From Pusillimonas sp. TS35 (lineage in GTDB: Bacteria > Pseudomonadota > Gammaproteobacteria > Burkholderiales > Burkholderiaceae_B), in the NCBI RefSeq assembly GCF_009857885.1, contig NZ_WWER01000006.1, positions 1 through 64,000 on the forward strand: a stretch of DNA of 64,000 nucleotides, written 5' to 3'. The notes beneath the pieces are model-generated. The model was given only the letters and a program-made list of their open reading frames with translations. It searched no databases and was not told the origin of the DNA. Positions 1 through 64,000 of the stretch are shown here, piece after piece (the stretch's first letter is position 1; each line of letters starts with the position of its first letter). The translations under genes and the position numbers were made by a program.

Positions 1-126
1 ACTCATCACGATGCTCCTGAACCAAGCGCACCGCGCGTTCACGTACTTCAGGGGAAAACTTGTTGTTCTTGCTCATGACTCCATTCTCTCAAGAATTGAA
101 GCCTCCTCAAAACCCGGTTCGATTCA
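1..126 (-). mobile_element. IS3-family insertion sequence end with OrfA N-terminus (partial)
   Basis: Read on minus, a start codon at 76-74 opens a frame that runs off the window edge and encodes 25 residues beginning MSKNNKFSPEVRERAVRLV. This is the typical N-terminus of an IS3-family OrfA, the helix-turn-helix protein made by IS150/IS911-like elements. Upstream of it lies a stretch reading (minus) TGAATCGAACCGGGTTTTGA from 126, followed by GGAGGC, which looks like the terminal inverted repeat of such elements, so 126 is the probable element boundary. The rest of the IS lies outside the window. The family call rests on the short peptide and the end sequence only. Confidence 0.75.
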
Positions 127-128
127 CC

Positions 129-254
129 ATGGTGCTGCGCATTGAGCTGGCGGGTATCAAGCCGGCAATCTATCGGATTATTGTTGTGCCTGCGCGCATC
201 AGCGCCCGAACCCACCGCATCCAGAACATAAATCTGGAACTCCCCTGTGGATAG
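129..254 (+). pseudogene. relic of a plasmid pRiA4b ORF-3-like protein
   Basis: An ATG at 129, three bases inside from the IS end, opens a 41-codon frame. Residues 2-22 (VLRIELAGIKPAIYRIIVVPA) match the beginning of the pRiA4b ORF-3/TnpR passenger family, whose members usually start with an L-x-V-x-L-x-x-x-x-P-x-I-W-R-R motif and are about 170 or more residues long. After about 30 residues similarity fades and the frame stops, so only the first strand-strand-helix part is left. It is probably a decayed remnant truncated next to the IS. Function is not expected. Confidence 0.5.
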
Positions 255-351
255 GTGCTCGCGGTAGGTGTGTTTCCAACATATCAACGCGAACCCCTCA
301 GCGTGCCAAACTAGCTGTTAATAGTTGTTAACCCTGATTGAACCCAACTAA

Positions 352-363
352 TAGACTGGTCTA
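352..363. promoter_or_regulatory. putative TetR operator upstream of the AcuR-like gene
   Basis: TAGACTGGTCTA has perfect five-base arms (TAGAC/GTCTA) around a two-base centre and lies 37 bases upstream of the TetR start. A closely related site sits at 1023-1034 before the next gene, which suggests autoregulation plus control of the acuI-like gene by the same protein. This is inference from sequence symmetry. Confidence 0.5.
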
Positions 364-399
364 GTATTCCGTACCATACCAGTTAAAAAAGCGCCCGTA

Positions 400-1002
400 A
401 TGCCACAAGCCATTCAAAAGCCCGAACGCGGCACTGCCCGCGATAGCCTTATCCGCGTAGGGGTAGAGCTGTGTACCCAGGCGGGGTTCCAGGCAACCGG
501 GGTTGAGCAGGTATTGCGCGGCGCGGGGGTTCCGAAAGGCTCCTTCTACCATTACTTCCCCAGCAAGAAAGAATTTGGCCTTGCTGTCATCGATGCCTAC
601 GCCGAATATTTCTGTACCAAGCTGCAGCGGCTTCTCGAAAATCCAGACGTGGCGCCGCTGGAGCGCCTGCGTAGCTTCGTCGCTGAGGCTGAGCGGGGGA
701 TGGAGAAGCATCAATTCCAGCGAGGCTGTCTGGTGGGCAACCTGGGGCAGGAGATGGCGGGGCTGGATGATGAGTTTCGCGAGCGGCTGGAGGCGGTGCT
801 GAAGCTTTGGCAGGCGCAAACCAGCCGGTGCCTGAAGGCGGCGCAAGAGGCGGGCGAGCTCAACGCTGCGCTGGACGCAGATGGGCTCGCGGAGTTTTTC
901 TGGATTGGCTGGGAAGGCGCGATCCTGAGGGCCAAGTTGACGCGGTCGTCTCAGCCTATGCGCGCGTTTGCGGATGGATTCTTTGCTTATCTTGGTCGAT
1001 AA
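400..1002 (+). CDS. TetR/AcrR-family regulator, AcuR-like
   Basis: A 200-residue TetR-family repressor. The N-terminal helix-turn-helix spans roughly residues 34-53 (GVEQVLRGAGVPKGSFYHYF), which is the common form in AcuR/NemR-type regulators, followed by an all-helical ligand domain. It is followed directly by an AcuI-type reductase gene. AcuR of dimethylsulfoniopropionate/acrylate-using bacteria represses acuI and responds to acrylate, so the same relation is likely here. Similar palindromes lie before this gene (352-363) and before the next one (1023-1034). No strong ribosome-binding site precedes the ATG, so the start is the best of the available ones. The ligand is inferred, not shown. 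Confidence 0.8.
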   Translation: MPQAIQKPERGTARDSLIRVGVELCTQAGFQATGVEQVLRGAGVPKGSFYHYFPSKKEFGLAVIDAYAEYFCTKLQRLLENPDVAPLERLRSFVAEAERGMEKHQFQRGCLVGNLGQEMAGLDDEFRERLEAVLKLWQAQTSRCLKAAQEAGELNAALDADGLAEFFWIGWEGAILRAKLTRSSQPMRAFADGFFAYLGR

Positions 1003-1022
1003 AAATTTTGTTCGGAAATAAA

Positions 1023-1034
1023 CCGACCGGTCTA
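1023..1034. promoter_or_regulatory. putative TetR operator before the acuI-like gene
   Basis: CCGACCGGTCTA contains the perfect palindrome GACCGGTC and shares the GTCTA half-site with the palindrome at 352-363. It sits between the TetR stop codon and the GGAGG ribosome-binding site at 1044-1048 of the reductase gene, a position where a bound repressor would block transcription of the downstream gene. Confidence 0.5.
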
Positions 1035-1056
1035 ATTGTTAACGGAGGTGTACGAG

Positions 1057-2043
1057 ATGTTCAAGGCAGTCATGTTACGCAAGGCGGAGGATGGATCGAC
1101 CGTCGCGGCAGTGGAATCGGTGGATCCCACAGCATTGCCGGAAGGCGAGGTAGAGATCCGGGTGGCGTATTCGACCTTGAACTACAAGGATGGCCTGGCG
1201 ATTACGGGCCGCGCGCCGGTGGTGAGGCAATGGCCCATGGTGCCGGGTATCGACCTGGCGGGTACGGTGACGAAAAGCAGCAGTGCTGACTTCCCTGAAG
1301 GCACTGAAGTGATCGTGAATGGCCACGGTATGGGGGAGATCCATTGGGGCGGTCTGGCCCAGGTGGCGCGTGTGCCCGCGAAGTGGCTGACACGCAAGCC
1401 GGCCTCGCTGACGGCGAAAGACACGGCAAGCATCGGGACGGCGGGGTATACGGCCATGCTGTCTGTGTTGGCATTGGAGCGCCATGGCGTGAAGCCGGGC
1501 GATGGCCCCGTACTCGTCACGGGGGCCAATGGTGGGGTGGGAAGTTTTGCGCTGGCCTTGCTGGCGCGGCGCGGCTATGAGGTATGGGCCTCCACAGGGC
1601 GGCCGGCCGAGAGTGCTCGCCTCAACGCCCTCGGCGCCAAGGGCATCATCAATCGCGATGAGCTGTCCGGTAAAGGCAAGCCGCTGCAAAAAGAGCAGTG
1701 GGCGGGCGCGGTGGATTGCGTGGGCAGCCACACGCTGGCGAATGTATGCGCCCAGACGCGGTATGGCGGCGTGGTGACGGCGTGCGGCCTGGCGCAGGGC
1801 ATGGATTTCCCGGCCACGGTTGCGCCCTTTATCTTGCGAGGCGTGACGCTGGCGGGCATAGACAGTGTTTATGCGCCGCAGGCGCTGCGGAAACAGGCCT
1901 GGCGTTGCCTGGCGAGCGAGACCGACCAGGCGTTGCTTGCCGGGATCGCGCACACGATAGGTCTGGGCGACAGCATCGACTACGCGTACAAGCTGATGGG
2001 CGGGGACATCAAGGGCCGTGTCGTGGTTGACCTGGCGGCCTGA
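1057..2043 (+). CDS. acuI: AcuI/YhdH-type NADPH-dependent acryloyl-CoA reductase
   Basis: A 328-residue medium-chain dehydrogenase/reductase of the YhdH/AcuI group, which lacks zinc and reduces acryloyl-CoA to propanoyl-CoA with NADPH. Diagnostic segments are LNYKD at 41-45, PGIDLAGTV at 63-71 and the dinucleotide-binding VTGANGGVGS at 154-163. The ATG at 1057 is preferred over the in-frame TTG at 1036 because GGAGG at 1044-1048 is correctly spaced from it. It follows an AcuR-like regulator and is followed after one base by an acyl-CoA dehydrogenase, so the genes probably form one acyl-CoA operon. The precise enoyl-CoA substrate in this cluster is not certain. Confidence 0.85.
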   Translation: MFKAVMLRKAEDGSTVAAVESVDPTALPEGEVEIRVAYSTLNYKDGLAITGRAPVVRQWPMVPGIDLAGTVTKSSSADFPEGTEVIVNGHGMGEIHWGGLAQVARVPAKWLTRKPASLTAKDTASIGTAGYTAMLSVLALERHGVKPGDGPVLVTGANGGVGSFALALLARRGYEVWASTGRPAESARLNALGAKGIINRDELSGKGKPLQKEQWAGAVDCVGSHTLANVCAQTRYGGVVTACGLAQGMDFPATVAPFILRGVTLAGIDSVYAPQALRKQAWRCLASETDQALLAGIAHTIGLGDSIDYAYKLMGGDIKGRVVVDLAA

Positions 2044-2044
2044 C

Positions 2045-3202
2045 ATGGACGCCAAAGCCACTTTTGATGCGGGGCTGGCGCCCGCGGAACGGGCGCTGGT
2101 GCAGACGGCGCGCGAGTTCGCCGCGCAGCATCTGGATATCGATACGCCATACGACATTGGTACGCACCGCCGCCTGCTGCAGCAGGCCTGCCGCCGCGGT
2201 TTGGCGGGCATCGAGGTGCCAGCCCGTTTCGGCGGCGCGGGGGCATCGTACTCCACGAGGATGCGGGTTTGCGAGGCGCTCGCCAGCCACCATGCGGGGT
2301 TTGCATTTTCGCTGGTGAACCACCACAACATTGTGTCTCGCATCGCGCAGTCGGGCGGGGCCGTGTTGCAGGACGCACTGGTGGCAAAAATGCTGGATGG
2401 CGGCGCGATAGGCTGCACCGCCATGACAGAACCGCAATCGGGCAGCGACTTTGCCACGATGCGCATGAATGCGGTGAAAACGCAGGACGGCTGGGTGCTG
2501 AACGGCGCCAAGGCGTGGATTGCCAATGCGAGCCTGGCCGACGTGTTTCTGGTTTACGCGCAGACGGATCCCGACAAGGGTGCCGCGGGCGTGGCGGGGT
2601 TTATCGTGCTGGCGGACGATGCCGGGTTCAGGCGCGGGCAGGCGTATGACGCGCCTTCGGCGCAGGGGATGGGAGTGGGGCAGTTTGCGCTTGAAGACTG
2701 CCTCATCCCGGACGCGCGAGTGCTGTACCCGCCGGGGGATGGGTTTCGCGCAGCGATGCGCGGGGTAAACCAGGCGAGGGTGCACGTGGCGGCGATGAAC
2801 GCCGCCATGGTGGAGCGTGCATTGAATGCGTCGTTGGGCTATGCCGAGTCGAGGCAGGCGTTCGGCAACCCTGTGATCGAGTTCCAAGGGCTGGGCTGGT
2901 CGCTGGCCAATGTGGCGACGCATCTGCAGGCGATGCGCCTGCTGGCCTATGCTGCCGCGCAAACGATAGACGCCGGCGAAGACGCGCAGGCCATTGCCGC
3001 CATGGCCAAGAAGTACGCAAACGACCACGCGATGCAGACCATTTCGGCGTGCATGCAGGCGATGGGTGCGCACGGCATTACGGAAGAAGCAGGCCTTGCC
3101 AGGCTGCTGGGCTGGGCAAAAGCGTTCTGCTACACCGACGGCACGCCGGAAATGATGAATGAACGCATTGTGCGTTGCATGCGCAAGGTACAGAGGAAGT
3201 AA
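2045..3202 (+). CDS. acyl-CoA dehydrogenase
   Basis: A 385-residue FAD-dependent acyl-CoA dehydrogenase that introduces a 2,3-double bond into an acyl-CoA and passes electrons to ETF. The family signatures TAMTEPQSGSD (125-135) and NGAKAWIANA (153-162) are present, and Glu369 in YTDGTPEM is the likely catalytic base near the C-terminus. The start ATG at 2045 lies one base after the acuI stop, so translation is probably coupled; a GTG at 2018 inside acuI is less likely. A dehydrogenase beside an AcuI-type reductase and an acyl-CoA synthetase points to breakdown of a short or branched acid. Substrate cannot be read from the sequence. Confidence 0.85.
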   Translation: MDAKATFDAGLAPAERALVQTAREFAAQHLDIDTPYDIGTHRRLLQQACRRGLAGIEVPARFGGAGASYSTRMRVCEALASHHAGFAFSLVNHHNIVSRIAQSGGAVLQDALVAKMLDGGAIGCTAMTEPQSGSDFATMRMNAVKTQDGWVLNGAKAWIANASLADVFLVYAQTDPDKGAAGVAGFIVLADDAGFRRGQAYDAPSAQGMGVGQFALEDCLIPDARVLYPPGDGFRAAMRGVNQARVHVAAMNAAMVERALNASLGYAESRQAFGNPVIEFQGLGWSLANVATHLQAMRLLAYAAAQTIDAGEDAQAIAAMAKKYANDHAMQTISACMQAMGAHGITEEAGLARLLGWAKAFCYTDGTPEMMNERIVRCMRKVQRK

Positions 3203-3250
3203 CGATGAAGGACTGAGCAGGTCAACAAAATCCGAAAAGGAGGAGACATC

Positions 3251-4228
3251 ATGAAAACACATCGCATACTGTCGGCAGCTGCTTTGGCGCTTGGGCTGGC
3301 CGCCGCTGCGCCGCATGCGGCATTTGCCGAAGACGGCTACCCCTCGCGCCAGGTGCGCATGGTCGTACCCTTTCCCCCCGGGGGCTCTGTGGATTACATC
3401 GCCCGCATTGTGATCCCGGAATTCGCGAAGAAGCTGGGCACCAATGTATTCATCGAGAACAAGGGCGGCGCCAGCGGCGCGATAGGCACTGCGGATGTGG
3501 CCCGGGCCGATCCGGATGGCTACACCCTGCTGATGGTGTTCGACACGCATGCCGTGAACCCGCACATCAACAAGAGCCTGCCTTACGACACCTTTGAGTC
3601 GTTTGACTACATTACCGGCATGACGAGCGCGCCCATGGTGCTGGCAACGCGCAAGGATTTTCCGGCGGAATCGCTTTCAGGGCTGATTGACTACGCCAGG
3701 AAGAACCCCGACAAGGTGACGTACGGATCTTCCGGCGTGGGTGGCTCGAACCACCTTACCGCGCTGGCCTTCTCCAAGGCCGCCAAGGCGTCCACGCTGC
3801 ATGTTCCCTATAAAGGCGGCGGGCCGATGCTTACTGCTGTCATTGGCGGCGAAGTCGATTTCGTGGTGACCACGTTCCCGCTGGTGGTCGAGCGCATCAA
3901 GGCCGGGCAGCTGAAGGCCCTTGGCATGGGCAGCACTGAGCGCGTGAAGCAATTGCCCGATGTGCCGACCGTGTCGGAGCAACTGCCCGGCTACACGGCG
4001 ACGTCGTGGATCGGTCTGGTGGGGCCGGCAGGCCTGAAGCCCGACGTAGCGAAGAAGATCAACGAGGCGATGCGGGACGCGCTGAATTCGCCCGAAGTAA
4101 AGGACAGGCTTACGGGCGAGGGCTTTGCCATCATGGCCGGCACACCGGAAGCGTTCAAGACCTGGGTGAAGGAGCGGTACGCCGAAGCCGAGCAGCTTAT
4201 CAAGGTCGAGAAAATCGCCATGAACTGA
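3251..4228 (+). CDS. Bug-family tripartite tricarboxylate transporter substrate-binding protein
   Basis: A 325-residue periplasmic solute receptor of the Bug (TctC) family, which binds carboxylates. A signal peptide covers residues 1-26 (cleavage near AFA/EDG), followed by the family start YPSRQVRMVVPFPPGGSVD. The segments typical of Bug proteins are all present: GGASGAIGTADVARADPDGYTLL, HVPYKGGGPM and DVPTVSEQ. A strong AGGAGGAGA ribosome-binding site precedes the ATG. It lies between an acyl-CoA dehydrogenase and an acyl-CoA synthetase, which suggests that it delivers the acid that those enzymes activate and degrade. No TctA/TctB membrane subunits are encoded nearby, as is usual for Bug proteins in Alcaligenaceae. 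Confidence 0.9.
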   Translation: MKTHRILSAAALALGLAAAAPHAAFAEDGYPSRQVRMVVPFPPGGSVDYIARIVIPEFAKKLGTNVFIENKGGASGAIGTADVARADPDGYTLLMVFDTHAVNPHINKSLPYDTFESFDYITGMTSAPMVLATRKDFPAESLSGLIDYARKNPDKVTYGSSGVGGSNHLTALAFSKAAKASTLHVPYKGGGPMLTAVIGGEVDFVVTTFPLVVERIKAGQLKALGMGSTERVKQLPDVPTVSEQLPGYTATSWIGLVGPAGLKPDVAKKINEAMRDALNSPEVKDRLTGEGFAIMAGTPEAFKTWVKERYAEAEQLIKVEKIAMN

Positions 4229-4267
4229 CCTCCGCGAGGATCCGCGGAAACGTAGAAGAGGGGCAAC

Positions 4268-5902
4268 ATGGAAGACAAACCACTGCATGAATACCTCAGG
4301 CAGCATGCCCGGGCCACGCCAAACAAGACGGCACTGGTGTGGTACGGCCATGAGATGAGCTATGCGGAACTGGACAGCCTGACGGACAAGTGCGCGGCAT
4401 TCCTGCACAGGCTGGGCGTGCGCAGGGGCGAGCCAGTAGCGCTTTTCATGCAGAACTGTTGCCAGTACGTGATTGCGCACTTCGGCATCCAGAAACTGGG
4501 GGCGATTGTCAGCCCATGCAGCCCTCTCTTCAAGCATCACGAGCTCGGGTATCAACTGCAGGATCTCGGCGCCCGTGTGATTGTCGCGGCCGATGGCTTG
4601 CTGCCCGTGGTGCAGGCGGCACGGCCGCAGACGGCGCTGCAGCATGTGGTAACGACACGCTATAGTGACTTCCTGCCGCAGACGCCCGCGTATACCGCGC
4701 CGGAGGACATCAAGCCGCATGGCGGTGGCTTGGCGCAAGGCGTTTTGGACCTTTGTACTGAACTGGAAAAGGTCGATGCCGCACGGGCTACCGAAAGCAT
4801 GGGTTTGGAAAACGCCGACGCCGCGCCGGCTGCCGAAAGCATAGGCCTCGACGACGTTTCGCTGCTCGCGTATACCTCTGGAACGACGGGCCGTCCGAAA
4901 GGCGCCATGCTTACCTACCGCAACGCCTTGTTCAAAGCCCGCAGGGGCGCCATGGCGGGTGGCCTGACGCAGGAGGACGTGCACCTGGCGATACCGCCGC
5001 TTTATCACATCTCGGGCATGCTGTGCGGTATCAACATCCCCATCTACCTGGGCGGCACGATCGTTCTGCATTACCGCTTCAATACGGTTTCTGCTGTTGA
5101 ATCGATTGCACGATACCGCCCCACCTACTGGAAGGCGATTGCACCCATGCTGCAATCGATCATGGACGATCCCGCCGCACAGGGGTTCGACCTTTCCAGC
5201 CTGCGCAAATGCCCCGCCACCAGCTTCGGGATCCGCACAACGCCGGAACTGGCCGAGCGATGGCGCGTATTCACAGGTGACGCGCTGGTATACGAAGCGG
5301 GCTACGGCCTCACCGAGACGCATACCTTCGATTCGGTGACACCGCCCGATGCCGTGCGCTGGGGCAGCAACGGCAAGCTGCTGCCCGGAGTGGAATGCAG
5401 GATCATCAGCATAGAAACCGGGCAGGAACAGCCGCCCGGCGCAACGGGCGAAATCGTGCTGCGCAGCCCTGGGAACTTCAAGGGATACTGGAAGCAACCG
5501 GAGAAGACTGCGGAAACACTGTCTGACGGCTGGGTGCGGACGGGGGACCTGGGCTCGGTGGACGCGGACGGATACTTGACGTTGTCAGGCAGGATGAAAG
5601 AGCTGATCAAGGTGTCGGGCTATAGCGTGTTTCCCGAAGACGTCGAGTCTATTCTTGTCGTGCACCCGGGCATCTCGCAGGTGGCGGTGATCGGCGTGGA
5701 CGATCCGGCGAAGGGGCAGGTGGTGGCGGCGTTCGTGGTGCCCAAGCCGGGGTATGAGCTCGATGCTGACGCTTTGATTGCCTGGTGCCGGGAGAATATG
5801 TCAGCTTACAAAGTACCCAAGATGATTGAGTTCTGTGAATTGCTGCCCATGACTGCGTCTGGGAAGGTGAAGCGGAATATGCTGCGGGTGGCGGTGGCGT
5901 AG
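4268..5902 (+). CDS. acyl-CoA synthetase (AMP-forming, ANL superfamily)
   Basis: A 544-residue adenylate-forming ligase that converts a carboxylic acid, ATP and CoA to acyl-CoA. Visible motifs are the P-loop YTSGTTGRPKG (202-212), YGLTETH, GWVRTGDLG and the C-terminal catalytic lysine in ASGKVKRN (about Lys533). Residues 169-196 carry an imperfect internal duplication (DAARATESMGLENA / DAAPAAESIGLDDV) just before the P-loop that looks like a recent in-frame expansion of a surface loop. A GAGGGGC ribosome-binding site precedes the ATG. Being next to the Bug receptor and acyl-CoA dehydrogenase, it is probably the entry enzyme of this operon. Substrate unknown. Confidence 0.88.
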   Translation: MEDKPLHEYLRQHARATPNKTALVWYGHEMSYAELDSLTDKCAAFLHRLGVRRGEPVALFMQNCCQYVIAHFGIQKLGAIVSPCSPLFKHHELGYQLQDLGARVIVAADGLLPVVQAARPQTALQHVVTTRYSDFLPQTPAYTAPEDIKPHGGGLAQGVLDLCTELEKVDAARATESMGLENADAAPAAESIGLDDVSLLAYTSGTTGRPKGAMLTYRNALFKARRGAMAGGLTQEDVHLAIPPLYHISGMLCGINIPIYLGGTIVLHYRFNTVSAVESIARYRPTYWKAIAPMLQSIMDDPAAQGFDLSSLRKCPATSFGIRTTPELAERWRVFTGDALVYEAGYGLTETHTFDSVTPPDAVRWGSNGKLLPGVECRIISIETGQEQPPGATGEIVLRSPGNFKGYWKQPEKTAETLSDGWVRTGDLGSVDADGYLTLSGRMKELIKVSGYSVFPEDVESILVVHPGISQVAVIGVDDPAKGQVVAAFVVPKPGYELDADALIAWCRENMSAYKVPKMIEFCELLPMTASGKVKRNMLRVAVA

Positions 5903-5994
5903 TGTCAGGGGAGCCTTGCACAATAAGTCGTTTGCAACCGTCGCTCAACATGGTCGGTCGGCACTCTGGAGAACCACGGCGGCTGCGGAGCCTG

Positions 5995-6006
5995 GTTTAC
6001 GTAAAC
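5995..6006. repeat. 12-bp perfect palindrome in a convergent intergenic region
   Basis: GTTTACGTAAAC is a perfect palindrome inside the 185-base gap between the convergent synthetase gene and the minus-strand Bug gene. CTGG and CCAG extend the pairing imperfectly on the two sides, so it may be part of a hairpin that ends transcription from both directions, but there is no T-run. No gene was seen in this gap. Confidence 0.3.
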
Positions 6007-6087
6007 TGACCAGCCTCCACGGAACCGGAGTGATTCACTTCTAGAGTTTACGGAAAATTTCCATAGCTCCACGTGCAGTCTGGTGAC

Positions 6088-7068
6088 CTACTGAACTTTT
6101 ATCTCCGCCTCTTTGACAATCGTTTTCCATTTTGCCTTTTCCGCATCGATAAAGCTTTGGTATTCAGCCATATCGCCCTTATACACTTGACTGCCTTGTG
6201 CCTCGAGCGCCTGCTTGAATTCAGGTTCGCCTAGTGCCTTGATCAACGCCGCATTCAAGATGTTGACCACATTCGCAGGCGTGCCTTCAGGAACAAACAG
6301 GGCATTCCACGAGCTTATCTTGAGGTCTGGGTTACCTGCTTGTGTGCTGCTAGGCACACTGGGTGCGGCATCGGAGGCTGTCTCTGATGCCAGCGCCAAC
6401 GCCTTGAGCTTACCGGCCTTCACGTGCGGCATGATGACCGGAATAGCATCCATGACGACATCCACTTGGGCTCCGAGTGCCGCGTTGACGGCCTCGCCGC
6501 CGCTTTTGAACGGAATATGAAGCAGGTTGATGTTGCTGGTGTACTTCAGTAGCTCAATGCCCAGTTGCGGTGAACTCCCAACACCAGCCGAGCCGTGGGT
6601 CAATTTTCCCGGGTTTGCTTTTGCGTACTTCACGAGGTCTTGCAGGCTGTCAATATTGAGCCCAGGGCGTATTGCCAGCACATAAGGTGAGCCCGATACC
6701 ATGCCGACTGGCTTGAATCGATCGGGGTTGTAGTTGATGGATTGCATGATCAGTGGATTGACGACCTGCGTGCCCACGGTCCCCATAAAGACTGTGTACC
6801 CATCAGGCGTCGCATTGGCCAGCGCCATAGCACCAATTGTTCCCCCTGCACCCGGTCGGTTCTCTACCACTACGCTTTGATCAAGTACATTCGCCAAGGT
6901 TTTGCCGAGGTGGCGAGCAATAATGTCGGTGATGCCGCCCGCGCCGAAGGGAACAATCAGCCGGATGGGGGCCTCGGGATATGCGGCTGTCGCTGGCATC
7001 GATAAAGTGGCAGCGGACAGCGCGATGGCAGCCAACACGGAAGCCATGGGTTTCGTAAGCGTGTTCAT
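6088..7068 (-). CDS. Bug-family tripartite tricarboxylate transporter substrate-binding protein
   Basis: A 326-residue periplasmic receptor with an N-terminal signal peptide (about residues 1-28, ending in the MPATA region) followed by AYPEAPIRLIVPFGAGGITD, the standard Bug start. NRPGAGGTIGAMALANATPDGYTV and LHIPFKSGGEA are the usual ligand-pocket segments. The start at 7068 is chosen because GGAGGAGAGA lies just upstream and because the signal peptide begins there; the open frame extends 48 codons further without a better start. It follows the reductase gene on the same strand with a 133-base gap, so it may be co-transcribed with the MOSC/reductase pair. The ligand is unknown. Confidence 0.88.
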   Translation of the reverse strand: MNTLTKPMASVLAAIALSAATLSMPATAAYPEAPIRLIVPFGAGGITDIIARHLGKTLANVLDQSVVVENRPGAGGTIGAMALANATPDGYTVFMGTVGTQVVNPLIMQSINYNPDRFKPVGMVSGSPYVLAIRPGLNIDSLQDLVKYAKANPGKLTHGSAGVGSSPQLGIELLKYTSNINLLHIPFKSGGEAVNAALGAQVDVVMDAIPVIMPHVKAGKLKALALASETASDAAPSVPSSTQAGNPDLKISSWNALFVPEGTPANVVNILNAALIKALGEPEFKQALEAQGSQVYKGDMAEYQSFIDAEKAKWKTIVKEAEIKVQ

Positions 7069-7201
7069 AGTCTCTCCTCCATTATTGTTCGCGGGTCCGT
7101 TTCTGTATAAGTAACTGGTACCGCGCAAACGGTTTAGATTTTTTATTTCCGAAAAGTACCGACCAACCGAGCTGGCCGCATACAAGCACGGTATGGAACC
7201 G

Positions 7202-8152
7202 CTATAGGTCAATCACCAAGCCTGCGCCGGCACAGCCACTGACACACGGGGTAAAGTATTCGGTGCGTTCCTGATCTGTCAGGCAGAGATCCTGGTGTTT
7301 GGGTTCACCATCCAACCAACGCACCATACATGCACGACAGATACCGCCCTCACAGGAAGAGGCGACGGATACGCCGGCCCGCTGTAATGCATTCAACGCC
7401 GTTTCTCCCGCCCGCACGTCTATCCGGCGTTCTGACCTTCTGAGTGTCAACGTATAAGCGTTGCCCGAGACGGGTATCTCAGGAGGGGCGAAGAATTCTT
7501 TATGGACATTTCCGGGTGCCCAGTTTGTGGTGGCTGTAGTGAAATCCTGCAACATCGCCAATGGGCCGCAGAAGAAGGCGTGGGTGTCGTCATCGGGTTC
7601 GCATAGAAGGTCTGCAATTGTTGTGTTGTGGCTGTTGGCGCGATCATGCAACACAAGATCGCCACTGTTTCCCAACTTCACCAACATATCCCGTAACGGC
7701 GGTTCGTTCCGGTAGAACAGATGCATCTGGTATGGTGCCCTCATATGCTCGAGCTGGAGCAGCATCGGAATGAAAGGTGTCACGCCAATGCCGCCGGCGA
7801 TAAAAATATAAGAAAGACCTGGCTTGATCGGCGGAAAAGTATTGCGGGGTAACGAAATGCGCAGGTTATCTCCCGCACGCAGCACATCATGTATATAACG
7901 CGAGCCACCTCGTCCGTTGTTCTGTCTCTTCACCGCCAAGGTGTACTCAATGTTCAATGAAGAGTCGCCGCAAAGCGAATAGGATCTGGTCAGGCCATTA
8001 TTCAAGTACAGATCTATATGGGCCCCTGGACTGGCGGCGGGAAGCTCCCAACCGTCCGGATCACGCAAGCACAGAACACGTATGTTATGTACATCATAAA
8101 TTGCATGGATGACCGTTTGCACATAACGTATTGGGGTTGATTGCTCAATCAT
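7202..8152 (-). CDS. phthalate-dioxygenase-reductase-type oxidoreductase (FMN, NAD, [2Fe-2S])
   Basis: A 316-residue class IA reductase of the PDR/VanB type, which moves electrons from NADH through FMN to a plant-type [2Fe-2S] cluster and on to an oxygenase or other acceptor. The flavin-binding RSYS is at 56-59, the nucleotide-binding AGGIGVTP at 119-126, and the C-terminal cluster ligands are Cys267, Cys272, Cys275 and Cys303. The ATG overlaps the end of the MOSC gene by four bases (ATGA), so the two are translationally coupled. No Rieske oxygenase alpha subunit is found in the window, which makes the MOSC protein the most obvious partner; the fused MOSC/ferredoxin protein YiiM offers a precedent for such a pairing. 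Confidence 0.88.
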   Translation of the reverse strand: MIEQSTPIRYVQTVIHAIYDVHNIRVLCLRDPDGWELPAASPGAHIDLYLNNGLTRSYSLCGDSSLNIEYTLAVKRQNNGRGGSRYIHDVLRAGDNLRISLPRNTFPPIKPGLSYIFIAGGIGVTPFIPMLLQLEHMRAPYQMHLFYRNEPPLRDMLVKLGNSGDLVLHDRANSHNTTIADLLCEPDDDTHAFFCGPLAMLQDFTTATTNWAPGNVHKEFFAPPEIPVSGNAYTLTLRRSERRIDVRAGETALNALQRAGVSVASSCEGGICRACMVRWLDGEPKHQDLCLTDQERTEYFTPCVSGCAGAGLVIDL

Positions 8153-8655
8153 GGCTCGTTCTTATTCCAAAACGCGCCTGCAGGCCTGACTGTGTCACCA
8201 ACATGGATAACACCTGTACGCAGGATCTTGCAGTTCAATCCTGCTCGATTGATCAGCGTCGCAAATACCTGCTTTCCCGTGACCTCTTCCAGATGCTTGC
8301 AAGGTGTCGATAGCCGGGTGGCCTGGAGCAAAGCATCGCCAATCCAAAATTGCCTGCCTACGAGATGATTGAGTGCAACGCCACTGACTGTGATGTTGCG
8401 TCTATGCTCGTGCGGTTCGAGGTCGACACTGTGATCGCGTTTCAAAGCGTCGAGTGTTTCGATCTCGAACAGCGTTACCTGACGTCCCTCTTCGGGCCGG
8501 TCCGAGTAATACCCCATGCCGCTTGCGTAGCGATCGCCCTCTATGCCCACGCCTTCGATCAGCTTCAACGAATCGAAGTACCGCATGGGCAAGTAAGCCC
8601 TAGGACAGCTGCACAAGTGTGTTACGCGCCCGAACGTGGAGGAGTCCATCACCAT
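8149..8655 (-). CDS. MOSC domain-containing protein
   Basis: A 168-residue single-domain MOSC protein. MOSC domains bind a molybdenum cofactor through a conserved cysteine, here probably Cys119 in STPCKHLEEVTG, and the segments GIEGDRYASG (38-47) and HRRNITVSG (84-92) are typical of the family. E. coli YiiM and YcbX are the best known relatives and reduce N-hydroxylated compounds. The reductase gene overlaps its 3' end by four bases, which suggests that both act as one electron-transfer unit. The gene is divergent from the RidA operon, with a group of inverted repeats in the shared 255-base control region. Confidence 0.82.
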   Translation of the reverse strand: MVMDSSTFGRVTHLCSCPRAYLPMRYFDSLKLIEGVGIEGDRYASGMGYYSDRPEEGRQVTLFEIETLDALKRDHSVDLEPHEHRRNITVSGVALNHLVGRQFWIGDALLQATRLSTPCKHLEEVTGKQVFATLINRAGLNCKILRTGVIHVGDTVRPAGAFWNKNEP

Positions 8656-8751
8656 AATGATTGTTATCCATGGATGCTTGTTAATTTCCAGTCAGCTGCC
8701 ATACGGGGCAACCTTTAAAACTCTAAAACTGCGCTGTTCCAGAAATCGTCA

Positions 8752-8772
8752 ATAAGATATAGAATATCTTAT
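8752..8772. promoter_or_regulatory. 21-bp inverted repeat, candidate operator of the divergent MOSC/RidA region
   Basis: ATAAGATAT-AGA-ATATCTTAT has perfect nine-base arms around a three-base spacer and lies in the 255-base gap between two divergent operons. A related shorter repeat (AAGATT-CT-AATCTT) follows at 8800-8813, and TGTGTC/GACAC arms lie between them (8782-8798). A transcription factor encoded locally, most plausibly the XRE/cupin protein at 10976-11557, may bind here; this is inferred. Confidence 0.5.
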
Positions 8773-8799
8773 AAGACACGATGTGTCCATACAGACACG

Positions 8800-8813
8800 A
8801 AGATTCTAATCTT
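8800..8813. promoter_or_regulatory. second inverted repeat in the MOSC/RidA control region
   Basis: AAGATT-CT-AATCTT has perfect six-base arms. The outer AAGAT/ATCTT bases are the same as in the larger repeat at 8752-8772, so the two may be a strong and a weak site for one regulator. It is about 100 bases upstream of the RidA-family start codon. Confidence 0.4.
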
Positions 8814-8910
8814 GTTTCATGACCCTGCACAACAGCGATTTCAACCAACAAGCACCGAAACATGTCGCGACGTTCTTTTTGGATGCGTCGCCGCCCCGAG
8901 GAGAAAAACC

Positions 8911-9267
8911 ATGGCAAACCTATTGCGCATCGATACCAATGAAAGAATGAGTCGCGTCGTAATTCACGGGAACACCGTTTCAGTGGCCGGCTTGACGGCA
9001 CATGACGGCACTCTCGATATCAAGGGGCAGACGCGGCAAGTGCTTGAGCGCATCGACGGCTATCTGCTGCAGGCTGGCACCGACTGGGATCACATTGTGT
9101 CTGCTCAAGTGTGGCTCAAGGACATTGCCCGAGACTATAGCGGGATGAACGAGGTATGGGAGGCATGGTTCAAGCCGGGCAGCACCCCTGCCAGGGCGAC
9201 ATGCCAGGCGGAGCTTGCACAGCAAGACCGTCTCGTAGAGATCATTATCACTGCCGCACTGCCTTGA
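8911..9267 (+). CDS. RidA/YjgF-family protein
   Basis: A 118-residue RidA-family protein. Members hydrolyse reactive enamines/imines to ketoacids and ammonia, or act as similar deaminases in degradation pathways. Arg95 in PARATCQAEL corresponds to the conserved active-site arginine, and Glu110 in LVEI to the usual glutamate. The ATG at 8911 has a GAGGAGA ribosome-binding site, which sets the start rather than the upstream in-frame ATG at 8812. It opens a plus-strand operon with a glutathione-transferase-like protein and a class II aldolase, where it may act on a nitrogen-containing intermediate. Exact substrate unknown. Confidence 0.85.
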   Translation: MANLLRIDTNERMSRVVIHGNTVSVAGLTAHDGTLDIKGQTRQVLERIDGYLLQAGTDWDHIVSAQVWLKDIARDYSGMNEVWEAWFKPGSTPARATCQAELAQQDRLVEIIITAALP

Positions 9268-9305
9268 GTACGCCAGCGAAATGCCACATTTCTGATTATT
9301 CTTTT

Positions 9306-10007
9306 ATGGGTTTCGATATGACGCTCCCCACTCCCTTGAAGTGTAGCGACGTTACACGCAATGCCACTTCGGCTTCAGGCGTGCCACCATTAGAACTGGT
9401 CGATACGCTGCTATCCGGAAACGGATGGAAAGTGCGTCTGTTGGCAGGTTACTGTGGCATACCCCTGAAACGACGCTCCTTGTCTATTGTTGATGGGGAT
9501 CTGGAAACCGCTGAATTTTCGGCAATCAATCCGCTGCGCCAAGTTCCCGCACTGAGAACTCGTGAGGGAATATGGCTGGCCGAGTCGTCGGCCATCTTGT
9601 GGTATCTCGGGGAGGGATCCGCATTTTTGCCCGATGACGTGCTGAAACGGGCACAGATCCTTCAGTGGATGATGTTCGAGCAAACCAAGCTTATGTGGAA
9701 CCTTGCTCAGCCGCGGCTATGGATTGCCTTGCGTCAGAGCATGGACCAAGACGATCCACGGGCGCAACGCTGGCGCGCTCGAGGCTATGCTGCCCTGGAA
9801 GTGCTGAGCAAACAGCTTGGGCACCATGCGTTCGTAGCTTCGGATCAACCAACCATCGCAGATGTCGCACTGTATCCGTACATCCGAATGGCGCACCAAG
9901 GCGGCTATGATCTGGCGCGGTTTGACCAGATGTCGGAATGGCTATTGAGAATGCGCAGCCTGCCCGGCCACACGCCGCTTATCGAAGGCGATTCAGCCAG
10001 CGCTTGA
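9306..10007 (+). CDS. glutathione S-transferase family protein
   Basis: A 233-residue protein with a thioredoxin-like N-terminal domain (LELVDTLLSGNGWKVRLLAGYCGIP) and helical C-terminal domain. Ser in LLSGNGWKVR is the probable glutathione-activating residue, VPAL carries the cis-proline and ESSAI contacts glutathione in the family. About 25 extra residues precede the usual family start, so the true start may be 9306 or 9318. It lies 38 bases after the RidA gene and before an aldolase gene, in an apparent catabolic operon. Relatives include maleylacetoacetate isomerases and dehalogenating transferases; nothing here allows a choice. Confidence 0.82.
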   Translation: MGFDMTLPTPLKCSDVTRNATSASGVPPLELVDTLLSGNGWKVRLLAGYCGIPLKRRSLSIVDGDLETAEFSAINPLRQVPALRTREGIWLAESSAILWYLGEGSAFLPDDVLKRAQILQWMMFEQTKLMWNLAQPRLWIALRQSMDQDDPRAQRWRARGYAALEVLSKQLGHHAFVASDQPTIADVALYPYIRMAHQGGYDLARFDQMSEWLLRMRSLPGHTPLIEGDSASA

Positions 10008-10076
10008 ATCAACGGTTTTTGTTCAAAGAAGCAGTAACCCTTTACGTTATGTATGAGCTGCTATGGAGAGGCGATT

Positions 10077-10859
10077 ATGGCAAGCACAATGGAAATGACC
10101 AAGCAGGAACTGGTGGCCCAGGCTCAAACTCGGATGCAGAACTCTTTCACGATACCCGAGCGCAGCATTCGCGAAAAATTGGCGATAACCAGCCGGGTGC
10201 TGTACGACGGTGGACACGATTCGGGCTTGGCGGGCCAGCTCACCGCACGCGGCACAGAACCCGGCACGTACTATACGCAACGGCTCGGTTTGGGATTCGA
10301 CGAAATTACAGTCTCCAACATCCTGTTGGTTAATGAGGACCTCGACGTCCTTGAGGGGCACGGCATGCCCAACCCTGCCAACCGTTTTCATTCATGGATT
10401 TATCGGCATAGGCCAGATGTGCAATGTATCGTGCATACCCATCCACTTCATGCCGCCTCGCTATCGATGCTGGAAACGCCGTTGGTGGTGTCTCATATGG
10501 ATAATTGTCCCTTGTATGACGACTGTGCCTTTTTGCAAGAGTGGCCCGGCGTGCCAGTCGGCAACGAAGAGGGTGAGCTGATCTCCCAGGCGCTGGGCGA
10601 CAAGCGGGCCATCCTTTTGGCGCATCATGGGCTGCTAGTCGCGGCAACTTCAGTAGAAGAGGCTTGCATTCTGTCCTTACAGTTCGAACGGGCAGCAAAA
10701 ATGCAGCTTCTGGCAATGGCTGCGGGCTCTATCAAGCCCATACAACCGGAACTTGGCCGCGAGGCGCATGACTGGATCCTGAAGCCGCGCCGTACGCAAA
10801 TCGGCTTTGAGTACTACGCCCGCAAAGCCTTGGCGCGCCACCCCGACGTACTTCGGTAA
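10077..10859 (+). CDS. class II aldolase/adducin family protein
   Basis: A 260-residue member of the class II aldolase/adducin family, zinc enzymes that cleave or decarboxylate hydroxylated acids and sugar phosphates. The metal-binding histidines are seen in HTHP (His120, His122) and AHHG (near His183), and Glu in FHSWIYRHRPDVQCIVHTH context is typical. The start ATG at 10077 follows GGAGAGGCG. It is the third gene of the RidA-GST-aldolase operon and is followed by an XRE/cupin regulator. The family is broad and includes hydroxy-acid decarboxylases, so no substrate is assigned. Confidence 0.83.
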   Translation: MASTMEMTKQELVAQAQTRMQNSFTIPERSIREKLAITSRVLYDGGHDSGLAGQLTARGTEPGTYYTQRLGLGFDEITVSNILLVNEDLDVLEGHGMPNPANRFHSWIYRHRPDVQCIVHTHPLHAASLSMLETPLVVSHMDNCPLYDDCAFLQEWPGVPVGNEEGELISQALGDKRAILLAHHGLLVAATSVEEACILSLQFERAAKMQLLAMAAGSIKPIQPELGREAHDWILKPRRTQIGFEYYARKALARHPDVLR

Positions 10860-10975
10860 GATGATATTGCGCGCCAGCGCCGGGCCTGCGGTCCGGTGTG
10901 CTCTTCGAGAGGCGTAGACGCACGGAAATCAGGCATACTTTAATAGTTGGAGTCATCCCTGTATCCGTTCCGTCC

Positions 10976-11557
10976 ATGCAAAACCTGCCATACCGACTAA
11001 AAGCCCTGCGTAGACAGCACCAGCTCTCGCTTGACCAACTGGCACAGCGCAGTGGCTTAACCAAGAGCTATCTTTCCAAGCTGGAGCGTGGTATCAGCGA
11101 ACCCTCCATTTCAACGGTTCTCAAACTTGTGGAGGCCTACGGTATCGGTATCGCCGAGCTTATGGGCACGGGCGAGGAAGGCAGCAATAACATATGTGTC
11201 GTTCGCAGCCACGAACGTACGCCCCTTGATCGCCATGGGTCGAAAGCAGGCTATCGTTATGAGGCGGTCGCCGGCAAACGTCTCGTCAAATCGATGAACC
11301 CGTTCATCGTCCATCCCCCGCGTGAAAACCAGGCTGCTCCAGACTCCTTCCCTCACTCGGGGGAAGAGTTCATGCTGATCCTGAAAGGAAGCGTGTCGAT
11401 CTCGATCGGTGGCGAGCAGTTCGACCTTGCAAAGGGCGATTCCATCTACTTTGATGCCGAGCTTCCACACCAGCTCCGCACCACCAGCAAAGGTGACGCG
11501 GAAGTGCTTGTTGTTACAACGCGAGAAGACAATCCGTATATACGAAGCGCTGAATAA
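10976..11557 (+). CDS. XRE-family regulator with C-terminal cupin domain
   Basis: A 193-residue regulator with an N-terminal lambda-repressor-like helix-turn-helix (residues 7-60; LSLDQLAQRSGLTKSYLSKLERG) and a C-terminal cupin (about 115-190; HSGEEFMLILKGSVSISIGGEQFDLAKGDSIYFDAELPHQ). Such proteins, relatives of PuuR, sense a small molecule in the cupin. The start at 10976 gives the standard family N-terminus. It closes the plus-strand RidA operon after 116 bases and is the best candidate for binding the inverted repeats at 8752-8813. Regulation of both divergent operons is inferred from position. Confidence 0.85.
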   Translation: MQNLPYRLKALRRQHQLSLDQLAQRSGLTKSYLSKLERGISEPSISTVLKLVEAYGIGIAELMGTGEEGSNNICVVRSHERTPLDRHGSKAGYRYEAVAGKRLVKSMNPFIVHPPRENQAAPDSFPHSGEEFMLILKGSVSISIGGEQFDLAKGDSIYFDAELPHQLRTTSKGDAEVLVVTTREDNPYIRSAE

Positions 11558-11661
11558 TAAAATGAGCACACAACGAGCGCTTAGCGGGGGGGCTTAACAC
11601 GCACGCTCAAGCAAAACAGAATTTTGATGGGCTGTTTGCGGTTGCGATGTTTTGTCTGCGC

Positions 11662-12600
11662 TCATGGCGTACTCGCTAGCCACTGAACCCCCGCTTGCTC
11701 AAGTGCGAGCGCAACCGGTCGCAGGTGCGTCATAAATTCCGCTTGCAGGGTGTTTGCGATAAGGGGGTAGCGACTCATCATCGGCTGGCCAATTACCACC
11801 GTGCGATGAAGTTCTGGTGTGATGATGGGGGCGGCGATTAGCCTTTCTGCCGCAAGCTCGGGCGCGATCGCCATGACAGGAAGAATCGCATAACCGACAC
11901 CGCGTTCGACGAGTTCTAGCTGAAGCGATGTGTCATCTGATTCGGCGACGATATTTAGATTGACGCCGATGATGGTGCAGGCCCGATCAATCAAATGGCG
12001 GAGGCCTTGCGATCCGCCGGGTACAACCAGTGGCATGCGGGCTACGCTGGCGAGTGTGACCGGATCGGTGATGCGTAAGCCGGAGCATGGCAGGCCAACC
12101 ACGTGCAACGGCTCGCGCAATACTGGCGTGACGCTGAGTAATTCTGATGGGCGGTAATCCCCCAGCAGTCCGATGTCGAGTTGGCCGCGTTCTAGCCCGT
12201 CCTGAAGCGCCGGCGTGAAGCCGGTGGTGACGCTTACTCTCAAATCTGGGTGTTGGCGACGAAGCGATGTGATGATAGGCACGGTGAGTGCTGAAGCAAG
12301 ACTGGGCAGCATGCCAATAGAGACCGCGCCGCTCAGGCCGGTCGTTGACACGGCGATATCCGCTTTGGCCTGGTCCAGGGCCTGCAGGGACACGCGAACC
12401 TGATCGAGAAACCGCCGGCCAGGTGCGGTAAGCACCATGCCTAGGCGGTTGCGTTCGAATAATGGCGTGCCAAGTTCTTCTTCGAGTTGACGCAATTGCC
12501 GCGATAGCGCGGGTTGCACCACATGCAATAGCGTTGCTGCGCGGGTAAGGCTGCCGGTTTCCGCGATAGCCAAAACGGTCCGTAGCTGTTTGATATCCAC
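11662..12600 (-). CDS. LysR-family transcriptional regulator (Nac/CynR-like)
   Basis: A 312-residue LysR-type regulator with the winged helix-turn-helix at the N-terminus (MDIKQLRTVLAIAETGSLTRAATLLHVVQPALSRQLRQLEEELG) and a periplasmic-binding-protein-like effector domain. It is divergent from the MaoC-DUF35-thiolase operon beginning at 12785, with 184 bases between them, the classic arrangement for a LysR activator and its target. It ends convergently with the XRE/cupin gene. The effector is presumably an acid or CoA ester of the pathway it controls; this is inferred. Confidence 0.88.
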   Translation of the reverse strand: MDIKQLRTVLAIAETGSLTRAATLLHVVQPALSRQLRQLEEELGTPLFERNRLGMVLTAPGRRFLDQVRVSLQALDQAKADIAVSTTGLSGAVSIGMLPSLASALTVPIITSLRRQHPDLRVSVTTGFTPALQDGLERGQLDIGLLGDYRPSELLSVTPVLREPLHVVGLPCSGLRITDPVTLASVARMPLVVPGGSQGLRHLIDRACTIIGVNLNIVAESDDTSLQLELVERGVGYAILPVMAIAPELAAERLIAAPIITPELHRTVVIGQPMMSRYPLIANTLQAEFMTHLRPVALALEQAGVQWLASTP

Positions 12601-12784
12601 GCCAAGTCTCCAGTTTGAGGTATGCCGAACTGCTATGGCACCTCTAGAAACTTGTTAATTGTGTGCCGCATCGACCCGAGTCTACCATTTCTCTCACATC
12701 GTGGATCCATCTGCGAGTTGCCATGAGGCGGCGGCCAACATCAACTGCTAGCCGCCGGTTTTATACGAGCGAGAAGGGGGGAGT

Positions 12785-13204
12785 GTGAATCTGTACTACG
12801 ACGATTTCGAGATCGGGCAGTCGTACCCGATATATGAGTGTTCAATTTCCGCCGACGATATAGCGGCCCATCGCGCTAGCTACGAATGCAGCTTTGATTG
12901 GGAGCGAGACGACGAGCAGAGCTGTGACGAGGGAGTGGTTTCGCCGTTCTCCCTTAATAGCTTTCTCGCAATACGGGCATCGTTTGGCATGCCCGACGGC
13001 GTGCTGCACGCGAGGGAGACGCTGCACATGCATGCGCCGGCTTATGTGTCGGATCGCCTGAGTGTGAAATTGTCCGTATTGGACAAATACGAACATAACG
13101 GACGACCGTTCATTGTTTTTCGTCATCACATCATCCGAGAGAAGGGCGAGTTGGTTATGGAGATTGATCGCACGTTGTGCTGGATAAAGAAGGAGGGGGT
13201 GTGA
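12785..13204 (+). CDS. MaoC-like hot-dog hydratase subunit (ChsH1-like)
   Basis: A 139-residue single hot-dog-fold protein of the MaoC/FAS1-dehydratase group. The region GVVSPFSLNSFLAIRASFGMPDGVLHARETLHMHAPAYVSDRLSVKLSV is typical of the half-domain that binds acyl-CoA but often lacks the catalytic pair, as in one subunit of heterodimeric enoyl-CoA hydratases. It starts with GTG at 12785 preceded by a purine-rich AAGGGGGGAG. The next gene, a second MaoC-like protein, begins inside its stop codon, so the two are made together and probably assemble as a heterodimer. First gene of a seven-gene operon divergent from a LysR gene. Confidence 0.75.
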   Translation: MNLYYDDFEIGQSYPIYECSISADDIAAHRASYECSFDWERDDEQSCDEGVVSPFSLNSFLAIRASFGMPDGVLHARETLHMHAPAYVSDRLSVKLSVLDKYEHNGRPFIVFRHHIIREKGELVMEIDRTLCWIKKEGV

Positions 13205-13596
13205 TGGAACTCAACGTGGGAGCGCAGTACCGTGCCCGCATGCCTGGCGCGTGTCAAAAACAAGTGAATGCGTTCGGGCGTCTGATGGGGACAGCTGGCC
13301 GTATTCATACCGACCCAGAATGGGCGGCCGCTTCGCCTGCGGGGGGCGTACTGGTGCAGGGCGGGCTAGTCATGGCGCCTCTGCACGAACTGATGGTCCG
13401 GCTGCTGGGCATAGATCGTTGGTTGCGCCAGTCCAGGGTGGTGATCAAAATCATTTCATTTACCCGTCTGAATGAGCCCATTACGCTCACCGCCCGTGTC
13501 GAGGAGGTGAATGCCGAAGGGATCAAGTTCGGCGTGAGCTGGGTCAAGGATGATGGCACTACGGTGATGGTGGCCGATGTGCATGCGCGACATTGA
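13204..13596 (+). CDS. MaoC-like hot-dog hydratase subunit (second of pair)
   Basis: A 130-residue MaoC-like protein with GRLMGTAGRIHTDPEWAAASPAGGVLVQGGLVMAPL, the hydratase-2 type segment with His in the IHTDPE motif as probable catalytic residue. Its ATG overlaps the TGA of the preceding MaoC gene (TGATG at 13202-13206), so the two are translationally coupled. In actinobacterial steroid side-chain breakdown, ChsH1 and the MaoC part of ChsH2 form such a heterodimer that hydrates an enoyl-CoA with a branched chain; the DUF35 part of ChsH2 corresponds to the next gene here. Equivalent function is inferred from the gene set. Confidence 0.75.
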   Translation: MELNVGAQYRARMPGACQKQVNAFGRLMGTAGRIHTDPEWAAASPAGGVLVQGGLVMAPLHELMVRLLGIDRWLRQSRVVIKIISFTRLNEPITLTARVEEVNAEGIKFGVSWVKDDGTTVMVADVHARH

Positions 13597-13613
13597 GTTC
13601 ATGAGGGGTAGAT

Positions 13614-14021
13614 ATGCAACAGACCATTGAATGCGACTCAGCGCCAGTGGCAATGGAAGTAGGGCCTGAACAGTTTTTTCGAAAAATGCTGGAGCAGGGG
13701 AAGTTCATGATCCAGCGTTGTGAACGGACGGGGAGAGCCGTATTTTATCCGCGTGTCGTCTCGCCTTTCGGTGGCGGGCCACTTCGTTGGGAGCCCGCAA
13801 GCGGACGCGGAACGGTGTATTCCGTGACGACTGTGCACCGTCGCGAGGACCGGGGTGGTGATTACAGCATAGTGCTAGTAGACCTTGAGGAAGGAGTGCG
13901 TCTGATGAGCACTGTCGTGGATATAGATCCGGCGGACGTGCGTATCGGTATGTCGGTTCATGCTGAGGTGAGGCGTACGCATGACGGAGAGCCGCGTGTG
14001 GTGTTTGTGATGGCGTATTGA
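13614..14021 (+). CDS. DUF35 OB-fold protein, zinc-ribbon cysteines mostly lost
   Basis: A 135-residue DUF35 protein, the OB-fold partner of thiolase-like enzymes. Residues 20-60 align with the N-terminal helix and rubredoxin-like zinc ribbon, but only one cysteine is left (QRCERTGRAVFYPRVVSP); the second CxxC knuckle is absent, unlike the DUF35 protein at 42488 with all four cysteines. The C-terminal OB part (GTVYSVTTVHRREDRGGDYSIVLVDLEEGVRLMSTVVDI) is typical. It ends inside the start region of the next thiolase-like gene. In ChsH2/Ltp2 the DUF35 domain forms the complex with the aldolase; the same role is inferred here. Confidence 0.75.
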   Translation: MQQTIECDSAPVAMEVGPEQFFRKMLEQGKFMIQRCERTGRAVFYPRVVSPFGGGPLRWEPASGRGTVYSVTTVHRREDRGGDYSIVLVDLEEGVRLMSTVVDIDPADVRIGMSVHAEVRRTHDGEPRVVFVMAY

Positions 14022-14023
14022 GC

Positions 14024-15208
14024 ATGTGGGCTTCGATGGATAACGGAATGAGGAAGATGACAAATACTGTAAGAGGTGCCGCAGCGATCGTAGGTGTGGG
14101 AACGACGTCAAGTTGGAACAGTCCTGGTTATTCCGCACTTGACCAACTGGGTATTGCAGTTCAGGCGGCTGCCGACGATGCCGGCATACACGTGAACGAT
14201 ATAGACGGACTGTTTACGTCGACGCTTGCGCATTTCATGCCGGCGCTCTCTGTGGCGGAGTATCTTGGCATCTATCCATCGTATATGGACGGAACCAATA
14301 TCGGCGGATCATCGTTCCTGGCTCATCTGTTGTCCGCAACGCTGGCACTGCAGGCCGGATTGTGCCGTGTAGCATGTATTTGCTACGGCTCAAATCAATT
14401 GTCAGCGGGTGGAAAGCTCAGTACGTTGACGGAACCTTCGCCGTGGGAGCTGCCATATTCCCCGCGCAACCCCATAAGCGGCTATGCGCTTGCGACGGCT
14501 CGGCACATGCATGAATACGGCACTACGCGCGAACACTTGGCGCATGTGGCGGTTTCGGCGCGCCGCTGGGCGCAACGCAATCCTGCTGCGTACGAGCGTG
14601 GCCCGCTGACGGTGGAGGATGCGTTGGCCTCGCGTCCCATCTCGGCCCCGCTGACCTTGCGAGATTGCTGTCTGGTGACTGATGGGGGAGGTGCCATGAT
14701 TCTCGTGGCGGCCGAGCGCGCCGGGGACTACCCGAAGCCGCCTGCCTATGTGTTGGGGGTGGGCGAAGCCACCACCCATCGTCAAGTGTCGGCGATGGCC
14801 GACCTTACGGTGACGGGTGCCGCCCAATCCGGCCACCGTGCATTTGAGATGGCTCGCGTCGGCCCGAACGACATAGATGTTCTACAGCTATACGACGCTT
14901 TTACGATCAACACCATACTTTTTCTAGAAGACTTGGGTTATTGCAGAAAAGGTGAGGGCGGGCCGTTCGTTGCTTCGGGCGCCATTGCTCCGGGCGGTAC
15001 GCTTCCCGTTAACACCAACGGGGGAGGGTTGTCGTGCAATCACCCAGGTATGTACGGAATTTTTGCGGCAATCGAAGCGGTGCATCAAGTGCGCGGCACT
15101 GCCGGCGACCGCCAGGTGGAAGGCGCAGAGTTGGCCCTGGCGCACGGTAATGGCGGTCAACTCGCCAGTCAGGTAACTGCCATCCTGGGTGCGAGTAGCA
15201 CCCTCTAA
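14024..15208 (+). CDS. thiolase-fold protein lacking the catalytic cysteine, Ltp2-type aldolase candidate
   Basis: A roughly 394-residue SCP-x/thiolase-fold protein. At the usual nucleophile segment it reads TNIGGSSF (91-98) instead of NACSSGS, so Cys is missing; the HDAF motif is LYDAFT (Tyr290), GHPxGATG is NHPGMYG, and the C-terminal CxG is HGNGG. It therefore cannot be an ordinary thiolase. Ltp2-type steroid side-chain aldolases show the same kind of replacement and work with a DUF35 partner, as encoded just upstream. Starts possible at 14024, 14036, 14048 or 14057; the first ATG after the DUF35 stop is given, but 14057 (after GAGGAAG) is equally plausible. Confidence 0.78.
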   Translation: MWASMDNGMRKMTNTVRGAAAIVGVGTTSSWNSPGYSALDQLGIAVQAAADDAGIHVNDIDGLFTSTLAHFMPALSVAEYLGIYPSYMDGTNIGGSSFLAHLLSATLALQAGLCRVACICYGSNQLSAGGKLSTLTEPSPWELPYSPRNPISGYALATARHMHEYGTTREHLAHVAVSARRWAQRNPAAYERGPLTVEDALASRPISAPLTLRDCCLVTDGGGAMILVAAERAGDYPKPPAYVLGVGEATTHRQVSAMADLTVTGAAQSGHRAFEMARVGPNDIDVLQLYDAFTINTILFLEDLGYCRKGEGGPFVASGAIAPGGTLPVNTNGGGLSCNHPGMYGIFAAIEAVHQVRGTAGDRQVEGAELALAHGNGGQLASQVTAILGASSTL

Positions 15209-15234
15209 TTACAGACAAGCAAGCAGGAGAAAGC

Positions 15235-17325
15235 ATGACCACGGCAGCCAAAAAGACTGTTGTCTCATATCAAGTACACGGGCGTGTCGCGCGTATTGCG
15301 GTCGATAACCCTCCCGTCAACGCCTTGTCCCAGGGGGTGCGTGCAGGGATTCAACACGCAGTTGAAAAAGCTCAGGAAGACATCTCGGTAGCGGCCATCG
15401 TACTGATCTGCGAAGGGCGGACTTTCTTTGCGGGCGCGGATATTCGGGAGTTTGCCAAACCACCGCAGGACCCAAGGTTGGTCGATGTCATTCTTTGTAT
15501 AGAGCAATGCATAAAACCAGTGGTCGCGGCTATTCATGGAACCGCGCTGGGTGGCGGGTTGGAGATCGCACTGGGCTGCCATTTTCGGATTGCCGATGCG
15601 ACGGCGCGGCTGGGGCTGCCCGAGGTTAAGCTGGGCCTGCTTCCAGGTGCAGGAGGTACACAGCGATTGCCGCGTCTTGTGGGCTTAAAGGCAGCGTTGG
15701 AAATGGTGGTGGAAGGAAACGCGATTACGGCCCCCAAAGCGCTGGAAACGGGGCTTGTTGATGAGCTGACCGACGGAGATTTGTTTGCCGCGGCCGCAGC
15801 GTTTGCGGAGCGGGTGGTTGATCAGGAACGCCCGTTGCGCCGCACCAGCCAGCTTCCAGCACCACCTCTGGATCGCAAGCTTCTTGCCGAAACTGAACAG
15901 CGCATACACGCGCGAAAGCGCGGATATGAGGCGCCGCTGCGGTGCATTGATGCAGTACGCGCAGCGCTTGAACAACCGTTTTCCGAAGGTATGGCGACCG
16001 AACGCGGACTGTTTGCTGCCCTGAAAGCATCTCCGCAGTCGCACGCTCTGCGGCATGCCTTTTTTGCTGAGCGCGAGGCAGGAAAGCTGGGCTTCTCCGC
16101 GACACCGCGCCGTATTGAGTGCGCTGCTGTAATTGGAGCGGGCACCATGGGAGGTGGTATCGCAATGTGCTTCGCCAACGCCGGCATTGCTGTGCAGTTG
16201 CTGGAGAAGGATGAGGAGCGGCTGCAACAAGGGCTCGCCAAGGTTCAGGCCAATTACGACGGCTCTGTGCGTCGCGGCAAGCTGACCAACGAAGCTATGG
16301 CTAACCGCATGGCTCTGATTCAAGGCACAACGAAGTTTGAGGATCTTGGTAAAGCGGACATCGTCATTGAGGCGGTTTTCGAGAATATGGTGGTGAAGCA
16401 GGCTGTGTTCAAGGAGTTGGACCGCGTGTGCAAGCGAGGTGCGATTCTGGCCACGAACACATCCTATCTGGACATTGACGCGATAGCGTCGGCGACGCAG
16501 CGTCCGCAGGATGTTGTGGGTATGCACTTTTTCAGCCCTGCCAATGTAATGCGCTTGCTGGAGAATGTGCGTGGACCGCGAACCTCGGACGAGGTGTGTG
16601 CCAGCGTCATGGAGCTGGGGAGACGCTTGGAAAAAGTAGCGGTGCTGGTTGGATCATGTGATGGATTTGTGGGCAATCGCATGTTGAGTAAACGCACGCG
16701 GGAGAGCTATTTCCTGCTTCAGGAGGGTGCGACACCATATCAGATCGACCGCGTGCTACAGGAGTTCGGTTTGCCAATGGGGCCGTTTGCCATGGCAGAT
16801 TTGGCGGGTTTGGATGTGGGGTGGCGTAATCGGCAGGGACGTTTGGAAACTCTAACGCCCCGCGAACAGAGCTGCGACATTCTGGACCGGATGGTCGCGG
16901 CGAATAGGTTGGGCCAGAAGACCGGCGGTGGATTCTATGACTACGATGCCAATCGCAAGGCCACGGCTTCGGCTGCGGCTGCGTCTGTGGTGGCGGACCA
17001 CTGCGCGCAGTCCGGTATCACTCCGCGTGATATATCCGACCAGGAAATTCTCGAACGTTGCCTTTACCCCATGATTAATGAAGCGGCCTACATACTCGAA
17101 GAAGGTGTTGCCGCCCGTGCATCGGATATCGATACGGTGTGGCTGAACGGTTACGGCTTTCCCGCGTATCGCGGCGGTCCTTTGTTCTATGCCGATCGGA
17201 TAGGCCTGGACACAGTACTCAAGGGCTTGCGCAAGTATCAGGCCGAGCACGGAGCGATCTATTGGAGGCCTGCCGACCTGCTGATCGAATTGGCGGAAAG
17301 CGGTCGGGGCTTTTACACCGAATAG
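15235..17325 (+). CDS. bifunctional enoyl-CoA hydratase / 3-hydroxyacyl-CoA dehydrogenase (FadB/FadJ-like)
   Basis: A 696-residue fusion in the order crotonase domain (about 1-185), linker, NAD-binding domain and two 3-hydroxyacyl-CoA dehydrogenase C-terminal domains. The crotonase part has FFAGADI (64-70), oxyanion-hole GTALGGG (102-108) and Glu130 in LPEVKLGLLPGAGGTQRL. The dehydrogenase part begins with VIGAGTMGGGIA (299-310) and has catalytic His431 in GMHFFSPANVM; NGYGFPAYRGGPLFYAD near the end is typical. AGGAGA precedes the ATG. It supplies hydration and NAD-dependent oxidation steps of a beta-oxidation-like pathway in the operon with the MaoC and aldolase-like proteins. Length is near that of the peroxisomal-type family. 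Confidence 0.9.
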   Translation: MTTAAKKTVVSYQVHGRVARIAVDNPPVNALSQGVRAGIQHAVEKAQEDISVAAIVLICEGRTFFAGADIREFAKPPQDPRLVDVILCIEQCIKPVVAAIHGTALGGGLEIALGCHFRIADATARLGLPEVKLGLLPGAGGTQRLPRLVGLKAALEMVVEGNAITAPKALETGLVDELTDGDLFAAAAAFAERVVDQERPLRRTSQLPAPPLDRKLLAETEQRIHARKRGYEAPLRCIDAVRAALEQPFSEGMATERGLFAALKASPQSHALRHAFFAEREAGKLGFSATPRRIECAAVIGAGTMGGGIAMCFANAGIAVQLLEKDEERLQQGLAKVQANYDGSVRRGKLTNEAMANRMALIQGTTKFEDLGKADIVIEAVFENMVVKQAVFKELDRVCKRGAILATNTSYLDIDAIASATQRPQDVVGMHFFSPANVMRLLENVRGPRTSDEVCASVMELGRRLEKVAVLVGSCDGFVGNRMLSKRTRESYFLLQEGATPYQIDRVLQEFGLPMGPFAMADLAGLDVGWRNRQGRLETLTPREQSCDILDRMVAANRLGQKTGGGFYDYDANRKATASAAAASVVADHCAQSGITPRDISDQEILERCLYPMINEAAYILEEGVAARASDIDTVWLNGYGFPAYRGGPLFYADRIGLDTVLKGLRKYQAEHGAIYWRPADLLIELAESGRGFYTE

Positions 17326-17416
17326 TTGAACCCTGCGAGCGTGCCGGGCTGTATACACCTGCCCGGCCGGCGCAGGGTCGCCAACGCGTAGCAATGTAAA
17401 ACATGAAAGGGCAGAC

Positions 17417-18658
17417 ATGATAATGAGTTGCGAAGGTACGGTGGCGTTGGCTGGCGTGCGGGTATTGGATTTGTCTCGTGTTCTGGCAGGTCCATGGTGC
17501 ACGCAAAACCTTGCAGACTTGGGTGCCGAGGTCATCAAAGTAGAACGGCCTGGAACGGGTGACGACACACGCGCTTGGGGGCCGCCGTGGCAACCCGCCT
17601 ATGCGCACACTGAGCAGCGCGATGCGGCGTACTTCTCCATCGCTAACCGGGGCAAGAAGTCACTCGCACTGGATATCGCATCGGCGCAAGGGCAGGCAGT
17701 GGTGCGTGATCTGGCCAAGCAGTCGCAGATACTGGTCGAAAATTTTAAAGTAGGAGACTTGGCGCGCTACGGTCTCGACTACGCATCGCTCAAGGCGATC
17801 AACCCGGCGCTGGTGTATTGCTCCATAACGGGCTATGGGCAAAGTGGACCTCATGCCGCGAAGCCTGGTTACGATTTCATCTTTCAGGGCATCGGTGGGA
17901 TTATGAGCGTGACCGGCCATTGTGATGGTGAGCCTGGCAGCGGCCCCATGCGCTCGGGGCTCTCCATTGTCGATGTCATGACAGGCATGTATGCGACGGT
18001 TGCCGTGCTGGGCGCTTTGCGTCACGCGGAGCGTACCGGTATGGGCCAGCACGTGGATATTTCGTTGCTCGACTGCGTCGTTGCTGCGGGTGCCAATCAC
18101 GTGACCAATCTCGTGATTACGGGGGAAGTGCCATACCGGCACGGCAATGCGCATCCGGTCATGGTGCCGTATAACGTGTTTGCAACCGCCGATTCACACA
18201 TCGTGGTGGCGGCTGGCAACGACCGCCAGTGGCGGACGTATTGCAAAGCAATCGACCGTCCTGAACTTGGGAACCACCCGCGTTTTCGAACCGGCTCGGG
18301 GCGGCTGGAACATCGTGGTGAATTGGTGCCTATCCTGGATATGCAGATGCGCACACGCACCACTGCGGATTGGATTGAGCGCCTTGAGCAGGCTGGTATC
18401 CCATGCGGGCCCATCAACGACTATAGAGACGTGCTGAACCACCCGCAGGTGAAGCATCGTGAATTGCAATGGGCCATCGCACGAGAGGATGGCACTGCGT
18501 GTCCTACGGTGCGCAGCCCGCTAAGGATGTCCGAAACTCCAGTCTCATACACTCACGCTCCGCCCCGGTTGGGTGAGCACAACCAGGAAATCCTGCAGGG
18601 TATTCTGGGGTGGCCGGAAGCCGAGGCAAATGCCCTGACAGACAATCTGATTCTTTGA
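17417..18658 (+). CDS. CaiB/BaiF family III CoA-transferase
   Basis: A 413-residue family III CoA-transferase, which moves CoA between two carboxylic acids through an aspartyl-CoA intermediate. N-terminal GVRVLDLSRVLAGPWCTQNLADLGAEVIKVE and catalytic Asp186 in GLSIVDVMTG are intact. The protein resembles the one encoded at 20684-21913 more than the other CoA-transferases of this window, including the shared CTQNLADLGA and GDDTR(A/G)WGPP segments. Start 17417 or, six bases later, 17423. It is the probable activating enzyme for the acid imported through the Bug protein that follows 24 bases downstream. Confidence 0.88.
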   Translation: MIMSCEGTVALAGVRVLDLSRVLAGPWCTQNLADLGAEVIKVERPGTGDDTRAWGPPWQPAYAHTEQRDAAYFSIANRGKKSLALDIASAQGQAVVRDLAKQSQILVENFKVGDLARYGLDYASLKAINPALVYCSITGYGQSGPHAAKPGYDFIFQGIGGIMSVTGHCDGEPGSGPMRSGLSIVDVMTGMYATVAVLGALRHAERTGMGQHVDISLLDCVVAAGANHVTNLVITGEVPYRHGNAHPVMVPYNVFATADSHIVVAAGNDRQWRTYCKAIDRPELGNHPRFRTGSGRLEHRGELVPILDMQMRTRTTADWIERLEQAGIPCGPINDYRDVLNHPQVKHRELQWAIAREDGTACPTVRSPLRMSETPVSYTHAPPRLGEHNQEILQGILGWPEAEANALTDNLIL

Positions 18659-18682
18659 ACGATAACTCAAGAGGAGACTTTC

Positions 18683-19684
18683 ATGTTCGATAAAAACCTA
18701 TTTCGACATAGCTTGGTAAGCCTTTCTGTGTCATTTACCTTAGGTGCGTCGCTGGTCGGGACATCCACAAATGCGATGGCCAGTGATTGGCCCAGCGGGC
18801 AGCCTATCACCATCATTGTTCCATTTTCTCCAGGCGGGTTTACTGACCTGATCGCTCGCCGATTCGCCAATGACCTGGGGACGGTACTGAATACGACAGT
18901 TGTGGTGCAGAACAAGCCCGGCGCGAGCGGCCAGATCGGCACAGCTTTCGTGTCACGCGAGAAGGCAGATGGCTATACCCTGCTGGTCACCGCAACGCAG
19001 CATGTGATTTATCCTGGCTTGAAATCCGATTTGCCATACGACCCCAAGAAGGATTTCACTAACATCTCCATCCTGGCCTATGCACCGAATGTGCTGCTTG
19101 TGCCCGCCAAATCGCCGATTACCAATGCCAAGGAGTACACCGCATATGCGAACAAGCGGGAGGGAGGACTGTCGTTCGGATCCAGCAGTGTGGGCGGATC
19201 GGCGCATATGTCCGGGGAGCTTTACAAAATGGTGTCAGGGGCTAAGCTGCAGCACGTTCCATATAAAGGCGCAGCCAATGCCATGACGGATCTGGTGGGG
19301 GCGCAGATTCCGTCGGCTTTTCTGGATGCCACGTCTGCGGCGGCGTTCATTCGCTCGGGTGAGGTCAAGGCGCTCGCCGTGACTTCGAAGGAACGTTTGC
19401 CTAGCCTGCCAGATGTACCAACCGTGGCCGAGTCTGGCTATCCCAGTTATGAGTCGCAGGCTTGGATCGGCTTGTTCGCTCCGGCCGGTTTGTCGAAGGA
19501 CATTTCGGCGAAGCTAAGTCAGATCGCCATTGGAAGCAGCAATACGGGCGCTAACATCAAATGGCTGACCGATAACAACGCAACACCTTCCAAGCTGACG
19601 CCCGATCAGGTCGGAAAGTTCATTACCGCTGAGCTGGACAAGTGGAAAGAGGTTATTACTAGAGCTCATGTCACTATCCAATAA
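18683..19684 (+). CDS. Bug-family tripartite tricarboxylate transporter substrate-binding protein
   Basis: A 333-residue periplasmic receptor: signal peptide about 1-33 (ending NAMA), then SDWPSGQPITIIVPFSPGGFTD, NKPGASGQIGTAFVSREKADGYTLL, HVPYKGAANAM and DVPTVAESGYP, all usual Bug segments. AGAGGAGAC precedes the ATG. As last gene of the MaoC-aldolase-CoA-transferase operon it presumably binds the operon's substrate or a close relative. A clear intrinsic terminator follows at 19703-19734, so the operon ends here. Confidence 0.9.
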   Translation: MFDKNLFRHSLVSLSVSFTLGASLVGTSTNAMASDWPSGQPITIIVPFSPGGFTDLIARRFANDLGTVLNTTVVVQNKPGASGQIGTAFVSREKADGYTLLVTATQHVIYPGLKSDLPYDPKKDFTNISILAYAPNVLLVPAKSPITNAKEYTAYANKREGGLSFGSSSVGGSAHMSGELYKMVSGAKLQHVPYKGAANAMTDLVGAQIPSAFLDATSAAAFIRSGEVKALAVTSKERLPSLPDVPTVAESGYPSYESQAWIGLFAPAGLSKDISAKLSQIAIGSSNTGANIKWLTDNNATPSKLTPDQVGKFITAELDKWKEVITRAHVTIQ

Positions 19685-19702
19685 CTTCGCATTTTTAAGG
19701 GT

Positions 19703-19734
19703 GGGCGTCGCACTGCTTGGTGCGGCGCCCTTTT
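19703..19734 (+). terminator. intrinsic terminator after the MaoC/aldolase operon
   Basis: GGGCGTCGCAC (19703-19713), loop TGCTTG, and GTGCGGCGCCC (19720-19730) form an 11-base-pair stem with one G-T pair, followed by TTTT. It lies 18 bases after the Bug stop codon and before the LysR gene at 19790. Confidence 0.8.
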
Positions 19735-19789
19735 GTTCTGGTATGGCAGGCAGCATGCCGCTTGTGCCTTGACCGAAGGAGACAATACG

Positions 19790-20665
19790 ATGGACACGGC
19801 GTACTTGCAGGATGTCATTGACGTGCTAGAGGAAGGCTCAATTGCGCACGTTGCTCGAAAGAGCGGCTTGACTCCAGCTGCGGTGAACCTACGTATCAAG
19901 AAAATAGAAAGAGACCTTGGCGTGCGGTTGGTATGCCGCGCAGGTCGAACCGTTCAGGCAACGGCAGAAGGGATACAGGTGTTGGCGCAGGCAAAGCGCG
20001 TGATGGAAGAAGTTCGAAATCTGCGCGCTACTTCACACGGACCTGTGATATTCGGTCATTTGGCATTAGGCGCTTTTGACTCGGCGATGAACACACTGAT
20101 ACCGTCGTTGATGACGCGTTTGATCGCCCGGCATCCAAACCTGGAGATAAGCTTATCGAAAGGATACTCGTCGCAACTGTACAACCAGGTATGTGATGGA
20201 GAGATAGATGCTGCGCTAATTCTGCAGCCACTTTTTCAAATGCCAAAGAATTTGGAATGGCGACGTGTGCGTGATGAAGCACTGGTGGTACTTGCTCCCA
20301 TCGCGTTGGGCGAGCACGATCCGAATCAGGTCTTGCGGGCAAATCCTCTTATCTGCTATGACCGTACACTCTGGGGCGGCCAACTGGCGGATACCTATCT
20401 GCGCCACCACAGCATTCGTCCTAAGATTCGCATTGAGACGGCGTCGGTTGAATTGATTGCGCGTCTGGTTGCGGAGGGGCTTGGTGTAACCCTGGTGCCT
20501 GACATTTTTGGTAAGTTGCCGGTTGACCTTCCAATCAAAAAGTTGCCTCTTCCGGGTAACGACTATTTCCGCAGCGTCGGGTTATTATGGAATCGCCAAT
20601 CGATCCGCGCACCGCTGGTGCGTGAGTTGCATGGGCTGCTTGCGGAAGCGAGCAAGCCTTCATGA
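19790..20665 (+). CDS. LysR-family transcriptional regulator
   Basis: A 291-residue LysR-type regulator. The N-terminal winged helix (LQDVIDVLEEGSIAHVARKSGLTPAAVNLRIKKIERDLGVRLV) is somewhat divergent: Ala and Asn stand where S and Q are usual in the recognition helix. The effector-binding domain follows to the end (LVAEGLGVTLVPDIFGKLP). ATG at 19790 follows GAAGGAGA. It lies between two operons of similar content, one ending just upstream and the other (20684-23791, minus) converging 18 bases downstream, and could control either. The target is not clear from sequence. Confidence 0.85.
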   Translation: MDTAYLQDVIDVLEEGSIAHVARKSGLTPAAVNLRIKKIERDLGVRLVCRAGRTVQATAEGIQVLAQAKRVMEEVRNLRATSHGPVIFGHLALGAFDSAMNTLIPSLMTRLIARHPNLEISLSKGYSSQLYNQVCDGEIDAALILQPLFQMPKNLEWRRVRDEALVVLAPIALGEHDPNQVLRANPLICYDRTLWGGQLADTYLRHHSIRPKIRIETASVELIARLVAEGLGVTLVPDIFGKLPVDLPIKKLPLPGNDYFRSVGLLWNRQSIRAPLVRELHGLLAEASKPS

Positions 20666-20683
20666 GTTCGTTTCTGCTCGCTA

Positions 20684-21913
20684 TTAGTTCATGCCGTCGG
20701 TTGCTGCCTTTAGTTCAACGTCGCCATATCCTGCGATCTCTCGAAGAACGGTGTGGGTATCGGCGCCTAGTTGAGGCGGAACTAGGCGATAGGTTACTGG
20801 GCTGTCTGAGAAGCGCATTGGGTTGCGTATCTGTGGCACGCTACCAGCCACAGCATGCTCCATGTCGAATGCCAGCGTGCGCGCAAGTACGTGAGGGTCC
20901 TTGTGAACCTGTCCAATGTCATTGATCACGCCTACAGGAACCCCGGCTTGTTCGAGCAGTGCTATCCAAGTCACGCGGTTGCGAGTAAGAAAGAGGCGCT
21001 GCAGCTCAGGAATCAGAGTGTGTTTGTTCAGCACACGGCCGGTATTGGTTTTATAGCGTGGGTCACCAGCCAGCTCTGCGCAGTTGGCGGCTATACAAAG
21101 ATGATGAAACTGGCTGTCGTTTCCTACCCCTAGTACGATATGCCCGTCGGCCACCTCGAAAACCTGGTACGGGACAAGATTCACATGAGCGTTGCCTTCG
21201 CGCCGGGGCACTTGGCCAGACAGAAAATAATTGAAATTCTGGACGCCAAGTGCTGCGACTTGACAGTCCAGCATAGAGATATCGATGTGCTGACCTTGGC
21301 CGCTACGGGTACGCTCATAGACCGCGGCAAGTATGGCACTGGTGGCGTACATGCCAGCCATCAGGTCGGCGGCGGCGTTACCGGCTTTCTGAGGCCCGCC
21401 GCCAGGCAGCTCGTCGCGTTCGCCGGTAATGCTCATCAAGCCGCCAAGCGCTTGGATAACAAAGTCGTAGCCCGGCTTTTCAGCATACGGTCCATCTTGA
21501 CCGAAGCCTGTGATCGAGCAGTATATGAGGCGGGGATTATTGGCTTTCAGGCTGTTGTAGTCCAGCCCGTATTTTTTAAGTCCGCCAACTTTGAAATTTT
21601 CGACAAATATATCGCAATTGAGGGCCAGCTTGCGTACGGCATGTGCACCTGCTTCGCTGGCGATATCCAGCACCACTGAATGCTTGTTACGATTTGCGGC
21701 CAAATAGTAAGCGGATTCGCCGGTTGGATTACCCATTTTGTCCTTCAGGTTTGGCGGACCCCAGCCGCGGGTATCATCACCAACGCCAGGGCGCTCAATC
21801 TTGTATACGTCGGCGCCAAGGTCCGCGAGGTTCTGCGTGCACCATGGGCCGGCCATGATGCGCGTCATATCGAGCACACGGATGCCCGACAAAGGCGGTT
21901 TTCGGTTGATCAT
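20684..21913 (-). CDS. CaiB/BaiF family III CoA-transferase
   Basis: A 409-residue family III CoA-transferase with GIRVLDMTRIMAGPWCTQNLADLGADVYKIE at the N-terminus and catalytic Asp183 in NAAADLMAGMYA. It is the close counterpart of the enzyme at 17417-18658. On minus it is the last gene of an operon with two MaoC-like genes and a Bug gene, which mirrors the composition of the plus-strand operon but without the DUF35, aldolase-like and FadJ-like genes. Stop codon lies 18 bases from the convergent LysR gene. Confidence 0.88.
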   Translation of the reverse strand: MINRKPPLSGIRVLDMTRIMAGPWCTQNLADLGADVYKIERPGVGDDTRGWGPPNLKDKMGNPTGESAYYLAANRNKHSVVLDIASEAGAHAVRKLALNCDIFVENFKVGGLKKYGLDYNSLKANNPRLIYCSITGFGQDGPYAEKPGYDFVIQALGGLMSITGERDELPGGGPQKAGNAAADLMAGMYATSAILAAVYERTRSGQGQHIDISMLDCQVAALGVQNFNYFLSGQVPRREGNAHVNLVPYQVFEVADGHIVLGVGNDSQFHHLCIAANCAELAGDPRYKTNTGRVLNKHTLIPELQRLFLTRNRVTWIALLEQAGVPVGVINDIGQVHKDPHVLARTLAFDMEHAVAGSVPQIRNPMRFSDSPVTYRLVPPQLGADTHTVLREIAGYGDVELKAATDGMN

Positions 21914-21938
21914 GATGTTTTGAACCGTTTATGCGTAC

Positions 21939-22916
21939 TTAGCGGGTTTCCCGGGCGGGAATCTGGGCGGTTTGGATAACTTGCGCCCATTTTTTCTTCT
22001 CCTTGAGAATGTAGTCGCGGAAGCCGTCAGCACTGTCCGCCTTGGGCTCCATCCCTTGTTGACGCAGCCAGTTAGTGAAATCGGTGTTGTTCAGCATGTC
22101 GCCGATGGCGGTATTAAGCTCGGAGACGATATGTTTTGGGGTCCCGACTGGTGCGATCAGGCCGTACCAGCCTGCAGCCTCATAGCCGGGGTAGCCGGAT
22201 TCCGCTACGGTGGGCAGATTTGGAAGAGACGGTACGCGTTCCGCTGTTTCAACTGCGATGGGCGTTAGCTTTCCGGCTTGAATCAGTGGGATGAGTGTCA
22301 TCGCGTTGTCGCTGATTGCTGAGACGCGCCCCGACTGTACGTCGATCAGCGCGGCGGAGCTGCCTTTGTAGGGGACATGCAGCATATTCACCCCTGCGGT
22401 AGCTTTAAGCATCTCCATTGAAAGGTGCTGTGTGGAACCGTTACCCGCTGAGCCGAACGTCAGTGCGTCAGGCGATTTCTTGGCCAGCGTCAATAATTCG
22501 CTCAGGTTCTTGACACCAAGCTCAGGGGTTGTCGCGATGACCAAGGGTGAAATGGCGACGATGGCTATGGGATCGAAATCTTTAAGTGGATCGTACGGGA
22601 GGGATTTATACAAGGATGGGTTGATGGACATCGCACCGGAGAACGTCATGCCTAGGGTGTAGCCGTCTGGCGGTGCGTTGGCAATGGCGGTCATGCCGAT
22701 AATGGCTGCTGCGCCCGGCTTGTTTTCGATCACCACGGGCTGACCGAATTTGTCACCGAGGCGTTGGCCTATCGCCCGCGCCAGGGTATCCGCCGCCCCT
22801 CCGGGTGCAGCTGGCACTAGCAAGCGTAAGGGTTTATCAGGGTAAGTGGGGGGAGCAGCAAAGGCCGAACTTAGCACCATGGCAGAGCATGCCATGCTGT
22901 AGAGGATGCGTTTCAT
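21939..22916 (-). CDS. Bug-family tripartite tricarboxylate transporter substrate-binding protein
   Basis: A 325-residue periplasmic receptor with signal peptide 1-20 (MKRILYSMACSAMVLSSAFA), then PTYPDKPLRLLVPAAPGGAAD, NKPGAAAIIGMTAIANAPPDGYTL, HVPYKGSSAALIDVQSG and LPTVAESGYP. AGGAGAC precedes the ATG. It sits between the MaoC pair and the CoA-transferase gene on minus with 25- and 34-base gaps, so uptake, activation and hydration of one acid are probably encoded together. Confidence 0.9.
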   Translation of the reverse strand: MKRILYSMACSAMVLSSAFAAPPTYPDKPLRLLVPAAPGGAADTLARAIGQRLGDKFGQPVVIENKPGAAAIIGMTAIANAPPDGYTLGMTFSGAMSINPSLYKSLPYDPLKDFDPIAIVAISPLVIATTPELGVKNLSELLTLAKKSPDALTFGSAGNGSTQHLSMEMLKATAGVNMLHVPYKGSSAALIDVQSGRVSAISDNAMTLIPLIQAGKLTPIAVETAERVPSLPNLPTVAESGYPGYEAAGWYGLIAPVGTPKHIVSELNTAIGDMLNNTDFTNWLRQQGMEPKADSADGFRDYILKEKKKWAQVIQTAQIPARETR

Positions 22917-22950
22917 TTTTGTCTCCTGATAAGTAGTAGCAGCGCTTGGA

Positions 22951-23343
22951 TCATGTGCGGCTCTGGGTTACGGTGCCCGTCTGCACTACTTTCCCGTCGG
23001 GCAGGGTGCAGACATAAGAAAGCTGAAGCCGATCGGGTGCGCACTGCTGAACCTCGAATTGCACGGTGATGGAATCGTCCGGTCGCGTATAGGCAACAAA
23101 CTTTGTTTCGATTTCTCCGCCATGCAGCCACGCGTCGCCAAGGATGTCGTGGCAGATGTCCATCACGGGCGCCATAATGAGCGCGCCTTGGACGATGACG
23201 CCGCCGAAGCCGTTCTGCCGGGCAAATTCAGGGTCGGTATGCGTCTTACCGGTAGTACCATGTAATGCACCGAAGTGGTTTATGTCCTGCTGTTGCGCAG
23301 CGCGAAGGGAGGCTTGAAAACGATGATTTTTCTTCAATGACAT
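22951..23343 (-). CDS. MaoC-like hydratase subunit
   Basis: A 130-residue MaoC-like hot-dog protein with NHFGALHGTTGKTHTDPEFARQNGFGGVIVQGALIMAPV, closely parallel to the protein at 13204 (same length, same THTDPE motif and GG-x-x-VQG-x-L-x-MAP segment). His in the HTDPE motif is the likely catalytic residue. It follows the other MaoC-like gene by 10 bases on minus, so the two probably form a heterodimeric hydratase or dehydratase. Substrate unknown. Confidence 0.78.
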   Translation of the reverse strand: MSLKKNHRFQASLRAAQQQDINHFGALHGTTGKTHTDPEFARQNGFGGVIVQGALIMAPVMDICHDILGDAWLHGGEIETKFVAYTRPDDSITVQFEVQQCAPDRLQLSYVCTLPDGKVVQTGTVTQSRT

Positions 23344-23353
23344 GGTGCCTGCC

Positions 23354-23791
23354 TCACTGCGGCCATACGAGCGTGCGCTCTACAGTCATCGCTTTGCAGT
23401 CGTTTTCTAGTTTGCGGATATCAATTTCTAATACGACGAAATATTTATCGTTTTTGACAAACTTGTTTTTCACCTTAATGTGCGCTTCGAGCATCTCGCC
23501 GGGGTACACCGGTGCGCTAAGGCTTATTTTCTCGCGTGCATGCAGTACACCCGTCGGCCACGCGAATGCCGCGTGCTGAGGTTGAAAACTGCCCACAAGA
23601 GTTGGATGCACTGACCTGACAGTGTTGCGCGGCTCTTGCGTTACGGCCAAGGCGTGCCCATTGATCAGCACAGGCCCGTGATCGAAAGTGGCAATGAAAT
23701 CGTCGCTCTCAGCCGCGCCGATGCGATATTGAAACGGAGTAAATTGTTGATCCAGATGGAAGTCGGCGAAGACCCATTCTTTTTTGTTCAT
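23354..23791 (-). CDS. MaoC/FAS1-type hot-dog protein (partner subunit)
   Basis: A 145-residue hot-dog protein. WPTGVLHAREKISLSAPVYPGEMLEAHIKVKNKFVKNDKYFVVLEIDI parallels the first MaoC-like protein of the 12785 operon (GVLHARETLHMHAPAYVSDRLSVKLSV...), indicating the two operons carry homologous MaoC pairs. The ATG at 23791 is chosen because AGAGG lies nine bases before it; ATG codons at 23797 and 23824 are alternatives. It is the first gene of the minus-strand operon MaoC-MaoC-Bug-CoA-transferase. Confidence 0.72.
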   Translation of the reverse strand: MNKKEWVFADFHLDQQFTPFQYRIGAAESDDFIATFDHGPVLINGHALAVTQEPRNTVRSVHPTLVGSFQPQHAAFAWPTGVLHAREKISLSAPVYPGEMLEAHIKVKNKFVKNDKYFVVLEIDIRKLENDCKAMTVERTLVWPQ

Positions 23792-23824
23792 GCCCATGTG
23801 CCTCTGGCGTTGCAATGCGGACAC

Positions 23825-24293
23825 TTTACGGGTTTGGGAAGAGGCCAGGGGAAAGCCAAACTACTTTTAGCGTTTAGATTTTCTGCATGAGTGTTCTGGA
23901 CGGCTCAGCTCATTTCATGCACGTTGTGTGACCGTGCAAAAAAAATCGCCACTAAAACTGACGCGGTCAGTAGTGACGTAGACCTGATGCCGGTAAGTGC
24001 GTATATCGGCGAACGTGACCGATGATCTCGGCTGAACCTGGCCGCTGCACAGGAGGTAGTGTTGTGCTGGTCAACTCTAAAGCGATCAGTCACAACGGAT
24101 CGGTTTGGTTCTTTCTTTAGTGGCTGTTTGCTTTACTCGGCGCAGAAAAACACCGCTTTAGCGTTAAGCGATAGTGGTGCTGCATTCGACGATTCAGAAC
24201 GGCGCCCTCGACGGTGGCGCCCCCAATCCGAACATGCCAGTGCTCGAGCAGCAGCTGGTTTGCGATGATCGTCCACGGCGATGCTTGCTTCTC
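23825..24293. other. intergenic region without a recognised gene
   Basis: About 470 bases between the Liv operon and the MaoC operon, both on minus. No convincing coding sequence was seen; short open frames have no family resemblance. A GGCGCC...GGCGCC hairpin-forming pair lies at 24201-24221 without a T-run. The region probably holds the promoter of the MaoC operon and the end of the Liv transcript. Confidence 0.5.
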
Positions 24294-25001
24294 TTACTCT
24301 CCGTGTCCCAAGTAAAGTCGCGCCATATCCTCATCATTTAGTAATTTCTCGGCTTTCCCCTGCAGCACCACTCTCCCGCCATCAAGAATATAGCCGTAAT
24401 CGCTGAACGCGAGAGCGTGGCGGGCTCGTTGCTCGACCATCAGGACGGATACGCCGAGATCAGGTAATGCGCGCACGCGAGCGAATACTTGCTCCACAAG
24501 CGTAGGTGATAGGGCTGCAGAGGGTTCATCAAGCAGTAGCAAGCTAGGAGACGATATCAATGCTCTTGCGAACGCGAGTTGCTGTCTTTCTCCACCCGAG
24601 AGATAACCGGCGGGTACCCGTGCGCGAGCTTTGAGTGCGGGGAAAAGATCGAACATTCGCGCAATACTTTGAGATGAGTTATCGACATGCTCGATAACTT
24701 GAAGATTCTCAAGTACGGTCAGCGACCCGAAGACGTTGTGTACTTGTGGTACGTAGCCTATGCCTCGCAGCAGGCGCTTTTCCGCAGGCTCCTGCAAAAT
24801 ATTCTGGCCGTTGACAATGACCTCACCCCGGGTGCGAGGCAAAAGTCCCATGATGGCTCGGATTAACGATGACTTACCTGCGCCATTGGTTCCGGCAATC
24901 GTGACGATCTGTTTTTCTTTTACGTGCAGGTCTATGGCTTTGATAATATCAATTTCACCATACCCGGCAAATAGATCTCTTACTGTAAGCCTGTCGCTCA
25001 T
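24294..25001 (-). CDS. livF: branched-chain amino acid-type ABC transporter ATPase LivF
   Basis: A 235-residue ABC ATPase of the LivF type. Walker A GTNGAGKS is at about 37-44, the signature YLSGGERQQLAFARAL and Walker B LLLLDEPSAALSP follow in order. It lies last in livK-livH-livM-livG-livF order on minus and overlaps livG by four bases. With LivG it energises uptake. Liv systems of this group often carry aromatic acids or other carboxylates rather than amino acids; the catabolic surroundings make that likely here. Confidence 0.9.
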   Translation of the reverse strand: MSDRLTVRDLFAGYGEIDIIKAIDLHVKEKQIVTIAGTNGAGKSSLIRAIMGLLPRTRGEVIVNGQNILQEPAEKRLLRGIGYVPQVHNVFGSLTVLENLQVIEHVDNSSQSIARMFDLFPALKARARVPAGYLSGGERQQLAFARALISSPSLLLLDEPSAALSPTLVEQVFARVRALPDLGVSVLMVEQRARHALAFSDYGYILDGGRVVLQGKAEKLLNDEDMARLYLGHGE

Positions 25002-25759
25002 ACTACTCCGCCCATGTATGCCATGCGCACAGACTCGTCCTCCAGCAGCGTGTTGGGGTTGCCATGTGCTAGTATTTGCCCGCGATCCATTACATACATA
25101 TCCGATACCAGACGCGAAAGTGCGTGAAGGTTGTGTTCGATGATCAGTATGGATATGCCGCGGGTATTCAGATCCGTGATTCTTTCCGCAAGTTCCTGGA
25201 TAAGAACGGGGTTGACGCCCGCGAAGGGTTCATCCAATAGAATGCATGTGGGCTCTAGCATCAGCAAGCGGCCTAACTCCAGTAGCTTCTTCTGCCCACC
25301 AGATAGGCGGCCTGCATTCTCCCCCGCGACTTTAGACAGGTTCAGGAACTGTAGTATGCCTTCGGCGCGTTCGCGTAGCGTCTCTTCATGATGCCGTACA
25401 AGTCGGGGGCGAAAAAACACGTCAAGCAAATTTTCGCCGGGCTGATTTTTTCCTGCCGCCAGAATGTTTTCAAGCACGCTGAGGTGGGAGAACTCGCGGG
25501 GCACCTGGAATGTGCGCACCAGGCCGCGGTGAGCGCGGGTGTAATCAGGAGCGGCATGCACGTCTTCATCGTTGAACATGACCTTCCCCGAGTCGGGTCT
25601 GATCAGGCCACAGATCACGGAGAACAGTGTGCTTTTGCCTGCGCCATTCGTACCGATCAATCCGGTAAGTCCGCCACGCTTCAGAGAGAGGGAAACACCG
25701 TCCAGCACCTTGATGCCGCCAAATGAGACGTGTATGTCTTGAGCTGAAAGAATGGTCAT
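24998..25759 (-). CDS. livG: branched-chain amino acid-type ABC transporter ATPase LivG
   Basis: A 253-residue ABC ATPase of the LivG type: Walker A GTNGAGKST (36-44), signature LSGGQKKLLELGRLL, Walker B CILLDEPFAGVNP. It overlaps LivM by four bases at its 5' end and LivF by four at its 3' end, so the cytoplasmic parts are translationally coupled. Paired with LivF for ATP hydrolysis. Confidence 0.92.
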   Translation of the reverse strand: MTILSAQDIHVSFGGIKVLDGVSLSLKRGGLTGLIGTNGAGKSTLFSVICGLIRPDSGKVMFNDEDVHAAPDYTRAHRGLVRTFQVPREFSHLSVLENILAAGKNQPGENLLDVFFRPRLVRHHEETLRERAEGILQFLNLSKVAGENAGRLSGGQKKLLELGRLLMLEPTCILLDEPFAGVNPVLIQELAERITDLNTRGISILIIEHNLHALSRLVSDMYVMDRGQILAHGNPNTLLEDESVRMAYMGGVV

Positions 25760-26655
25760 GATTTGGCCTTTCGCTGGGTAAAGTCACCGAACATGCCATG
25801 CGGCCGGTAGATCATGAAGAAAATTAGCGCAATGCCGATGATCCACAGTCGGGCGCTTGCCATCTGATATTCAGCAATACCCGGAAGAAAGTCCCGGATG
25901 AAGCGGGAGCCTTCGAGAAATACCATCAGCAATACAGTGCCTACGACCATTCCGCCCAGCCGTCCGGCGCCACCCATGATAACGACTATCCATACGTAGA
26001 AAGTTACCAAGGGCAGAAACTGCTCAGGTACGATGAAGGTCAGATAATGCGCGTAGAAGAAGCCCGCGATACCGGCTAGCCCCGCACCCAGCATGAGCGA
26101 TCGCAGCTTGTAGCTGGATGGGTTTTTGCCAAGTGCTCGCACCGCAATCTCATTGTCTCGTATAGATGCAATGATCCGGCCAAATGGGCTGGTGACAATA
26201 CGATAAATCATGAATAGCGCCAGGGCGTTGACGGCAAACAAGGCCATCATGATCCAGAAGTCCGCGGACTCATTGGCTGCTGTATTGGCAAATAGCCTGG
26301 GTATCCCCGGGATGCCGTGCACGCCCCGCGTGAGCCAGCTTTCCTCCTGAAGCAGCATACGCAGCGATTCGGAGAATCCCAGGGTAACGATGGCGAGATA
26401 ATCGTCTCGCAGTCGTAATGCGACCAGACCGATGGGATAGGCACACAATGCCGCTGCCGTGGCTGCACATACAAGACAGATAATCAACGGCACGCCTTGG
26501 AGAGATAGCAGAGCGGATGTATAAGCACCGATCGCGAAAAAGCCTACGTGTCCAAAGTTGATGAGGCCGGTGAATCCATATTGAAGATTGAGTCCAGATG
26601 CCAGCAGCAGGTAAATAAGCGTGATTATGGATATGGCAATAAAGTAATCAAGCAT
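25756..26655 (-). CDS. livM: branched-chain amino acid-type ABC transporter permease LivM
   Basis: A 299-residue hydrophobic permease with about eight to nine membrane segments and typical LivM stretches (LLASGLNLQYGFTGLINFGHVGFFAIGAYTSALL; GFSESLRMLLQEESWLTRGVHGIPGIP; IRDNEIAVRALGKNPSSYKL). The last residues are followed directly by livG. Together with LivH it forms the membrane channel. Confidence 0.92.
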   Translation of the reverse strand: MLDYFIAISIITLIYLLLASGLNLQYGFTGLINFGHVGFFAIGAYTSALLSLQGVPLIICLVCAATAAALCAYPIGLVALRLRDDYLAIVTLGFSESLRMLLQEESWLTRGVHGIPGIPRLFANTAANESADFWIMMALFAVNALALFMIYRIVTSPFGRIIASIRDNEIAVRALGKNPSSYKLRSLMLGAGLAGIAGFFYAHYLTFIVPEQFLPLVTFYVWIVVIMGGAGRLGGMVVGTVLLMVFLEGSRFIRDFLPGIAEYQMASARLWIIGIALIFFMIYRPHGMFGDFTQRKAKS

Positions 26656-26656
26656 G

Positions 26657-27532
26657 TCAGCGCTCCACGCTGATTTTTCCGAACAGACCCCTGGGCCTGA
26701 TCAGAAGCAGAACGAGTACGACGAAGAATGACAAAGGCAGGCGATAAGAGGGGCTGAACAAAGCAGTTGCAAGTTCCATCGCTACACCGAAGGCGCACAT
26801 CCCAATGACGGCGCCGATCGGGCTGCCGATACCCCCGACAATTACACCGGCGAAAATGGGCATGAGCAGTTCCCACCCAAGCTCGGGAATCACGACCGCT
26901 TTGGCTCCCATAAGCACTCCACCCAACCCCGCAAACGCGCCAGAGATTGCCCACAGGACGCACATCACTTTTCGTCGACTGATGCCACTTACTCGCGCCA
27001 GCTCAGGGTTGTCGGCTACAGATCGCATATGGCGCCCTATTGACGTGCGGTGCAGGATAAAGAACGCCACACCAAGGCAGATCAATGCAACAGCGACCAA
27101 GGCTAAATCAGTGGGGAGGATCACGAAGCCATTGAAGTTCCATGCTCGCATCAGTGGCAGATCAAGGGAGTACTGGTTGTAGCCTAGAAAAAAGGTAATT
27201 GTGCTGCGGGCGGCAAATGCCACTCCAATTGAGGCAACAAGGTTCGAAACGGGAGATCGGCCTTCGAGCTTGCTGAAAACAACGAGATAGAACAGAACAG
27301 CTAGCAGGGCGCTTGCAAGCGTTGCGAACGCCGCGCCGGCCACGAGTGATGCGCCCAAAGACAGCTTCAAGGCTAGTGCGGTGTAGGCGCCGACTGTCAT
27401 CATGTCGCCAGTTGCTGCATTCGGAAACCGGGCGACACCGAATATGAGTGTCACTGCAATGGCGGGAAGCGACAGCAGGCAACCGAGGACCAGGCCGTTC
27501 CATATCGCATTGGCTAAGGTCACAAGTTCCAA
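26657..27532 (-). CDS. livH: branched-chain amino acid-type ABC transporter permease LivH
   Basis: A 291-residue permease of the LivH type with NAIWNGLVLGCLLSLPAIAVTLIFGVARFPNAATGDMMTVGAYTAL at the start. The open frame begins at 27601, overlapping the binding-protein gene, but a TTG at 27532 follows AAGGGGA and gives the usual LivH N-terminus, so it is preferred. Only one base separates it from livM. Uses a rare start codon if this choice is right. Confidence 0.88.
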   Translation of the reverse strand: MELVTLANAIWNGLVLGCLLSLPAIAVTLIFGVARFPNAATGDMMTVGAYTALALKLSLGASLVAGAAFATLASALLAVLFYLVVFSKLEGRSPVSNLVASIGVAFAARSTITFFLGYNQYSLDLPLMRAWNFNGFVILPTDLALVAVALICLGVAFFILHRTSIGRHMRSVADNPELARVSGISRRKVMCVLWAISGAFAGLGGVLMGAKAVVIPELGWELLMPIFAGVIVGGIGSPIGAVIGMCAFGVAMELATALFSPSYRLPLSFFVVLVLLLIRPRGLFGKISVER

Positions 27533-27545
27533 CGCGTTCCCCTTC

Positions 27546-28802
27546 TTAGCTGCCGCTGGTGTTCTGATAATGGATCGTGTCTTTTCGGACAAGCTGACCA
27601 TTCTCTATTTCATAGACACCGAAGTCTGGTACGGTGAAGCCTTCGTCGCTCATTTCGACGCTGGACGATACGCCTTCATAATTGATTTTCTTGCCTTCCC
27701 GCAGCAGCTTGGCTCCTTCTTCGAAAGTAGAAACTTTGACGCCCGGGGCATTCGTGACTTGCTTGATGGCTGCGTTTATTTCTTTGTTGCTTGCACCAGG
27801 TCCCGCTGCCTCGATAGCCAATGCCAGACTGATGATTTCATCATAGACTTCGGCCGAATAGATGTGCGGCTCGACGCCCTTATTCGCTTTCTTGTAGGCT
27901 TCGTTGAAGCGGTCATAGGCGGAGCCACTGGCGGGCACGTTTTGAACCGACAATATACCGTTCGTTACGGTGGGGCCGAGCGCTTTGATCAGATCCGGGG
28001 AGGCTGACCATCCCGGCATGATGAATTTCGCATCCTGGCCAGACTGATACCACTCGCGCAGGATAATCGTGGCGTCGGGCGTATAGCTCGCCAGGACGAT
28101 GACGTCGGGCTTGGTGGAGAGCACGCGTTGCAGCTCGGTGCGATAGCTCGTCTGGTTAGGCTCATAAACGACTTCAGCGACAAGTTTGTTGCCGGCCTTT
28201 TCCCATGCATTCTTGAAGTATTCAGCTTGTCCAAGTGCCGATGCGTTGTTATATGACAGTGTCGCGGCGCGTTTGAAGCCATACTTGAGTGCGGTTTGCG
28301 CGAATGTCCAGCCGAAGACGGTGTTTGGCGATTGGAACCCCCAAGCCAGCCCCGCCTTGTTGGCGCGCATGATTTCGGGAGCGCCGGAACTGTGCATCTG
28401 GATAATGTTCGCGGCGCTTGCAATGGGCATGACTGCCAGGGTAACCGACGACGCCCACATGCCGGCAATGGCATCGACCTTGTTAACTTCAATCAGCTTC
28501 TTGGCTGCCAAGACTGCGGCGTCTGCCTTGGTTTGCGAATCTTCGGCAAATAATTTCAATGTACGGCCACCAGCGCCGCCGTGGCGATTGACGTCCTCTA
28601 TTGCAAGCTTGATGCCGGCAAACATGCCTGCACCGTAAGGCCCACCTGCGCCAGTGATCGGATTGAGCGCGCCAATTCTGTACTCAGAGGGTGATTGCGC
28701 TATTGCGTTGGAATAGGCCCCCGCTGTCGCTAGCGTAATTGCGGCTGTTGCCGCCAGGCGCGCATAGCGGGCCGATAGGTGCTTAAGCACTAGTTTTTTC
28801 AT
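27546..28802 (-). CDS. ABC transporter substrate-binding protein (LivK/Leu-Ile-Val-BP family)
   Basis: A 418-residue periplasmic binding protein of the type I Leu/Ile/Val fold, with signal peptide about 1-36 ending NAIAQ and mature start SPSEYRIGALNPITGAGGPYGAGM. ATG at 28802 has GGAGGAGAC immediately upstream. It is the first gene of the Liv importer operon. It is larger than amino acid-binding LivK and closer to the group of binding proteins for aromatic or other carboxylic acids. Regulation may come from the very AT-rich divergent region 28803-29017. Confidence 0.88.
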   Translation of the reverse strand: MKKLVLKHLSARYARLAATAAITLATAGAYSNAIAQSPSEYRIGALNPITGAGGPYGAGMFAGIKLAIEDVNRHGGAGGRTLKLFAEDSQTKADAAVLAAKKLIEVNKVDAIAGMWASSVTLAVMPIASAANIIQMHSSGAPEIMRANKAGLAWGFQSPNTVFGWTFAQTALKYGFKRAATLSYNNASALGQAEYFKNAWEKAGNKLVAEVVYEPNQTSYRTELQRVLSTKPDVIVLASYTPDATIILREWYQSGQDAKFIMPGWSASPDLIKALGPTVTNGILSVQNVPASGSAYDRFNEAYKKANKGVEPHIYSAEVYDEIISLALAIEAAGPGASNKEINAAIKQVTNAPGVKVSTFEEGAKLLREGKKINYEGVSSSVEMSDEGFTVPDFGVYEIENGQLVRKDTIHYQNTSGS

Positions 28803-29017
28803 ATGTCTCCTCCGTGCAGGGTTAGCAGCGGTGACGCCGATGATTGGTACCACTGCCAATGCGGCCATTTTTTATGGCTGTTCGGATTCTACATATTTTT
28901 TTATAAAAAAGAAATATATTTACAACTATTAAAAAAATACTAATAATGAGGCATAGTCAAGATTGATGTGGCTGTAAGTATATGGCGTTATGTACAGAAA
29001 AGCGCTAGGGGAGTCAT
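28803..29017. promoter_or_regulatory. AT-rich divergent promoter region
   Basis: The 215-base gap between the minus-strand Liv operon and the plus-strand enoyl-CoA hydratase gene contains a strongly AT-rich block (about 28884-28950, with long A and T runs) in an otherwise GC-rich segment. Such a block is expected for overlapping divergent promoters. No perfect operator palindrome was recognised. Confidence 0.5.
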
Positions 29018-29809
29018 ATGTCAGATATAGGTGTATTGCCCGATGGCATCGCACTGCACGAAGTTGCGCCGGGAATTCTCGCTGTGGTGTTTGATCGCGT
29101 GGCCAAGCGAAATGCCTTTTCGCTGAACATGTGGCGCGGCTTGGGACGTGTGTGCAAAGCGCTCGCGGGGCGCAGCAGTATGCGCGCGGTGCTGGTGTAT
29201 GGGCAGGGTGGGCACTTCTGCGCAGGCGCGGATATAAGTGAATTTTCGACGTTGCGGGCGACTCCGGAGCAGGCGCTGCAGTATCAGGCGACCGTGGAAC
29301 AGGCTATACAGGCGTTGCTTGATTTACCTGTTCCTACAATCGCTGCCATTGGTGGTGTTTGTGTGGGTGGCGGCGTCGATGTGGCGCTGGCTTGCGATAT
29401 ACGTATTGCGCAACGGGACGCTAGGTTTGCCGTGACGCCGAGTCGGATAGGGTTGGTTTATAGCGCCTGGGAAGCCAGGCTACTAGCCGATGCGGTGGGT
29501 CATGCATGGGCCAAGCGTATTCTTTTCACAGGCGAGATCTTGTCCAGCGACATGGCGTTGCGCATTGGCTTGGTAGATGAACTAGTCGAGTCCGATGCCT
29601 ATTCGTCGGCGCTGGCACTGGCGGAGGCGACTGCGCGGAATGCACCAATGTCTGTAAGGGGGGCCAAACTCGCTCTGAGGGCTGCTCAGTGTCAGTCCAC
29701 CGCGGTTGATGTCGAGCGCATGTCATATGCCGCCTTGCATAGTGATGACTACAAGGAGGGTGTTTGTGCATTTATGGAGAAGCGTTCACCCAACTTCGTG
29801 GGATGCTGA
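29018..29809 (+). CDS. enoyl-CoA hydratase/isomerase family protein
   Basis: A 263-residue crotonase-fold protein. GHFCAGADIS and GGVCVGGGVDVALACDIRIA provide the CoA-binding and oxyanion-hole segments. The usual PE-x-x-x-G-x-x-P-x-x-GG region reads TPSRIGLVYSAWEARLL, so one of the two catalytic glutamates of classical hydratases is absent and the activity may be an isomerase, dehydratase or lyase reaction instead. ATG follows AGGGGAG. First of four genes (hydratase, epimerase-like, SDR, hydrolase) divergent from the Liv importer, and therefore likely to act on its substrate. Confidence 0.83.
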   Translation: MSDIGVLPDGIALHEVAPGILAVVFDRVAKRNAFSLNMWRGLGRVCKALAGRSSMRAVLVYGQGGHFCAGADISEFSTLRATPEQALQYQATVEQAIQALLDLPVPTIAAIGGVCVGGGVDVALACDIRIAQRDARFAVTPSRIGLVYSAWEARLLADAVGHAWAKRILFTGEILSSDMALRIGLVDELVESDAYSSALALAEATARNAPMSVRGAKLALRAAQCQSTAVDVERMSYAALHSDDYKEGVCAFMEKRSPNFVGC

Positions 29810-29810
29810 T

Positions 29811-30752
29811 ATGAGCCAAGAGCGCTGTTCAACGGTGTTTATAACGGGGGCCCAAGGGATGATAGGCCGTGCATGTGCAGATGCGCTGCACGGTCGGGGA
29901 TGCCGCGTGGTGGCGACGGATATCAATCCGACGTCAGAGCCGCTCCCTTATGCCTTCGAGCGCGTTGATGTACGTGACCGGAACGCATTGTCCTCACTTA
30001 TGGACCATTATCGGCCTGATGGTGTGATCCACGCTGGCGGATACTCGGGGCCGATGCAAAGTGTGGATGATCCGTTGGCGCTGGTCGATGTGAACGTCGG
30101 CGGGTTGGCTAATCTGGTCGATTGCGCAAGGCGAATGAACGTCACGCGGTTCGTATGGTTCTCATCGATACTCGCGTATGGCGACCAGTCTGATTGTGCG
30201 ATGGTTCCGCCCAGCCAACGCCTCCGTCCCAATACCCTTTATGGTGCCACCAAAGCCGCCGGGGAGTGTCTGCTGGACACATACGCTGCGCTGTATGGAA
30301 TTAGTGCCATTGCGTTGCGGCCCACCGGTGTGTATGGGCCTGGGCGTACCACCAGATGTTTAGTTCGAACGTTGCTTACCCACGGATTAGCGGGGACCGC
30401 GCTCACACTGAATCCGGCACCTGTATTCACTCGCCAATTTGTTCATGTCGACGATGTGGTAACGGCAGCAGTCGCGGCGCTGGGTCTGCCGCTGAGGCCC
30501 GGGCTTCGCTCTTATAACGTGGCCGATGGGCATGGCTGGACTACGCAAGAGGTGGTAGCTTATGCGCAGCGACTTCTTCCGTCGTTGCGTGTCGAGTACG
30601 ACGATAGGGTAGAGCCGATCGGCGGTTTCAGAATGGGTGTGCTGGATGTCCGTAGCACCCGCAAAGATCTGGATTGGGCGCCACGCATTGGCTTGGATGC
30701 CGGCATGGCGAGTTACCTCGAGTATTTACGTCAAAAGGAATGTACGGCATGA
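29811..30752 (+). CDS. NAD-dependent epimerase/dehydratase family protein (extended SDR)
   Basis: A 313-residue extended short-chain dehydrogenase. The nucleotide-binding motif ITGAQGMIG (11-19) and catalytic Tyr144/Lys148 in LYGATK with Ser118-119 in FSSI are intact. It starts one base after the hydratase stop and ends four bases into the next SDR gene. Relatives act on nucleotide sugars, uronates and hydroxy acids; in this catabolic setting oxidation of a sugar acid or alcohol is possible, but no substrate is assigned. Confidence 0.82.
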   Translation: MSQERCSTVFITGAQGMIGRACADALHGRGCRVVATDINPTSEPLPYAFERVDVRDRNALSSLMDHYRPDGVIHAGGYSGPMQSVDDPLALVDVNVGGLANLVDCARRMNVTRFVWFSSILAYGDQSDCAMVPPSQRLRPNTLYGATKAAGECLLDTYAALYGISAIALRPTGVYGPGRTTRCLVRTLLTHGLAGTALTLNPAPVFTRQFVHVDDVVTAAVAALGLPLRPGLRSYNVADGHGWTTQEVVAYAQRLLPSLRVEYDDRVEPIGGFRMGVLDVRSTRKDLDWAPRIGLDAGMASYLEYLRQKECTA

Positions 30753-31489
30753 CAGATTTCGTCGATCTGCTGCGTTTCGATGGTAAGCACATTGTGATAA
30801 CGGGCGGTGCAAATGGTATTGGTGCGAAGGCAGCCGAGCTATTTGTCCGGCAGGGTGGTAGGGTGACGATCTGCGATGTGGAAGCCGAGGCCGCCGCCGA
30901 GATGGCAGCGCGAATCGGTGCGCATGCGCTGGTCTATGACCAGGCCGATCCGGAGTCAGTAGAGTACCTGGTTGAACGGCTAGGTGATGTCGATGTGCTG
31001 GTGAACAACGCAGGTGTGTTGTTGGCGAAGCCTTTGTTGGATTGCGTACCGCGTGATGCCGCCAGGATCTTTGGGGTCGATGCGCTGGGGGCGCTTGGGC
31101 TATCTATGTTGGTCGGCAAGAAAATGGTAGCTCGCCGTACAGGTGTGATCCTCAATGTCTCTTCACAAACAGCATTATCTGGAGGTGAAGGGCGTGCATT
31201 ATATGCGTCCGCAAAGGCCGCAATGATCCAGTTCACGCGATCAGCCGCAGCTGAATGGGGGCCAGCTGGCGTGCGAGTAGTTGGTATCGCCCCGGGCAGG
31301 TGTTATACGCGCATGACAGCCGAGACCGCCAAGCAAGGTGGTCCGGGGCGTGGAATCGAACGGGTTCCCCTTCGTCGCTGGGGGCAGCCCGAGGAGCCTG
31401 CCTACGCCATGGTTTTCCTGGCTTCCGAGGCGGCTTCCTATATCACGGGCACGACGCTCTTGGTGGATGGGGGCTACGTGATCGGTTGA
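30749..31489 (+). CDS. short-chain dehydrogenase/reductase (classical SDR)
   Basis: A 246-residue classical SDR with TGGANGIG (18-25), NNAGV, Ser139 in NVSSQ and the Tyr152/Lys156 pair in YASAK. ATG overlaps the previous stop (ATGA at 30749). C-terminal ASYITGTTLLVDGGYVIG is complete. It probably oxidises a secondary alcohol with NAD(P) in the same pathway as the preceding two enzymes. Confidence 0.87.
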   Translation: MTDFVDLLRFDGKHIVITGGANGIGAKAAELFVRQGGRVTICDVEAEAAAEMAARIGAHALVYDQADPESVEYLVERLGDVDVLVNNAGVLLAKPLLDCVPRDAARIFGVDALGALGLSMLVGKKMVARRTGVILNVSSQTALSGGEGRALYASAKAAMIQFTRSAAAEWGPAGVRVVGIAPGRCYTRMTAETAKQGGPGRGIERVPLRRWGQPEEPAYAMVFLASEAASYITGTTLLVDGGYVIG

Positions 31490-31522
31490 TGACGTCGGGC
31501 TTGAACCATTTTTCTTATTCAT

Positions 31523-32422
31523 ATGGCATACATGAAAACTATTACGACATCTGATCAAGTTCGACTCGCTGTGACCGAGCACGGTTCGGGCGACGCTATT
31601 GTGTTCGTCCATGAGTTTGCAGGCGACATGCGAAGCTGGCATCTGCAGATACGCCATTTTGCGCGCCGCTACCGTTGTGTGGCGTTCAACGCGCGTGGGT
31701 ATTCGCCCTCTGACACGCCTGATGATGTTGATCTGTATTCGCAAAGCCGGGCAAGAGACGATATTCGCGATGTCATGAATGCCCTGGGCATTGAGCGAGC
31801 CCATGTTGTGGGACTGTCTATGGGAGCCTTCGCGACGTTGCATTTTGGCTTGGAGTATCCCGAACGGGCGGTTTCACTGTTACTGGCTGGATGTGGATAT
31901 GGTGCCGAGCCCGCGCGCCGCGCCGCGTTCCAGAAAGATGCGCAGACGCTCGCACAGACGCTGGAGGCGCAGGGCATGAAAGCCATTGCACCGCAGTATG
32001 CTCGCGGCCCTGCCCGCGTTCAGTTTGAAGGTAGTGATCCGCTCGGATTTGCTGAGTTTGAGCAGGCATTGGCGACGCATTCGACGATAGGCTCTGCTCG
32101 GACAATGGCTGGTGTCCAGGCGATGCGACCGTCATTGTGGGATATGACCGATCGGCTTCGTGCATTGACTGTGCCGGTATTGATCGTGAACGGCGATGAA
32201 GATCAAGGATGCCTGACACCGGGTTTGTTCATGAAGGAACATATCGCTTCATGCGGCATGGCTACGTTGCCCTGCACAGGCCATACGCCGAACCTGGAAG
32301 AGCCAGCACTGTTCAACATGCTTGCGGAGGATCTCTTCCATCGCAGCGAGCTGGGCAAATGGCCTATGCGTGATCCACGCTCCATGAGTGGATCTGCATT
32401 GGGAGACATAGCGCCGCGTTGA
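31523..32422 (+). CDS. alpha/beta hydrolase
   Basis: A 299-residue alpha/beta hydrolase. Nucleophile Ser99 lies in GLSMG, the acid in VNGDEDQ and the histidine in CTGHTPNLEEP. The oxyanion-hole segment reads VHEFAGD (29-35) rather than HGxPG, and ARGYSPSD is the usual neighbour. It is the fourth gene of the cluster with the hydratase and two SDRs and may be a C-C hydrolase or lactonase/esterase. No ribosome-binding site is obvious before the ATG at 31523; an ATG at 31532 is also possible. Confidence 0.83.
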   Translation: MAYMKTITTSDQVRLAVTEHGSGDAIVFVHEFAGDMRSWHLQIRHFARRYRCVAFNARGYSPSDTPDDVDLYSQSRARDDIRDVMNALGIERAHVVGLSMGAFATLHFGLEYPERAVSLLLAGCGYGAEPARRAAFQKDAQTLAQTLEAQGMKAIAPQYARGPARVQFEGSDPLGFAEFEQALATHSTIGSARTMAGVQAMRPSLWDMTDRLRALTVPVLIVNGDEDQGCLTPGLFMKEHIASCGMATLPCTGHTPNLEEPALFNMLAEDLFHRSELGKWPMRDPRSMSGSALGDIAPR

Positions 32423-32431
32423 GGCCGCGCC

Positions 32432-33094
32432 TCATTCTTTCAGCATAGAGCGAGGAAGGTTGATCAGGAAGTTGGTGAGACCGCGTGCGCCGTGCGCCAA
32501 ACTAATATGATGCATCATCATTTCATATGCTCGTTGCGAGTCTCTGTTTTGGATGGCATTGACGATATCGCCGTGCTGTTCAAAAGACTGCCGCGTGCGT
32601 CCAAGAGAACCGAAGGCGCGTCGCAAGTAGGCGCCGGTTCTTGCTCTCAATTGCAGAATTTCCTGGCGCAGATACGGGTTGCGGCAACCGCTATACAGAA
32701 TTTCGTGAAATGCCTCGTTGGCAACGTGCCAATCATCGGCATCAGCTTCGCTGGCTATTTTCTCGGATTCTTGATGTACGCGTACCAGATCGGCAACTTC
32801 TTCGTTGCTCATGCGTTCGCAAGCCAGCCGCACGCAGATGCCTTCCAATTCGGCCAGCAGTTCCCACATGGCAAGGAGCTGTTGAACATCCATCTTGGCA
32901 ACGACCATGCCCTGCCTGGGCTGGCTGACCAACATGCCTTGAGCTTCCAGTTGCAGCAGGGCTTCCCGTACTGGCGTGCGGGAAACCTTGAGCTTTTTGG
33001 CGATTAGGGTTTCGTCGATGACATCGCCGGGGAGCAGGTTTCCGCTGCGAATATCGTCTTCGATGGAACGGCGAATGGTTTCACTGATTTTCAT
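32432..33094 (-). CDS. GntR-family regulator, FCD type
   Basis: A 220-residue GntR/FadR-subfamily regulator: winged helix (LPGDVIDETLIAKKLKVSRTPVREALLQLEAQGMLVSQPRQGMVVAKM) and an all-helical FCD ligand domain with the metal-binding His pattern (ANEAFHEILYSGCRNPYL; HGDIVNAI). It converges with the hydrolase gene and is divergent from the amidase gene, so it probably controls one or both groups. The ligand is likely a carboxylic acid. Confidence 0.88.
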   Translation of the reverse strand: MKISETIRRSIEDDIRSGNLLPGDVIDETLIAKKLKVSRTPVREALLQLEAQGMLVSQPRQGMVVAKMDVQQLLAMWELLAELEGICVRLACERMSNEEVADLVRVHQESEKIASEADADDWHVANEAFHEILYSGCRNPYLRQEILQLRARTGAYLRRAFGSLGRTRQSFEQHGDIVNAIQNRDSQRAYEMMMHHISLAHGARGLTNFLINLPRSMLKE

Positions 33095-33142
33095 GTGCTA
33101 ATTATATTGTATGGAACTAAAAATATATCTGTTTGGTGTCAT

Positions 33143-33319
33143 ATGAACACAGCTAAACGAGGAGGAGACAATGAGCTGGAAAAGCTTGCGTGTGCTGTGC
33201 ACCAGGTATTGGAACTGCAGGGAATCACTGTGAGCGTTGAGGAGACAAGACTGGTGGCTAAGCTTCTGGAACGCTTGAATCCTGATGCTGCAGAGTTGTG
33301 CCCGGCGGGCAGCCGGTAA
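33143..33319 (+). CDS. small protein before the amidase, possibly AtzG-like (DUF4089)
   Basis: A 58-residue frame encoding NELEKLACAVHQVLELQGITVSVEETRLVAKLLERLNPDAAELC, which resembles the small AtzG/DUF4089 subunits that pair with amidases of the AtzE type. It ends 13 bases before the amidase start. The expected start is odd: the strong GGAGGAGA at 33161-33168 points to ATG at 33171, which is in another frame and gives only 20 codons, while the long frame can start only at ATG 33143, upstream of that ribosome-binding site. A one-base loss after 33171 would explain this. Confidence 0.45.
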   Translation: MNTAKRGGDNELEKLACAVHQVLELQGITVSVEETRLVAKLLERLNPDAAELCPAGSR

Positions 33320-33332
33320 TGGGGACAATGTG

Positions 33333-34745
33333 ATGGATTCGGTATTGTCCTTGCGACGTCGGATTCTGGCCGGGGATATCACCGTTGATCAAGCCAGTAC
33401 GGCGCAGTACGCCATAGTGCGTGCTGACTCAGCGCGGCAGTGGGGCTGTCTAACGCACGTTTTTGAGCAACAAGATAGTGTGGACCACCGTCTGCCCTTG
33501 GCCGGAGTAGGCTTGGCGCATAAAGATATCTTTGCTATGCGGGGGCGGTTGCCGCTGTGCGGAACACCGCAGGCGCAAGCGCTTGAGCGAAGGGGTAGTC
33601 CTGTCATCGCAGCGCTCGAGCGTGCTGGCGCGATGACGCTGGCGGCACTTGCGCTGGCGGAGTTCGCCGCAGGGGTAACGGGAGAAAATCCGCACCTGGC
33701 TAGACCAGTCAACCCTATCGACCCGAGAGCCGCCGTTGGCGGATCCTCAAGTGGTTCTGCGGTAGGAGTTGCCGCAGGACTGTGCTACGGATCCGTGGGA
33801 ACGGATACCGCCGGCTCCGTACGCATTCCCGCGGCCAGTTGCGGTATTGTCGGATTGAAGCCCACGCATGGGGCATTGTCGACGTCGGGCTGTTTCCCCT
33901 TGGCGCCTACGTTGGACACCGTGGGAGTGCTGGCGCGTTCGACACTCGACGCAGCCTATATCTATGCTTGTTCGCTAACTGATCATCGGCGAGAGAAGGC
34001 GCTTCCGCGATATGACATACCCCGCTCGATCAAAGATATTGATGCGTGGCCTGCACACATTGCACAGCAGATGCCTGCGAGGGAACGAATCGCCTTTGCA
34101 TTTGAGCATGCATATCCACTGTTTGATCCCGCGCCAACACAGCGCAAAGTTCTGTTAGATTTTGCGCATACATATGCTGCGCACGCGTTGCCAACTCTTC
34201 CTGGATTGCAAACGTTGATCCGAAGCGCCAGTACGGTATTGCATACGGAATCAGCCGTTGTTCATGCCCGTGCGCTATGCGGTGCAGCGCCTGGTTTGAC
34301 CCCCATAACTCGGGCCGTAGCCCTGCCCGGGGCGGCTATACCTGCAGCCTGGTACAGGGCGGCGCTTGCGAACCAAGAACAATTGCGCGCGAACTTTCTT
34401 GAAAACGTGTTGCATGACCACGATATCCTGCTGACGCCGGTATTGCCGCACGGCGTGCCAGATTGGGACATGGTGTGTACAAACTCGCCACACTACCGTT
34501 CAAGTGCATTGTCCGCTTTGTTTAGTTGGACTTCCTTTGTCAATTACCTTGGCTTGCCAGCTATTGTCTTCCCCATCGGGAAAGATGAAAAAGGGCGGCC
34601 AATCAGTATCCAGGCCATTGGTCGCCCTTGGGCCGACGCCACACTTATTGCATTCGCTTGTAACGCGCGGTGTGCGGATCTGCATGCTCCGAATAACGGC
34701 ATGCCTGTAACAGGCGCCAATTCTCCCAATCTATTCACTGTATAA
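33333..34745 (+). CDS. amidase (amidase-signature family)
   Basis: A 470-residue amidase-signature enzyme that hydrolyses a C-N bond with a Ser-cisSer-Lys triad. Lys64 in LAHKD, the GGSSSGSAVGVAAG segment (136-149) and nucleophile Ser162 in GTDTAGSVRIPA are all present. ATG at 33333 follows GGGGACA. It lies after a small AtzG-like frame and six bases before a CoA-transferase gene. AtzE-type, allophanate hydrolase-type and general carboxamide hydrolases all fit; the CoA-transferase downstream suggests that the freed acid is then activated. Confidence 0.86.
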   Translation: MDSVLSLRRRILAGDITVDQASTAQYAIVRADSARQWGCLTHVFEQQDSVDHRLPLAGVGLAHKDIFAMRGRLPLCGTPQAQALERRGSPVIAALERAGAMTLAALALAEFAAGVTGENPHLARPVNPIDPRAAVGGSSSGSAVGVAAGLCYGSVGTDTAGSVRIPAASCGIVGLKPTHGALSTSGCFPLAPTLDTVGVLARSTLDAAYIYACSLTDHRREKALPRYDIPRSIKDIDAWPAHIAQQMPARERIAFAFEHAYPLFDPAPTQRKVLLDFAHTYAAHALPTLPGLQTLIRSASTVLHTESAVVHARALCGAAPGLTPITRAVALPGAAIPAAWYRAALANQEQLRANFLENVLHDHDILLTPVLPHGVPDWDMVCTNSPHYRSSALSALFSWTSFVNYLGLPAIVFPIGKDEKGRPISIQAIGRPWADATLIAFACNARCADLHAPNNGMPVTGANSPNLFTV

Positions 34746-34750
34746 AAACT

Positions 34751-35947
34751 ATGCCCGCTATTCATGCTTCCCGTGCCTTGCAGCCCTTCAGGGTTCTTGA
34801 TCTTTCTCGTGTCCGCGCCGGCCCGACATGCGTGCGCATATTGGCCGACTTCGGCGCGGATGTTATTCGTGTAGAACCTCCTCAGGGGATTGATCCGAAC
34901 GAGGCGATGTTCGCTGCCGATCGTACGGGTGGAGACTTCCAGAATCTCAATCGCAACAAGCGGTCAATGACGTTGAATCTAAAAAAAGCCGATGGCTTGC
35001 AGATCTTCCGCAAGATGGTGCGGGACGCCGATGTAATTGTTGAGAACTGGCGGCCCGACGTCAAAGACAGATTCGGGCTGGACTATGAGTCATTACGTTC
35101 GATAAACCCGCGCATTATCCTGGCAAGCATTTCTGGCTTCGGGCAGACGGGGCCTTATGCTAAGCGACCGGGATTTGATCAGATCATTCAAGGTATGGGC
35201 GGGTTGATGTCGGTTACCGGCCTGCCGGGCCAGGGTCCGGTTCGCGCGGGGCTCGCAGTCGCAGACTCCAGTTCTGGGCTGTATGCTGCCGTTGGCATAC
35301 TCACCGCGCTGCTTGAGCGTGAGCGTTCGGGTGTGGGGCAATGGGTTCAAGTTTCCCTTCTACATGCGCAGATAGCGATGATGGATTTTCAGATGGCTCG
35401 CTATCTGAATGACGGTGACACGCCGGTACAGGTGGGTAATGACCATCCGACGAGCTGCCCGATGGGACTTTTCCATGCCTCGGATGGCCCAATTAACCTG
35501 GGCGCGGCCGGCGAAGGAAACTGGGTGCGTCTATGCACTGCATTGGGAAAGCCGGAATGGCTCGACGAGCCGACCTTTCAGACTGAGAAACTAAGGGTGG
35601 CCAATCGTAGTAGCGTCAATGCAAAGATACAGGAAATTTTCGCGGGCAATACTATGGAGCACTGGGTATCGCTGCTGAATAGCGCTGGTGTGCCGGCGGG
35701 CCCTGTATATACCGTTCCGCAAGTATTTGATGATCCGCAGGTGCGTCACTTGGACGTAACTGCGAGCCATGTGGCGGAAGACGGAACACCGTGTGTTTTC
35801 GTAAAACAGCCCGTTGTGCTGAGCCGCACTCCAGCGGAAGTGCGTGAGCCCGCACCGGGTTGGGGTACCCATACCGATGAGATACTTCAGGCGCTAGGCT
35901 ACTCCGAACCCGAGATCTCCGGTTTGCATGACGCGGGTGTCGTATAA
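34751..35947 (+). CDS. CaiB/BaiF family III CoA-transferase
   Basis: A 398-residue family III CoA-transferase with FRVLDLSRVRAGPTCVRILADFGADVIRVEPP and catalytic Asp172 in LAVADSSSGLYA. It begins six bases after the amidase stop. It is the most divergent of the CoA-transferases in this window from the 17417/20684 pair. Family activity is well supported, donor and acceptor acids are unknown. Confidence 0.87.
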   Translation: MPAIHASRALQPFRVLDLSRVRAGPTCVRILADFGADVIRVEPPQGIDPNEAMFAADRTGGDFQNLNRNKRSMTLNLKKADGLQIFRKMVRDADVIVENWRPDVKDRFGLDYESLRSINPRIILASISGFGQTGPYAKRPGFDQIIQGMGGLMSVTGLPGQGPVRAGLAVADSSSGLYAAVGILTALLERERSGVGQWVQVSLLHAQIAMMDFQMARYLNDGDTPVQVGNDHPTSCPMGLFHASDGPINLGAAGEGNWVRLCTALGKPEWLDEPTFQTEKLRVANRSSVNAKIQEIFAGNTMEHWVSLLNSAGVPAGPVYTVPQVFDDPQVRHLDVTASHVAEDGTPCVFVKQPVVLSRTPAEVREPAPGWGTHTDEILQALGYSEPEISGLHDAGVV

Positions 35948-36049
35948 CGGTCGGGGTGCGGGGGCAGATGCCGCGCCATAGCCCGCGTTGACGGTGGAAT
36001 ATTGCGCTACTGAATGATTGAGCGTTATGGCGGGTGTGGCATGCACCCC

Positions 36050-36422
36050 ATATTCTTCGAAGGTGCTTTCGATGAGTTTTGTATAGGGAAGGCTGGCTCG
36101 GTGTGCGACCAGGGGTATCTGATCGAAGACGACTGTCGCATGACCCTCAGCAACGTATCACGTGTACACTCCGTACCGTGGGGTGTAGACGGTGGCGGTG
36201 CCGGTACTGGAAGTTCGGTTGATCTGTATCGTGATGGCGTTCGTCTTCCAGACGGCCATCGCGAGTTCACTAGGGGGTGACGTTATCGAAATCGTTACGC
36301 CCGGCGGTGGAGGCTACGGTACGCCCGAGGCCCGCATTACGGCCGAGATCGACCAGGACATCCAGGAACGCGTAATCACCCGGGCTCAGGCGGAACTGGC
36401 TTACGGCAGGGTGATAGTGTGA
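36050..36422 (+). pseudogene. C-terminal fragment of a hydantoinase B/oxoprolinase-like gene, frameshifted
   Basis: Two overlapping plus frames together carry the C-terminus of the HyuB family. The first (to the stop at 36278-36280) reads CRMTLSNVSRVHSVPWGVDGGGAGTG, equivalent to the family segment ending in PPWG-x-x-GG-x-x-G. The second continues as GDVIEIVTPGGGGYGTPEAR to the stop before 36423, the standard HyuB end. The change of frame lies around 36260-36280. HyuB proteins are over 500 residues, so only about 120 residues survive, and no N-terminal part or HyuA is visible. A dead gene bordering the RloA/RloB pair. Confidence 0.7.
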
Positions 36423-36524
36423 AACCGGCCTCCAGAATGGCCGCCAGATTCAGGTGTTAAACACTGCGAATGGCGAGGCAGAAACGGTCGGCCAGGCGGT
36501 TACTGTACCGATCCGAGCGCGGGC

Positions 36525-37202
36525 TCACCTTATTGCCAGAGCCTGTATCGCTCTTATCAGCTCATCAACATTTGTTGCCGGATTGATGCTACCGATGGTT
36601 GCGCCTTGTCTTCGCAGGCGTTCTGCATGGATAAACGCATTGGCCAGTTTTTCCTTCAGCTTGCCGTAAACCCCTTTCTGCCCTTTACCGTATTTCTCAA
36701 ACCCTGGCATGGTTCTCAAGACTGAAACGACCTGGTCACCAACTGACTTTCTTCCAGCAGCATGGAACGGCTGATCAGAGTAGCGAAAATGCAGCAACAG
36801 CCAAACCTCAAAACAAGGTGTTGAGGTGATCGCCGCAAATGGTTTTCCGGCAGCAGCTAAATCCTTGACGCGCGTCACAGCACCGTCGAAGGTGCTGTGA
36901 CGATCCCGATCAAACATGCAATACACTTGGTCAAAGACATCACCGGTGAGCGCATCTTCGTCATATAGCGACAGTGCATGCGCTACCACGCGATCAGGTG
37001 ATGCGCCATCATTGGGGGCAACGCGAACCAACTGTGGGCGGATACGCAAGTCGTGCAGCAATTCTCGCAGGTATTGAGGCTCTGTTTTCGTCCCTTCGCA
37101 GACGATCAGGTATCGTTTGCTTCGCTCACGTTCGCGCTTCCTACGCTGCAACGCAGTGCTGGTACGCGCCTTGCGTTTGCGAAACAGATCGTCATGCCCC
37201 AT
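36525..37202 (-). CDS. rloB: RloB-family protein (Toprim-like putative nuclease, defence)
   Basis: A 225-residue RloB-like protein. The Toprim-type acidic residues are visible: Glu36 in YLIVCEGTKTEP and Asp98/Asp100 in CMFDRDRH, with the conserved FEVWLLLHFR (131-140) after them. The basic N-terminus (FRKRKARTSTALQRRKRERERSKR) may contact nucleic acid. It overlaps the end of the upstream ATPase gene by 11 bases. RloA/RloB pairs occur in restriction and defence loci of many bacteria; an AAA-type sensor with a Toprim effector is the same design as OLD- and PARIS-like systems. Direct evidence of function is lacking. Confidence 0.8.
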   Translation of the reverse strand: MGHDDLFRKRKARTSTALQRRKRERERSKRYLIVCEGTKTEPQYLRELLHDLRIRPQLVRVAPNDGASPDRVVAHALSLYDEDALTGDVFDQVYCMFDRDRHSTFDGAVTRVKDLAAAGKPFAAITSTPCFEVWLLLHFRYSDQPFHAAGRKSVGDQVVSVLRTMPGFEKYGKGQKGVYGKLKEKLANAFIHAERLRRQGATIGSINPATNVDELIRAIQALAIR

Positions 37203-38475
37203 AAAAGTCCAAGTCTTTCAAGAACGGAATACCGCCGTAACGCCCGTTCAGGTAGCCGCGTTCAATAGCTTCATTGTCGCGCGGGCTGAAGTCGGATAGC
37301 GGGTACAGACGAGAGGCACTGTTTTCGTCTTTTTCCATAAACCACACTTGGTCTCGGCGTAGCAGTTTTTGACTGAGTAGTGTTGTGTCGTGCGTCGTGA
37401 AAATTAGTTGCGCCTGCGTGCCTTCGTGATGCAGCCGCTTTACCAAGTGGTGCACTAGCAATGGGTGCAGGCTGGTGTCCAGTTCATCGACAACTAAAAC
37501 CCGTTCGTTTTCGAGCACGTCCATCCAAGGGCCTGCAAACGCAAACAACGCGCGAGTGCCGTCAGACTCTTCTGTCTCGTCAAACTCCACTGTTTCTTGC
37601 GTGTTTACATCCTTATGGAAAAAGCGTGGCTCGACCAGTTTCTTGTCGGCCATATTTTTGACAAACTCATCTCGAATAGAGGCGGGCATGTCTTTGGGAA
37701 GAAGCTCTGCGGAAAAGACTGTTTCCTTCACCCGAATGTCGGTGATCGACAAATCAGCTGAATTCATGAATGCAACAATACGAGACCGGTCTGCCTCATC
37801 GGCACAGCGCCGCAGGGTGTAGCCGGCATTAAACCCACTCACGGAACGAAGCACCCGCAATCGCGACTTAAACCAGTCAAATGCCGGTTTGAGTTGTTCG
37901 TTGTTTAGCTGAATCGCGGTTGAAAAGAAAAGCGCATTTGAGCGTGTTTGCGTAGCCCAGGTATGGCGTTGGCGCCCACCATGGAACGATGTGGTGAACT
38001 TGTAGACATCTTTTCCGGCCTTAACGTCAAAGACACGGTGAAACCATTTTTGTGCGCGCCCCAGTGGGTAGGCAATGAGCCATTCTTCCGTAAAACGTTT
38101 ACGGTTGCAGGTGAAGCCGTATTCGTAGCGCACCCCTTGTTCGACAAAGGTGACTTCAAACTCACTATCCGCCTCCCGTGACGCTGCCGTCAGCTTGAAT
38201 GGCACTACGTCGATCTCGTCGCCGGCCTGGCTTTCCTTCTGGGAAGTAAGCACTTGGCCTTCCACAAATTGCAGTGCTTGAATCAGCGTACTTTTGCCAG
38301 AGGCATTGGGGCCATACAACGCAGTGGAGCGAAGCAAGCGGGGTAAGCCGACGTGCTGATCGGGGACAAAAGTATTGAGGGTTTCCAGTTCTTTGAAATA
38401 GGTGGACGCGACCATACTGAGCGTCTGACGCTCCAGAATAGATCGGTAATTGGCGACTGAAAACTCGATTAGCAT
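37192..38475 (-). CDS. rloA: RloA-like AAA ATPase (ABC/SMC-type, defence)
   Basis: A 427-residue SMC/ABC-like ATPase of the COG1106 type. Walker A GPNASGKST is at 55-63, a signature-like EESDGTRAL at 302-310, Walker B VLVVDELDTSLHP at 326-338 and the switch histidine in IFTTHD about 358-363. The N-terminus MLIEFSVANYRSI is the family start, and the conserved end GRYGGIPFL is complete. It is followed, with overlap, by the RloB gene. It is expected to sense invading DNA or its by-products and license the RloB effector. The upstream 80 bases are notably AT-rich compared with the surroundings. Confidence 0.82.
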   Translation of the reverse strand: MLIEFSVANYRSILERQTLSMVASTYFKELETLNTFVPDQHVGLPRLLRSTALYGPNASGKSTLIQALQFVEGQVLTSQKESQAGDEIDVVPFKLTAASREADSEFEVTFVEQGVRYEYGFTCNRKRFTEEWLIAYPLGRAQKWFHRVFDVKAGKDVYKFTTSFHGGRQRHTWATQTRSNALFFSTAIQLNNEQLKPAFDWFKSRLRVLRSVSGFNAGYTLRRCADEADRSRIVAFMNSADLSITDIRVKETVFSAELLPKDMPASIRDEFVKNMADKKLVEPRFFHKDVNTQETVEFDETEESDGTRALFAFAGPWMDVLENERVLVVDELDTSLHPLLVHHLVKRLHHEGTQAQLIFTTHDTTLLSQKLLRRDQVWFMEKDENSASRLYPLSDFSPRDNEAIERGYLNGRYGGIPFLKDLDFYGA

Positions 38476-38739
38476 TGATAAATTTTACGTCAAGATATAG
38501 TTTTTGCACAAGATACGCAAAAAATATTCTGTAATCTACTATTTATGCTTGCCGTGATGTGGGGCATGAGTTATCAGCCGCTCCTGTGGGAAGCGCACCC
38601 CACAACCACAACACAAGGAACACCTCCCAATGCGGCGGATATCGCCTATTACACAGAGGCAGCGCTATTAAGTTGCTTCGCACCAGCATCAAAAGCATGG
38701 CCGCGAGCACGCCTGAGTCGTGTCATCGACTAAAATCCG
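38476..38739. other. AT-rich intergenic region upstream of rloA and the GntR gene
   Basis: Divergent gap containing the rloA promoter region (AT-rich, 38480-38550) and, at its right end, the candidate GntR operator at 38740-38755. Two short plus frames (38545-38747 region) have no family resemblance and were not accepted as genes. Confidence 0.5.
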
Positions 38740-38755
38740 ATATTTGATCAATTAT
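38740..38755. promoter_or_regulatory. candidate GntR operator (autoregulatory copy)
   Basis: ATATTTGATCAATTAT lies 37 bases upstream of the GntR start codon and shares its first 12 bases with the perfect palindrome at 41001-41016 in front of the MmgE/PrpD operon. Two near-identical sites, one before the regulator and one in the divergent control region of the neighbouring catabolic genes, are what is expected for a self-regulating GntR protein. Confidence 0.6.
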
Positions 38756-38791
38756 CGACGTCTCATGATGCGACCAGGGGAGGGCAAGCGC

Positions 38792-39490
38792 ATGAATGCA
38801 GTTCAGAGTGGTTTGCCGCCGCCCACTACTAAGACAGAGTATGTGTATCAGGTGCTGCATGCCGAGATCATGGCTGGCGGATTGCAGCCTGGTCAACGCT
38901 TGCGGCTTGCGGAGATCGCGGCGCGCTATACAACCAGCGAGATGCCTGTGCGCGAGGCGTTGCGGCGCCTGCAGGCGGACGGGTTGGTGAAGTTCGAAAC
39001 GCACCGGGGGGCGACGGTGACCGCTGTGCCGCTGGCGCGGGTGGTCGAGATTATCGCAACACGGACGTTCCTGGAGGTGCTGGCTATTTCCGAGGCGATG
39101 CAGCATCACACGCCGGCGAGCCTTCAAAAGGCTGAGCGGATCAATAAACAGCTCAGCAAAGCGACGGATTCAAAGCGGGCGAGTGAATTGAATCGTGAGT
39201 TTCATGTGCAGCTCTATACGCCTTGCCGTAACGCCTTCCTGAAGCAGGAAATCGATGCGCTGTGGGACAAGGTATGGAGCACGCAACAGCGTTCTGTGTT
39301 TGAGCGCTCGTCGGTTCGCATGCCTGCTGCGGTCGAAGAGCATGCGCAGATTTTGGCTGCGCTCCGCTCAGGTTCCATCGAGCAAGTTCGCCATGCACTA
39401 CTTATCCATAGGCAGCACACCATGGACAGTTGGGAGAAGCAGATAGCGGAAAGCCAGCTCCCGATGTTGGCGGAGCCTGATGCGGGTTGA
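38792..39490 (+). CDS. GntR-family regulator, FCD type
   Basis: A 232-residue FadR-subfamily GntR regulator with winged helix (GGLQPGQRLRLAEIAARYTTSEMPVREALRRLQADGLVKFETHRGATVTAV) and FCD domain. The start at 38792 follows GGAGGGCAAG; ATG codons at 38765 and 38768 are in frame but lack a ribosome-binding site. It converges with the CoA-transferase gene at 39569-40873. Sites with a common ATATTTGATCAA core precede this gene and lie in the CoA-transferase/MmgE divergent region, so it is the probable regulator of that region. Confidence 0.87.
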   Translation: MNAVQSGLPPPTTKTEYVYQVLHAEIMAGGLQPGQRLRLAEIAARYTTSEMPVREALRRLQADGLVKFETHRGATVTAVPLARVVEIIATRTFLEVLAISEAMQHHTPASLQKAERINKQLSKATDSKRASELNREFHVQLYTPCRNAFLKQEIDALWDKVWSTQQRSVFERSSVRMPAAVEEHAQILAALRSGSIEQVRHALLIHRQHTMDSWEKQIAESQLPMLAEPDAG

Positions 39491-39568
39491 ATGAGTTGGG
39501 CGGGGAGCAGGCGTGCGTGTCGGCCTGCGTCTCCCGTGTTTGTGGCGGTTATGGCTGTTTACGAAGGC

Positions 39569-40873
39569 TCAGGCCGGAAGCTGGGTGTCATGGTCGATCA
39601 GTGCCCCTCTTTCGCGCATGCCAGTAATCACGTCCCCGCCGAAGCCCAACTGCTGCAGGATATCGACGGTATGCTCGCCAAAGTAGGGTGCGCGAGCGCG
39701 TACGCCACCCGGGGTTTCGGATAGGTGGATGGGCGTGTTTGCCACGATCGAGGGCTGGCTGGCTCCCGGGTGTTCCACTTCTGCCAGCATGCCTCGTGCG
39801 TGCACATGCGGGTCTGCGAAGATGTCTGTGACCGTATGCACGGGCCCAAACGGTACTTTTCCTCCCAGCAGTGTGGCCAATTCTGATTTCGTATATTGGC
39901 GCGTCCATGTTTGCACGATGTCATTGACGAAGGATGCGTGCCGGGCGCGCGAAACCTTGAGTTTGGTTCGTTCATCGTCCACGAGTTCTGGGCGGCCCAT
40001 AGCCTGGGCCAAGGTTGCCCAGAATCCATCGTTAGGGCAGGCAATGGTGACCCATCCATCCGCTGCTTCGTAAAGCCCAAAGGGGCTGAAGAAGGGGTGG
40101 GCGCTACCTTCGGGCTGCGGCTCAATACCGGCGAAAGAATGCTGGTAAACAATACGTTCGCAAAGCGCAAGGACGGCGTCATACATCGCTACATCGACGA
40201 ACTGGCCCTTTCCTGTTCGTTGCGCCCGATGCAGTGCGCAGAGGATGCCGACGGTGGTGAGGGTCCCGGGGAAAATGTCTCCGACCCCGGGACCGATTTT
40301 CACGTGTTGGCCAGGCCCCGGCCCGGTGATGCCGATGATCCCGCCCATTGCTTGTGCGACGACGTCATAGGCGGGCCAAAACTCATACGGGCTGGCGCCG
40401 GAGCGTGCGTCACCGAATCCGCGAATGGCGGCATAGACGAGCTTGGGGTTGATCGCGCGTAGGTCTTCATACCCCAGTCCGAGACGTTCCATGACGCCTG
40501 ATCGGTAGTTTTCCACCAGTATGTCAGCGGTCGCGACGAGCTTGCGTAGTACGTCTCGCGCCTGCTCGTCCTTGAGGTTGAGCACAATGCTTTTCTTGTT
40601 GCGATTGACGCTTTGGAAGTAGCCGCCAAATCTGTGGTCGGGGTCGTCGGTGCGATAGGGGCCATGGCCGCGGCTCGTGTCGCCATCCAAGGATTCGACT
40701 TTGATTACTTCGGCCCCTTGGTCGCCAAGCAGCATTGTGCAGTATGGGCCCGACAGCATTCTTGTTAAGTCGATCACCCGTACACCGGCAAGCGCGCCTT
40801 CGCCTTCATGTGCGTTTGTTGAAGGTGGTTGCGGCGGTGCCTCAGTGTGCGTCATGCCGGGTAGATCTTTCAT
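39569..40873 (-). CDS. CaiB/BaiF family III CoA-transferase
   Basis: A 434-residue family III CoA-transferase with GVRVIDLTRMLSGPYCTMLLGDQGAEVIKVE and catalytic Asp199 in GPGVGDIFPGT. The start at 40873 is preferred because AGAGGAGCAC precedes it; the open frame extends 21 codons further. About 28 extra residues rich in Pro and Thr precede the conserved N-terminus. Divergent from the MmgE/PrpD-DUF35-thiolase-Bug operon with 188 bases between, and flanked by the GntR gene; probably activates the acid that operon degrades. Confidence 0.87.
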   Translation of the reverse strand: MKDLPGMTHTEAPPQPPSTNAHEGEGALAGVRVIDLTRMLSGPYCTMLLGDQGAEVIKVESLDGDTSRGHGPYRTDDPDHRFGGYFQSVNRNKKSIVLNLKDEQARDVLRKLVATADILVENYRSGVMERLGLGYEDLRAINPKLVYAAIRGFGDARSGASPYEFWPAYDVVAQAMGGIIGITGPGPGQHVKIGPGVGDIFPGTLTTVGILCALHRAQRTGKGQFVDVAMYDAVLALCERIVYQHSFAGIEPQPEGSAHPFFSPFGLYEAADGWVTIACPNDGFWATLAQAMGRPELVDDERTKLKVSRARHASFVNDIVQTWTRQYTKSELATLLGGKVPFGPVHTVTDIFADPHVHARGMLAEVEHPGASQPSIVANTPIHLSETPGGVRARAPYFGEHTVDILQQLGFGGDVITGMRERGALIDHDTQLPA

Positions 40874-41000
40874 GCTTGGTGCTCCTCTTGAAGGTGATGC
40901 GTGCGGGTGCGGGATGATGCGCGGAGGGCGCGCCATTCATGCCGCACGAGCTTTGATGTGATTGGAAAACGATGGATCTTTGATTGTCTGTAGATGTTTG

Positions 41001-41016
41001 ATATTTGATCAAATAT
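41001..41016. promoter_or_regulatory. candidate GntR operator (16-bp perfect palindrome)
   Basis: ATATTTGATCAAATAT is a perfect palindrome in the 188-base divergent region between the CoA-transferase gene and the MmgE/PrpD gene, 46 bases before the latter's start. A second inverted repeat (TATGCT-GGCA-AGCATA) follows at 41021-41036. The same ATATTTGATCAA core occurs at 38740 before the GntR gene. Binding is inferred. Confidence 0.6.
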
Positions 41017-41061
41017 ATTATATGCTGGCAAGCATAAGAGAAAACCACGGGTCAAGACGGT

Positions 41062-42471
41062 ATGGGGCATGCGCTACAGCAACTGGCTGCGTTCATTGTT
41101 CATTTCCCGCGCCACGCTGTTTCGGCGGAGGCGCGGGCGATTGCACGAGAAAGCCTGATCGATACGATTGCGGTATCGATTGCGGGGTGCCGCGAGCCAG
41201 CAGTAAAGCTGGCGGCCGCGTACGTGTCGTCCGCACGCAGTCAGGAGCAGGGCGGCGTTCTCGGCTGGGCTGATGGCGCGTATTATCAACCTGAAGCGGC
41301 CGCGCTCTTCAATGCCGTCAGTGCGCATGCACTTGATTACGACGATGTGACCCAGGCTTGGCGAGGGCACCCGGGCGCGGTTATGTGGCCGGCACTCTAT
41401 GCGATGGCGTCCGGGCAGGCGCCCGATCTTCCATCCGGGCGTTTGCTCGTGGACGTACTGGATGCATACGTGCTCGGCTTTGAGCTTGGTGCGCAGATAG
41501 GTGGCTGTTTAAAACCGGGGCATTATCTCGCTGGCTGGCACGCAACTTGTACCGTAGGCGTCATCGCTGCAGCGGCTGCATGTGCGCGTATTGCAAATCT
41601 TGATGTTACCCAGACGCGCCATGCGCTCGGCTTGGCCATCGCGCAAGCGTCGGGTGTGCAATCCAATTTCGGCACGTCGACAAAACCATTCCAGGTTGGG
41701 TTTGCGGCATCTTCCGCAGTGCGTGCAGTACGGCTGGCAGCCTTGGGGGTAGAGGCGTCCAGCGATGCATTGACGGGGCGCGCGGGGTTCTGTGCGCTTT
41801 ATAGCGGTACGTTGCCGCTTCAGCTGTCGTTACCCACTGAAGAAAACGGAGCCTTCGCGGTTCTGAACCCAGGGGTCGATACCAAGCACTATCCATCATG
41901 CTATGCCACACATCGGGCGATTGAGGCAGCGTTGGCACTGCGCATGCCTGTTGCAGTAAACGGGTCGGATATTGTCGGTATTTGTGTGGAAGGCAGTCCC
42001 GGATCACACACGCCCCTGCGCGCGGGGGCGCCGGAGAATGCGGACCAGGCAAGGTTCAGCGCGGCGTTCTGCGTTGCCAGTGCGCTGGTCGATGGTTCGA
42101 TCCGTTTGCAAAGCTTTACCGGTGCGTCGATTGCGCGGGAGGCAATCCAGCGATTGATGGCGCGAACCCTTGTGAGCGAGACGCCGAACCTCGGTCCGGA
42201 TCGCAGCGCGCGGGTTTCAATCAGCCTGGCTGATGGCACGCGATTTTCAGAAACGATCACGGCACTGCCCGGAAGGGGGCTGGGTTCGGCGTACTTTGCG
42301 CGGTTGAGATCCAAAGTCGACGGCTGTTTGGAACACGCAGGGCTGGGCGAGTATAGCGCGCGCTTATGGGATGAGATCGTGAACACGTCACTGGATTGCC
42401 CCGTATCTGCAATCGGCCTGGCGATGTTTCAGCATCAGCACTCTGTGTCCGGCGTTGTGGAATCGAAATAA
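41062..42471 (+). CDS. MmgE/PrpD family protein
   Basis: A 469-residue MmgE/PrpD protein, the fold of 2-methylcitrate dehydratase, cis-aconitate decarboxylase and related enzymes that add or remove water or carboxyl groups on polycarboxylates. Characteristic segments are DTIAVSIAG, NAVSAHALDYDD, HPGAVMWPALYA, HYLAGWHATCTVGVIAAAAA and KHYPSCYATHRAI. First gene of an operon with DUF35, thiolase and Bug genes. Its presence beside a CoA-transferase and a thiolase suggests a hydroxylated or branched dicarboxylic substrate; this is inference. Confidence 0.86.
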   Translation: MGHALQQLAAFIVHFPRHAVSAEARAIARESLIDTIAVSIAGCREPAVKLAAAYVSSARSQEQGGVLGWADGAYYQPEAAALFNAVSAHALDYDDVTQAWRGHPGAVMWPALYAMASGQAPDLPSGRLLVDVLDAYVLGFELGAQIGGCLKPGHYLAGWHATCTVGVIAAAAACARIANLDVTQTRHALGLAIAQASGVQSNFGTSTKPFQVGFAASSAVRAVRLAALGVEASSDALTGRAGFCALYSGTLPLQLSLPTEENGAFAVLNPGVDTKHYPSCYATHRAIEAALALRMPVAVNGSDIVGICVEGSPGSHTPLRAGAPENADQARFSAAFCVASALVDGSIRLQSFTGASIAREAIQRLMARTLVSETPNLGPDRSARVSISLADGTRFSETITALPGRGLGSAYFARLRSKVDGCLEHAGLGEYSARLWDEIVNTSLDCPVSAIGLAMFQHQHSVSGVVESK

Positions 42472-42487
42472 TCACTTAGGAGATGTA

Positions 42488-42922
42488 ATGCAGTCAAAGA
42501 ACACCCCAACAGAGCCGGGCACACGCCGATTGCACGGTGAGTACTGGTCGCCGTCGAAGGCCGGGCAAGCTGTGTTGACGGCGAAGCAATGTACAAGTTG
42601 CGGCGCCGGCTATTTGCCGGCGATCGCGACATGCGTACAGTGCAGCGGAACGACATTTCGCGATCTGCCGTTATCGCATCAAGGGGCGTTGTACACCTAC
42701 ACCATTGTGCATGGCAGCGGCGGCGTTTGGCCAAAGGTCTATGCGATTGGCTATGTCGATTACCCGGAAGGCGTACGGGTATGCGGCCATATCAGCGAAA
42801 CGGAGTCGGGCGCACTGCAAATCGGCATGCCCATGAGCGCTCACGAGACGACGCTTTACAAGGATAAGGAAGGTGTGGACGTGAAGTGTTTTCGTTTTGA
42901 GCCCGCGCAGGAGGAGAAGTGA
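42488..42922 (+). CDS. DUF35 zinc-ribbon OB-fold protein
   Basis: A 144-residue DUF35 protein with a complete zinc ribbon: Cys35, Cys38, Cys49 and Cys52 (QCTSCGAGYLPAIATCVQC), followed by an OB fold (GALYTYTIVHGSGGVWPKVYAIGYVDYPEGVRVCGHI). ATG at 42488 follows TAGGAGATG. It is encoded immediately before a thiolase, two bases from its start, and such proteins form stable complexes with thiolase-superfamily enzymes, probably presenting the CoA substrate. Contrast with the zinc-less DUF35 protein at 13614. Confidence 0.85.
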   Translation: MQSKNTPTEPGTRRLHGEYWSPSKAGQAVLTAKQCTSCGAGYLPAIATCVQCSGTTFRDLPLSHQGALYTYTIVHGSGGVWPKVYAIGYVDYPEGVRVCGHISETESGALQIGMPMSAHETTLYKDKEGVDVKCFRFEPAQEEK

Positions 42923-42924
42923 GT

Positions 42925-44064
42925 ATGCGACAGGTTTATGTCATCGGCGCGGGAATGGTTCCGTTCGGTAAGTACCCCGATACACCGCTGTCAGAGCTGG
43001 CCGCCAGGGCCATCAACGCAGCCCTGGCTGATGCCGGTATGAGCGGGGATGAAGTCACCGCCGCGTATGTCGGCAGCCAATGGGGCGGCAGCATGGTTGG
43101 TCAGCGTGCGCTCAAGTACACGGGCATGCTTGGTATTCCAATCATCAATGTGGAAAACGCATGCTCCAGTGGCTCCACGGCGCTGCATTTGGCAAAGGCT
43201 GCCGTTGCCACAGGCATGCACGATGCGATACTGGTGGTCGGGGCCGATAAGCTGAGCACCATCGCAGGGCCTTTGCCGCGCCACCCAGAGGACTTCGACG
43301 GGACGCTTGGCATGAGCCCGCCTGCCGCCTATGCCTCGCGCGCGCGCAGGTATATGCACGAGTTCGACGCGCTGCCTGAGGATCTTGCGCAGGTATGTGT
43401 AAAGAATCGGCGGCACGCGCGCGAGAACCGGATGGCGTTATTCCAGGCTGAGGTGTCGATAGAAGAAGTACTCGCATCGCGCCCCGTCGCGGATCCTTTG
43501 ACGCTGCTGCAATGTTGCGCAAGAGCCGATGGTGCGGCGGCCGTGATTGTCGCGAATGAGGATTGGGCGGGAAAATCCCAAAACGCGCCGGCGCGCATTC
43601 TTGCATCGCAGCTTTGTTCCGGCCGCTATCGTGGCGACTTTCGTGACATGACCAGCCCCGAGATAAGTGTGCGCTGCGCGGAAAAGGCGTATGCCGAAGC
43701 TGGCCTGACAGCCGGCGATATCCATTTGGCCGAGGTTCATGATGCATTCAGCATTGCTGAGATGCTTTATTACGAAGCATTGGGTTTCTGTGATCGCGGG
43801 GCAGCCAAATTCCTGATTCGTGAAGGGGCAACAGCCATCGGCGGCACGCTGCCGGTCAACCCGAGTGGCGGCCTGATGGCAAAGGGGCACCCCCCGGGCG
43901 CTACTGGCGTGGCCCAAGTGGTCGAAGCGGTCGAGCAGCTGCGCGGACATGCCGGTGCGAGGCAGGTGAAAGGCGCCAAGAACGCACTCACGCACTGCAC
44001 CGGAGGGGGCGTATCCGGGCTGGACCATGGCGCCTGCACTATCCATATTTTGTCGGTGGCTTGA
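42925..44064 (+). CDS. thiolase family protein (SCP-x/acetyl-CoA acetyltransferase type)
   Basis: A 379-residue thiolase with the complete catalytic set: Cys80 in NACSSGS, His272 in VHDAFS, His322 in GHPPGATG and Cys358 in HCTGGG. It should cleave a 3-ketoacyl-CoA with CoA. The ATG at 42925 is well spaced from GAGGAG; an overlapping GTG at 42919 is too close to it. The DUF35 partner lies directly upstream. Compared with the thiolase-fold protein at 14024, which has lost all these cysteines, this one should be a true thiolase. Confidence 0.88.
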   Translation: MRQVYVIGAGMVPFGKYPDTPLSELAARAINAALADAGMSGDEVTAAYVGSQWGGSMVGQRALKYTGMLGIPIINVENACSSGSTALHLAKAAVATGMHDAILVVGADKLSTIAGPLPRHPEDFDGTLGMSPPAAYASRARRYMHEFDALPEDLAQVCVKNRRHARENRMALFQAEVSIEEVLASRPVADPLTLLQCCARADGAAAVIVANEDWAGKSQNAPARILASQLCSGRYRGDFRDMTSPEISVRCAEKAYAEAGLTAGDIHLAEVHDAFSIAEMLYYEALGFCDRGAAKFLIREGATAIGGTLPVNPSGGLMAKGHPPGATGVAQVVEAVEQLRGHAGARQVKGAKNALTHCTGGGVSGLDHGACTIHILSVA

Positions 44065-44165
44065 AAAAAATGCGGCCAGCTTGAAAGGAGGGGCGGGCCG
44101 CGACCTCAACCCGTTGGTGTGAGCCATCAGGAATCTACTTACATAATCAATCAAGAGAGAAGACG

Positions 44166-45194
44166 ATGAACCACGATGAATACAAGAAAACCGCGGCAGG
44201 CAGCACTGCGCACCCTTCCAGGCGTTGGGTCACACGCGCTGTTGCCCTGTTGGCGGCTGCATCGGCCCTGTTTCTCGGTGGCAAAGCAATGGCTGCCTAC
44301 CCTGAGCGCCCCATACGTATGCTGGTCGCTTATGCGCCGGGCGGCTCCACAGATGTACTGGCTCGCATGTTTGCCCAAGAGCTGAGTACCAAACTGGGGC
44401 AGTCTGTTGTGGTAGAAAACAAGGCGGGAGGCGGCACGCTGATCGGCACCCAGCAGGTTATTCGTGCGAATTCTGATGGCTACACATTGTTGTTTGGTTC
44501 CCCCGCCACCGTCATTACACCGCTGCTTTACGCCAACCCGCCCTATGATGTGCTGGAAGATCTGAGCCCGGTCAGTATGGCAACGGTGCAATCCATGGGT
44601 GTGCTGGCCTCTTCCGCAAAGGGTTTCAGTTCAGTCGCCGATCTCATTTCCTATGCCAAAGCAAATCCAGGCGCGGTGAACTTTGCGTCGTCGGGAAACG
44701 GCTCCGCACAGCATCTTTCCGCCGAGGCGCTTAGTGAGGCGACTGGAATCAAAATGACGCACATCCCTTACAAGGGGGCAGGGGTGGCGATTACCGACTT
44801 GCTGGCGGGGCGTGTGGATCTGATGATCACATCTCTGGTAGACAGCATGATGGAGAACGTGAAGAGCGGCACTATAAAACTGCTTGCCACGACTGGCCCC
44901 GCTCGCGCGGCGGCAATGCCCAATGTGCCTACCGTGGCCGAAAGCGGTGTACCGGGCTTCAGCGTGACAACATTTACCGCGATTTATGGCCCCAAGGGAA
45001 TGCCGCAAGAGGCGGCTGATACGATAGGCGCAGCCATGAAAGAGATCCAGGCCGAGGGCAAGATTCAGAAGCTGATCGAAACACAAGCCATGGACGTACG
45101 CGCCTCTTCCACCGCGCAAATGGCGGAGTTCATGGCCAAGGAAAAAGCCTTCTACAGCGGCATTATCGTGCGCACCAAGGCCTCCCGCGATTGA
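44166..45194 (+). CDS. Bug-family tripartite tricarboxylate transporter substrate-binding protein
   Basis: A 342-residue periplasmic receptor with a longer than usual N-terminal region: 20 polar residues precede the hydrophobic core, and cleavage is expected near KAMA at about 43. Then AYPERPIRMLVAYAPGGSTDVLARMF, NKAGGGTLIGTQQVI, HIPYKGAGVAITDLLAGRVD and VPTVAESGVP follow, all Bug features. AGAGAGAAG precedes the ATG. Last gene of the MmgE-DUF35-thiolase operon, ended by a hairpin at 45206-45233. Confidence 0.9.
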   Translation: MNHDEYKKTAAGSTAHPSRRWVTRAVALLAAASALFLGGKAMAAYPERPIRMLVAYAPGGSTDVLARMFAQELSTKLGQSVVVENKAGGGTLIGTQQVIRANSDGYTLLFGSPATVITPLLYANPPYDVLEDLSPVSMATVQSMGVLASSAKGFSSVADLISYAKANPGAVNFASSGNGSAQHLSAEALSEATGIKMTHIPYKGAGVAITDLLAGRVDLMITSLVDSMMENVKSGTIKLLATTGPARAAAMPNVPTVAESGVPGFSVTTFTAIYGPKGMPQEAADTIGAAMKEIQAEGKIQKLIETQAMDVRASSTAQMAEFMAKEKAFYSGIIVRTKASRD

Positions 45195-45205
45195 TGCTCA
45201 TGGGT

Positions 45206-45233
45206 GCTGCGCCATTGATTGGCGCGGCATTTT
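45206..45233 (+). terminator. probable intrinsic terminator after the MmgE/thiolase/Bug operon
   Basis: GCTGCGCCA (45206-45214), loop TTGAT, and TGGCGCGGC (45220-45228) form a nine-pair stem with one G-T pair, followed by ATTTT. It is 12 bases after the Bug stop codon. Confidence 0.7.
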
Positions 45234-45661
45234 AGCCAACGCCTCTTCCGCCGTGCGGCGCCAGCTTTGTTATCCATGCAACCGGGGGAAAATCCCGATT
45301 CGGCGTCGGGCTTAATGCAAATTAAGGCGCCAAAGAATAAAACTGTTTCGGTGCAGCGGCCTTCCGTGCTTGCTTAGACAAAACGGAAGAACCCTCGCGC
45401 GCCTTTCGATGCCGCGTATGCCCCGCGTAATGCCTTGAAAATAATGATCAATGTAATCTTATCCCGCATATGGGCGAGGCGGCGCGGGCTGATTCTTTTC
45501 TCTCGTGCCCTTCGCGCCAAGACGAAGAAGATCATCGCCGGATGTTTTACGCCTGACATGGCGCTGCCGACATATCCCGCATTCAGCGTGGTGGATTAAC
45601 AGCCGGCGCCCGTCTCGGCTCCTAGACTATGACTGCCGTCCACATCCTGAGGGAGGCAGTT
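45234..45661. other. intergenic region upstream of the nitric-oxide-reductase-like operon
   Basis: About 430 bases with no recognised gene. A 61-codon minus frame at 45374-45559 is rich in basic residues but resembles nothing familiar. The gap should hold the promoter of the Nor-like operon. I looked for an FNR/Dnr-type TTGAT-N4-ATCAA box and found no acceptable match; ATGATCAAT at about 45443 gives only one half-site. Confidence 0.45.
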
Positions 45662-45925
45662 ATGGCGCAACGCATCATCGATGGGGTGTTGTCAGCCCTG
45701 GCGGCTCTGGTCAGCGTTTTGCTGTCCTGGCCTTTCTGGCGGGATTTCCAGTATTGGCCCGAATCCCGCACCATGTGGTGGTTGTACTTCGCGGCGGGCT
45801 ATGTCCTGGCGGTCTATGTGTTCTATGTATTCCTGGGCAGCCTGCGTACTTTGTTCCTGCATGACGAGCAGGTGCGGCCCTCCGCTGCCAGGCGCGACAG
45901 CCGCGTTCGGGAGGAACGGCCATGA
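45662..45925 (+). CDS. small membrane protein of the Nor-like operon
   Basis: An 87-residue protein with two predicted membrane helices (about 8-24 and 38-60; LSALAALVSVLLSWPFW and MWWLYFAAGYVLAVYVFYVFLGSL) and a polar, arginine-rich C-terminus. ATG at 45662 follows GAGGGAGG, which is preferred over the in-frame ATG at 45629. Its last codons overlap the start of the cytochrome c gene (ATGA), so it is co-translated with the Nor-like subunits and is probably a small accessory subunit. I do not recognise its family. Confidence 0.65.
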   Translation: MAQRIIDGVLSALAALVSVLLSWPFWRDFQYWPESRTMWWLYFAAGYVLAVYVFYVFLGSLRTLFLHDEQVRPSAARRDSRVREERP

Positions 45926-46881
45926 GTTGCCTGAACGGAACCGACTGCCGCGAACCGGCCCAGCGTCGGCTTGCCCTGGCTGTGCTGGCATTGATGCTGG
46001 CTATTTTTCTGTTGCTGTCTTTCTGGTCATTCCTGCCTTCGCGCAAGCAGATCATCCCCGACACGATCCAGTACAGCGGCATCGACGCCGTGGAAGGCAA
46101 GCGAGTATTCCAGGCCTATAACTGTATGGGCTGTCACACTATCGTTGGCAATGGCGCCTACCTCGGGCCCGACTTGACACGCATTCACGCCGACGCCGGT
46201 GCCGCATGGTTGGCGGCCTTCCTACCTTCAGCGGGCGGCTGGCCGACGTCGGCCGCCATACAGGTGCAACTGCAGAATCCGGCGATCAAGGAAGACGCGG
46301 GTACCGCCGACCTGCAGGCATACCGCCAGCGCTATCCCGGTGCGGCCGAACGCCTGGACCGGCGCGGCGGCCAGCACACCTTGATGCCGAACCTGCCACT
46401 GAACGCCCATGAGGTATCGGCCTTGATCGCGTTCCTGAAATACACCTCGGCGATGAACACCGAGGGCTGGCCGCCCAAGCCGCGTGAAGCCCGACGGATG
46501 CCGAGCCAGATGCGGCAGGCTGGCGTCGTGGAAACGGCGTCTGTCCAGACGGCGGCTGTCGCATCCGCTACCGTGCAGGCACAGGGGCTCGATCCCGTGG
46601 CACACGGCAGAAAACTGGCCGCCGATCTGGGTTGCACGGCCTGTCATGCCACCGACCAGAAGCGCGTGGTGGGCCCCGGTTGGGGCGGCTTATCCGGTCG
46701 GGAGGTGCACCTGGCCGATGGCACCACTGTCAAGGCGGATGATGATTACCTGATCCGAGCGATCCGCCAGCCCGACGCCCAGGTTGTCACGGGCTACCCG
46801 CCGCACGTCATGCCGTCCTATGACGCGCTGGTCGGCGAGGCCGACATAAAGGCCCTGGTGGCCTATCTGCGCAGCCTGTGA
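45922..46881 (+). CDS. NorC-like subunit fused to a second cytochrome c domain
   Basis: A 319-residue membrane-anchored dihaem cytochrome c. One N-terminal membrane helix (about 17-36) is followed by a NorC-like domain with Cys68-x-x-Cys71-His72 (NCMGCHTIVGNGAYLGPDL) and likely Met155 ligand, then a linker rich in Ala/Val/Thr and a second domain with Cys238-x-x-Cys241-His242 and Met297. Ordinary NorC is about 150 residues with one haem c, so this protein has twice the usual haem content. It lies immediately before the NorB-like gene and should deliver electrons to it. Confidence 0.83.
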   Translation: MSCLNGTDCREPAQRRLALAVLALMLAIFLLLSFWSFLPSRKQIIPDTIQYSGIDAVEGKRVFQAYNCMGCHTIVGNGAYLGPDLTRIHADAGAAWLAAFLPSAGGWPTSAAIQVQLQNPAIKEDAGTADLQAYRQRYPGAAERLDRRGGQHTLMPNLPLNAHEVSALIAFLKYTSAMNTEGWPPKPREARRMPSQMRQAGVVETASVQTAAVASATVQAQGLDPVAHGRKLAADLGCTACHATDQKRVVGPGWGGLSGREVHLADGTTVKADDDYLIRAIRQPDAQVVTGYPPHVMPSYDALVGEADIKALVAYLRSL

Positions 46882-46894
46882 AAAGGAAGCCATC

Positions 46895-48598
46895 ATGATC
46901 AAGATCGACTATCAAACGCAGCGCCTGAGCCTGCGCTTCTTTGTACTGATGCTGGTTCTCTTCGGATTCCAAGTCGCGCTCGGCCTGGTGGTTGCTGTGC
47001 AGCACATGGATCCGACGCTGCTCTCGGGCGTCGCCAACTTCAACGTCCTGCGCGCCGAGCACACCAACCTTGGGATTCTCTGGATTCTGTCGGGTTTCAT
47101 CGGCACCATCCTGTTTGTCGGCCCTCTGCTGTCGCACCGTGAACTGGCCGCCCCTTGGCTGATCCGCTTTCTGTTCTGGGCACTGGTGGCTGTTACGCTG
47201 TGGAACGTTGGCACGCAATTCCTGGCGACGCGAGGCATCGCGGGCTGGTGGCTGGGGCAGCCCTGGCTGCAGGAAGGGCTGGAGTATTTGGAAGCCGGGC
47301 GGGCCGCTGATGTGATCATCTTTATCGGTTTCGCCATTCTGGCCTGGGTGGTGCTGCGCACCTTCCCGCCGCGCCGCGAGTGGAATGAGATCCACTGGGG
47401 GCTGGCGATAGGCGTCTGCGCGCTGACTTTCGTCTGGCTGTTCGGCGTGTTCTTCATCGAACGCCTGGACCTACAAGAGTATTTTCGCTGGTATGTGGTG
47501 CACTATTGGGTCGAGGGCGTGTGGGAAGTCATCCATATCAGCCTGGTCGGCTTCCTGCTGGTGCTGATGTTCAAGGCCGACATCAAGACGGTGGGCTATG
47601 CCGTGTTCTGGGGTGTCGCGTTGGTCTGGCTCTCGGGCCTGATTGGCAACGCGCATCATTATTTCTGGATCGGCACGCCGGAGTTCTGGCAATTCTGGGG
47701 ATCACTATTCAGCGCCCTGGAGCCGTTGCCTCTGGTGTTCTGCTTCTGGCACATCTATCTGGATGCGCATCAGGATCGCCGTCCCCTGGAAAATGCCCCC
47801 GCGTTCTACTTTATCCTGGGCTCAGTGGTGCTTGAGCAAGTCGGCGCTGGCATCCTGGGTTTCACCATGACTTTCGCCCTGACCAATGTCTGGTCGCACG
47901 GCACCTGGGTCACCCCTGCGCATGCTCACCTGGCGCTGTTCGGCACCTTCGGCATGCTGGGTATTGCGGCCGCTTACTATGCGATCCCGCTGTTGCGTGG
48001 CCTCAACAGCTTTGATCAGCGGTTGGGCCGCATCGCCTTCTGGCTTGTGTTTGCCGGCATGCTCGGCATCGCTTTCGCCTTCGCCATCGGCGGCACCATT
48101 CAGGTCTTCCTGTATCGATCCATGGGGCTGAGCTGGTTCGGCGGCGAGGTGTTTCCCGCGATGCAGTTCTACAAAGTGTTGGTACCGTTGTTCGGCTTGA
48201 TCTTCCTGGCTGGTGCAGGCCTGCTGATCTACGACCTGCTGACCCTGGGGCTGCGCAGCCGCAATGCAACAGGACAGCGCACGGATGCCACGAGGGCGGA
48301 ACCGCGCGGCTGGGGCCGCCTGCTGCAGGGCACGGAAGCAGGCCTATGGCTGACAAGCATGTGGATTTTCGGCGCCTTCATTACACTGGGCCTGCTCAGC
48401 TTCAACCTGGATACGGTCGCCCTCGGCGATCCTACTATTCCCTACGTGCTGGCCGGTATGGGCTATCCCGGCCTGTTGCTGGCCACGCTGCTCTTCGTCT
48501 GGCGTTTCCTGGCCTCGCTCGAAGCCCGGCCCGCTATCGAACCAAGCCCTGCAAGCCTGGCCAGCCAGCAGGCGGCCGGCCAGGCAGTTGGAATGTGA
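46895..48598 (+). CDS. norB: NorB-like nitric oxide reductase catalytic subunit with C-terminal extension
   Basis: A 567-residue haem-copper superfamily protein. Low-spin haem His56, non-haem iron ligands His203, Glu207, His254 and His255, the second-sphere Glu211 and Glu276, and haem b3 ligands His343/His345 are all present, each exactly four positions before the numbering known for Pseudomonas aeruginosa NorB. This supports a true NO reductase active site rather than an oxygen reductase. About 100 residues beyond normal NorB length add probably two membrane helices (WLTSMWIFGAFITLGLL; LLLATLLFVWRFL). AAGGAAG precedes the ATG. No norQ/norD genes follow; the next gene converges. Confidence 0.85.
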   Translation: MIKIDYQTQRLSLRFFVLMLVLFGFQVALGLVVAVQHMDPTLLSGVANFNVLRAEHTNLGILWILSGFIGTILFVGPLLSHRELAAPWLIRFLFWALVAVTLWNVGTQFLATRGIAGWWLGQPWLQEGLEYLEAGRAADVIIFIGFAILAWVVLRTFPPRREWNEIHWGLAIGVCALTFVWLFGVFFIERLDLQEYFRWYVVHYWVEGVWEVIHISLVGFLLVLMFKADIKTVGYAVFWGVALVWLSGLIGNAHHYFWIGTPEFWQFWGSLFSALEPLPLVFCFWHIYLDAHQDRRPLENAPAFYFILGSVVLEQVGAGILGFTMTFALTNVWSHGTWVTPAHAHLALFGTFGMLGIAAAYYAIPLLRGLNSFDQRLGRIAFWLVFAGMLGIAFAFAIGGTIQVFLYRSMGLSWFGGEVFPAMQFYKVLVPLFGLIFLAGAGLLIYDLLTLGLRSRNATGQRTDATRAEPRGWGRLLQGTEAGLWLTSMWIFGAFITLGLLSFNLDTVALGDPTIPYVLAGMGYPGLLLATLLFVWRFLASLEARPAIEPSPASLASQQAAGQAVGM

Positions 48599-48605
48599 GG
48601 CGGCT

Positions 48606-49736
48606 TTAGGCCATGCCGCCGATCGCGGACCGGAAGCGGCGTAACGACAGATAAAACATGATGGAGCCGATGAGCAACAGCGCCAGGAGCGAGGGCCAGA
48701 CGACGCCGAACCCCGCGCCCCGGTACAGGATCGCCTGCCCCAGTTCGACGAAATGCGTGGTGGGCGCGGCCAGCATCAGATCCTGAGCGAGCCAGGGCAT
48801 GCTTTCGCGGGGCGTCGTCCCGCCAGAAAGCATCTGCATGGGAAGCAAGAGCAGGATCATCAGCATGCCGAACTGCGGCATGTTGCGCGCGAGCGTGGCC
48901 AGGTAGATGCCCATGGCGGTCATGGCGAACAGATGCAGGGTTGCGCCGGCGAAGAACAGCGGCAGGGATCCTTCGATCGGCACATGCAGCAGACCCCGCA
49001 CGATGCCATTGAGCGACAGCGCGGCGGCGGCCAGCACGACCAGACTCATGGACCAGACCTTGGAAAGCATGATCTGGGTCGGCGTTACAGGCATCACCAG
49101 CAGATGCTCGATGGTGCCGTGCTCGCGCTCGCGAATCAGGGCCGCGCCAGTGAGGATTAGCGACAGCATGGTGATTTGGTTGATGATCTCCATGAGGCCG
49201 CCGAACCAGGACTTTTCCAGACCAGGGTTGAAGCGCGCCCGCAGGACCAGATTGACGGGCGGGCTGACGGCCTGGCCGCGCCCGCGAAGGAAATTCGTGA
49301 TCTCGCCCCGGATGATTTGCTGGATGTTGCCGTTTCCGGTAAAGGCCTGGCTCATGCGGGTCGCGTCGACATTGATCTGGATCTCCGCGTCCCGCCCTGC
49401 CAGCACGTCGCGCTGAAAATTGGGCGGGATGTTCAGCACGAAGGAATACCGGCCGATGTCCATGCCTGGATCGACCTGTTTGTGGCTGATCATGGCAGGC
49501 GGCATGAACTGCGGCGGGTAAAAGGCGTTTGTGATCTGCTGAGACAGGGGGGAGACATCTTCATCCACGATGGCGATCGGGACGTGGTGCAGAGTTTCGG
49601 GGATGGCCGTGGCGGCGGTGTAGACCGACACGGTGAAGGAAAATGCGATCAGCACCAGCATGACCGGATCGCGCCACAGGCTCCAGAGTTCTTTTACGCC
49701 CAGATGCCAGATGGTTCCGAGGGATCTGATTTTCAT
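48606..49736 (-). CDS. ABC-2 type permease (YhhJ-like)
   Basis: A 376-residue ABC-2 permease with one N-terminal membrane helix, a large extracytoplasmic domain (about 45-180) and five C-terminal helices; ALIREREHGTIEHLLVMPVTPTQIMLSK is the family signature. The start at 49736 is one base from the stop of the RbbA-like gene. Last gene of the NodT-HlyD-RbbA-YhhJ operon on minus. With the RbbA-like protein it forms the inner-membrane part of an exporter, or a closely related assembly. Confidence 0.87.
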   Translation of the reverse strand: MKIRSLGTIWHLGVKELWSLWRDPVMLVLIAFSFTVSVYTAATAIPETLHHVPIAIVDEDVSPLSQQITNAFYPPQFMPPAMISHKQVDPGMDIGRYSFVLNIPPNFQRDVLAGRDAEIQINVDATRMSQAFTGNGNIQQIIRGEITNFLRGRGQAVSPPVNLVLRARFNPGLEKSWFGGLMEIINQITMLSLILTGAALIREREHGTIEHLLVMPVTPTQIMLSKVWSMSLVVLAAAALSLNGIVRGLLHVPIEGSLPLFFAGATLHLFAMTAMGIYLATLARNMPQFGMLMILLLLPMQMLSGGTTPRESMPWLAQDLMLAAPTTHFVELGQAILYRGAGFGVVWPSLLALLLIGSIMFYLSLRRFRSAIGGMA

Positions 49737-49737
49737 G

Positions 49738-52578
49738 TCAACGGTCCTGCTTGCGAAGCAGCGCGATCGCGCCACCCAGGATCACCGGGATCGACAGTGC
49801 CAGCGGCCAGATGGATGGCCAGAGTTCCTGGAATCCCAACGCCTTGTTGAAGACGCCGCGGCTGATGGTGAACATGTAGGCGGCCGGGTAGGTCTGGCCA
49901 ATGAGTCGGCCTGGCCCCTCCAGAGAGCTGATCGGATCCAGCAGCCCCGAAAACTGGACTGCCGGGATCAGGGTTGCGATCATGGTGAAGAACATGGCGG
50001 CGATCTGGCTGCGCGTCATGGCGGATGCCAACAGGCCCAGGCCGGTCGATGCGATGCAGAACACCACAGCCGCCAGTGCCAGCGTGGGCAGGTTGCCTTT
50101 GATCGGGACCCCGAACACCGTCACCGCCAACAGGCACATGGCGACGAAGTTCACCAGGGCCAGCCCGATGTAGGGGATCTGCTTGCCCAGCAGGAATTCA
50201 GCGCGGGATACCGGTGTGACATACAGGTTGATGATCGAGCCGATTTCCTTTTCCCGCACCACGGCCAAGGCCGTGAGCATGGCGGGCAGCATGATCAGCA
50301 TCAGTGGGATCACCACCGGTACCATGGCTGGCAGGCTGCGCACGTCCGGGTTGTAGCGGAAGCGGGTTTCCAGGCTGACTGGCTGGGCGATTGACATGCC
50401 CAGGCGCTCGCGGGCCTGTTGCAGCAGCCACAGCTGGTGCATGCCTTCGACGTAGCCTTTGATGGTTTCGGCACGTTGCGGCATGGCGCCGTCGATCCAG
50501 GCGCTGATGTCGGCGGTGCGCCCATGCAGCAGGTCGGCGCCAAAGCCGGGCGGAATTTCGATGGCCAACGACAGTTCGCCGCTGCGCATGCGGCGGTCCA
50601 TGTCCGCGTCGTTGAGGATTGGGGCGTGCTCCACGAAATAGCGCGAACCAGAAAGGTTCAGTGCATAGTCTCGGCTGATCGTGCTGTTGTCGCGGTCCAG
50701 GATGGCGAAGCGCAGGTTTTCCACGTCCATGCTGATGCCAAAACCAATGACGAACATCAGCACCAAAGATCCCAGCAGGGCCAGCGTGCCGCGCACGGGA
50801 TCGCGGCGCAATTCCATGGACTCGCGTCGCATGGTGCTCAGCAGTCGGGCCAGGCTGAAGGAGGGGATGTGGGGCATGCTGCCGGCGGTGTGCGCTGTTG
50901 GCGCAGTGGAGTGTTGGCTGTTGATGGCAGACGGGGCGTCGGTGGCCTTAGGTGTTGTGCCGACGGGTGTGGCCGCAGGGGCCTTCTGCGTATCGGCCCC
51001 GGGCGTTTCGGGCGCAGCGCCTCCCGGGTGTTGCGCCGCTTCGCCGCTGGCCTCTAGCAGATAGCCGATGAAAGCCTCTTCCAGCGTCCTGGCGCCGCGC
51101 TTGCGCACGAGTTCGGCGGGCCGGTCGCTGTCGAGTACGCGCCCCGCGTGCATCATGGACATGCGGTCGCAGCGCTCGGCCTCGTTCATGAAATGGGTGG
51201 AAATGAAGATCGTTACGTGGTCGCGGCGTGAGAGGGTGATCAGCAGCCGCCAGAAATCATCGCGGGCGATCGGGTCCACACCGGACGTCGGTTCGTCCAG
51301 AATCAGCAATTCGGGCTCGTGCACCATGGCCACGGCCAGCGACAGGCGCTGGCGGATGCCAAGCGGCAGGCTGTCGGGCAGCATGTCCAGCGCTTCGCCC
51401 AAGCCGAAGCGCTCCACCATCGCCTGGACCCGATCGGGGATGCGTTCGGACGGAACGTGGAACAGACGGGCATGCAGGATCAAGTTCTGGCGCACCGTCA
51501 GCTCGCTGTACAGCGAGAACGACTGGGACATGTAGCCGACCCGGCGGCGCACGTCCAAGTCGTTGGGATCGATCTCATGGCCGAACAGCCAGGCGCGGCC
51601 CTCGCTGGCGGGCAGCAGCCCCGTCAGCATCTTCATGGTGGTGGACTTGCCGCAGCCATTCGAGCCCAGGAAGCCGAAGATCTCGCCGCGCCGAATGCGG
51701 AAGCTGACATGATCGACGGCGACGAAATCGCCGAACCGCATGGTCAGGCCCTCGGCCTCGATGGCGATGTCATTCTCGCCACCCCCGGGCAGCGGCGGGA
51801 TTTCCACCGGGGCGTAGCCTTCGCGCCGGGACTGCGGCAGCAGGTGGATGAAGGCCGATTCCAGGGTTTTCTGGCCGGTGGAAGCCAGCAGCTCAGCGGG
51901 CGTGCCGGTGGCCAGGACATGGCCCTGGTCCATGGCGACCAGCCAGTCGAAGCGCTGTGCTTCGTCCATATAGGCCGTAGCCACGATAACGCTCATGCCA
52001 GGTTGACCGTCGCGGATGCGGGCGATCAAATCCCAGAACTGGGCGCGGGCCAGCGGATCCACCCCTGTCGTCGGTTCATCCAGGATCAGGAAGTCTGGGT
52101 CGTGGATTAACGCGCAGCACAGGCTGAGCTTCTGCTTCATGCCGCCTGACAGCTTGCCCGCGGGGCGCGACAAGAACGGCTGCAGGCCGGTGCTGCGCGT
52201 CAGGTCGTCGATGCGCCGGCGCCGTTCGGCGGCGTCGTGGCCGAACAATTGGGCAAAGAACTGCAGGTTTTCCTCTACCGACAAGGTGGGATACAGGTTT
52301 TTGCCCAGACCCTGCGGCATGTAGGCGATGCGCGGGCAAGCGCGGTTGCGGTGGGCACGCTGCGCCATATCGCCGTCCAGCACGTCCACCCGCCCCTGCT
52401 GGATGACCCGCGCGCCAGCCAGGATCGAGAGCAGTGTGGACTTGCCCACCCCGTCCGGGCCGATCAGCCCCACCATCTGGCCAGCAGGGATCCGCAGATC
52501 GATCCCGTCCAACGCCCGGGTCTTGCCGTAGTGGTGGCTTAGTCCGTGGACCTGGGCCGCGAAAGCAGACAATGTCAT
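49738..52578 (-). CDS. RbbA-like ABC ATPase-permease fusion
   Basis: A 946-residue fusion in the RbbA/YhiH layout: ABC domain 1 (Walker [10 protein letters not shown] 40-48, signature LSGGMKQK 143-150, [12 protein letters not shown]), ABC domain 2 (Walker [10 protein letters not shown] 305-313; signature degenerate as [24 protein letters not shown]), an Ala/Pro/Thr-rich linker (about 515-570) and an ABC-2 permease domain to the end with [27 protein letters not shown]. coli RbbA has this composition and about 910 residues. It lies between the HlyD-like and YhhJ-like genes, which supports a role in export rather than ribosome work. Confidence 0.9.
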
Positions 52579-52593
52579 GGGTACTTACTCGGG

Positions 52594-53676
52594 CTACTTG
52601 ACGTTGGGCAGGCGAATAGCCAAGGATTCGGGCCAGGGTTGAGTGGGATCCGTGCGCACCCAAGCCACGCCAGGAAGGCCGGTCTTGACCTGCTCCAGGT
52701 TCTTCAACAGCAGATCGACCGGCAGGCGGGCTTTGATGCGGAACATCAGCTTCTGGCGTTCGCTCGCGGTTTCCACGGTTTTCGGGGTGAACTGCGCCTG
52801 GCTGGCCACGAAAGACACTTCGGCTGGGATCACGTATTGAGGAGCGGCATCCAGGATAATGCGGACCTCGCTGCCCATCGCCAGGCGTCCAGCGGCGGCT
52901 TCGGGCATGAAGAAGGTCATGGAGACGTCGGCCAGGTCCAGCATGTTCAACACCCGGCCGCCGGCTGCCAGAACCTCGCCTGGCTGGGCCACGCGCAGCT
53001 GGATGCGGCCGTCGCGCGGGGCTTTCAGGCTGCTGTCCTTCAGATCGGCCTCGATGCGGGCCGCGGTTGCCGCCGCTGCCGCCACGGCGGATTCGGCGCC
53101 AACGAGATCGGCCTTGGCTGCTGCTACGCCTGCCTGTGCGGAGATCACCAGAGCTTTGGCTGCCGCCAAGCCAGCCTCGGCGCTGTGTTGCCGGGCTCGG
53201 TCGTCATCCAGTTCCTGCTGCGACGAGGCGCCTCGTTGCGCGAGGGACTGCGAGCGCTTCAGGCGCTGCCGGGCGGCGAACAGATCGCTTTCGCGCTGCT
53301 TGACGACCGCCTGTTGTGCCGCGACGTCGCTTTCCCGCAGGGCGACTTGTGCCTGGCCAGCGACAACGGCATGCTCGGCCTGGCGCTGGCGGGCCTGCGC
53401 CTCGTCAAGCTGCGCCTGCAGGGAATCCGCGTTCATGACGGCCAGAACTTGCCCGGCCTTGACGAAGTCGCCCTCGTTGACCAAGATCTGGTCGACCCGG
53501 CCGGGTAGCTTAGTGGCGATGTCGATTTCCGTTGCTTCGATGCGGCCGTTGCCGTGCATGAAGCCGGCGCCCGGTCCGCTGTCCTGAGTGCCGCGCCAGA
53601 TACCGTAGGCGCTGGCTGCCACAGCAATGACAAGGATCAGCGGGAGCTTTTTCTTGATATGTTCGGTCAGGTTCAT
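52594..53676 (-). CDS. HlyD-family membrane fusion protein (YhiI-like)
   Basis: A 360-residue periplasmic adaptor: a membrane anchor at 12-26, lipoyl half-motifs [38 protein letters not shown] and [32 protein letters not shown], and between them a long alanine/glutamine-rich coiled coil (about 80-205). It bridges the RbbA/YhhJ inner-membrane complex and the NodT-like channel encoded next to it. 15 bases separate it from the upstream NodT gene. Confidence 0.9.
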
Positions 53677-53690
53677 GGTTGATCTGATTT

Positions 53691-55187
53691 TCAGTTGGCA
53701 ATCCCGGCTTTCGGGGCTGATGCTTTCGGGGCTGAAGTTCGAAGGTCCACCGATGTTGGGTCCGCTCCGCCACCGAGGGCAGCGAACAGCGCCACCTGGC
53801 TGGACAGCCAGGCGCTTCGGGCCTGCACCAGTTGTTGCTGCGCGATCAGCAAATCGCGCTTGGCATCGAGCACTTCCAGGTAGGGCGCGGCCCCACTGTC
53901 ATAGCGCAACTGCGCCAGCGCGGCGCGTTCGGCCTGGGTCTGTGCCATGCGGGCCCCGATTTCCATCTGCTTGGCTAGCCCCTGACGCGAGGACAAGGCG
54001 TCCGACACTTCCCGGAATGCCGTCTGGATGTTTCTTTCGTAGGTGGCCACGGCCATGTCGCGGCGAACCTCCGCGACATCCAGGTTCGCCTGCAGCCGGC
54101 CCGCCGTGAAAATCGGCACTTCGATGACGGGGGTGAAAAGCCAGGCGCGGCTGCTGCTTTCGAACAGGTTGTTCAGGTCGGTGCTGGCGGTCCCCACGGA
54201 CGATGTCAGGGAAATGCGTGGCAGGAACGCCGCCCGCGCCGCTCCGATTCTGGCGTGGGCTGCCCGCAGTTGGTATTCCGCAGCCCGGATGTCAGGGCGG
54301 GCCAGCAGCACGTCGGCCGGCAAGCCGGGCTGAAGGACACCCAACGGGGTGGTGTCCAGGGTGATGCTGACGGGTTGCAGCCCTGGGTCGGTGCCCACCA
54401 GCAACGCGAGCGCGTGCTGGGCGGCAGCGCGCTCCTGGTCGATCTGGGCGCTGAGTGCCTGCGCCTGGATCAGCAGGGTGCGAACCTGGGTGAGTTCCAG
54501 TTCCGAGGACGAGCCGATTTTTCGGCGCTGCTCGAAGATGTCCAGCGACTGCTGGCGGTTGGTGACCGCATCCTGGGCGAGAAGCGCCCGTTGCTGCAGT
54601 TCGCGCAGCGACAGCACAGCATCGGCCACCTGGCGGATCAGTGCGATCTGCACACTCTGGCGGGCTGCATCGGTTGCCAGCCAGTCGTCCAGGGCGGCAT
54701 CTTTCAGGTTGCGGATGCGACCCCAGAAATCGATTTCCCAGCTTGTCAGGCCGACAGCGGCCTGGTACTTGGAGTGCGTCACCGTCTGGTCCGGTATCGG
54801 CGCCGCGATGTCGCGCGTGCGGACCCCTTGTCCCTGGGCGCCCATCGTGGGCAATAGCTCCGAACGCTGTATACGGTACGCGGCTTCGGCCTCGCGCACA
54901 CGCAGCACGGCCAACCGAAGATCACGGTTGTGTTCCAGCGCCAGGCCGATCAGCCGGCGCATCTCCGCGTCCTGGAAATAGTGGGACCAGTCCAGGTCAG
55001 CCAGCGCCTGGGCGGTATTAGCGTTCGTGTCGGTTGGCCAGGCGTTGGCCACCGGCAGCGGCGGAACCTCGGTTTGCGGGGCCAGATTGACGCATGCCGC
55101 CAGGGCCAGCAGCAGACTGGCGGCGCCCAGGGTTCGGATGGCGGCGGCCCGGGTGCCGATGCAATGTTCAGTCGCAAAAAATGCCAT
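53691..55187 (-). CDS. NodT-family outer membrane efflux lipoprotein
   Basis: A 498-residue TolC-like outer membrane factor with a lipobox (LLALAAC, Cys32), the [18 protein letters not shown] motif typical of NodT proteins, and a second repeat ([30 protein letters not shown]). The C-terminus carries a short duplication ([11 protein letters not shown]). First gene of the minus-strand exporter operon and divergent from a TetR gene; the palindrome at 55203-55216 lies just before its start. Confidence 0.9.
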
Positions 55188-55202
55188 GTCAGATCTCCTT
55201 AA

Positions 55203-55216
55203 CGACTTTTTAGTCG
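55203..55216. promoter_or_regulatory. candidate TetR operator in the exporter control region
   Basis: CGACT-TTTT-AGTCG has perfect five-base arms and lies in the 96-base region between the NodT start (55187) and the divergent TetR gene. Position and symmetry suit a repressor site controlling the exporter operon and the regulator itself. Confidence 0.5.
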
Positions 55217-55283
55217 ATAATAGAAAAATGCTTCATGACCCAGATCAATGAGGCACCCGAATCACCCCCGAGAGTCTCCTTTG

Positions 55284-55991
55284 ATGCCAGAACGCCAGTC
55301 TTCCACAAAGCCTGTACTTGAATCGCCGGTGGCGCCCGCCCGTCGCATCCCCAGAAATCGGCGCTTGCAGGCCCATGAGCGCCAGGAACAGATCCTGGAT
55401 GCTGCACTTTACGAGTTTTCCAGGCAGGGGTACGGCGCTGCGCGGATGGACGACATTGCCGCACGGGCAGGCCTTTCCAAAGGAGGGCTTTATGCGCATT
55501 TTCCAGGCAAAGCTGCGTTATTCGAGGCGCTCATGCAGCGCATGATGCAGCCTGACCTGTTGTTCGAGGAGCAGTCACTGAACCAGTCTTCGTTTCGGGG
55601 CGGGCAATCGCCGCAGGCGTTGGCAGTGCTGATTGATGATTTTCTCGATCGTGCCTATGCAAGGTTGCGGGATGACCGTTTCATTCGTACCTTGCATCTG
55701 CTGATTTCAGAAGGGCCGCGCGCGAACGATTTGCTGGAGGCGTGGCGCCGGCGCCATCTTGAACTGCTGCAGCAACAACAGGGGGCGCTGCATCTGGCCG
55801 TCGATCAGGGGAAGCTGCGCGACAGTGCGCTTACGGACATGGTGCAGTTGATCCATGCGCCGATTTTGCTGGGGGCTGTCTTGGTTATGTTGCAGGACGA
55901 AAAGCATGCGAATGACGTGCTGCCCCGATTGCGATCGGCACATCGCCGCCTGTTGCTGGAGATGCTGCCGCGCGAGACGGATTCCGCTTGA
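55284..55991 (+). CDS. TetR/AcrR-family regulator of the exporter
   Basis: A 235-residue TetR-family protein with helix-turn-helix at about 52-73 (GAARMDDIAARAGLSKGGLYAHF) and the C-terminal domain type that carries FIRTLHLLISEGPR and LLEMLP, common in regulators next to RbbA-like exporters. An upstream in-frame ATG at 55248 is possible; 55284 is chosen because it leaves the palindrome region free. It is divergent from the NodT-HlyD-RbbA-YhhJ operon and is the likely repressor. Confidence 0.85.
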   Translation: MPERQSSTKPVLESPVAPARRIPRNRRLQAHERQEQILDAALYEFSRQGYGAARMDDIAARAGLSKGGLYAHFPGKAALFEALMQRMMQPDLLFEEQSLNQSSFRGGQSPQALAVLIDDFLDRAYARLRDDRFIRTLHLLISEGPRANDLLEAWRRRHLELLQQQQGALHLAVDQGKLRDSALTDMVQLIHAPILLGAVLVMLQDEKHANDVLPRLRSAHRRLLLEMLPRETDSA

Positions 55992-56007
55992 TCCGCAGCG
56001 CTGCCAG

Positions 56008-57540
56008 TCACCGGCAGTAGTAATCCATCATGCCGCCGGCCCAACTGCGGCCATTGGCGCCGCGGGGGCTTCCGGGGTATTCGCAGGCGGCGTACGTGTA
56101 TGCACTCTTAATTGCTGAAATGGAAACGGTTGCGCCAGGCTTGATCCCGTCTATGGCCCAGTCGGTGCCGCAACCTTTGTTGTCGCACCATTTCACAAGC
56201 ACGGGAAATCCGCATCCGTTGTATATGCGATTTGGATACTTGCCGTGCGCCGTTTTAAAACTGACGCATTGCGCCGCCAGGCGATATTCTTTCTGATTAC
56301 TGGGTGAGGGCGCATCTTTGCCCTTGGCGGACGTGCCGCCGCTGCTTCCCGCAAGGCTTGCTCCCGAGGCTTGCGTATTGGCCCCTTGGCCGCCAGGGCG
56401 CACGCCCGATTTCCGCCCGTTATCACTCCCCGATTTCCCGCCAGAACTGTTTGTTGTGGAGGAGGGGGAAGCGGCCGCCACCAGATTGGAACCGGTTTTC
56501 TTTGCCTGTCGCAGGCATTGCATGGTTTTTGCGGTGAGTTGGCGTTCTGGAGAGGTGCTTGCTGCGTCGGCCTGGATGGTGTCTGTGAAGTATTTATCCT
56601 CCAGGTCATAGTTGGCCCAACCCGCAGCCAGGCCAAGGCATTCATCGTAAGTCAAATTTATGTAATCGTGCGGTCTTCTGCGCTGGCCATCCATGCGCGC
56701 TTGGCAATAGTTTGCGATTTCAGTCCGGCAACCTGAACTGGACGCGGTGGCATCTTTTCCTTGCTGTACCTGGGTTTTCTGGGCGGTTAGCGGCGGTTTG
56801 TTTGCAAGAATCAATGCCAGGTTTTCAGATGTGCGCGCTCGGGCGGTATCGCCATAGCCCAAACGCCGCAGCTCTTGCGCATATGTGAGATTAAAAACCT
56901 CCGGGTTGCATGTATTGGCTGGACAAGCCGCGGCTACCGCTTTGCGTTCGGCTGAAAGAAGGATCGGCCTCAATTGCTCCAATTGCGTCTTCTTTGTCCG
57001 GAACAACCTGGACAGCGGCGTGTTCGAATTGGCGTTGGCGATGTTTATATACTCGTCGAGCCTGGCGACAAAGCTTATCCCGCGCTCTATTGCTATATCA
57101 AATAGCTGCCGCGCGTGCTCGGCGTTCACCTTTTGGATCCACTCAATATGCGTTGTGTCGATTTGCGTGGACGCATACGGGTATCGATTTACGTAATCCA
57201 AGTAAAGTTTGGTGATGGCTTGGGCTTCGTGGGGCAGAAAATGCGCCAAATGGACTGCTGAGTTCAGCAGATGCCCCGGCGAGAGGCGCTGGTCGTCACA
57301 GTACGGCGCGGTGGCTTTCAAGCCGGATACTGCCGCTGATACTTTTTGCCTTGACGACTTATCGCTACCATTGGCTCCCGAGCCCGATGCGGCGTTGGAC
57401 AATACTGCTTCGTAGCCTGAAAGCTTTTGCTCACAACTCGACAGGGCGGCGGCTTCGGTGCCACCATGGACGGTGAACAAGCATGCACTCGTCAGCAATA
57501 GTGCGACTATGGAACAGCTATTCATGTGTTTTTTATTCAT
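56008..57540 (-). CDS. secreted cysteine-rich protein of unknown function
   Basis: A 510-residue protein with signal peptide (about 1-32, MNKKHMNSCSIVALLLTSACLFTVHGG...) and no membrane helix after it. The N-terminal half is helical with scattered cysteines, followed by a Ser/Gly-rich low-complexity linker (about 355-420) and a compact C-terminal domain of roughly 90 residues with six or more cysteines (CVSFKTAHGKYPNRIYNGCGFPVLVKWCDNKGCGTDW...), probably disulfide-bonded. I do not recognise the family. It converges with the TetR gene. Start at 57540; ATG at 57525 is possible. Confidence 0.65.
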   Translation of the reverse strand: MNKKHMNSCSIVALLLTSACLFTVHGGTEAAALSSCEQKLSGYEAVLSNAASGSGANGSDKSSRQKVSAAVSGLKATAPYCDDQRLSPGHLLNSAVHLAHFLPHEAQAITKLYLDYVNRYPYASTQIDTTHIEWIQKVNAEHARQLFDIAIERGISFVARLDEYINIANANSNTPLSRLFRTKKTQLEQLRPILLSAERKAVAAACPANTCNPEVFNLTYAQELRRLGYGDTARARTSENLALILANKPPLTAQKTQVQQGKDATASSSGCRTEIANYCQARMDGQRRRPHDYINLTYDECLGLAAGWANYDLEDKYFTDTIQADAASTSPERQLTAKTMQCLRQAKKTGSNLVAAASPSSTTNSSGGKSGSDNGRKSGVRPGGQGANTQASGASLAGSSGGTSAKGKDAPSPSNQKEYRLAAQCVSFKTAHGKYPNRIYNGCGFPVLVKWCDNKGCGTDWAIDGIKPGATVSISAIKSAYTYAACEYPGSPRGANGRSWAGGMMDYYCR

Positions 57541-57878
57541 GTCAGCCTGATTTTTTGGATAGCAAAGCCACAGCGTATATATCGCAATCGCGCAATTATG
57601 CAGATTATCCACGAACGCGGTGCATATGGTAGAGGGGGGCGCGGGTTTAAAGTGCGGTTTTTGCTTACCCCGGTCGATCAGTATCCTGCCCCGAAATAGT
57701 GCTGCCAATTAATTCGACGGGGATATTTTGACAGCTGATCGGAATATGCCGTGGCTATTGGCATTTTTGCGGTCGGCGCCTATAGTGTCGTATCGCTGGC
57801 CCACCGTTTTCGGTAGCTAACGGGCGGGTCCTGTCCAGTCCGTCCAGCCCATCAACCCTCGACAAGAAATAATAGTAG
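57541..57878. other. intergenic region without a recognised gene
   Basis: About 340 bases between the divergent secreted-protein gene and the LysR gene. It should hold both promoters. A short direct repetition (GTCCAGTCCGTCCAG, near 57834) is seen; nothing else was identified. Confidence 0.4.
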
Positions 57879-58826
57879 GTGCCGCAAAAAACCACGACAA
57901 GCACAAGCCTGCTACAGCCTGGCACTGTTCCTGATCTCAGCTCGCGCGAATTGCAGGCAATTTGCACCGTCGCCGAATGCGGCAGTTTCATGGCGGCCGC
58001 GTTAACGCTGAATATCTCGCAGTCGGCGTTGACCCGTATTGTTCAACGGGTCGAAAGTGCATTGGGGCTGGAGTTGTTCAGACGTTCGACGCGCAGAGTC
58101 GAAATCTCGCCGGCGGGACAGGAGTTCGTCGATCTGGCAAATCGTGTTCTGTCCGATTTGCGTATTTCGTATGAGAACATGCAGGCCATCTCCGACGAGC
58201 ACCGGGGTAGCATTATTATTTCCGCAGTCATGTCGGTTGCTTATACGCAAATGCCAAAAATCGTGGCAAGTTACAGGCTCCGCCGGCCCAATATCGAGAT
58301 TCACCTGCGCGAAGGTATCCATGGCACCGTGATGGACGATGTCCGAAGCGGCGTAGCGGATCTTGGCATTACGTATCTCGACAGCATCCCGAAAGAATTT
58401 GCCGCAGTTGAACTGGGCAGCGAGGTGTTTCACCTGGTGATGCCTCGAAACCACCCATTGAGCGGCAAGGATGGCGTACGTATTGAAGACCTTGCCAATA
58501 CCGCGTTGGTGTCTATGCCCAGGGCGGCTCATATCCGCAAGCTGCTCGACGGTTTGGCCTCACTTGCCGGTATGCGGCTTCATCATGCCATTACGGTGAA
58601 TCAGTTCGCCACGATGATGCAGTGTGTGCGGGCAGGGGTTGGCATTGCCCTTGTGCCCAGCGGCGCTGTGCCCGCTGCGTTGAGCGTCGGGCTTATCTCG
58701 CGCCCACTGATCGAACCGCAGTTGAAACGCGCCATTGGCGTTCTATCGCTCAAGCACCGATCACCCGCGCCGGCGGCGGCCGGCTTTCTTGCGCACTTGC
58801 GGGCTAACTGGAACGACGGGCAATAG
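57879..58826 (+). CDS. LysR-family transcriptional regulator
   Basis: A 315-residue LysR-type regulator with winged helix (LSSRELQAICTVAECGSFMAAALTLNISQSALTRIVQRVESALG) preceded by about 20 extra residues, and a complete effector domain. It starts with GTG at 57879. It converges with selB, with 17 bases between the stops. Its target genes are not evident; both neighbours are on the other strand. Confidence 0.85.
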   Translation: MPQKTTTSTSLLQPGTVPDLSSRELQAICTVAECGSFMAAALTLNISQSALTRIVQRVESALGLELFRRSTRRVEISPAGQEFVDLANRVLSDLRISYENMQAISDEHRGSIIISAVMSVAYTQMPKIVASYRLRRPNIEIHLREGIHGTVMDDVRSGVADLGITYLDSIPKEFAAVELGSEVFHLVMPRNHPLSGKDGVRIEDLANTALVSMPRAAHIRKLLDGLASLAGMRLHHAITVNQFATMMQCVRAGVGIALVPSGAVPAALSVGLISRPLIEPQLKRAIGVLSLKHRSPAPAAAGFLAHLRANWNDGQ

Positions 58827-58843
58827 CGTAATAAAGCCATTGG

Positions 58844-60778
58844 CTACACCGAGTCGGTGTCGCCAGGCATCAACACTTTGCGAAAGTCGATGCCCATGCT
58901 CCGGCGATCCCCGGATCGCCGTGTGATGCCAACGCGATCAAAGAACTCCAGGTAGTGAATGGCGAGCCCTCGCCCTGTGCCGATCACGTCCCGAAAATCG
59001 GCGGCCGAAAATAGGCCGTCGTCTTTCTCCGCCGCCAGTTCGGCGGCAGTAGCAGCAAGTGATACAAGCGTTTCCTGGAGGCAGAAGCGTGCATCTGTAA
59101 CACGCCAAATCAGCCCGGTGCGGCTTTTCCGGTGCAGAAAGTCCCGTACAGCATGCTCCGCGAGGCCGAGGTGTGCAGCGAGCTGGGCGAGCGAGAGCGA
59201 GTGTGCGCCCAGTGGATACAGTGCATCATGGACACGCTTCCACAGCTGGTCGTCCATTGGATTAGAGGATGCCTCGTGGCTTTGCAGACGCACCACATCG
59301 TTCGATAGAACGATAAGCTTGCGGTTTGCCAAACTGCGCACGAACGCCTGGAATGCTGTGGCCGGCATGCGCGGCGCAAGGCTCGCGTGAAGGCTTGCCA
59401 TCGCTGCGCCCGCCGCTCGCGGGTTTTGTGCGTGGTACGTGCGCAGCGCTGCCATCAGCCGCGCCGTAAGTGCCTCGGCCATGGTACGGCTGATGGTGAC
59501 GGGGCTTTCCTTGCCTAACTGTATGGCGCCTGCGCCACGCCGCACAGCCTCGGCGGCGGCAGGTGTTAGATTCATCGCGCGCACAAACGCCGGCCAGTCG
59601 ACGCCACGCTCGGTCAGCTCGAGCAAGCCTGCAAGCGTTCGCTCGGGGGTGGCGCGTTCGTATGCCTGTAGTTCGGCCATCCTTGTGCCGCTGCGCGGCT
59701 TGCGCGCGGATACATATGGGTTGAGCACCACACCGCCCGCTACCGTAAGGTGTGCATCCTGGCTGCGCACGATAAACCGATCCGCGTGCCACACCGCCAC
59801 GGGCCTCTCCATAAGCAGTCGGGCAAACCCGGTTTGGCCGGGGCCAATCCGCCCCGCACCCGGCAATACGACACGTGCCGGCATACTACCCGCGCCGTGG
59901 TGAAACTGTATTGGTGTCCTGTGTTCAAGCGGGTGCGCGGCACTGGCGAGCACATGTATCCGAACATCAAATCGTTCGGTTAGTTCATGGGCGGCTGGGT
60001 GCACAACCCAATCGCCTCGCTTTATCTGGTCTAGGCCGATGCCTGCCAGGTTTAATGCGCAGCGCTGTCCGCGTGATGCCGTCTCCGTCGCCGCGCCGTG
60101 AATCTGTATGCCTCGCACACGTGCGGCTTCCTGGCGCGGCGACACAAGCAAATGATCGCCGACCGAGACCGCACCCGCCCGGACCGTGCCGGTCACGACA
60201 GTACCACTGCCGGAGATCGTAAAGGCACGATCCACCGGCAGTCGAAAGTAATGATCTTCATCCTTGACGTGCGCCTGTTGCAAGGCAAGGCTTTTCATCC
60301 AGACGATCAGCGCGTCCAAGCCGTGCCCGCACACTGCGGACACGGGAAACACCGGCGCCCCCGCAAGCCCGGTACCCGCCAACACTGCCCTGATTTCAGA
60401 CGCGGCCGCATCCACATGTTTTGCGGGCACCAGGTCTGTCTTGCTGAGCGCGACTGCGCCGCGGCGTACGCCGAGCAGATCCAGAATATTAAGGTGCTCC
60501 AGTGTTTGCGGCATGACGCCGTCGTCGGCTGCCACCACGACCAATGCAGCGTCAATGCCTGAAACCCCCGCAATCATGTTGCGAATGAATCGCTCATGGC
60601 CTGGTACGTCGATAAAGCTGATGCGCAGGCCAGCGCCAAGGTCAAGATGCGCGAAGCCCAGATCAATGGTGATTCCACGCGCGCGCTCTTGAGGGAGACG
60701 ATCGGTATCAAGACCCGTCAGCGCTTTGACGAGGCGTGTTTTCCCATGATCGATATGCCCCGCGGTAGCGATAATCAC
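58844..60778 (-). CDS. selB: selenocysteine-specific translation elongation factor SelB
   Basis: A 644-residue SelB, the GTPase that brings selenocysteyl-tRNA to a UGA codon marked by a SECIS hairpin. G1 AGHIDHGKT (5-13), DVPGHE and SKTD motifs and the EF-Tu-like domains II/III are present, followed by the C-terminal winged-helix part (about 375-644) that binds SECIS RNA. GTG at 60778 with GGGAGG seven bases upstream is the start; the open frame extends 14 codons further. It lies 97 bases after tRNA-Sec on the same strand. Neither selA nor selD is in the window. Its presence means this organism can decode UGA as selenocysteine. Confidence 0.95.
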   Translation of the reverse strand: MIIATAGHIDHGKTRLVKALTGLDTDRLPQERARGITIDLGFAHLDLGAGLRISFIDVPGHERFIRNMIAGVSGIDAALVVVAADDGVMPQTLEHLNILDLLGVRRGAVALSKTDLVPAKHVDAAASEIRAVLAGTGLAGAPVFPVSAVCGHGLDALIVWMKSLALQQAHVKDEDHYFRLPVDRAFTISGSGTVVTGTVRAGAVSVGDHLLVSPRQEAARVRGIQIHGAATETASRGQRCALNLAGIGLDQIKRGDWVVHPAAHELTERFDVRIHVLASAAHPLEHRTPIQFHHGAGSMPARVVLPGAGRIGPGQTGFARLLMERPVAVWHADRFIVRSQDAHLTVAGGVVLNPYVSARKPRSGTRMAELQAYERATPERTLAGLLELTERGVDWPAFVRAMNLTPAAAEAVRRGAGAIQLGKESPVTISRTMAEALTARLMAALRTYHAQNPRAAGAAMASLHASLAPRMPATAFQAFVRSLANRKLIVLSNDVVRLQSHEASSNPMDDQLWKRVHDALYPLGAHSLSLAQLAAHLGLAEHAVRDFLHRKSRTGLIWRVTDARFCLQETLVSLAATAAELAAEKDDGLFSAADFRDVIGTGRGLAIHYLEFFDRVGITRRSGDRRSMGIDFRKVLMPGDTDSV

Positions 60779-60875
60779 GTTCAGGCCTCCCGCCGAACCG
60801 CCTGCGAAACGCCGTGCCAAAGCAAGTGCATCGGCGTCATCATGCCGTCAACGGCCGTGCAGGCCGCTTGATAAG

Positions 60876-60971
60876 TGGCGGAAGAGAATGGGAGTCGAAC
60901 CCACGCAAGATTGCCACGCAACCTCAACCGGATTTGAAGTCCGGCCGTCCCACCGGGAACGTATCCCTTCC
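60876..60971 (-). tRNA. selC: tRNA-Sec (anticodon TCA)
   Basis: On minus, GGAAGGGA (from 60971) pairs with TCTCTTCC before the discriminator G and encoded CCA (60878-60876), giving the eight-pair acceptor stem specific for tRNA-Sec (one G-T pair). The anticodon arm is CCGGA-CTTCAAA-TCCGG with anticodon TCA. A long variable arm follows and GTTCGA marks the T loop. Total length 96 bases with CCA, as for E. coli selC (95). It lies between the flavoprotein gene and selB on the same strand. Confidence 0.97.
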
Positions 60972-60983
60972 TTCATGATCAGC

Positions 60984-61895
60984 CTAGCCAGCCAGGACCC
61001 GGATACGCTGTGCCGCGCGCTGCCCATCGGACACCGCGTCATTCAGCCATCCGGGAAACCCCGACCGCACCTGGCCTATTGCAAACAGGCCAGCAATATT
61101 CGTTTCCATGTCGTCGTTCACGATCAGGAAGCGAGCCCCGTCGCGCTGGGCTTGGACCGGTGCGATATCGCCGTTGGGCACCAGCTCCGCCATTGCGAAC
61201 AACCCCGACGCGGCGACTTCTGTCTCTGCGCCGCGCGCATCCCGTACACGCACGCCCGTCATGCCGGCTTCGTTTCCAACGATCTCCGTGATACTGAGTT
61301 CTGGGTAAAGACTTATTTTGGGATCAGCGTTCACACGTGAAAGGTATTCCTCGCACGCGTCCGCGCCGGCGCGCATGTCCATGATCGACACCGCATCGCA
61401 TTCCTCGGCGAGCAGCAGCGCGCTTTGCAGTGCCCAGTTTCCACCGCCCGCCACCACGACGGCCTCGCCGGTAAACATAGGCGCATCGCAATCGGCGCAG
61501 TGCGATACGCCCCGGCCGTTGAATTCTGCCTCGCCGGGAATGCCCAGCGTCTTCCAGCGTGCGCCGCTGGCAATGACGACGAACCTTGCGGCATACACGC
61601 CAGTTTCTGTCCGCACTTCGAACCCGCCATCAACGGCGTCGATGGCGGCCACCTCGGCAGAGATGCTGTGCACCCCCGCTTTTTTGTTGGCTGTCGCGAG
61701 CATGCCCGCAAACGTCATCCCCGATTCGCCCTGCGCGGCCTCGAAGTTTTCCAGTGTGTTGATGTTCACAACCAAACCGCCGAAGAACTCGGCCTCGATT
61801 GTTGCCACGTCAAGCCCCGCGTTTACCGCGTGGGATGCGCATGTCAGGCCGGCAATGCCTTCGCCCACAACAACCAGATCAAATTTCTGTGCCAT
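60984..61895 (-). CDS. thioredoxin-reductase-like FAD-dependent oxidoreductase
   Basis: A 303-residue flavoprotein of the low-molecular-weight thioredoxin reductase fold. FAD-binding GEGIAG (11-16), redox pair Cys133-Ala-Asp-Cys136 in SHCADCDAP, a second nucleotide-binding GGGNWA (about 150-155) and the C-terminal AIGQVRSGFPG are present. The NADPH-binding motif departs from the usual GGGxSA. It starts at 61895, 12 bases or so separate its stop from selC, and it is divergent from the 62214 and selenoprotein genes. It is the likely electron donor for the selenoprotein, as TrxB is in clostridial glycine/proline reductase operons; this is inferred. Confidence 0.82.
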   Translation of the reverse strand: MAQKFDLVVVGEGIAGLTCASHAVNAGLDVATIEAEFFGGLVVNINTLENFEAAQGESGMTFAGMLATANKKAGVHSISAEVAAIDAVDGGFEVRTETGVYAARFVVIASGARWKTLGIPGEAEFNGRGVSHCADCDAPMFTGEAVVVAGGGNWALQSALLLAEECDAVSIMDMRAGADACEEYLSRVNADPKISLYPELSITEIVGNEAGMTGVRVRDARGAETEVAASGLFAMAELVPNGDIAPVQAQRDGARFLIVNDDMETNIAGLFAIGQVRSGFPGWLNDAVSDGQRAAQRIRVLAG

Positions 61896-62213
61896 ATTTT
61901 TCTTTGAGCAAGGGTGCGCAAAAATCAACGCGTTGGATGCCATGTGTTCATGGAACACAGCGTATTGAGGTTCGATATTTTTTACAAGAACAGATTATCT
62001 CAATGTTCAATTGCATTACTGGCAATTATTCTTCGCTTGGATCAACCGCCGCGGCCTGGCATGTGGATCTGGTACCTGGCGTTTCTTTCGCAGCATATGC
62101 CTGAATCTGCCACCGTTATCGGCTGCATCTCGGTTTATGCGGAAAGCGCAATCGTCAGCGGAAATAGATTGTGCTTGTCGCCTGTATCCCGAGCGTCTAC
62201 GCTTGATTGCACG
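61896..62213. promoter_or_regulatory. divergent control region of the selenoprotein locus
   Basis: 318 bases between the flavoprotein gene (minus) and the gene at 62214 (plus). It is more AT-rich than the flanks and contains a 17-base palindrome, TGTGTTC-ATG-GAACACA, at 61943-61959 with perfect seven-base arms, a candidate operator for coordinated control of both sides. The frame of the plus-strand gene remains open back to 61914 but this part has no family resemblance. Confidence 0.55.
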
Positions 62214-63293
62214 ATGGCTACGCCGCCTCTCTCTACGACCTTCAGCGATCAACGTATGAACACATCTGTCACCAGCGGCATCCTGGAATTTGAGGATGAA
62301 ACCGAGGCAAATGAACGTTTCCAGCAGGAAGGCTGGACGGATGGCCTGCCCATCGTGGCGCCCACCGAAGCGCGCATGTTGCGCTTCGTCCAGGCGATGG
62401 GGCTTGATCCAGACTATGTGATTGGCACCGAACCTGTGCGGCGCCGAAATCTCACTGCTGAAAAGGTGGCAATCGCGGCCGTCATGGCTGGCTGCCTTCC
62501 CGAGTACATGCCGGTGGTGCGTGCCATCGTCGAAGCGATCTGCGAACCGCAGTTTGGCTTGCACGGCTCCACTGCAAGCACGGGTGGCGCGGCACCCATG
62601 ATCATTGTCAATGGCCCGGTCCGCAAACAGATCGGGATGAATGCCACACATAATGCGCTGGCTAATGCCAGCCGTGCAAACGCAACGATAGGGCGTACGC
62701 TCCGGCTGATTCTGCTGAATGTGCTTGGCGGCATACCAGGGCAGCTCGACAGGGCCACATTTGGACACCCCGGCAAGTTCACATTTTGCCTGGCCGAAGA
62801 TGAGGAAGACAGCCGCTGGCTGCCGCTGGCGCAGGAGCGGGGCATTGCTGCGGGCGCATCCGCGGTAACCGTCATGTCTGCTGTGTCTCCACATCAGGTC
62901 ATGAATGAATGGACGCATGATCCGAAGGAGCTGCTGGAAACCTACGCCGCCGCCGTGCGTAGCAATATGCTCGAATACTCGATCTGGGCGGGCAACTATG
63001 CCATGGTGGTGGCCAAGCAGCATCGCGATGTTTTCAACAACGCGGGCTGGACCAAGCAAGACATACGGGAATATATGTTCGAGCGCTGCCGCGTACGACG
63101 AAAGCAGTGGCGCGACGTTGGCAAAGCGTCCATTGCCTCACTCAAGGACGAAGAGAAGGAGTATTGCGCCTTGCGCTCGCCGGACGACTTGCTCGTTGTC
63201 GCCGCGGGTGGGCCGGCGGGCGGCTTCGGGGTGATTGCGCCCCCCTGGATAGGCAGCAGATCTCTGGCGGTCACTGTGCAGGTGTCCGACTGA
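62214..63293 (+). CDS. uncharacterised partner of the selenoprotein (DGLPIV-PT motif)
   Basis: A 359-residue protein of unknown function (345 if it starts at ATG 62256). Near the N-terminus it has EGWTDGLPIVAPTEARM (39-55), followed by an alpha-helical stretch with MAGCLPEYMPVVRAIVEA, a Gly-rich region (GSTASTGGAAPMIIVNGPV) and a C-terminal part with AAGGPAGGFG. No signal peptide or membrane helix. Cysteines at 94, 110, 192, 292 and 318 could be redox-active. It ends 71 bases before the selenoprotein gene, with no terminator between, so the two are probably one operon and one enzyme. I know no function for it. Confidence 0.6.
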   Translation: MATPPLSTTFSDQRMNTSVTSGILEFEDETEANERFQQEGWTDGLPIVAPTEARMLRFVQAMGLDPDYVIGTEPVRRRNLTAEKVAIAAVMAGCLPEYMPVVRAIVEAICEPQFGLHGSTASTGGAAPMIIVNGPVRKQIGMNATHNALANASRANATIGRTLRLILLNVLGGIPGQLDRATFGHPGKFTFCLAEDEEDSRWLPLAQERGIAAGASAVTVMSAVSPHQVMNEWTHDPKELLETYAAAVRSNMLEYSIWAGNYAMVVAKQHRDVFNNAGWTKQDIREYMFERCRVRRKQWRDVGKASIASLKDEEKEYCALRSPDDLLVVAAGGPAGGFGVIAPPWIGSRSLAVTVQVSD

Positions 63294-63312
63294 GCCGCAT
63301 GACGATTCCCCG

Positions 63313-63350
63313 CATAGCTAGACGTTTTACACATCGCTAGACGTTTTACA
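63313..63350 (+). repeat. 19-bp tandem direct repeat in the selenoprotein gene leader
   Basis: CATAGCTAGACGTTTTACA (63313-63331) is followed directly by CATCGCTAGACGTTTTACA (63332-63350), identical at 18 of 19 positions. The pair ends just before the ribosome-binding site AAAGGAG (63352-63358) of the UGSC selenoprotein gene. It could be a recent slippage duplication or two adjacent binding sites. Confidence 0.8.
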
Positions 63351-63364
63351 TAAAGGAGAACACC

Positions 63365-63895
63365 ATGACACTGCGAGTTCTAGACCCACGCGCGTCAGCG
63401 GAAGGGGGTGCGCTTCGCCTGGCCCCGCCGCTCAAGTCGCTTGCGGGTGCGGTGATCGGGATGATTGATAACGGCAAGATCGGCACCGCCCAGTTTTTCA
63501 CGCATCTGGCGGAAATCCTCCGTTCGCAGTACGGGGCGAGGGAGTTCTTGCGCGTGCGTAAACCCGATGCAACCAAACCCGTTCCTCCCGACCTTTTGGC
63601 GAGCATTGCCGGCGCGGACGCTGTCCTCGCCGCCATGGGTGACTGAGGCTCTTGTTCGTCGTGCAGTCTGCATGACGCCATTGAAGCTGAGCGGTTGGGG
63701 ATTCCCGCCGTCGGCATAATGACTGATCGCTTCGTGCGTAGTGCGGAGTTGATGGGTGAGCTTAACGGCTTGCCGGGGTATCCATTTGCTGTTATCGATC
63801 ACCCCATTTCCAACAACAGCGACGAGGTGCTTCGTCAGAAGGCTGAAGTAGCGGCCAAACAGATCGTGTCTCTTCTGACCGAGCGGGCCTCATGA
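63365..63895 (+). CDS. UGSC-type selenoprotein, in-frame TGA read as selenocysteine 94
   Basis: A 176-residue selenoprotein if TGA at 63644-63646 is decoded as selenocysteine. Residues 1-93 contain GAVIGMIDNGKIGTAQFFTHLAEIL; then comes U94-G-S-C97-S-S-C100 followed by HDAIEAERLGIPAVGIMTDRFV to the TGA stop at 63893. The part after the TGA stays open for 82 codons and begins with Gly-Ser-Cys, the signature of UGSC proteins; it also resembles the U-G-T-C-x-x-C...EIER-x-GIP region of clostridial reductase B subunits. A SECIS-like hairpin follows the TGA, and selB and selC are 3-5 kb away. ATG at 63365 has AAAGGAG upstream. Conventional calling would truncate it at 93 residues. Confidence 0.9.
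63644..63676 (+). promoter_or_regulatory. bacterial SECIS-like element
   Basis: Starting at the TGA, the RNA can fold GTCGTGCA (63658-63665) with TGCATGAC (63669-63676), eight pairs with one G-T, leaving the loop GTC. The loop bases G and U are at positions 23 and 24 counted from the U of UGA, as in the E. coli fdhF element, where GGUCU occupies 22-26; here AGUCU occupies the same positions. SelB recognises such a loop. The bulged U of fdhF has no obvious equivalent. Confidence 0.8.
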
Positions 63896-63984
63896 TGCCG
63901 CCGTATGAGTACTCCCTCATCAACGAGGGGATGACGCGCACGGTAACGCTTACGTTGAGAAGAGGTGCTCTGTGGGTGCACTGA
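63892..63984 (+). other. short open frame after the selenoprotein gene, probably not a gene
   Basis: An ATGATG overlapping the selenoprotein stop codon opens a 30-codon frame (MMPPYEYSLINEGMTRTVTL...) ending with TGA at 63982. The overlap would allow coupled translation, but no family resemblance was seen and a better explanation of the last part is the start of a CoA-transferase gene in another frame. Confidence 0.2.
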
Positions 63985-64000
63985 CGCATTTGCGCGTACT
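63972..64000 (+). CDS. probable CaiB/BaiF CoA-transferase, N-terminus only
   Basis: GTG at 63972, preceded by GAGAAGAGG (63957-63965), opens a frame reading MGALTHLRV up to the window edge. This matches the usual N-terminus of family III CoA-transferases (xLxHLRVLDLSR...), of which four complete members occur in the window. Only nine residues are visible, so the call is tentative. If right, a CoA-transferase belongs to the selenoprotein operon. Confidence 0.4.

Follow-up and report, generated by a model that had tools for sequence, protein, structure and literature searches.

According to the accessible part of a 2008 ocean survey, UGSC is among the commonest selenoprotein families, and UGSC proteins fused to a second domain, called 'Unknown_1', were also described there (PMC2398784). 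The majority of such selenoprotein families are still uncharacterised, as stated in the accessible portion of a 2026 review (PMC13188914). With respect to the decoding machinery, bacteria with two tRNA-Sec genes that differ in sequence are already known, and two complete sel operons have been reported for Photobacterium profundum 3TCK (accessible part of PMC5330540).

The window, that is, the whole stretch of 64,000 nucleotides of Pusillimonas sp. TS35 that was analysed, contains on the plus strand a gene (63365..63895) that its frame, the family profiles and its relatives identify as coding for a putative UGSC-family selenoprotein of 176 aa, with Sec at position 94 (Sec94) and TGA 63893-63895 as terminator. 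The sequence AAAGGAG, located 5' of ATG 63365, is a plausible ribosome-binding site. The frame reaches a TGA at 63644-63646 (+) and continues beyond it, without change of frame, for 82 sense codons (GGC TCT TGT TCG TCG TGC...), as had been claimed in an earlier reading of the letters (the sequence-only reading) and as was confirmed on the sequence. That reading also anticipated that standard annotation would give products of 93 and 66 residues, and these are indeed the two ORFs obtained with table 11 (63365-63646, 93 aa; 63695-63895, 66 aa). When the TGA is translated as U, the joined protein contains the stretch GDUGSCSSCSLHDAIEAERLGIP. The U-G-S-C motif and the Cys three residues on, which had been pointed out before, are present as UxxC (Sec94/Cys97), and the U/C column is common to the relatives.

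The joined protein matches PF24696 (UGSC) with an E-value of 4.7e-51 and 173.8 bits (cut-off 25), the match covering positions 1-171 of the 172 in the profile. With NF041046 (UGSC family (seleno)protein) it scores 130.4 bits, above the cut-off of 125; both scores agree with the previous assignment to a known selenoprotein family. When the halves were searched apart, the 93 aa before the TGA and the 82 aa behind it matched PF24696 with E-values of 3e-15 and 4.6e-27, and NF041046 with 1.9e-8 and 7.1e-21, respectively. The PF24696 positions matched by the two halves are consecutive (1-92, then 94-171 of 172). Since both halves match the same families independently, the continuation of the frame past the TGA is not due to chance. 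A profile search of the whole genome of the organism detected a single UGSC locus with one internal TGA. The protein is therefore a newly found member of an already known family, with which it shares length, the UxxC motif, a match to the whole profile and the Sec/Cys exchange described below; the protein itself shows no difference from this family. What this analysis adds to the known UGSC family is a near-universal partner gene in the neighbourhood, also in the Cys-type members, and a second set of selB and tRNA-Sec genes alongside.

Relatives were sought in a one-genome-per-species collection by means of a pattern derived from the peptide GSC[ST]S[CW]S[LV]H, which leaves the Sec codon outside. 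At least 595 stretches matched the pattern, 587 of them encoding a relative; the 80 best of these were retained. All 80 carry TGA at the codon of Sec94, without any further stop inside the match, and their titles span several phyla. Because the 80 relatives were chosen via this peptide, the conservation of residues 95-103 partly reflects the selection, and these relatives are drawn from a Sec-rich branch. The Cys-type relatives come from whole-genome searches only. In the same bacterial family (101 genomes), PF24696 finds a match at E<=0.001 in 12 genomes, over cut-off in 11 of them: TGA-type UGSC genes are present in the organism itself (G000), G395, G415 (three copies) and G454, six genomes (G392, G401, G427, G431, G438 and G449; loci L020-L025) have TGC, coding for Cys, at the position of the TGA, and the remaining two matches are partial (G441) or below cut-off (G382). 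The family search of the joined translation proposed in the sequence-only reading thus yields the PF24696 and NF041046 matches and relatives with either Sec or Cys at position 94, the latter being the six TGC-carrying genes of the same family.

All 81 aligned UGSC sequences (the window protein and the 80 relatives) continue past residue 93, where homologs ending as a rule would have spoken against Sec. Conservation downstream of the TGA, whose lack had been named as a second adverse outcome, is also evident: out of 24 invariant columns, 17 lie at or behind the TGA, and six of these 17 fall outside the searched peptide plus its next residue (the invariant positions beyond the peptide in the 81 sequences are residues 104, 120, 123, 127, 135, 146 and 147). 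A true stop, with the frame behind it being a relic left by decay or the product of an error in sequencing, would agree with the table 11 reading, in which the 93-aa ORF ends at TGA 63644-63646. However, the best relatives from several phyla keep TGA at this very codon and no other stop, which rules out a plain stop codon, most of the invariant columns are found at or behind it, and the codons that follow are constrained beyond the protein level; a true stop is consequently extremely improbable. The comparison thus supports the decoding of the TGA as Sec that had been proposed before, and we regard it as nearly certain that the gene encodes a UGSC-family selenoprotein in which UGA 94 is read as Sec.

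Genome G332, from the same class, has nine UGSC copies (L008, L012-L019), each with an in-frame TGA. Those copies that were read form fusions with the partner domain. Stretches resembling signal peptides open L008, L013 and L014, so that these may be exported selenoproteins.

Directly behind the TGA, comparison of the relatives supports a SECIS-like stem-loop, UCGUGCA-GUC-UGCAUGA (63659..63675, +), with a stem of 7 bp, on the basis of covariation and codon constraint. It corresponds to columns 16-32 of alignment A7, whose columns are counted from the T of the TGA, the stem starting fifteen bases behind that T. A7 comprises 45 of the 99 Sec sequences (among which two genes appear twice, under two locus ids), namely the distinct ones together with L006, L011, L027 and L028; 13 divergent rows, L026 and repeats were omitted. 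In these 45 distinct sequences all 315 cells of the stem are paired (315/315), two of the seven pairs are changed on both sides (G-C to A-U; C-G to G-C), and the other five are invariant. None of 500 shuffles reached the observed values for cells paired, cells changed on both sides or covariation score; the observed count of pairs with changes on both sides was reached by 42 of the 500. When the register of the stem was slid along the alignment, pairing reached at most 55.2%.

The codons forming the stem-loop are also restricted. Ser101 is encoded by AGT in 81/81 sequences, a codon used for 9% of the 2041 serines encoded by the UGSC genes and their partner genes; Ser99 is encoded only by TCG or TCA (81/81), its third base pairing with the third base of His103 in 81/81, and Leu102 only by CTG or TTG (81/81). 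Since Ser96 and Ser98 use both TCN and AGY codons, the searched peptide is taken not to fix codons. Given its composition, the stretch in the window has an unremarkable folding energy (z -1.16, 0.09 and 0.41), so that the evidence for the stem-loop is comparative. The stem is absent from the minimum-energy folds of all seven Cys-type sequences, L020 having a different hairpin close by. Likewise, 13 divergent Sec sequences (L007, L008, L009, L012-L019, L031 and L032), which include the fused ones, have no such stem in the same register; in several of them it is replaced by a GC-rich hairpin whose loop is GGUC.

Upstream of the UGSC gene and on the same strand, the window contains a gene for a protein of 345 aa (62256..63293, +), here called the partner, which is recurrent next to UGSC. 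Neither this protein matches any Pfam or NCBIfam family, nor do its relatives at a meaningful level. The partner lies beside UGSC or is fused to it in 26/26 whole-genome loci, Sec and Cys types alike; these are what remains of 28 distinct loci once L029, which is partial, and L030, which has an E-value of 7.9e-4 and is below cut-off, are set aside; the latter presumably resembles FtsZ. Among the 80 named loci of the best relatives, 76 have a partner homolog, which in 75 is located upstream of UGSC on the same strand, with a gap of less than 250 bases in 70 and of about 1 kb in five; in L034 it lies some 2.5 kb downstream, in the opposite orientation. Three of the four loci without a partner (L046, L058 and L076) have little or no upstream contig, and in the fourth, L100, it is absent from the 2.2 kb searched upstream of UGSC. 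Fusions of UGSC and partner in one frame were found among the plus-strand loci read (L008, L009, L013, L014 and L018), and we infer that the 'Unknown_1' domain of the ocean survey is the partner domain.

The C-terminal tail of the partner varies. In alignment A6, which contains the window protein and those of 67 of the 76 loci (L034, being on the other strand, and eight same-strand loci were omitted), 51 of the 68 aligned proteins, the window's own not being among these 51, terminate in CxxC (for example, GACVDC). In the six Cys-type genomes the tail has the form CxxxxC, and in the window and its betaproteobacterial kin it carries no cysteine. By sequence, no meaningful solved relative of either UGSC or the partner was found at E<=1. 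The best Foldseek matches of the partner were class I fumarate hydratases and folds of the cyanuric-acid-hydrolase type, with E-values of 1e-4 to 1e-2; since their TM values were mostly 0.2-0.3, these fold matches were set aside. Taken together, it is very probable that the UGSC selenoprotein is read by means of a SelB bound to the stem-loop and that UGSC and the partner constitute a two-gene unit.

The resemblance to the Sec/Cys region of reductase B subunits, noticed in the sequence-only reading, stands as remote homology, backed by profile and profile-profile matches. Like the B subunits of glycine and proline reductases (GrdB/PrdB; TIGR01917, TIGR01918, TIGR04483 and PF07355), UGSC proteins carry UxxC and, behind it, a segment that closes with E..GIP, and the Sec columns align. 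However, the window protein matches only the surroundings of Sec (TIGR01917 positions 335-399 of 431), far under all cut-offs, and the UGSC partner has no meaningful match to an NCBIfam model. TIGR01917 (glycine reductase selenoprotein B) matched eight of 15 diverse UGSC proteins at E<=10 (best 2.4e-6) and 28 of a closer set of 81 at E<=1 (best 5.8e-4), the E-value for the window protein alone being 0.0093. The scores of the window protein (14.9 bits) and of the best member (26.7 bits) miss the family cut-off of 602.2.

Among the genomes to which the 80 loci belong, 25 were searched for GRDB-like genes, and in 22 of them PF07355 (GRDB) was over cut-off. The GRDB-like genes (L115-L144) reach up to eight matches per genome. 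When such loci were read past the match, 22 of 23 showed an in-frame TGA, mostly in UPVC or UGIC (for instance, LVPVUPVCHQSVGL...GIPT), and one, L126, a Cys. In a search of 185 genomes of the class of the window organism, GRDB gave two matches at E<=0.001 and none over cut-off. The hhalign comparison of 104 UGSC with 23 GRDB-like sequences resulted in an E-value of 1.6e-5 and a probability of 79%, with the Sec columns aligned, versus 0.09 or worse for the controls (five column shuffles and one reversal) and 0.088 to 0.34 for three unrelated pairs. With seven motif columns masked the values were 4.3e-4 and 34%, and starting from six Cys-type UGSC sequences alone, 2.5e-6 and 89%. These alignments indicate that the Sec domain of UGSC is remotely homologous to that of subunit B of the glycine/proline reductases.

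The structure predicted for UGSC from 81 sequences (pLDDT 90.0, pTM 0.85) shows an alternation of strands and helices in which Sec94 opens the helix following the third strand. The fold search gave weak matches, with TM values of at most 0.54 among the 50 listed of 1266; those 50 include flavodoxin-like domains, PurE and GTPases. A thioredoxin-type protein, that is, one with a thioredoxin-like fold, is suggested by a passage in the accessible part of the ocean survey (PMC2398784), by the UxxC motif and by the presence of a thioredoxin-reductase-like gene nearby. However, this interpretation appears unlikely, given that the predicted model alternates strand and helix with Sec at a helix start, that none of the 50 listed matches out of 1266, all of them weak, is titled thioredoxin, and that the profile kinship points towards GrdB/PrdB. 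The predicted model is therefore read as a flavodoxin-like domain related to GrdB, of which family UGSC is not a member, and UGSC may work like GrdB.

Immediately downstream, a gene for a CaiB/BaiF-type CoA-transferase starts at 63972..64000 (+) and runs past the end of the window (L002 1973-3208). Its best model is a succinate-glutarate CoA-transferase (492.1 bits, below the cut-off of 750). Among the 18 loci having a relative of this CoA-transferase, 13 have it at 1 kb or less from the UGSC-partner pair, 4.8 being expected under uniform placement; nine of these 13 are on the same strand. A CoA-transferase is also located directly 3' in the Cys-type loci L020, L022 and L023. Between both genes of the window, a frame of 30 codons (MMPPYEYSLINEGMTRTVTLTLRRGALWVH, window 63892-63984) overlaps the UGSC stop and ends just within the start of the CoA-transferase; it is possibly non-coding.

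On the minus strand, the window codes for a thioredoxin-reductase-like flavoprotein with a CADC motif (60984..61958, -; TRX_reduct 190 bits, below the cut-off of 343.45), a possible electron donor. Such a gene is present in 6/80 loci, and within 1 kb in one (1.3 expected). Five of these six loci have a partner without the CxxC tail, and the sixth is L034, whose partner is located elsewhere; the co-occurrence of thioredoxin reductase and tailless partner may be due to shared descent. Two other downstream genes were discarded as linked genes: a Bug-type transporter protein, found within 1 kb in 8/25 loci as against 7.7 expected by chance, and a thiamine-diphosphate enzyme, which recurs in 1/80 loci.

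By analogy with the glycine and proline reductases, UGSC and its partner could form one enzyme resembling the substrate-handling selenoprotein B. The selenol of the UxxC motif would attack a carboxylate substrate or its CoA ester, the latter provided by the linked CoA-transferase, and expel a leaving group, Cys97 would resolve the product, and electrons would be returned by a dithiol, the C-terminal CxxC of the partner. Where the partner tail is missing, as in the window, the thioredoxin-reductase-like protein would return the electrons. This reductive chemistry of the UGSC-partner enzyme is put forward tentatively, at somewhat less than even confidence.

The absence of selA and selD from the genome had been mentioned as an argument that would weigh against Sec. 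Both genes are present (selA 593.5 bits, selD 435.5 bits), and selB and tRNA-Sec genes lie in the window itself: tRNA-Sec2 (60880..60971, -; 75.3 bits), one of two in the genome, and SelB2 (58844..60820, -; about 385.7-385.9 bits), whose coordinates are those of the ORF, the true start being probably further in. Besides this set 2, a set 1 on contig C19 includes a formate dehydrogenase-N alpha gene with an in-frame TGA (1494.6 bits), selA (the only selA match), selB1 and tRNA-Sec1. The formate dehydrogenase gene occupies L161 8441-11614 in this cluster. SelB1 (398.7 bits) and SelB2 are the two SelB proteins over cut-off in the genome, and tRNA-Sec1 (C19:329725-329816, 82.3 bits) is over the gathering score, as is the tRNA-Sec of the window. 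In the Rfam scan, tRNA-Sec was the only family over gathering thresholds.

The two tRNA-Sec genes have 69 of 96 bases in common; tRNA-Sec2 is 88% identical to that of L034, 82% to that of L035 and 72% to tRNA-Sec1. Cut at fixed places of the alignment, SelB1 and SelB2 show identities of 57, 40 and 25% in their first, middle and C-terminal parts, respectively, versus 59, 49 and 50% within the set-2 type (window and Sheuella) and 72, 66 and 54% within the set-1 type (own and G392). The C-terminal part of SelB is the one that binds the SECIS. The SECIS loops read for formate dehydrogenase (own, G392 and G438) are AGGUCU, versus AGUYU for UGSC. Compared with the two-operon genomes in the accessible part of PMC5330540, the second set consists here of selB and tRNA-Sec, with selA not adjacent; moreover, it adjoins a single gene for a selenoprotein, and its SelB falls into a clade made up of SelB rows from Sec-UGSC genomes. 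Titles and abstracts retrieved on a second or duplicated selB contained none on a UGSC-linked set, in a search that left subscription journals mostly outside coverage.

In the SelB tree, the protein of the window is placed in a set-2 clade (support 100/99) whose 16 rows come from 15 genomes, each of which has Sec-UGSC; an earlier tree built on 36 rows is in agreement. The later tree takes 35 of the 43 SelB places of the family survey, the other eight (G378, G389, G407, G410, G419, G429, G445 and G452) belonging to genomes without a UGSC match, and both trees omit the SelB fragments of L018 and L031 and two duplicates. A SelB of the set-2 type is present in 15 of the 16 Sec-UGSC genomes that are betaproteobacterial or closest to that group (own, G395, G415, G454 and those of L034, L036-L045 and L047, the last one titled gammaproteobacterium MAG); in the sixteenth, G495 (L036), none of this type was found at E<=1e-70. 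In the family survey SelB is present in 41/101 genomes: in the four that carry Sec-UGSC it is of the set-2 type, and Sec-UGSC is missing from the remaining 37. Three of these 37 (G392, G427 and G438) contain Cys-UGSC, with SelB of set 1 only. Outside the betaproteobacteria, single SelB proteins of other branches accompany Sec-UGSC.

In L202 (G415:C1:2669000-2683000), two UGSC copies about 3.4 kb apart, one of them in a frame of 630 aa, are located beside a SelB of the set-2 clade, G415 having one SelB at E<=1e-70. The two SelB proteins of G494 (L212, L230) both belong to this clade; formate dehydrogenase-N was not detected in that genome.

The decoding of UGA 94 as Sec would require the stem-loop directly behind it to be bound by a SelB carrying Sec-tRNA-Sec, and in the organism itself this would be performed by the neighbouring SelB2 and tRNA-Sec2. 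Set 2 would be kept apart from set 1 by the different SECIS loops, selA and selD being common to both. As SelB1 and SelB2 are only 25% identical in their SECIS-binding part, each would insert Sec in its own mRNA only. On the strength of co-occurrence, we lean slightly towards SelB2 and tRNA-Sec2 being a dedicated decoder of UGSC. An explanation that we rank close to, but below, even confidence is that set 2 lacks a dedicated role: its two genes, selB2 and tRNA-Sec2, could have arrived with a UGSC cassette and be redundant, or the SelB tree could mirror descent. In its favour, UGSC is present in one of four genomes of the own genus and SelB2 adjoins UGSC here. A SelB is found in the UGSC flank in 5/80 named loci, a further point against a dedicated decoder. 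Most genomes with the set-2 type have a single SelB, which must then read all their selenoproteins, so that a split would exist at most in genomes with both types.

There are three such genomes (G000, G454 and G497), all with Sec-UGSC and a formate dehydrogenase-N gene with an in-frame TGA. The retention of both SelB types in the three of them, whose SelB1 proteins belong to two separate branches, argues against a redundant set 2, as do G392 and G438, which possess a Sec formate dehydrogenase and a set-1 SelB and yet have Cys-UGSC. At E<=1e-150, no formate dehydrogenase-N turned up in G395, G415, G470, G494, G495 and G496, several of which are draft genomes, and the formate dehydrogenase match of G471 misses the Sec site. 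In favour of a non-dedicated set 2, no tRNA-Sec was found near the set-2 SelB of G454 and G497, that is, in two of these three genomes. More generally, tRNA-Sec was detected beside the set-2-type SelB in 5/11 loci scanned, and in Sheuella neither in the 16.5 kb around UGSC nor in the 9 kb containing the set-2 SelB. Since no tRNA-Sec lies near the set-2 SelB of Sheuella or G497, two tRNA-Sec genes are shown for the own genome only. The complete picture, in which SelB1/tRNA-Sec1 would serve formate dehydrogenase and SelB2/tRNA-Sec2 would serve UGSC as two separate UGA decoders, and UGSC and its partner would constitute a two-part selenoenzyme related to glycine reductase, is offered as a working proposal that is somewhat less likely than not as a whole.

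The pairing with an unnamed partner, the kinship with GrdB and the second decoding set are what raises this locus above a routine selenoprotein finding. The partner, the linked CoA-transferase and the kinship with glycine/proline reductases make UGSC a testable enzyme. If the two-decoder proposal is true, SelB-SECIS pairs without cross-talk would show that one stop codon can be recoded per gene within one cell, and these natural SelB/SECIS pairs would be tools for selenoprotein production.
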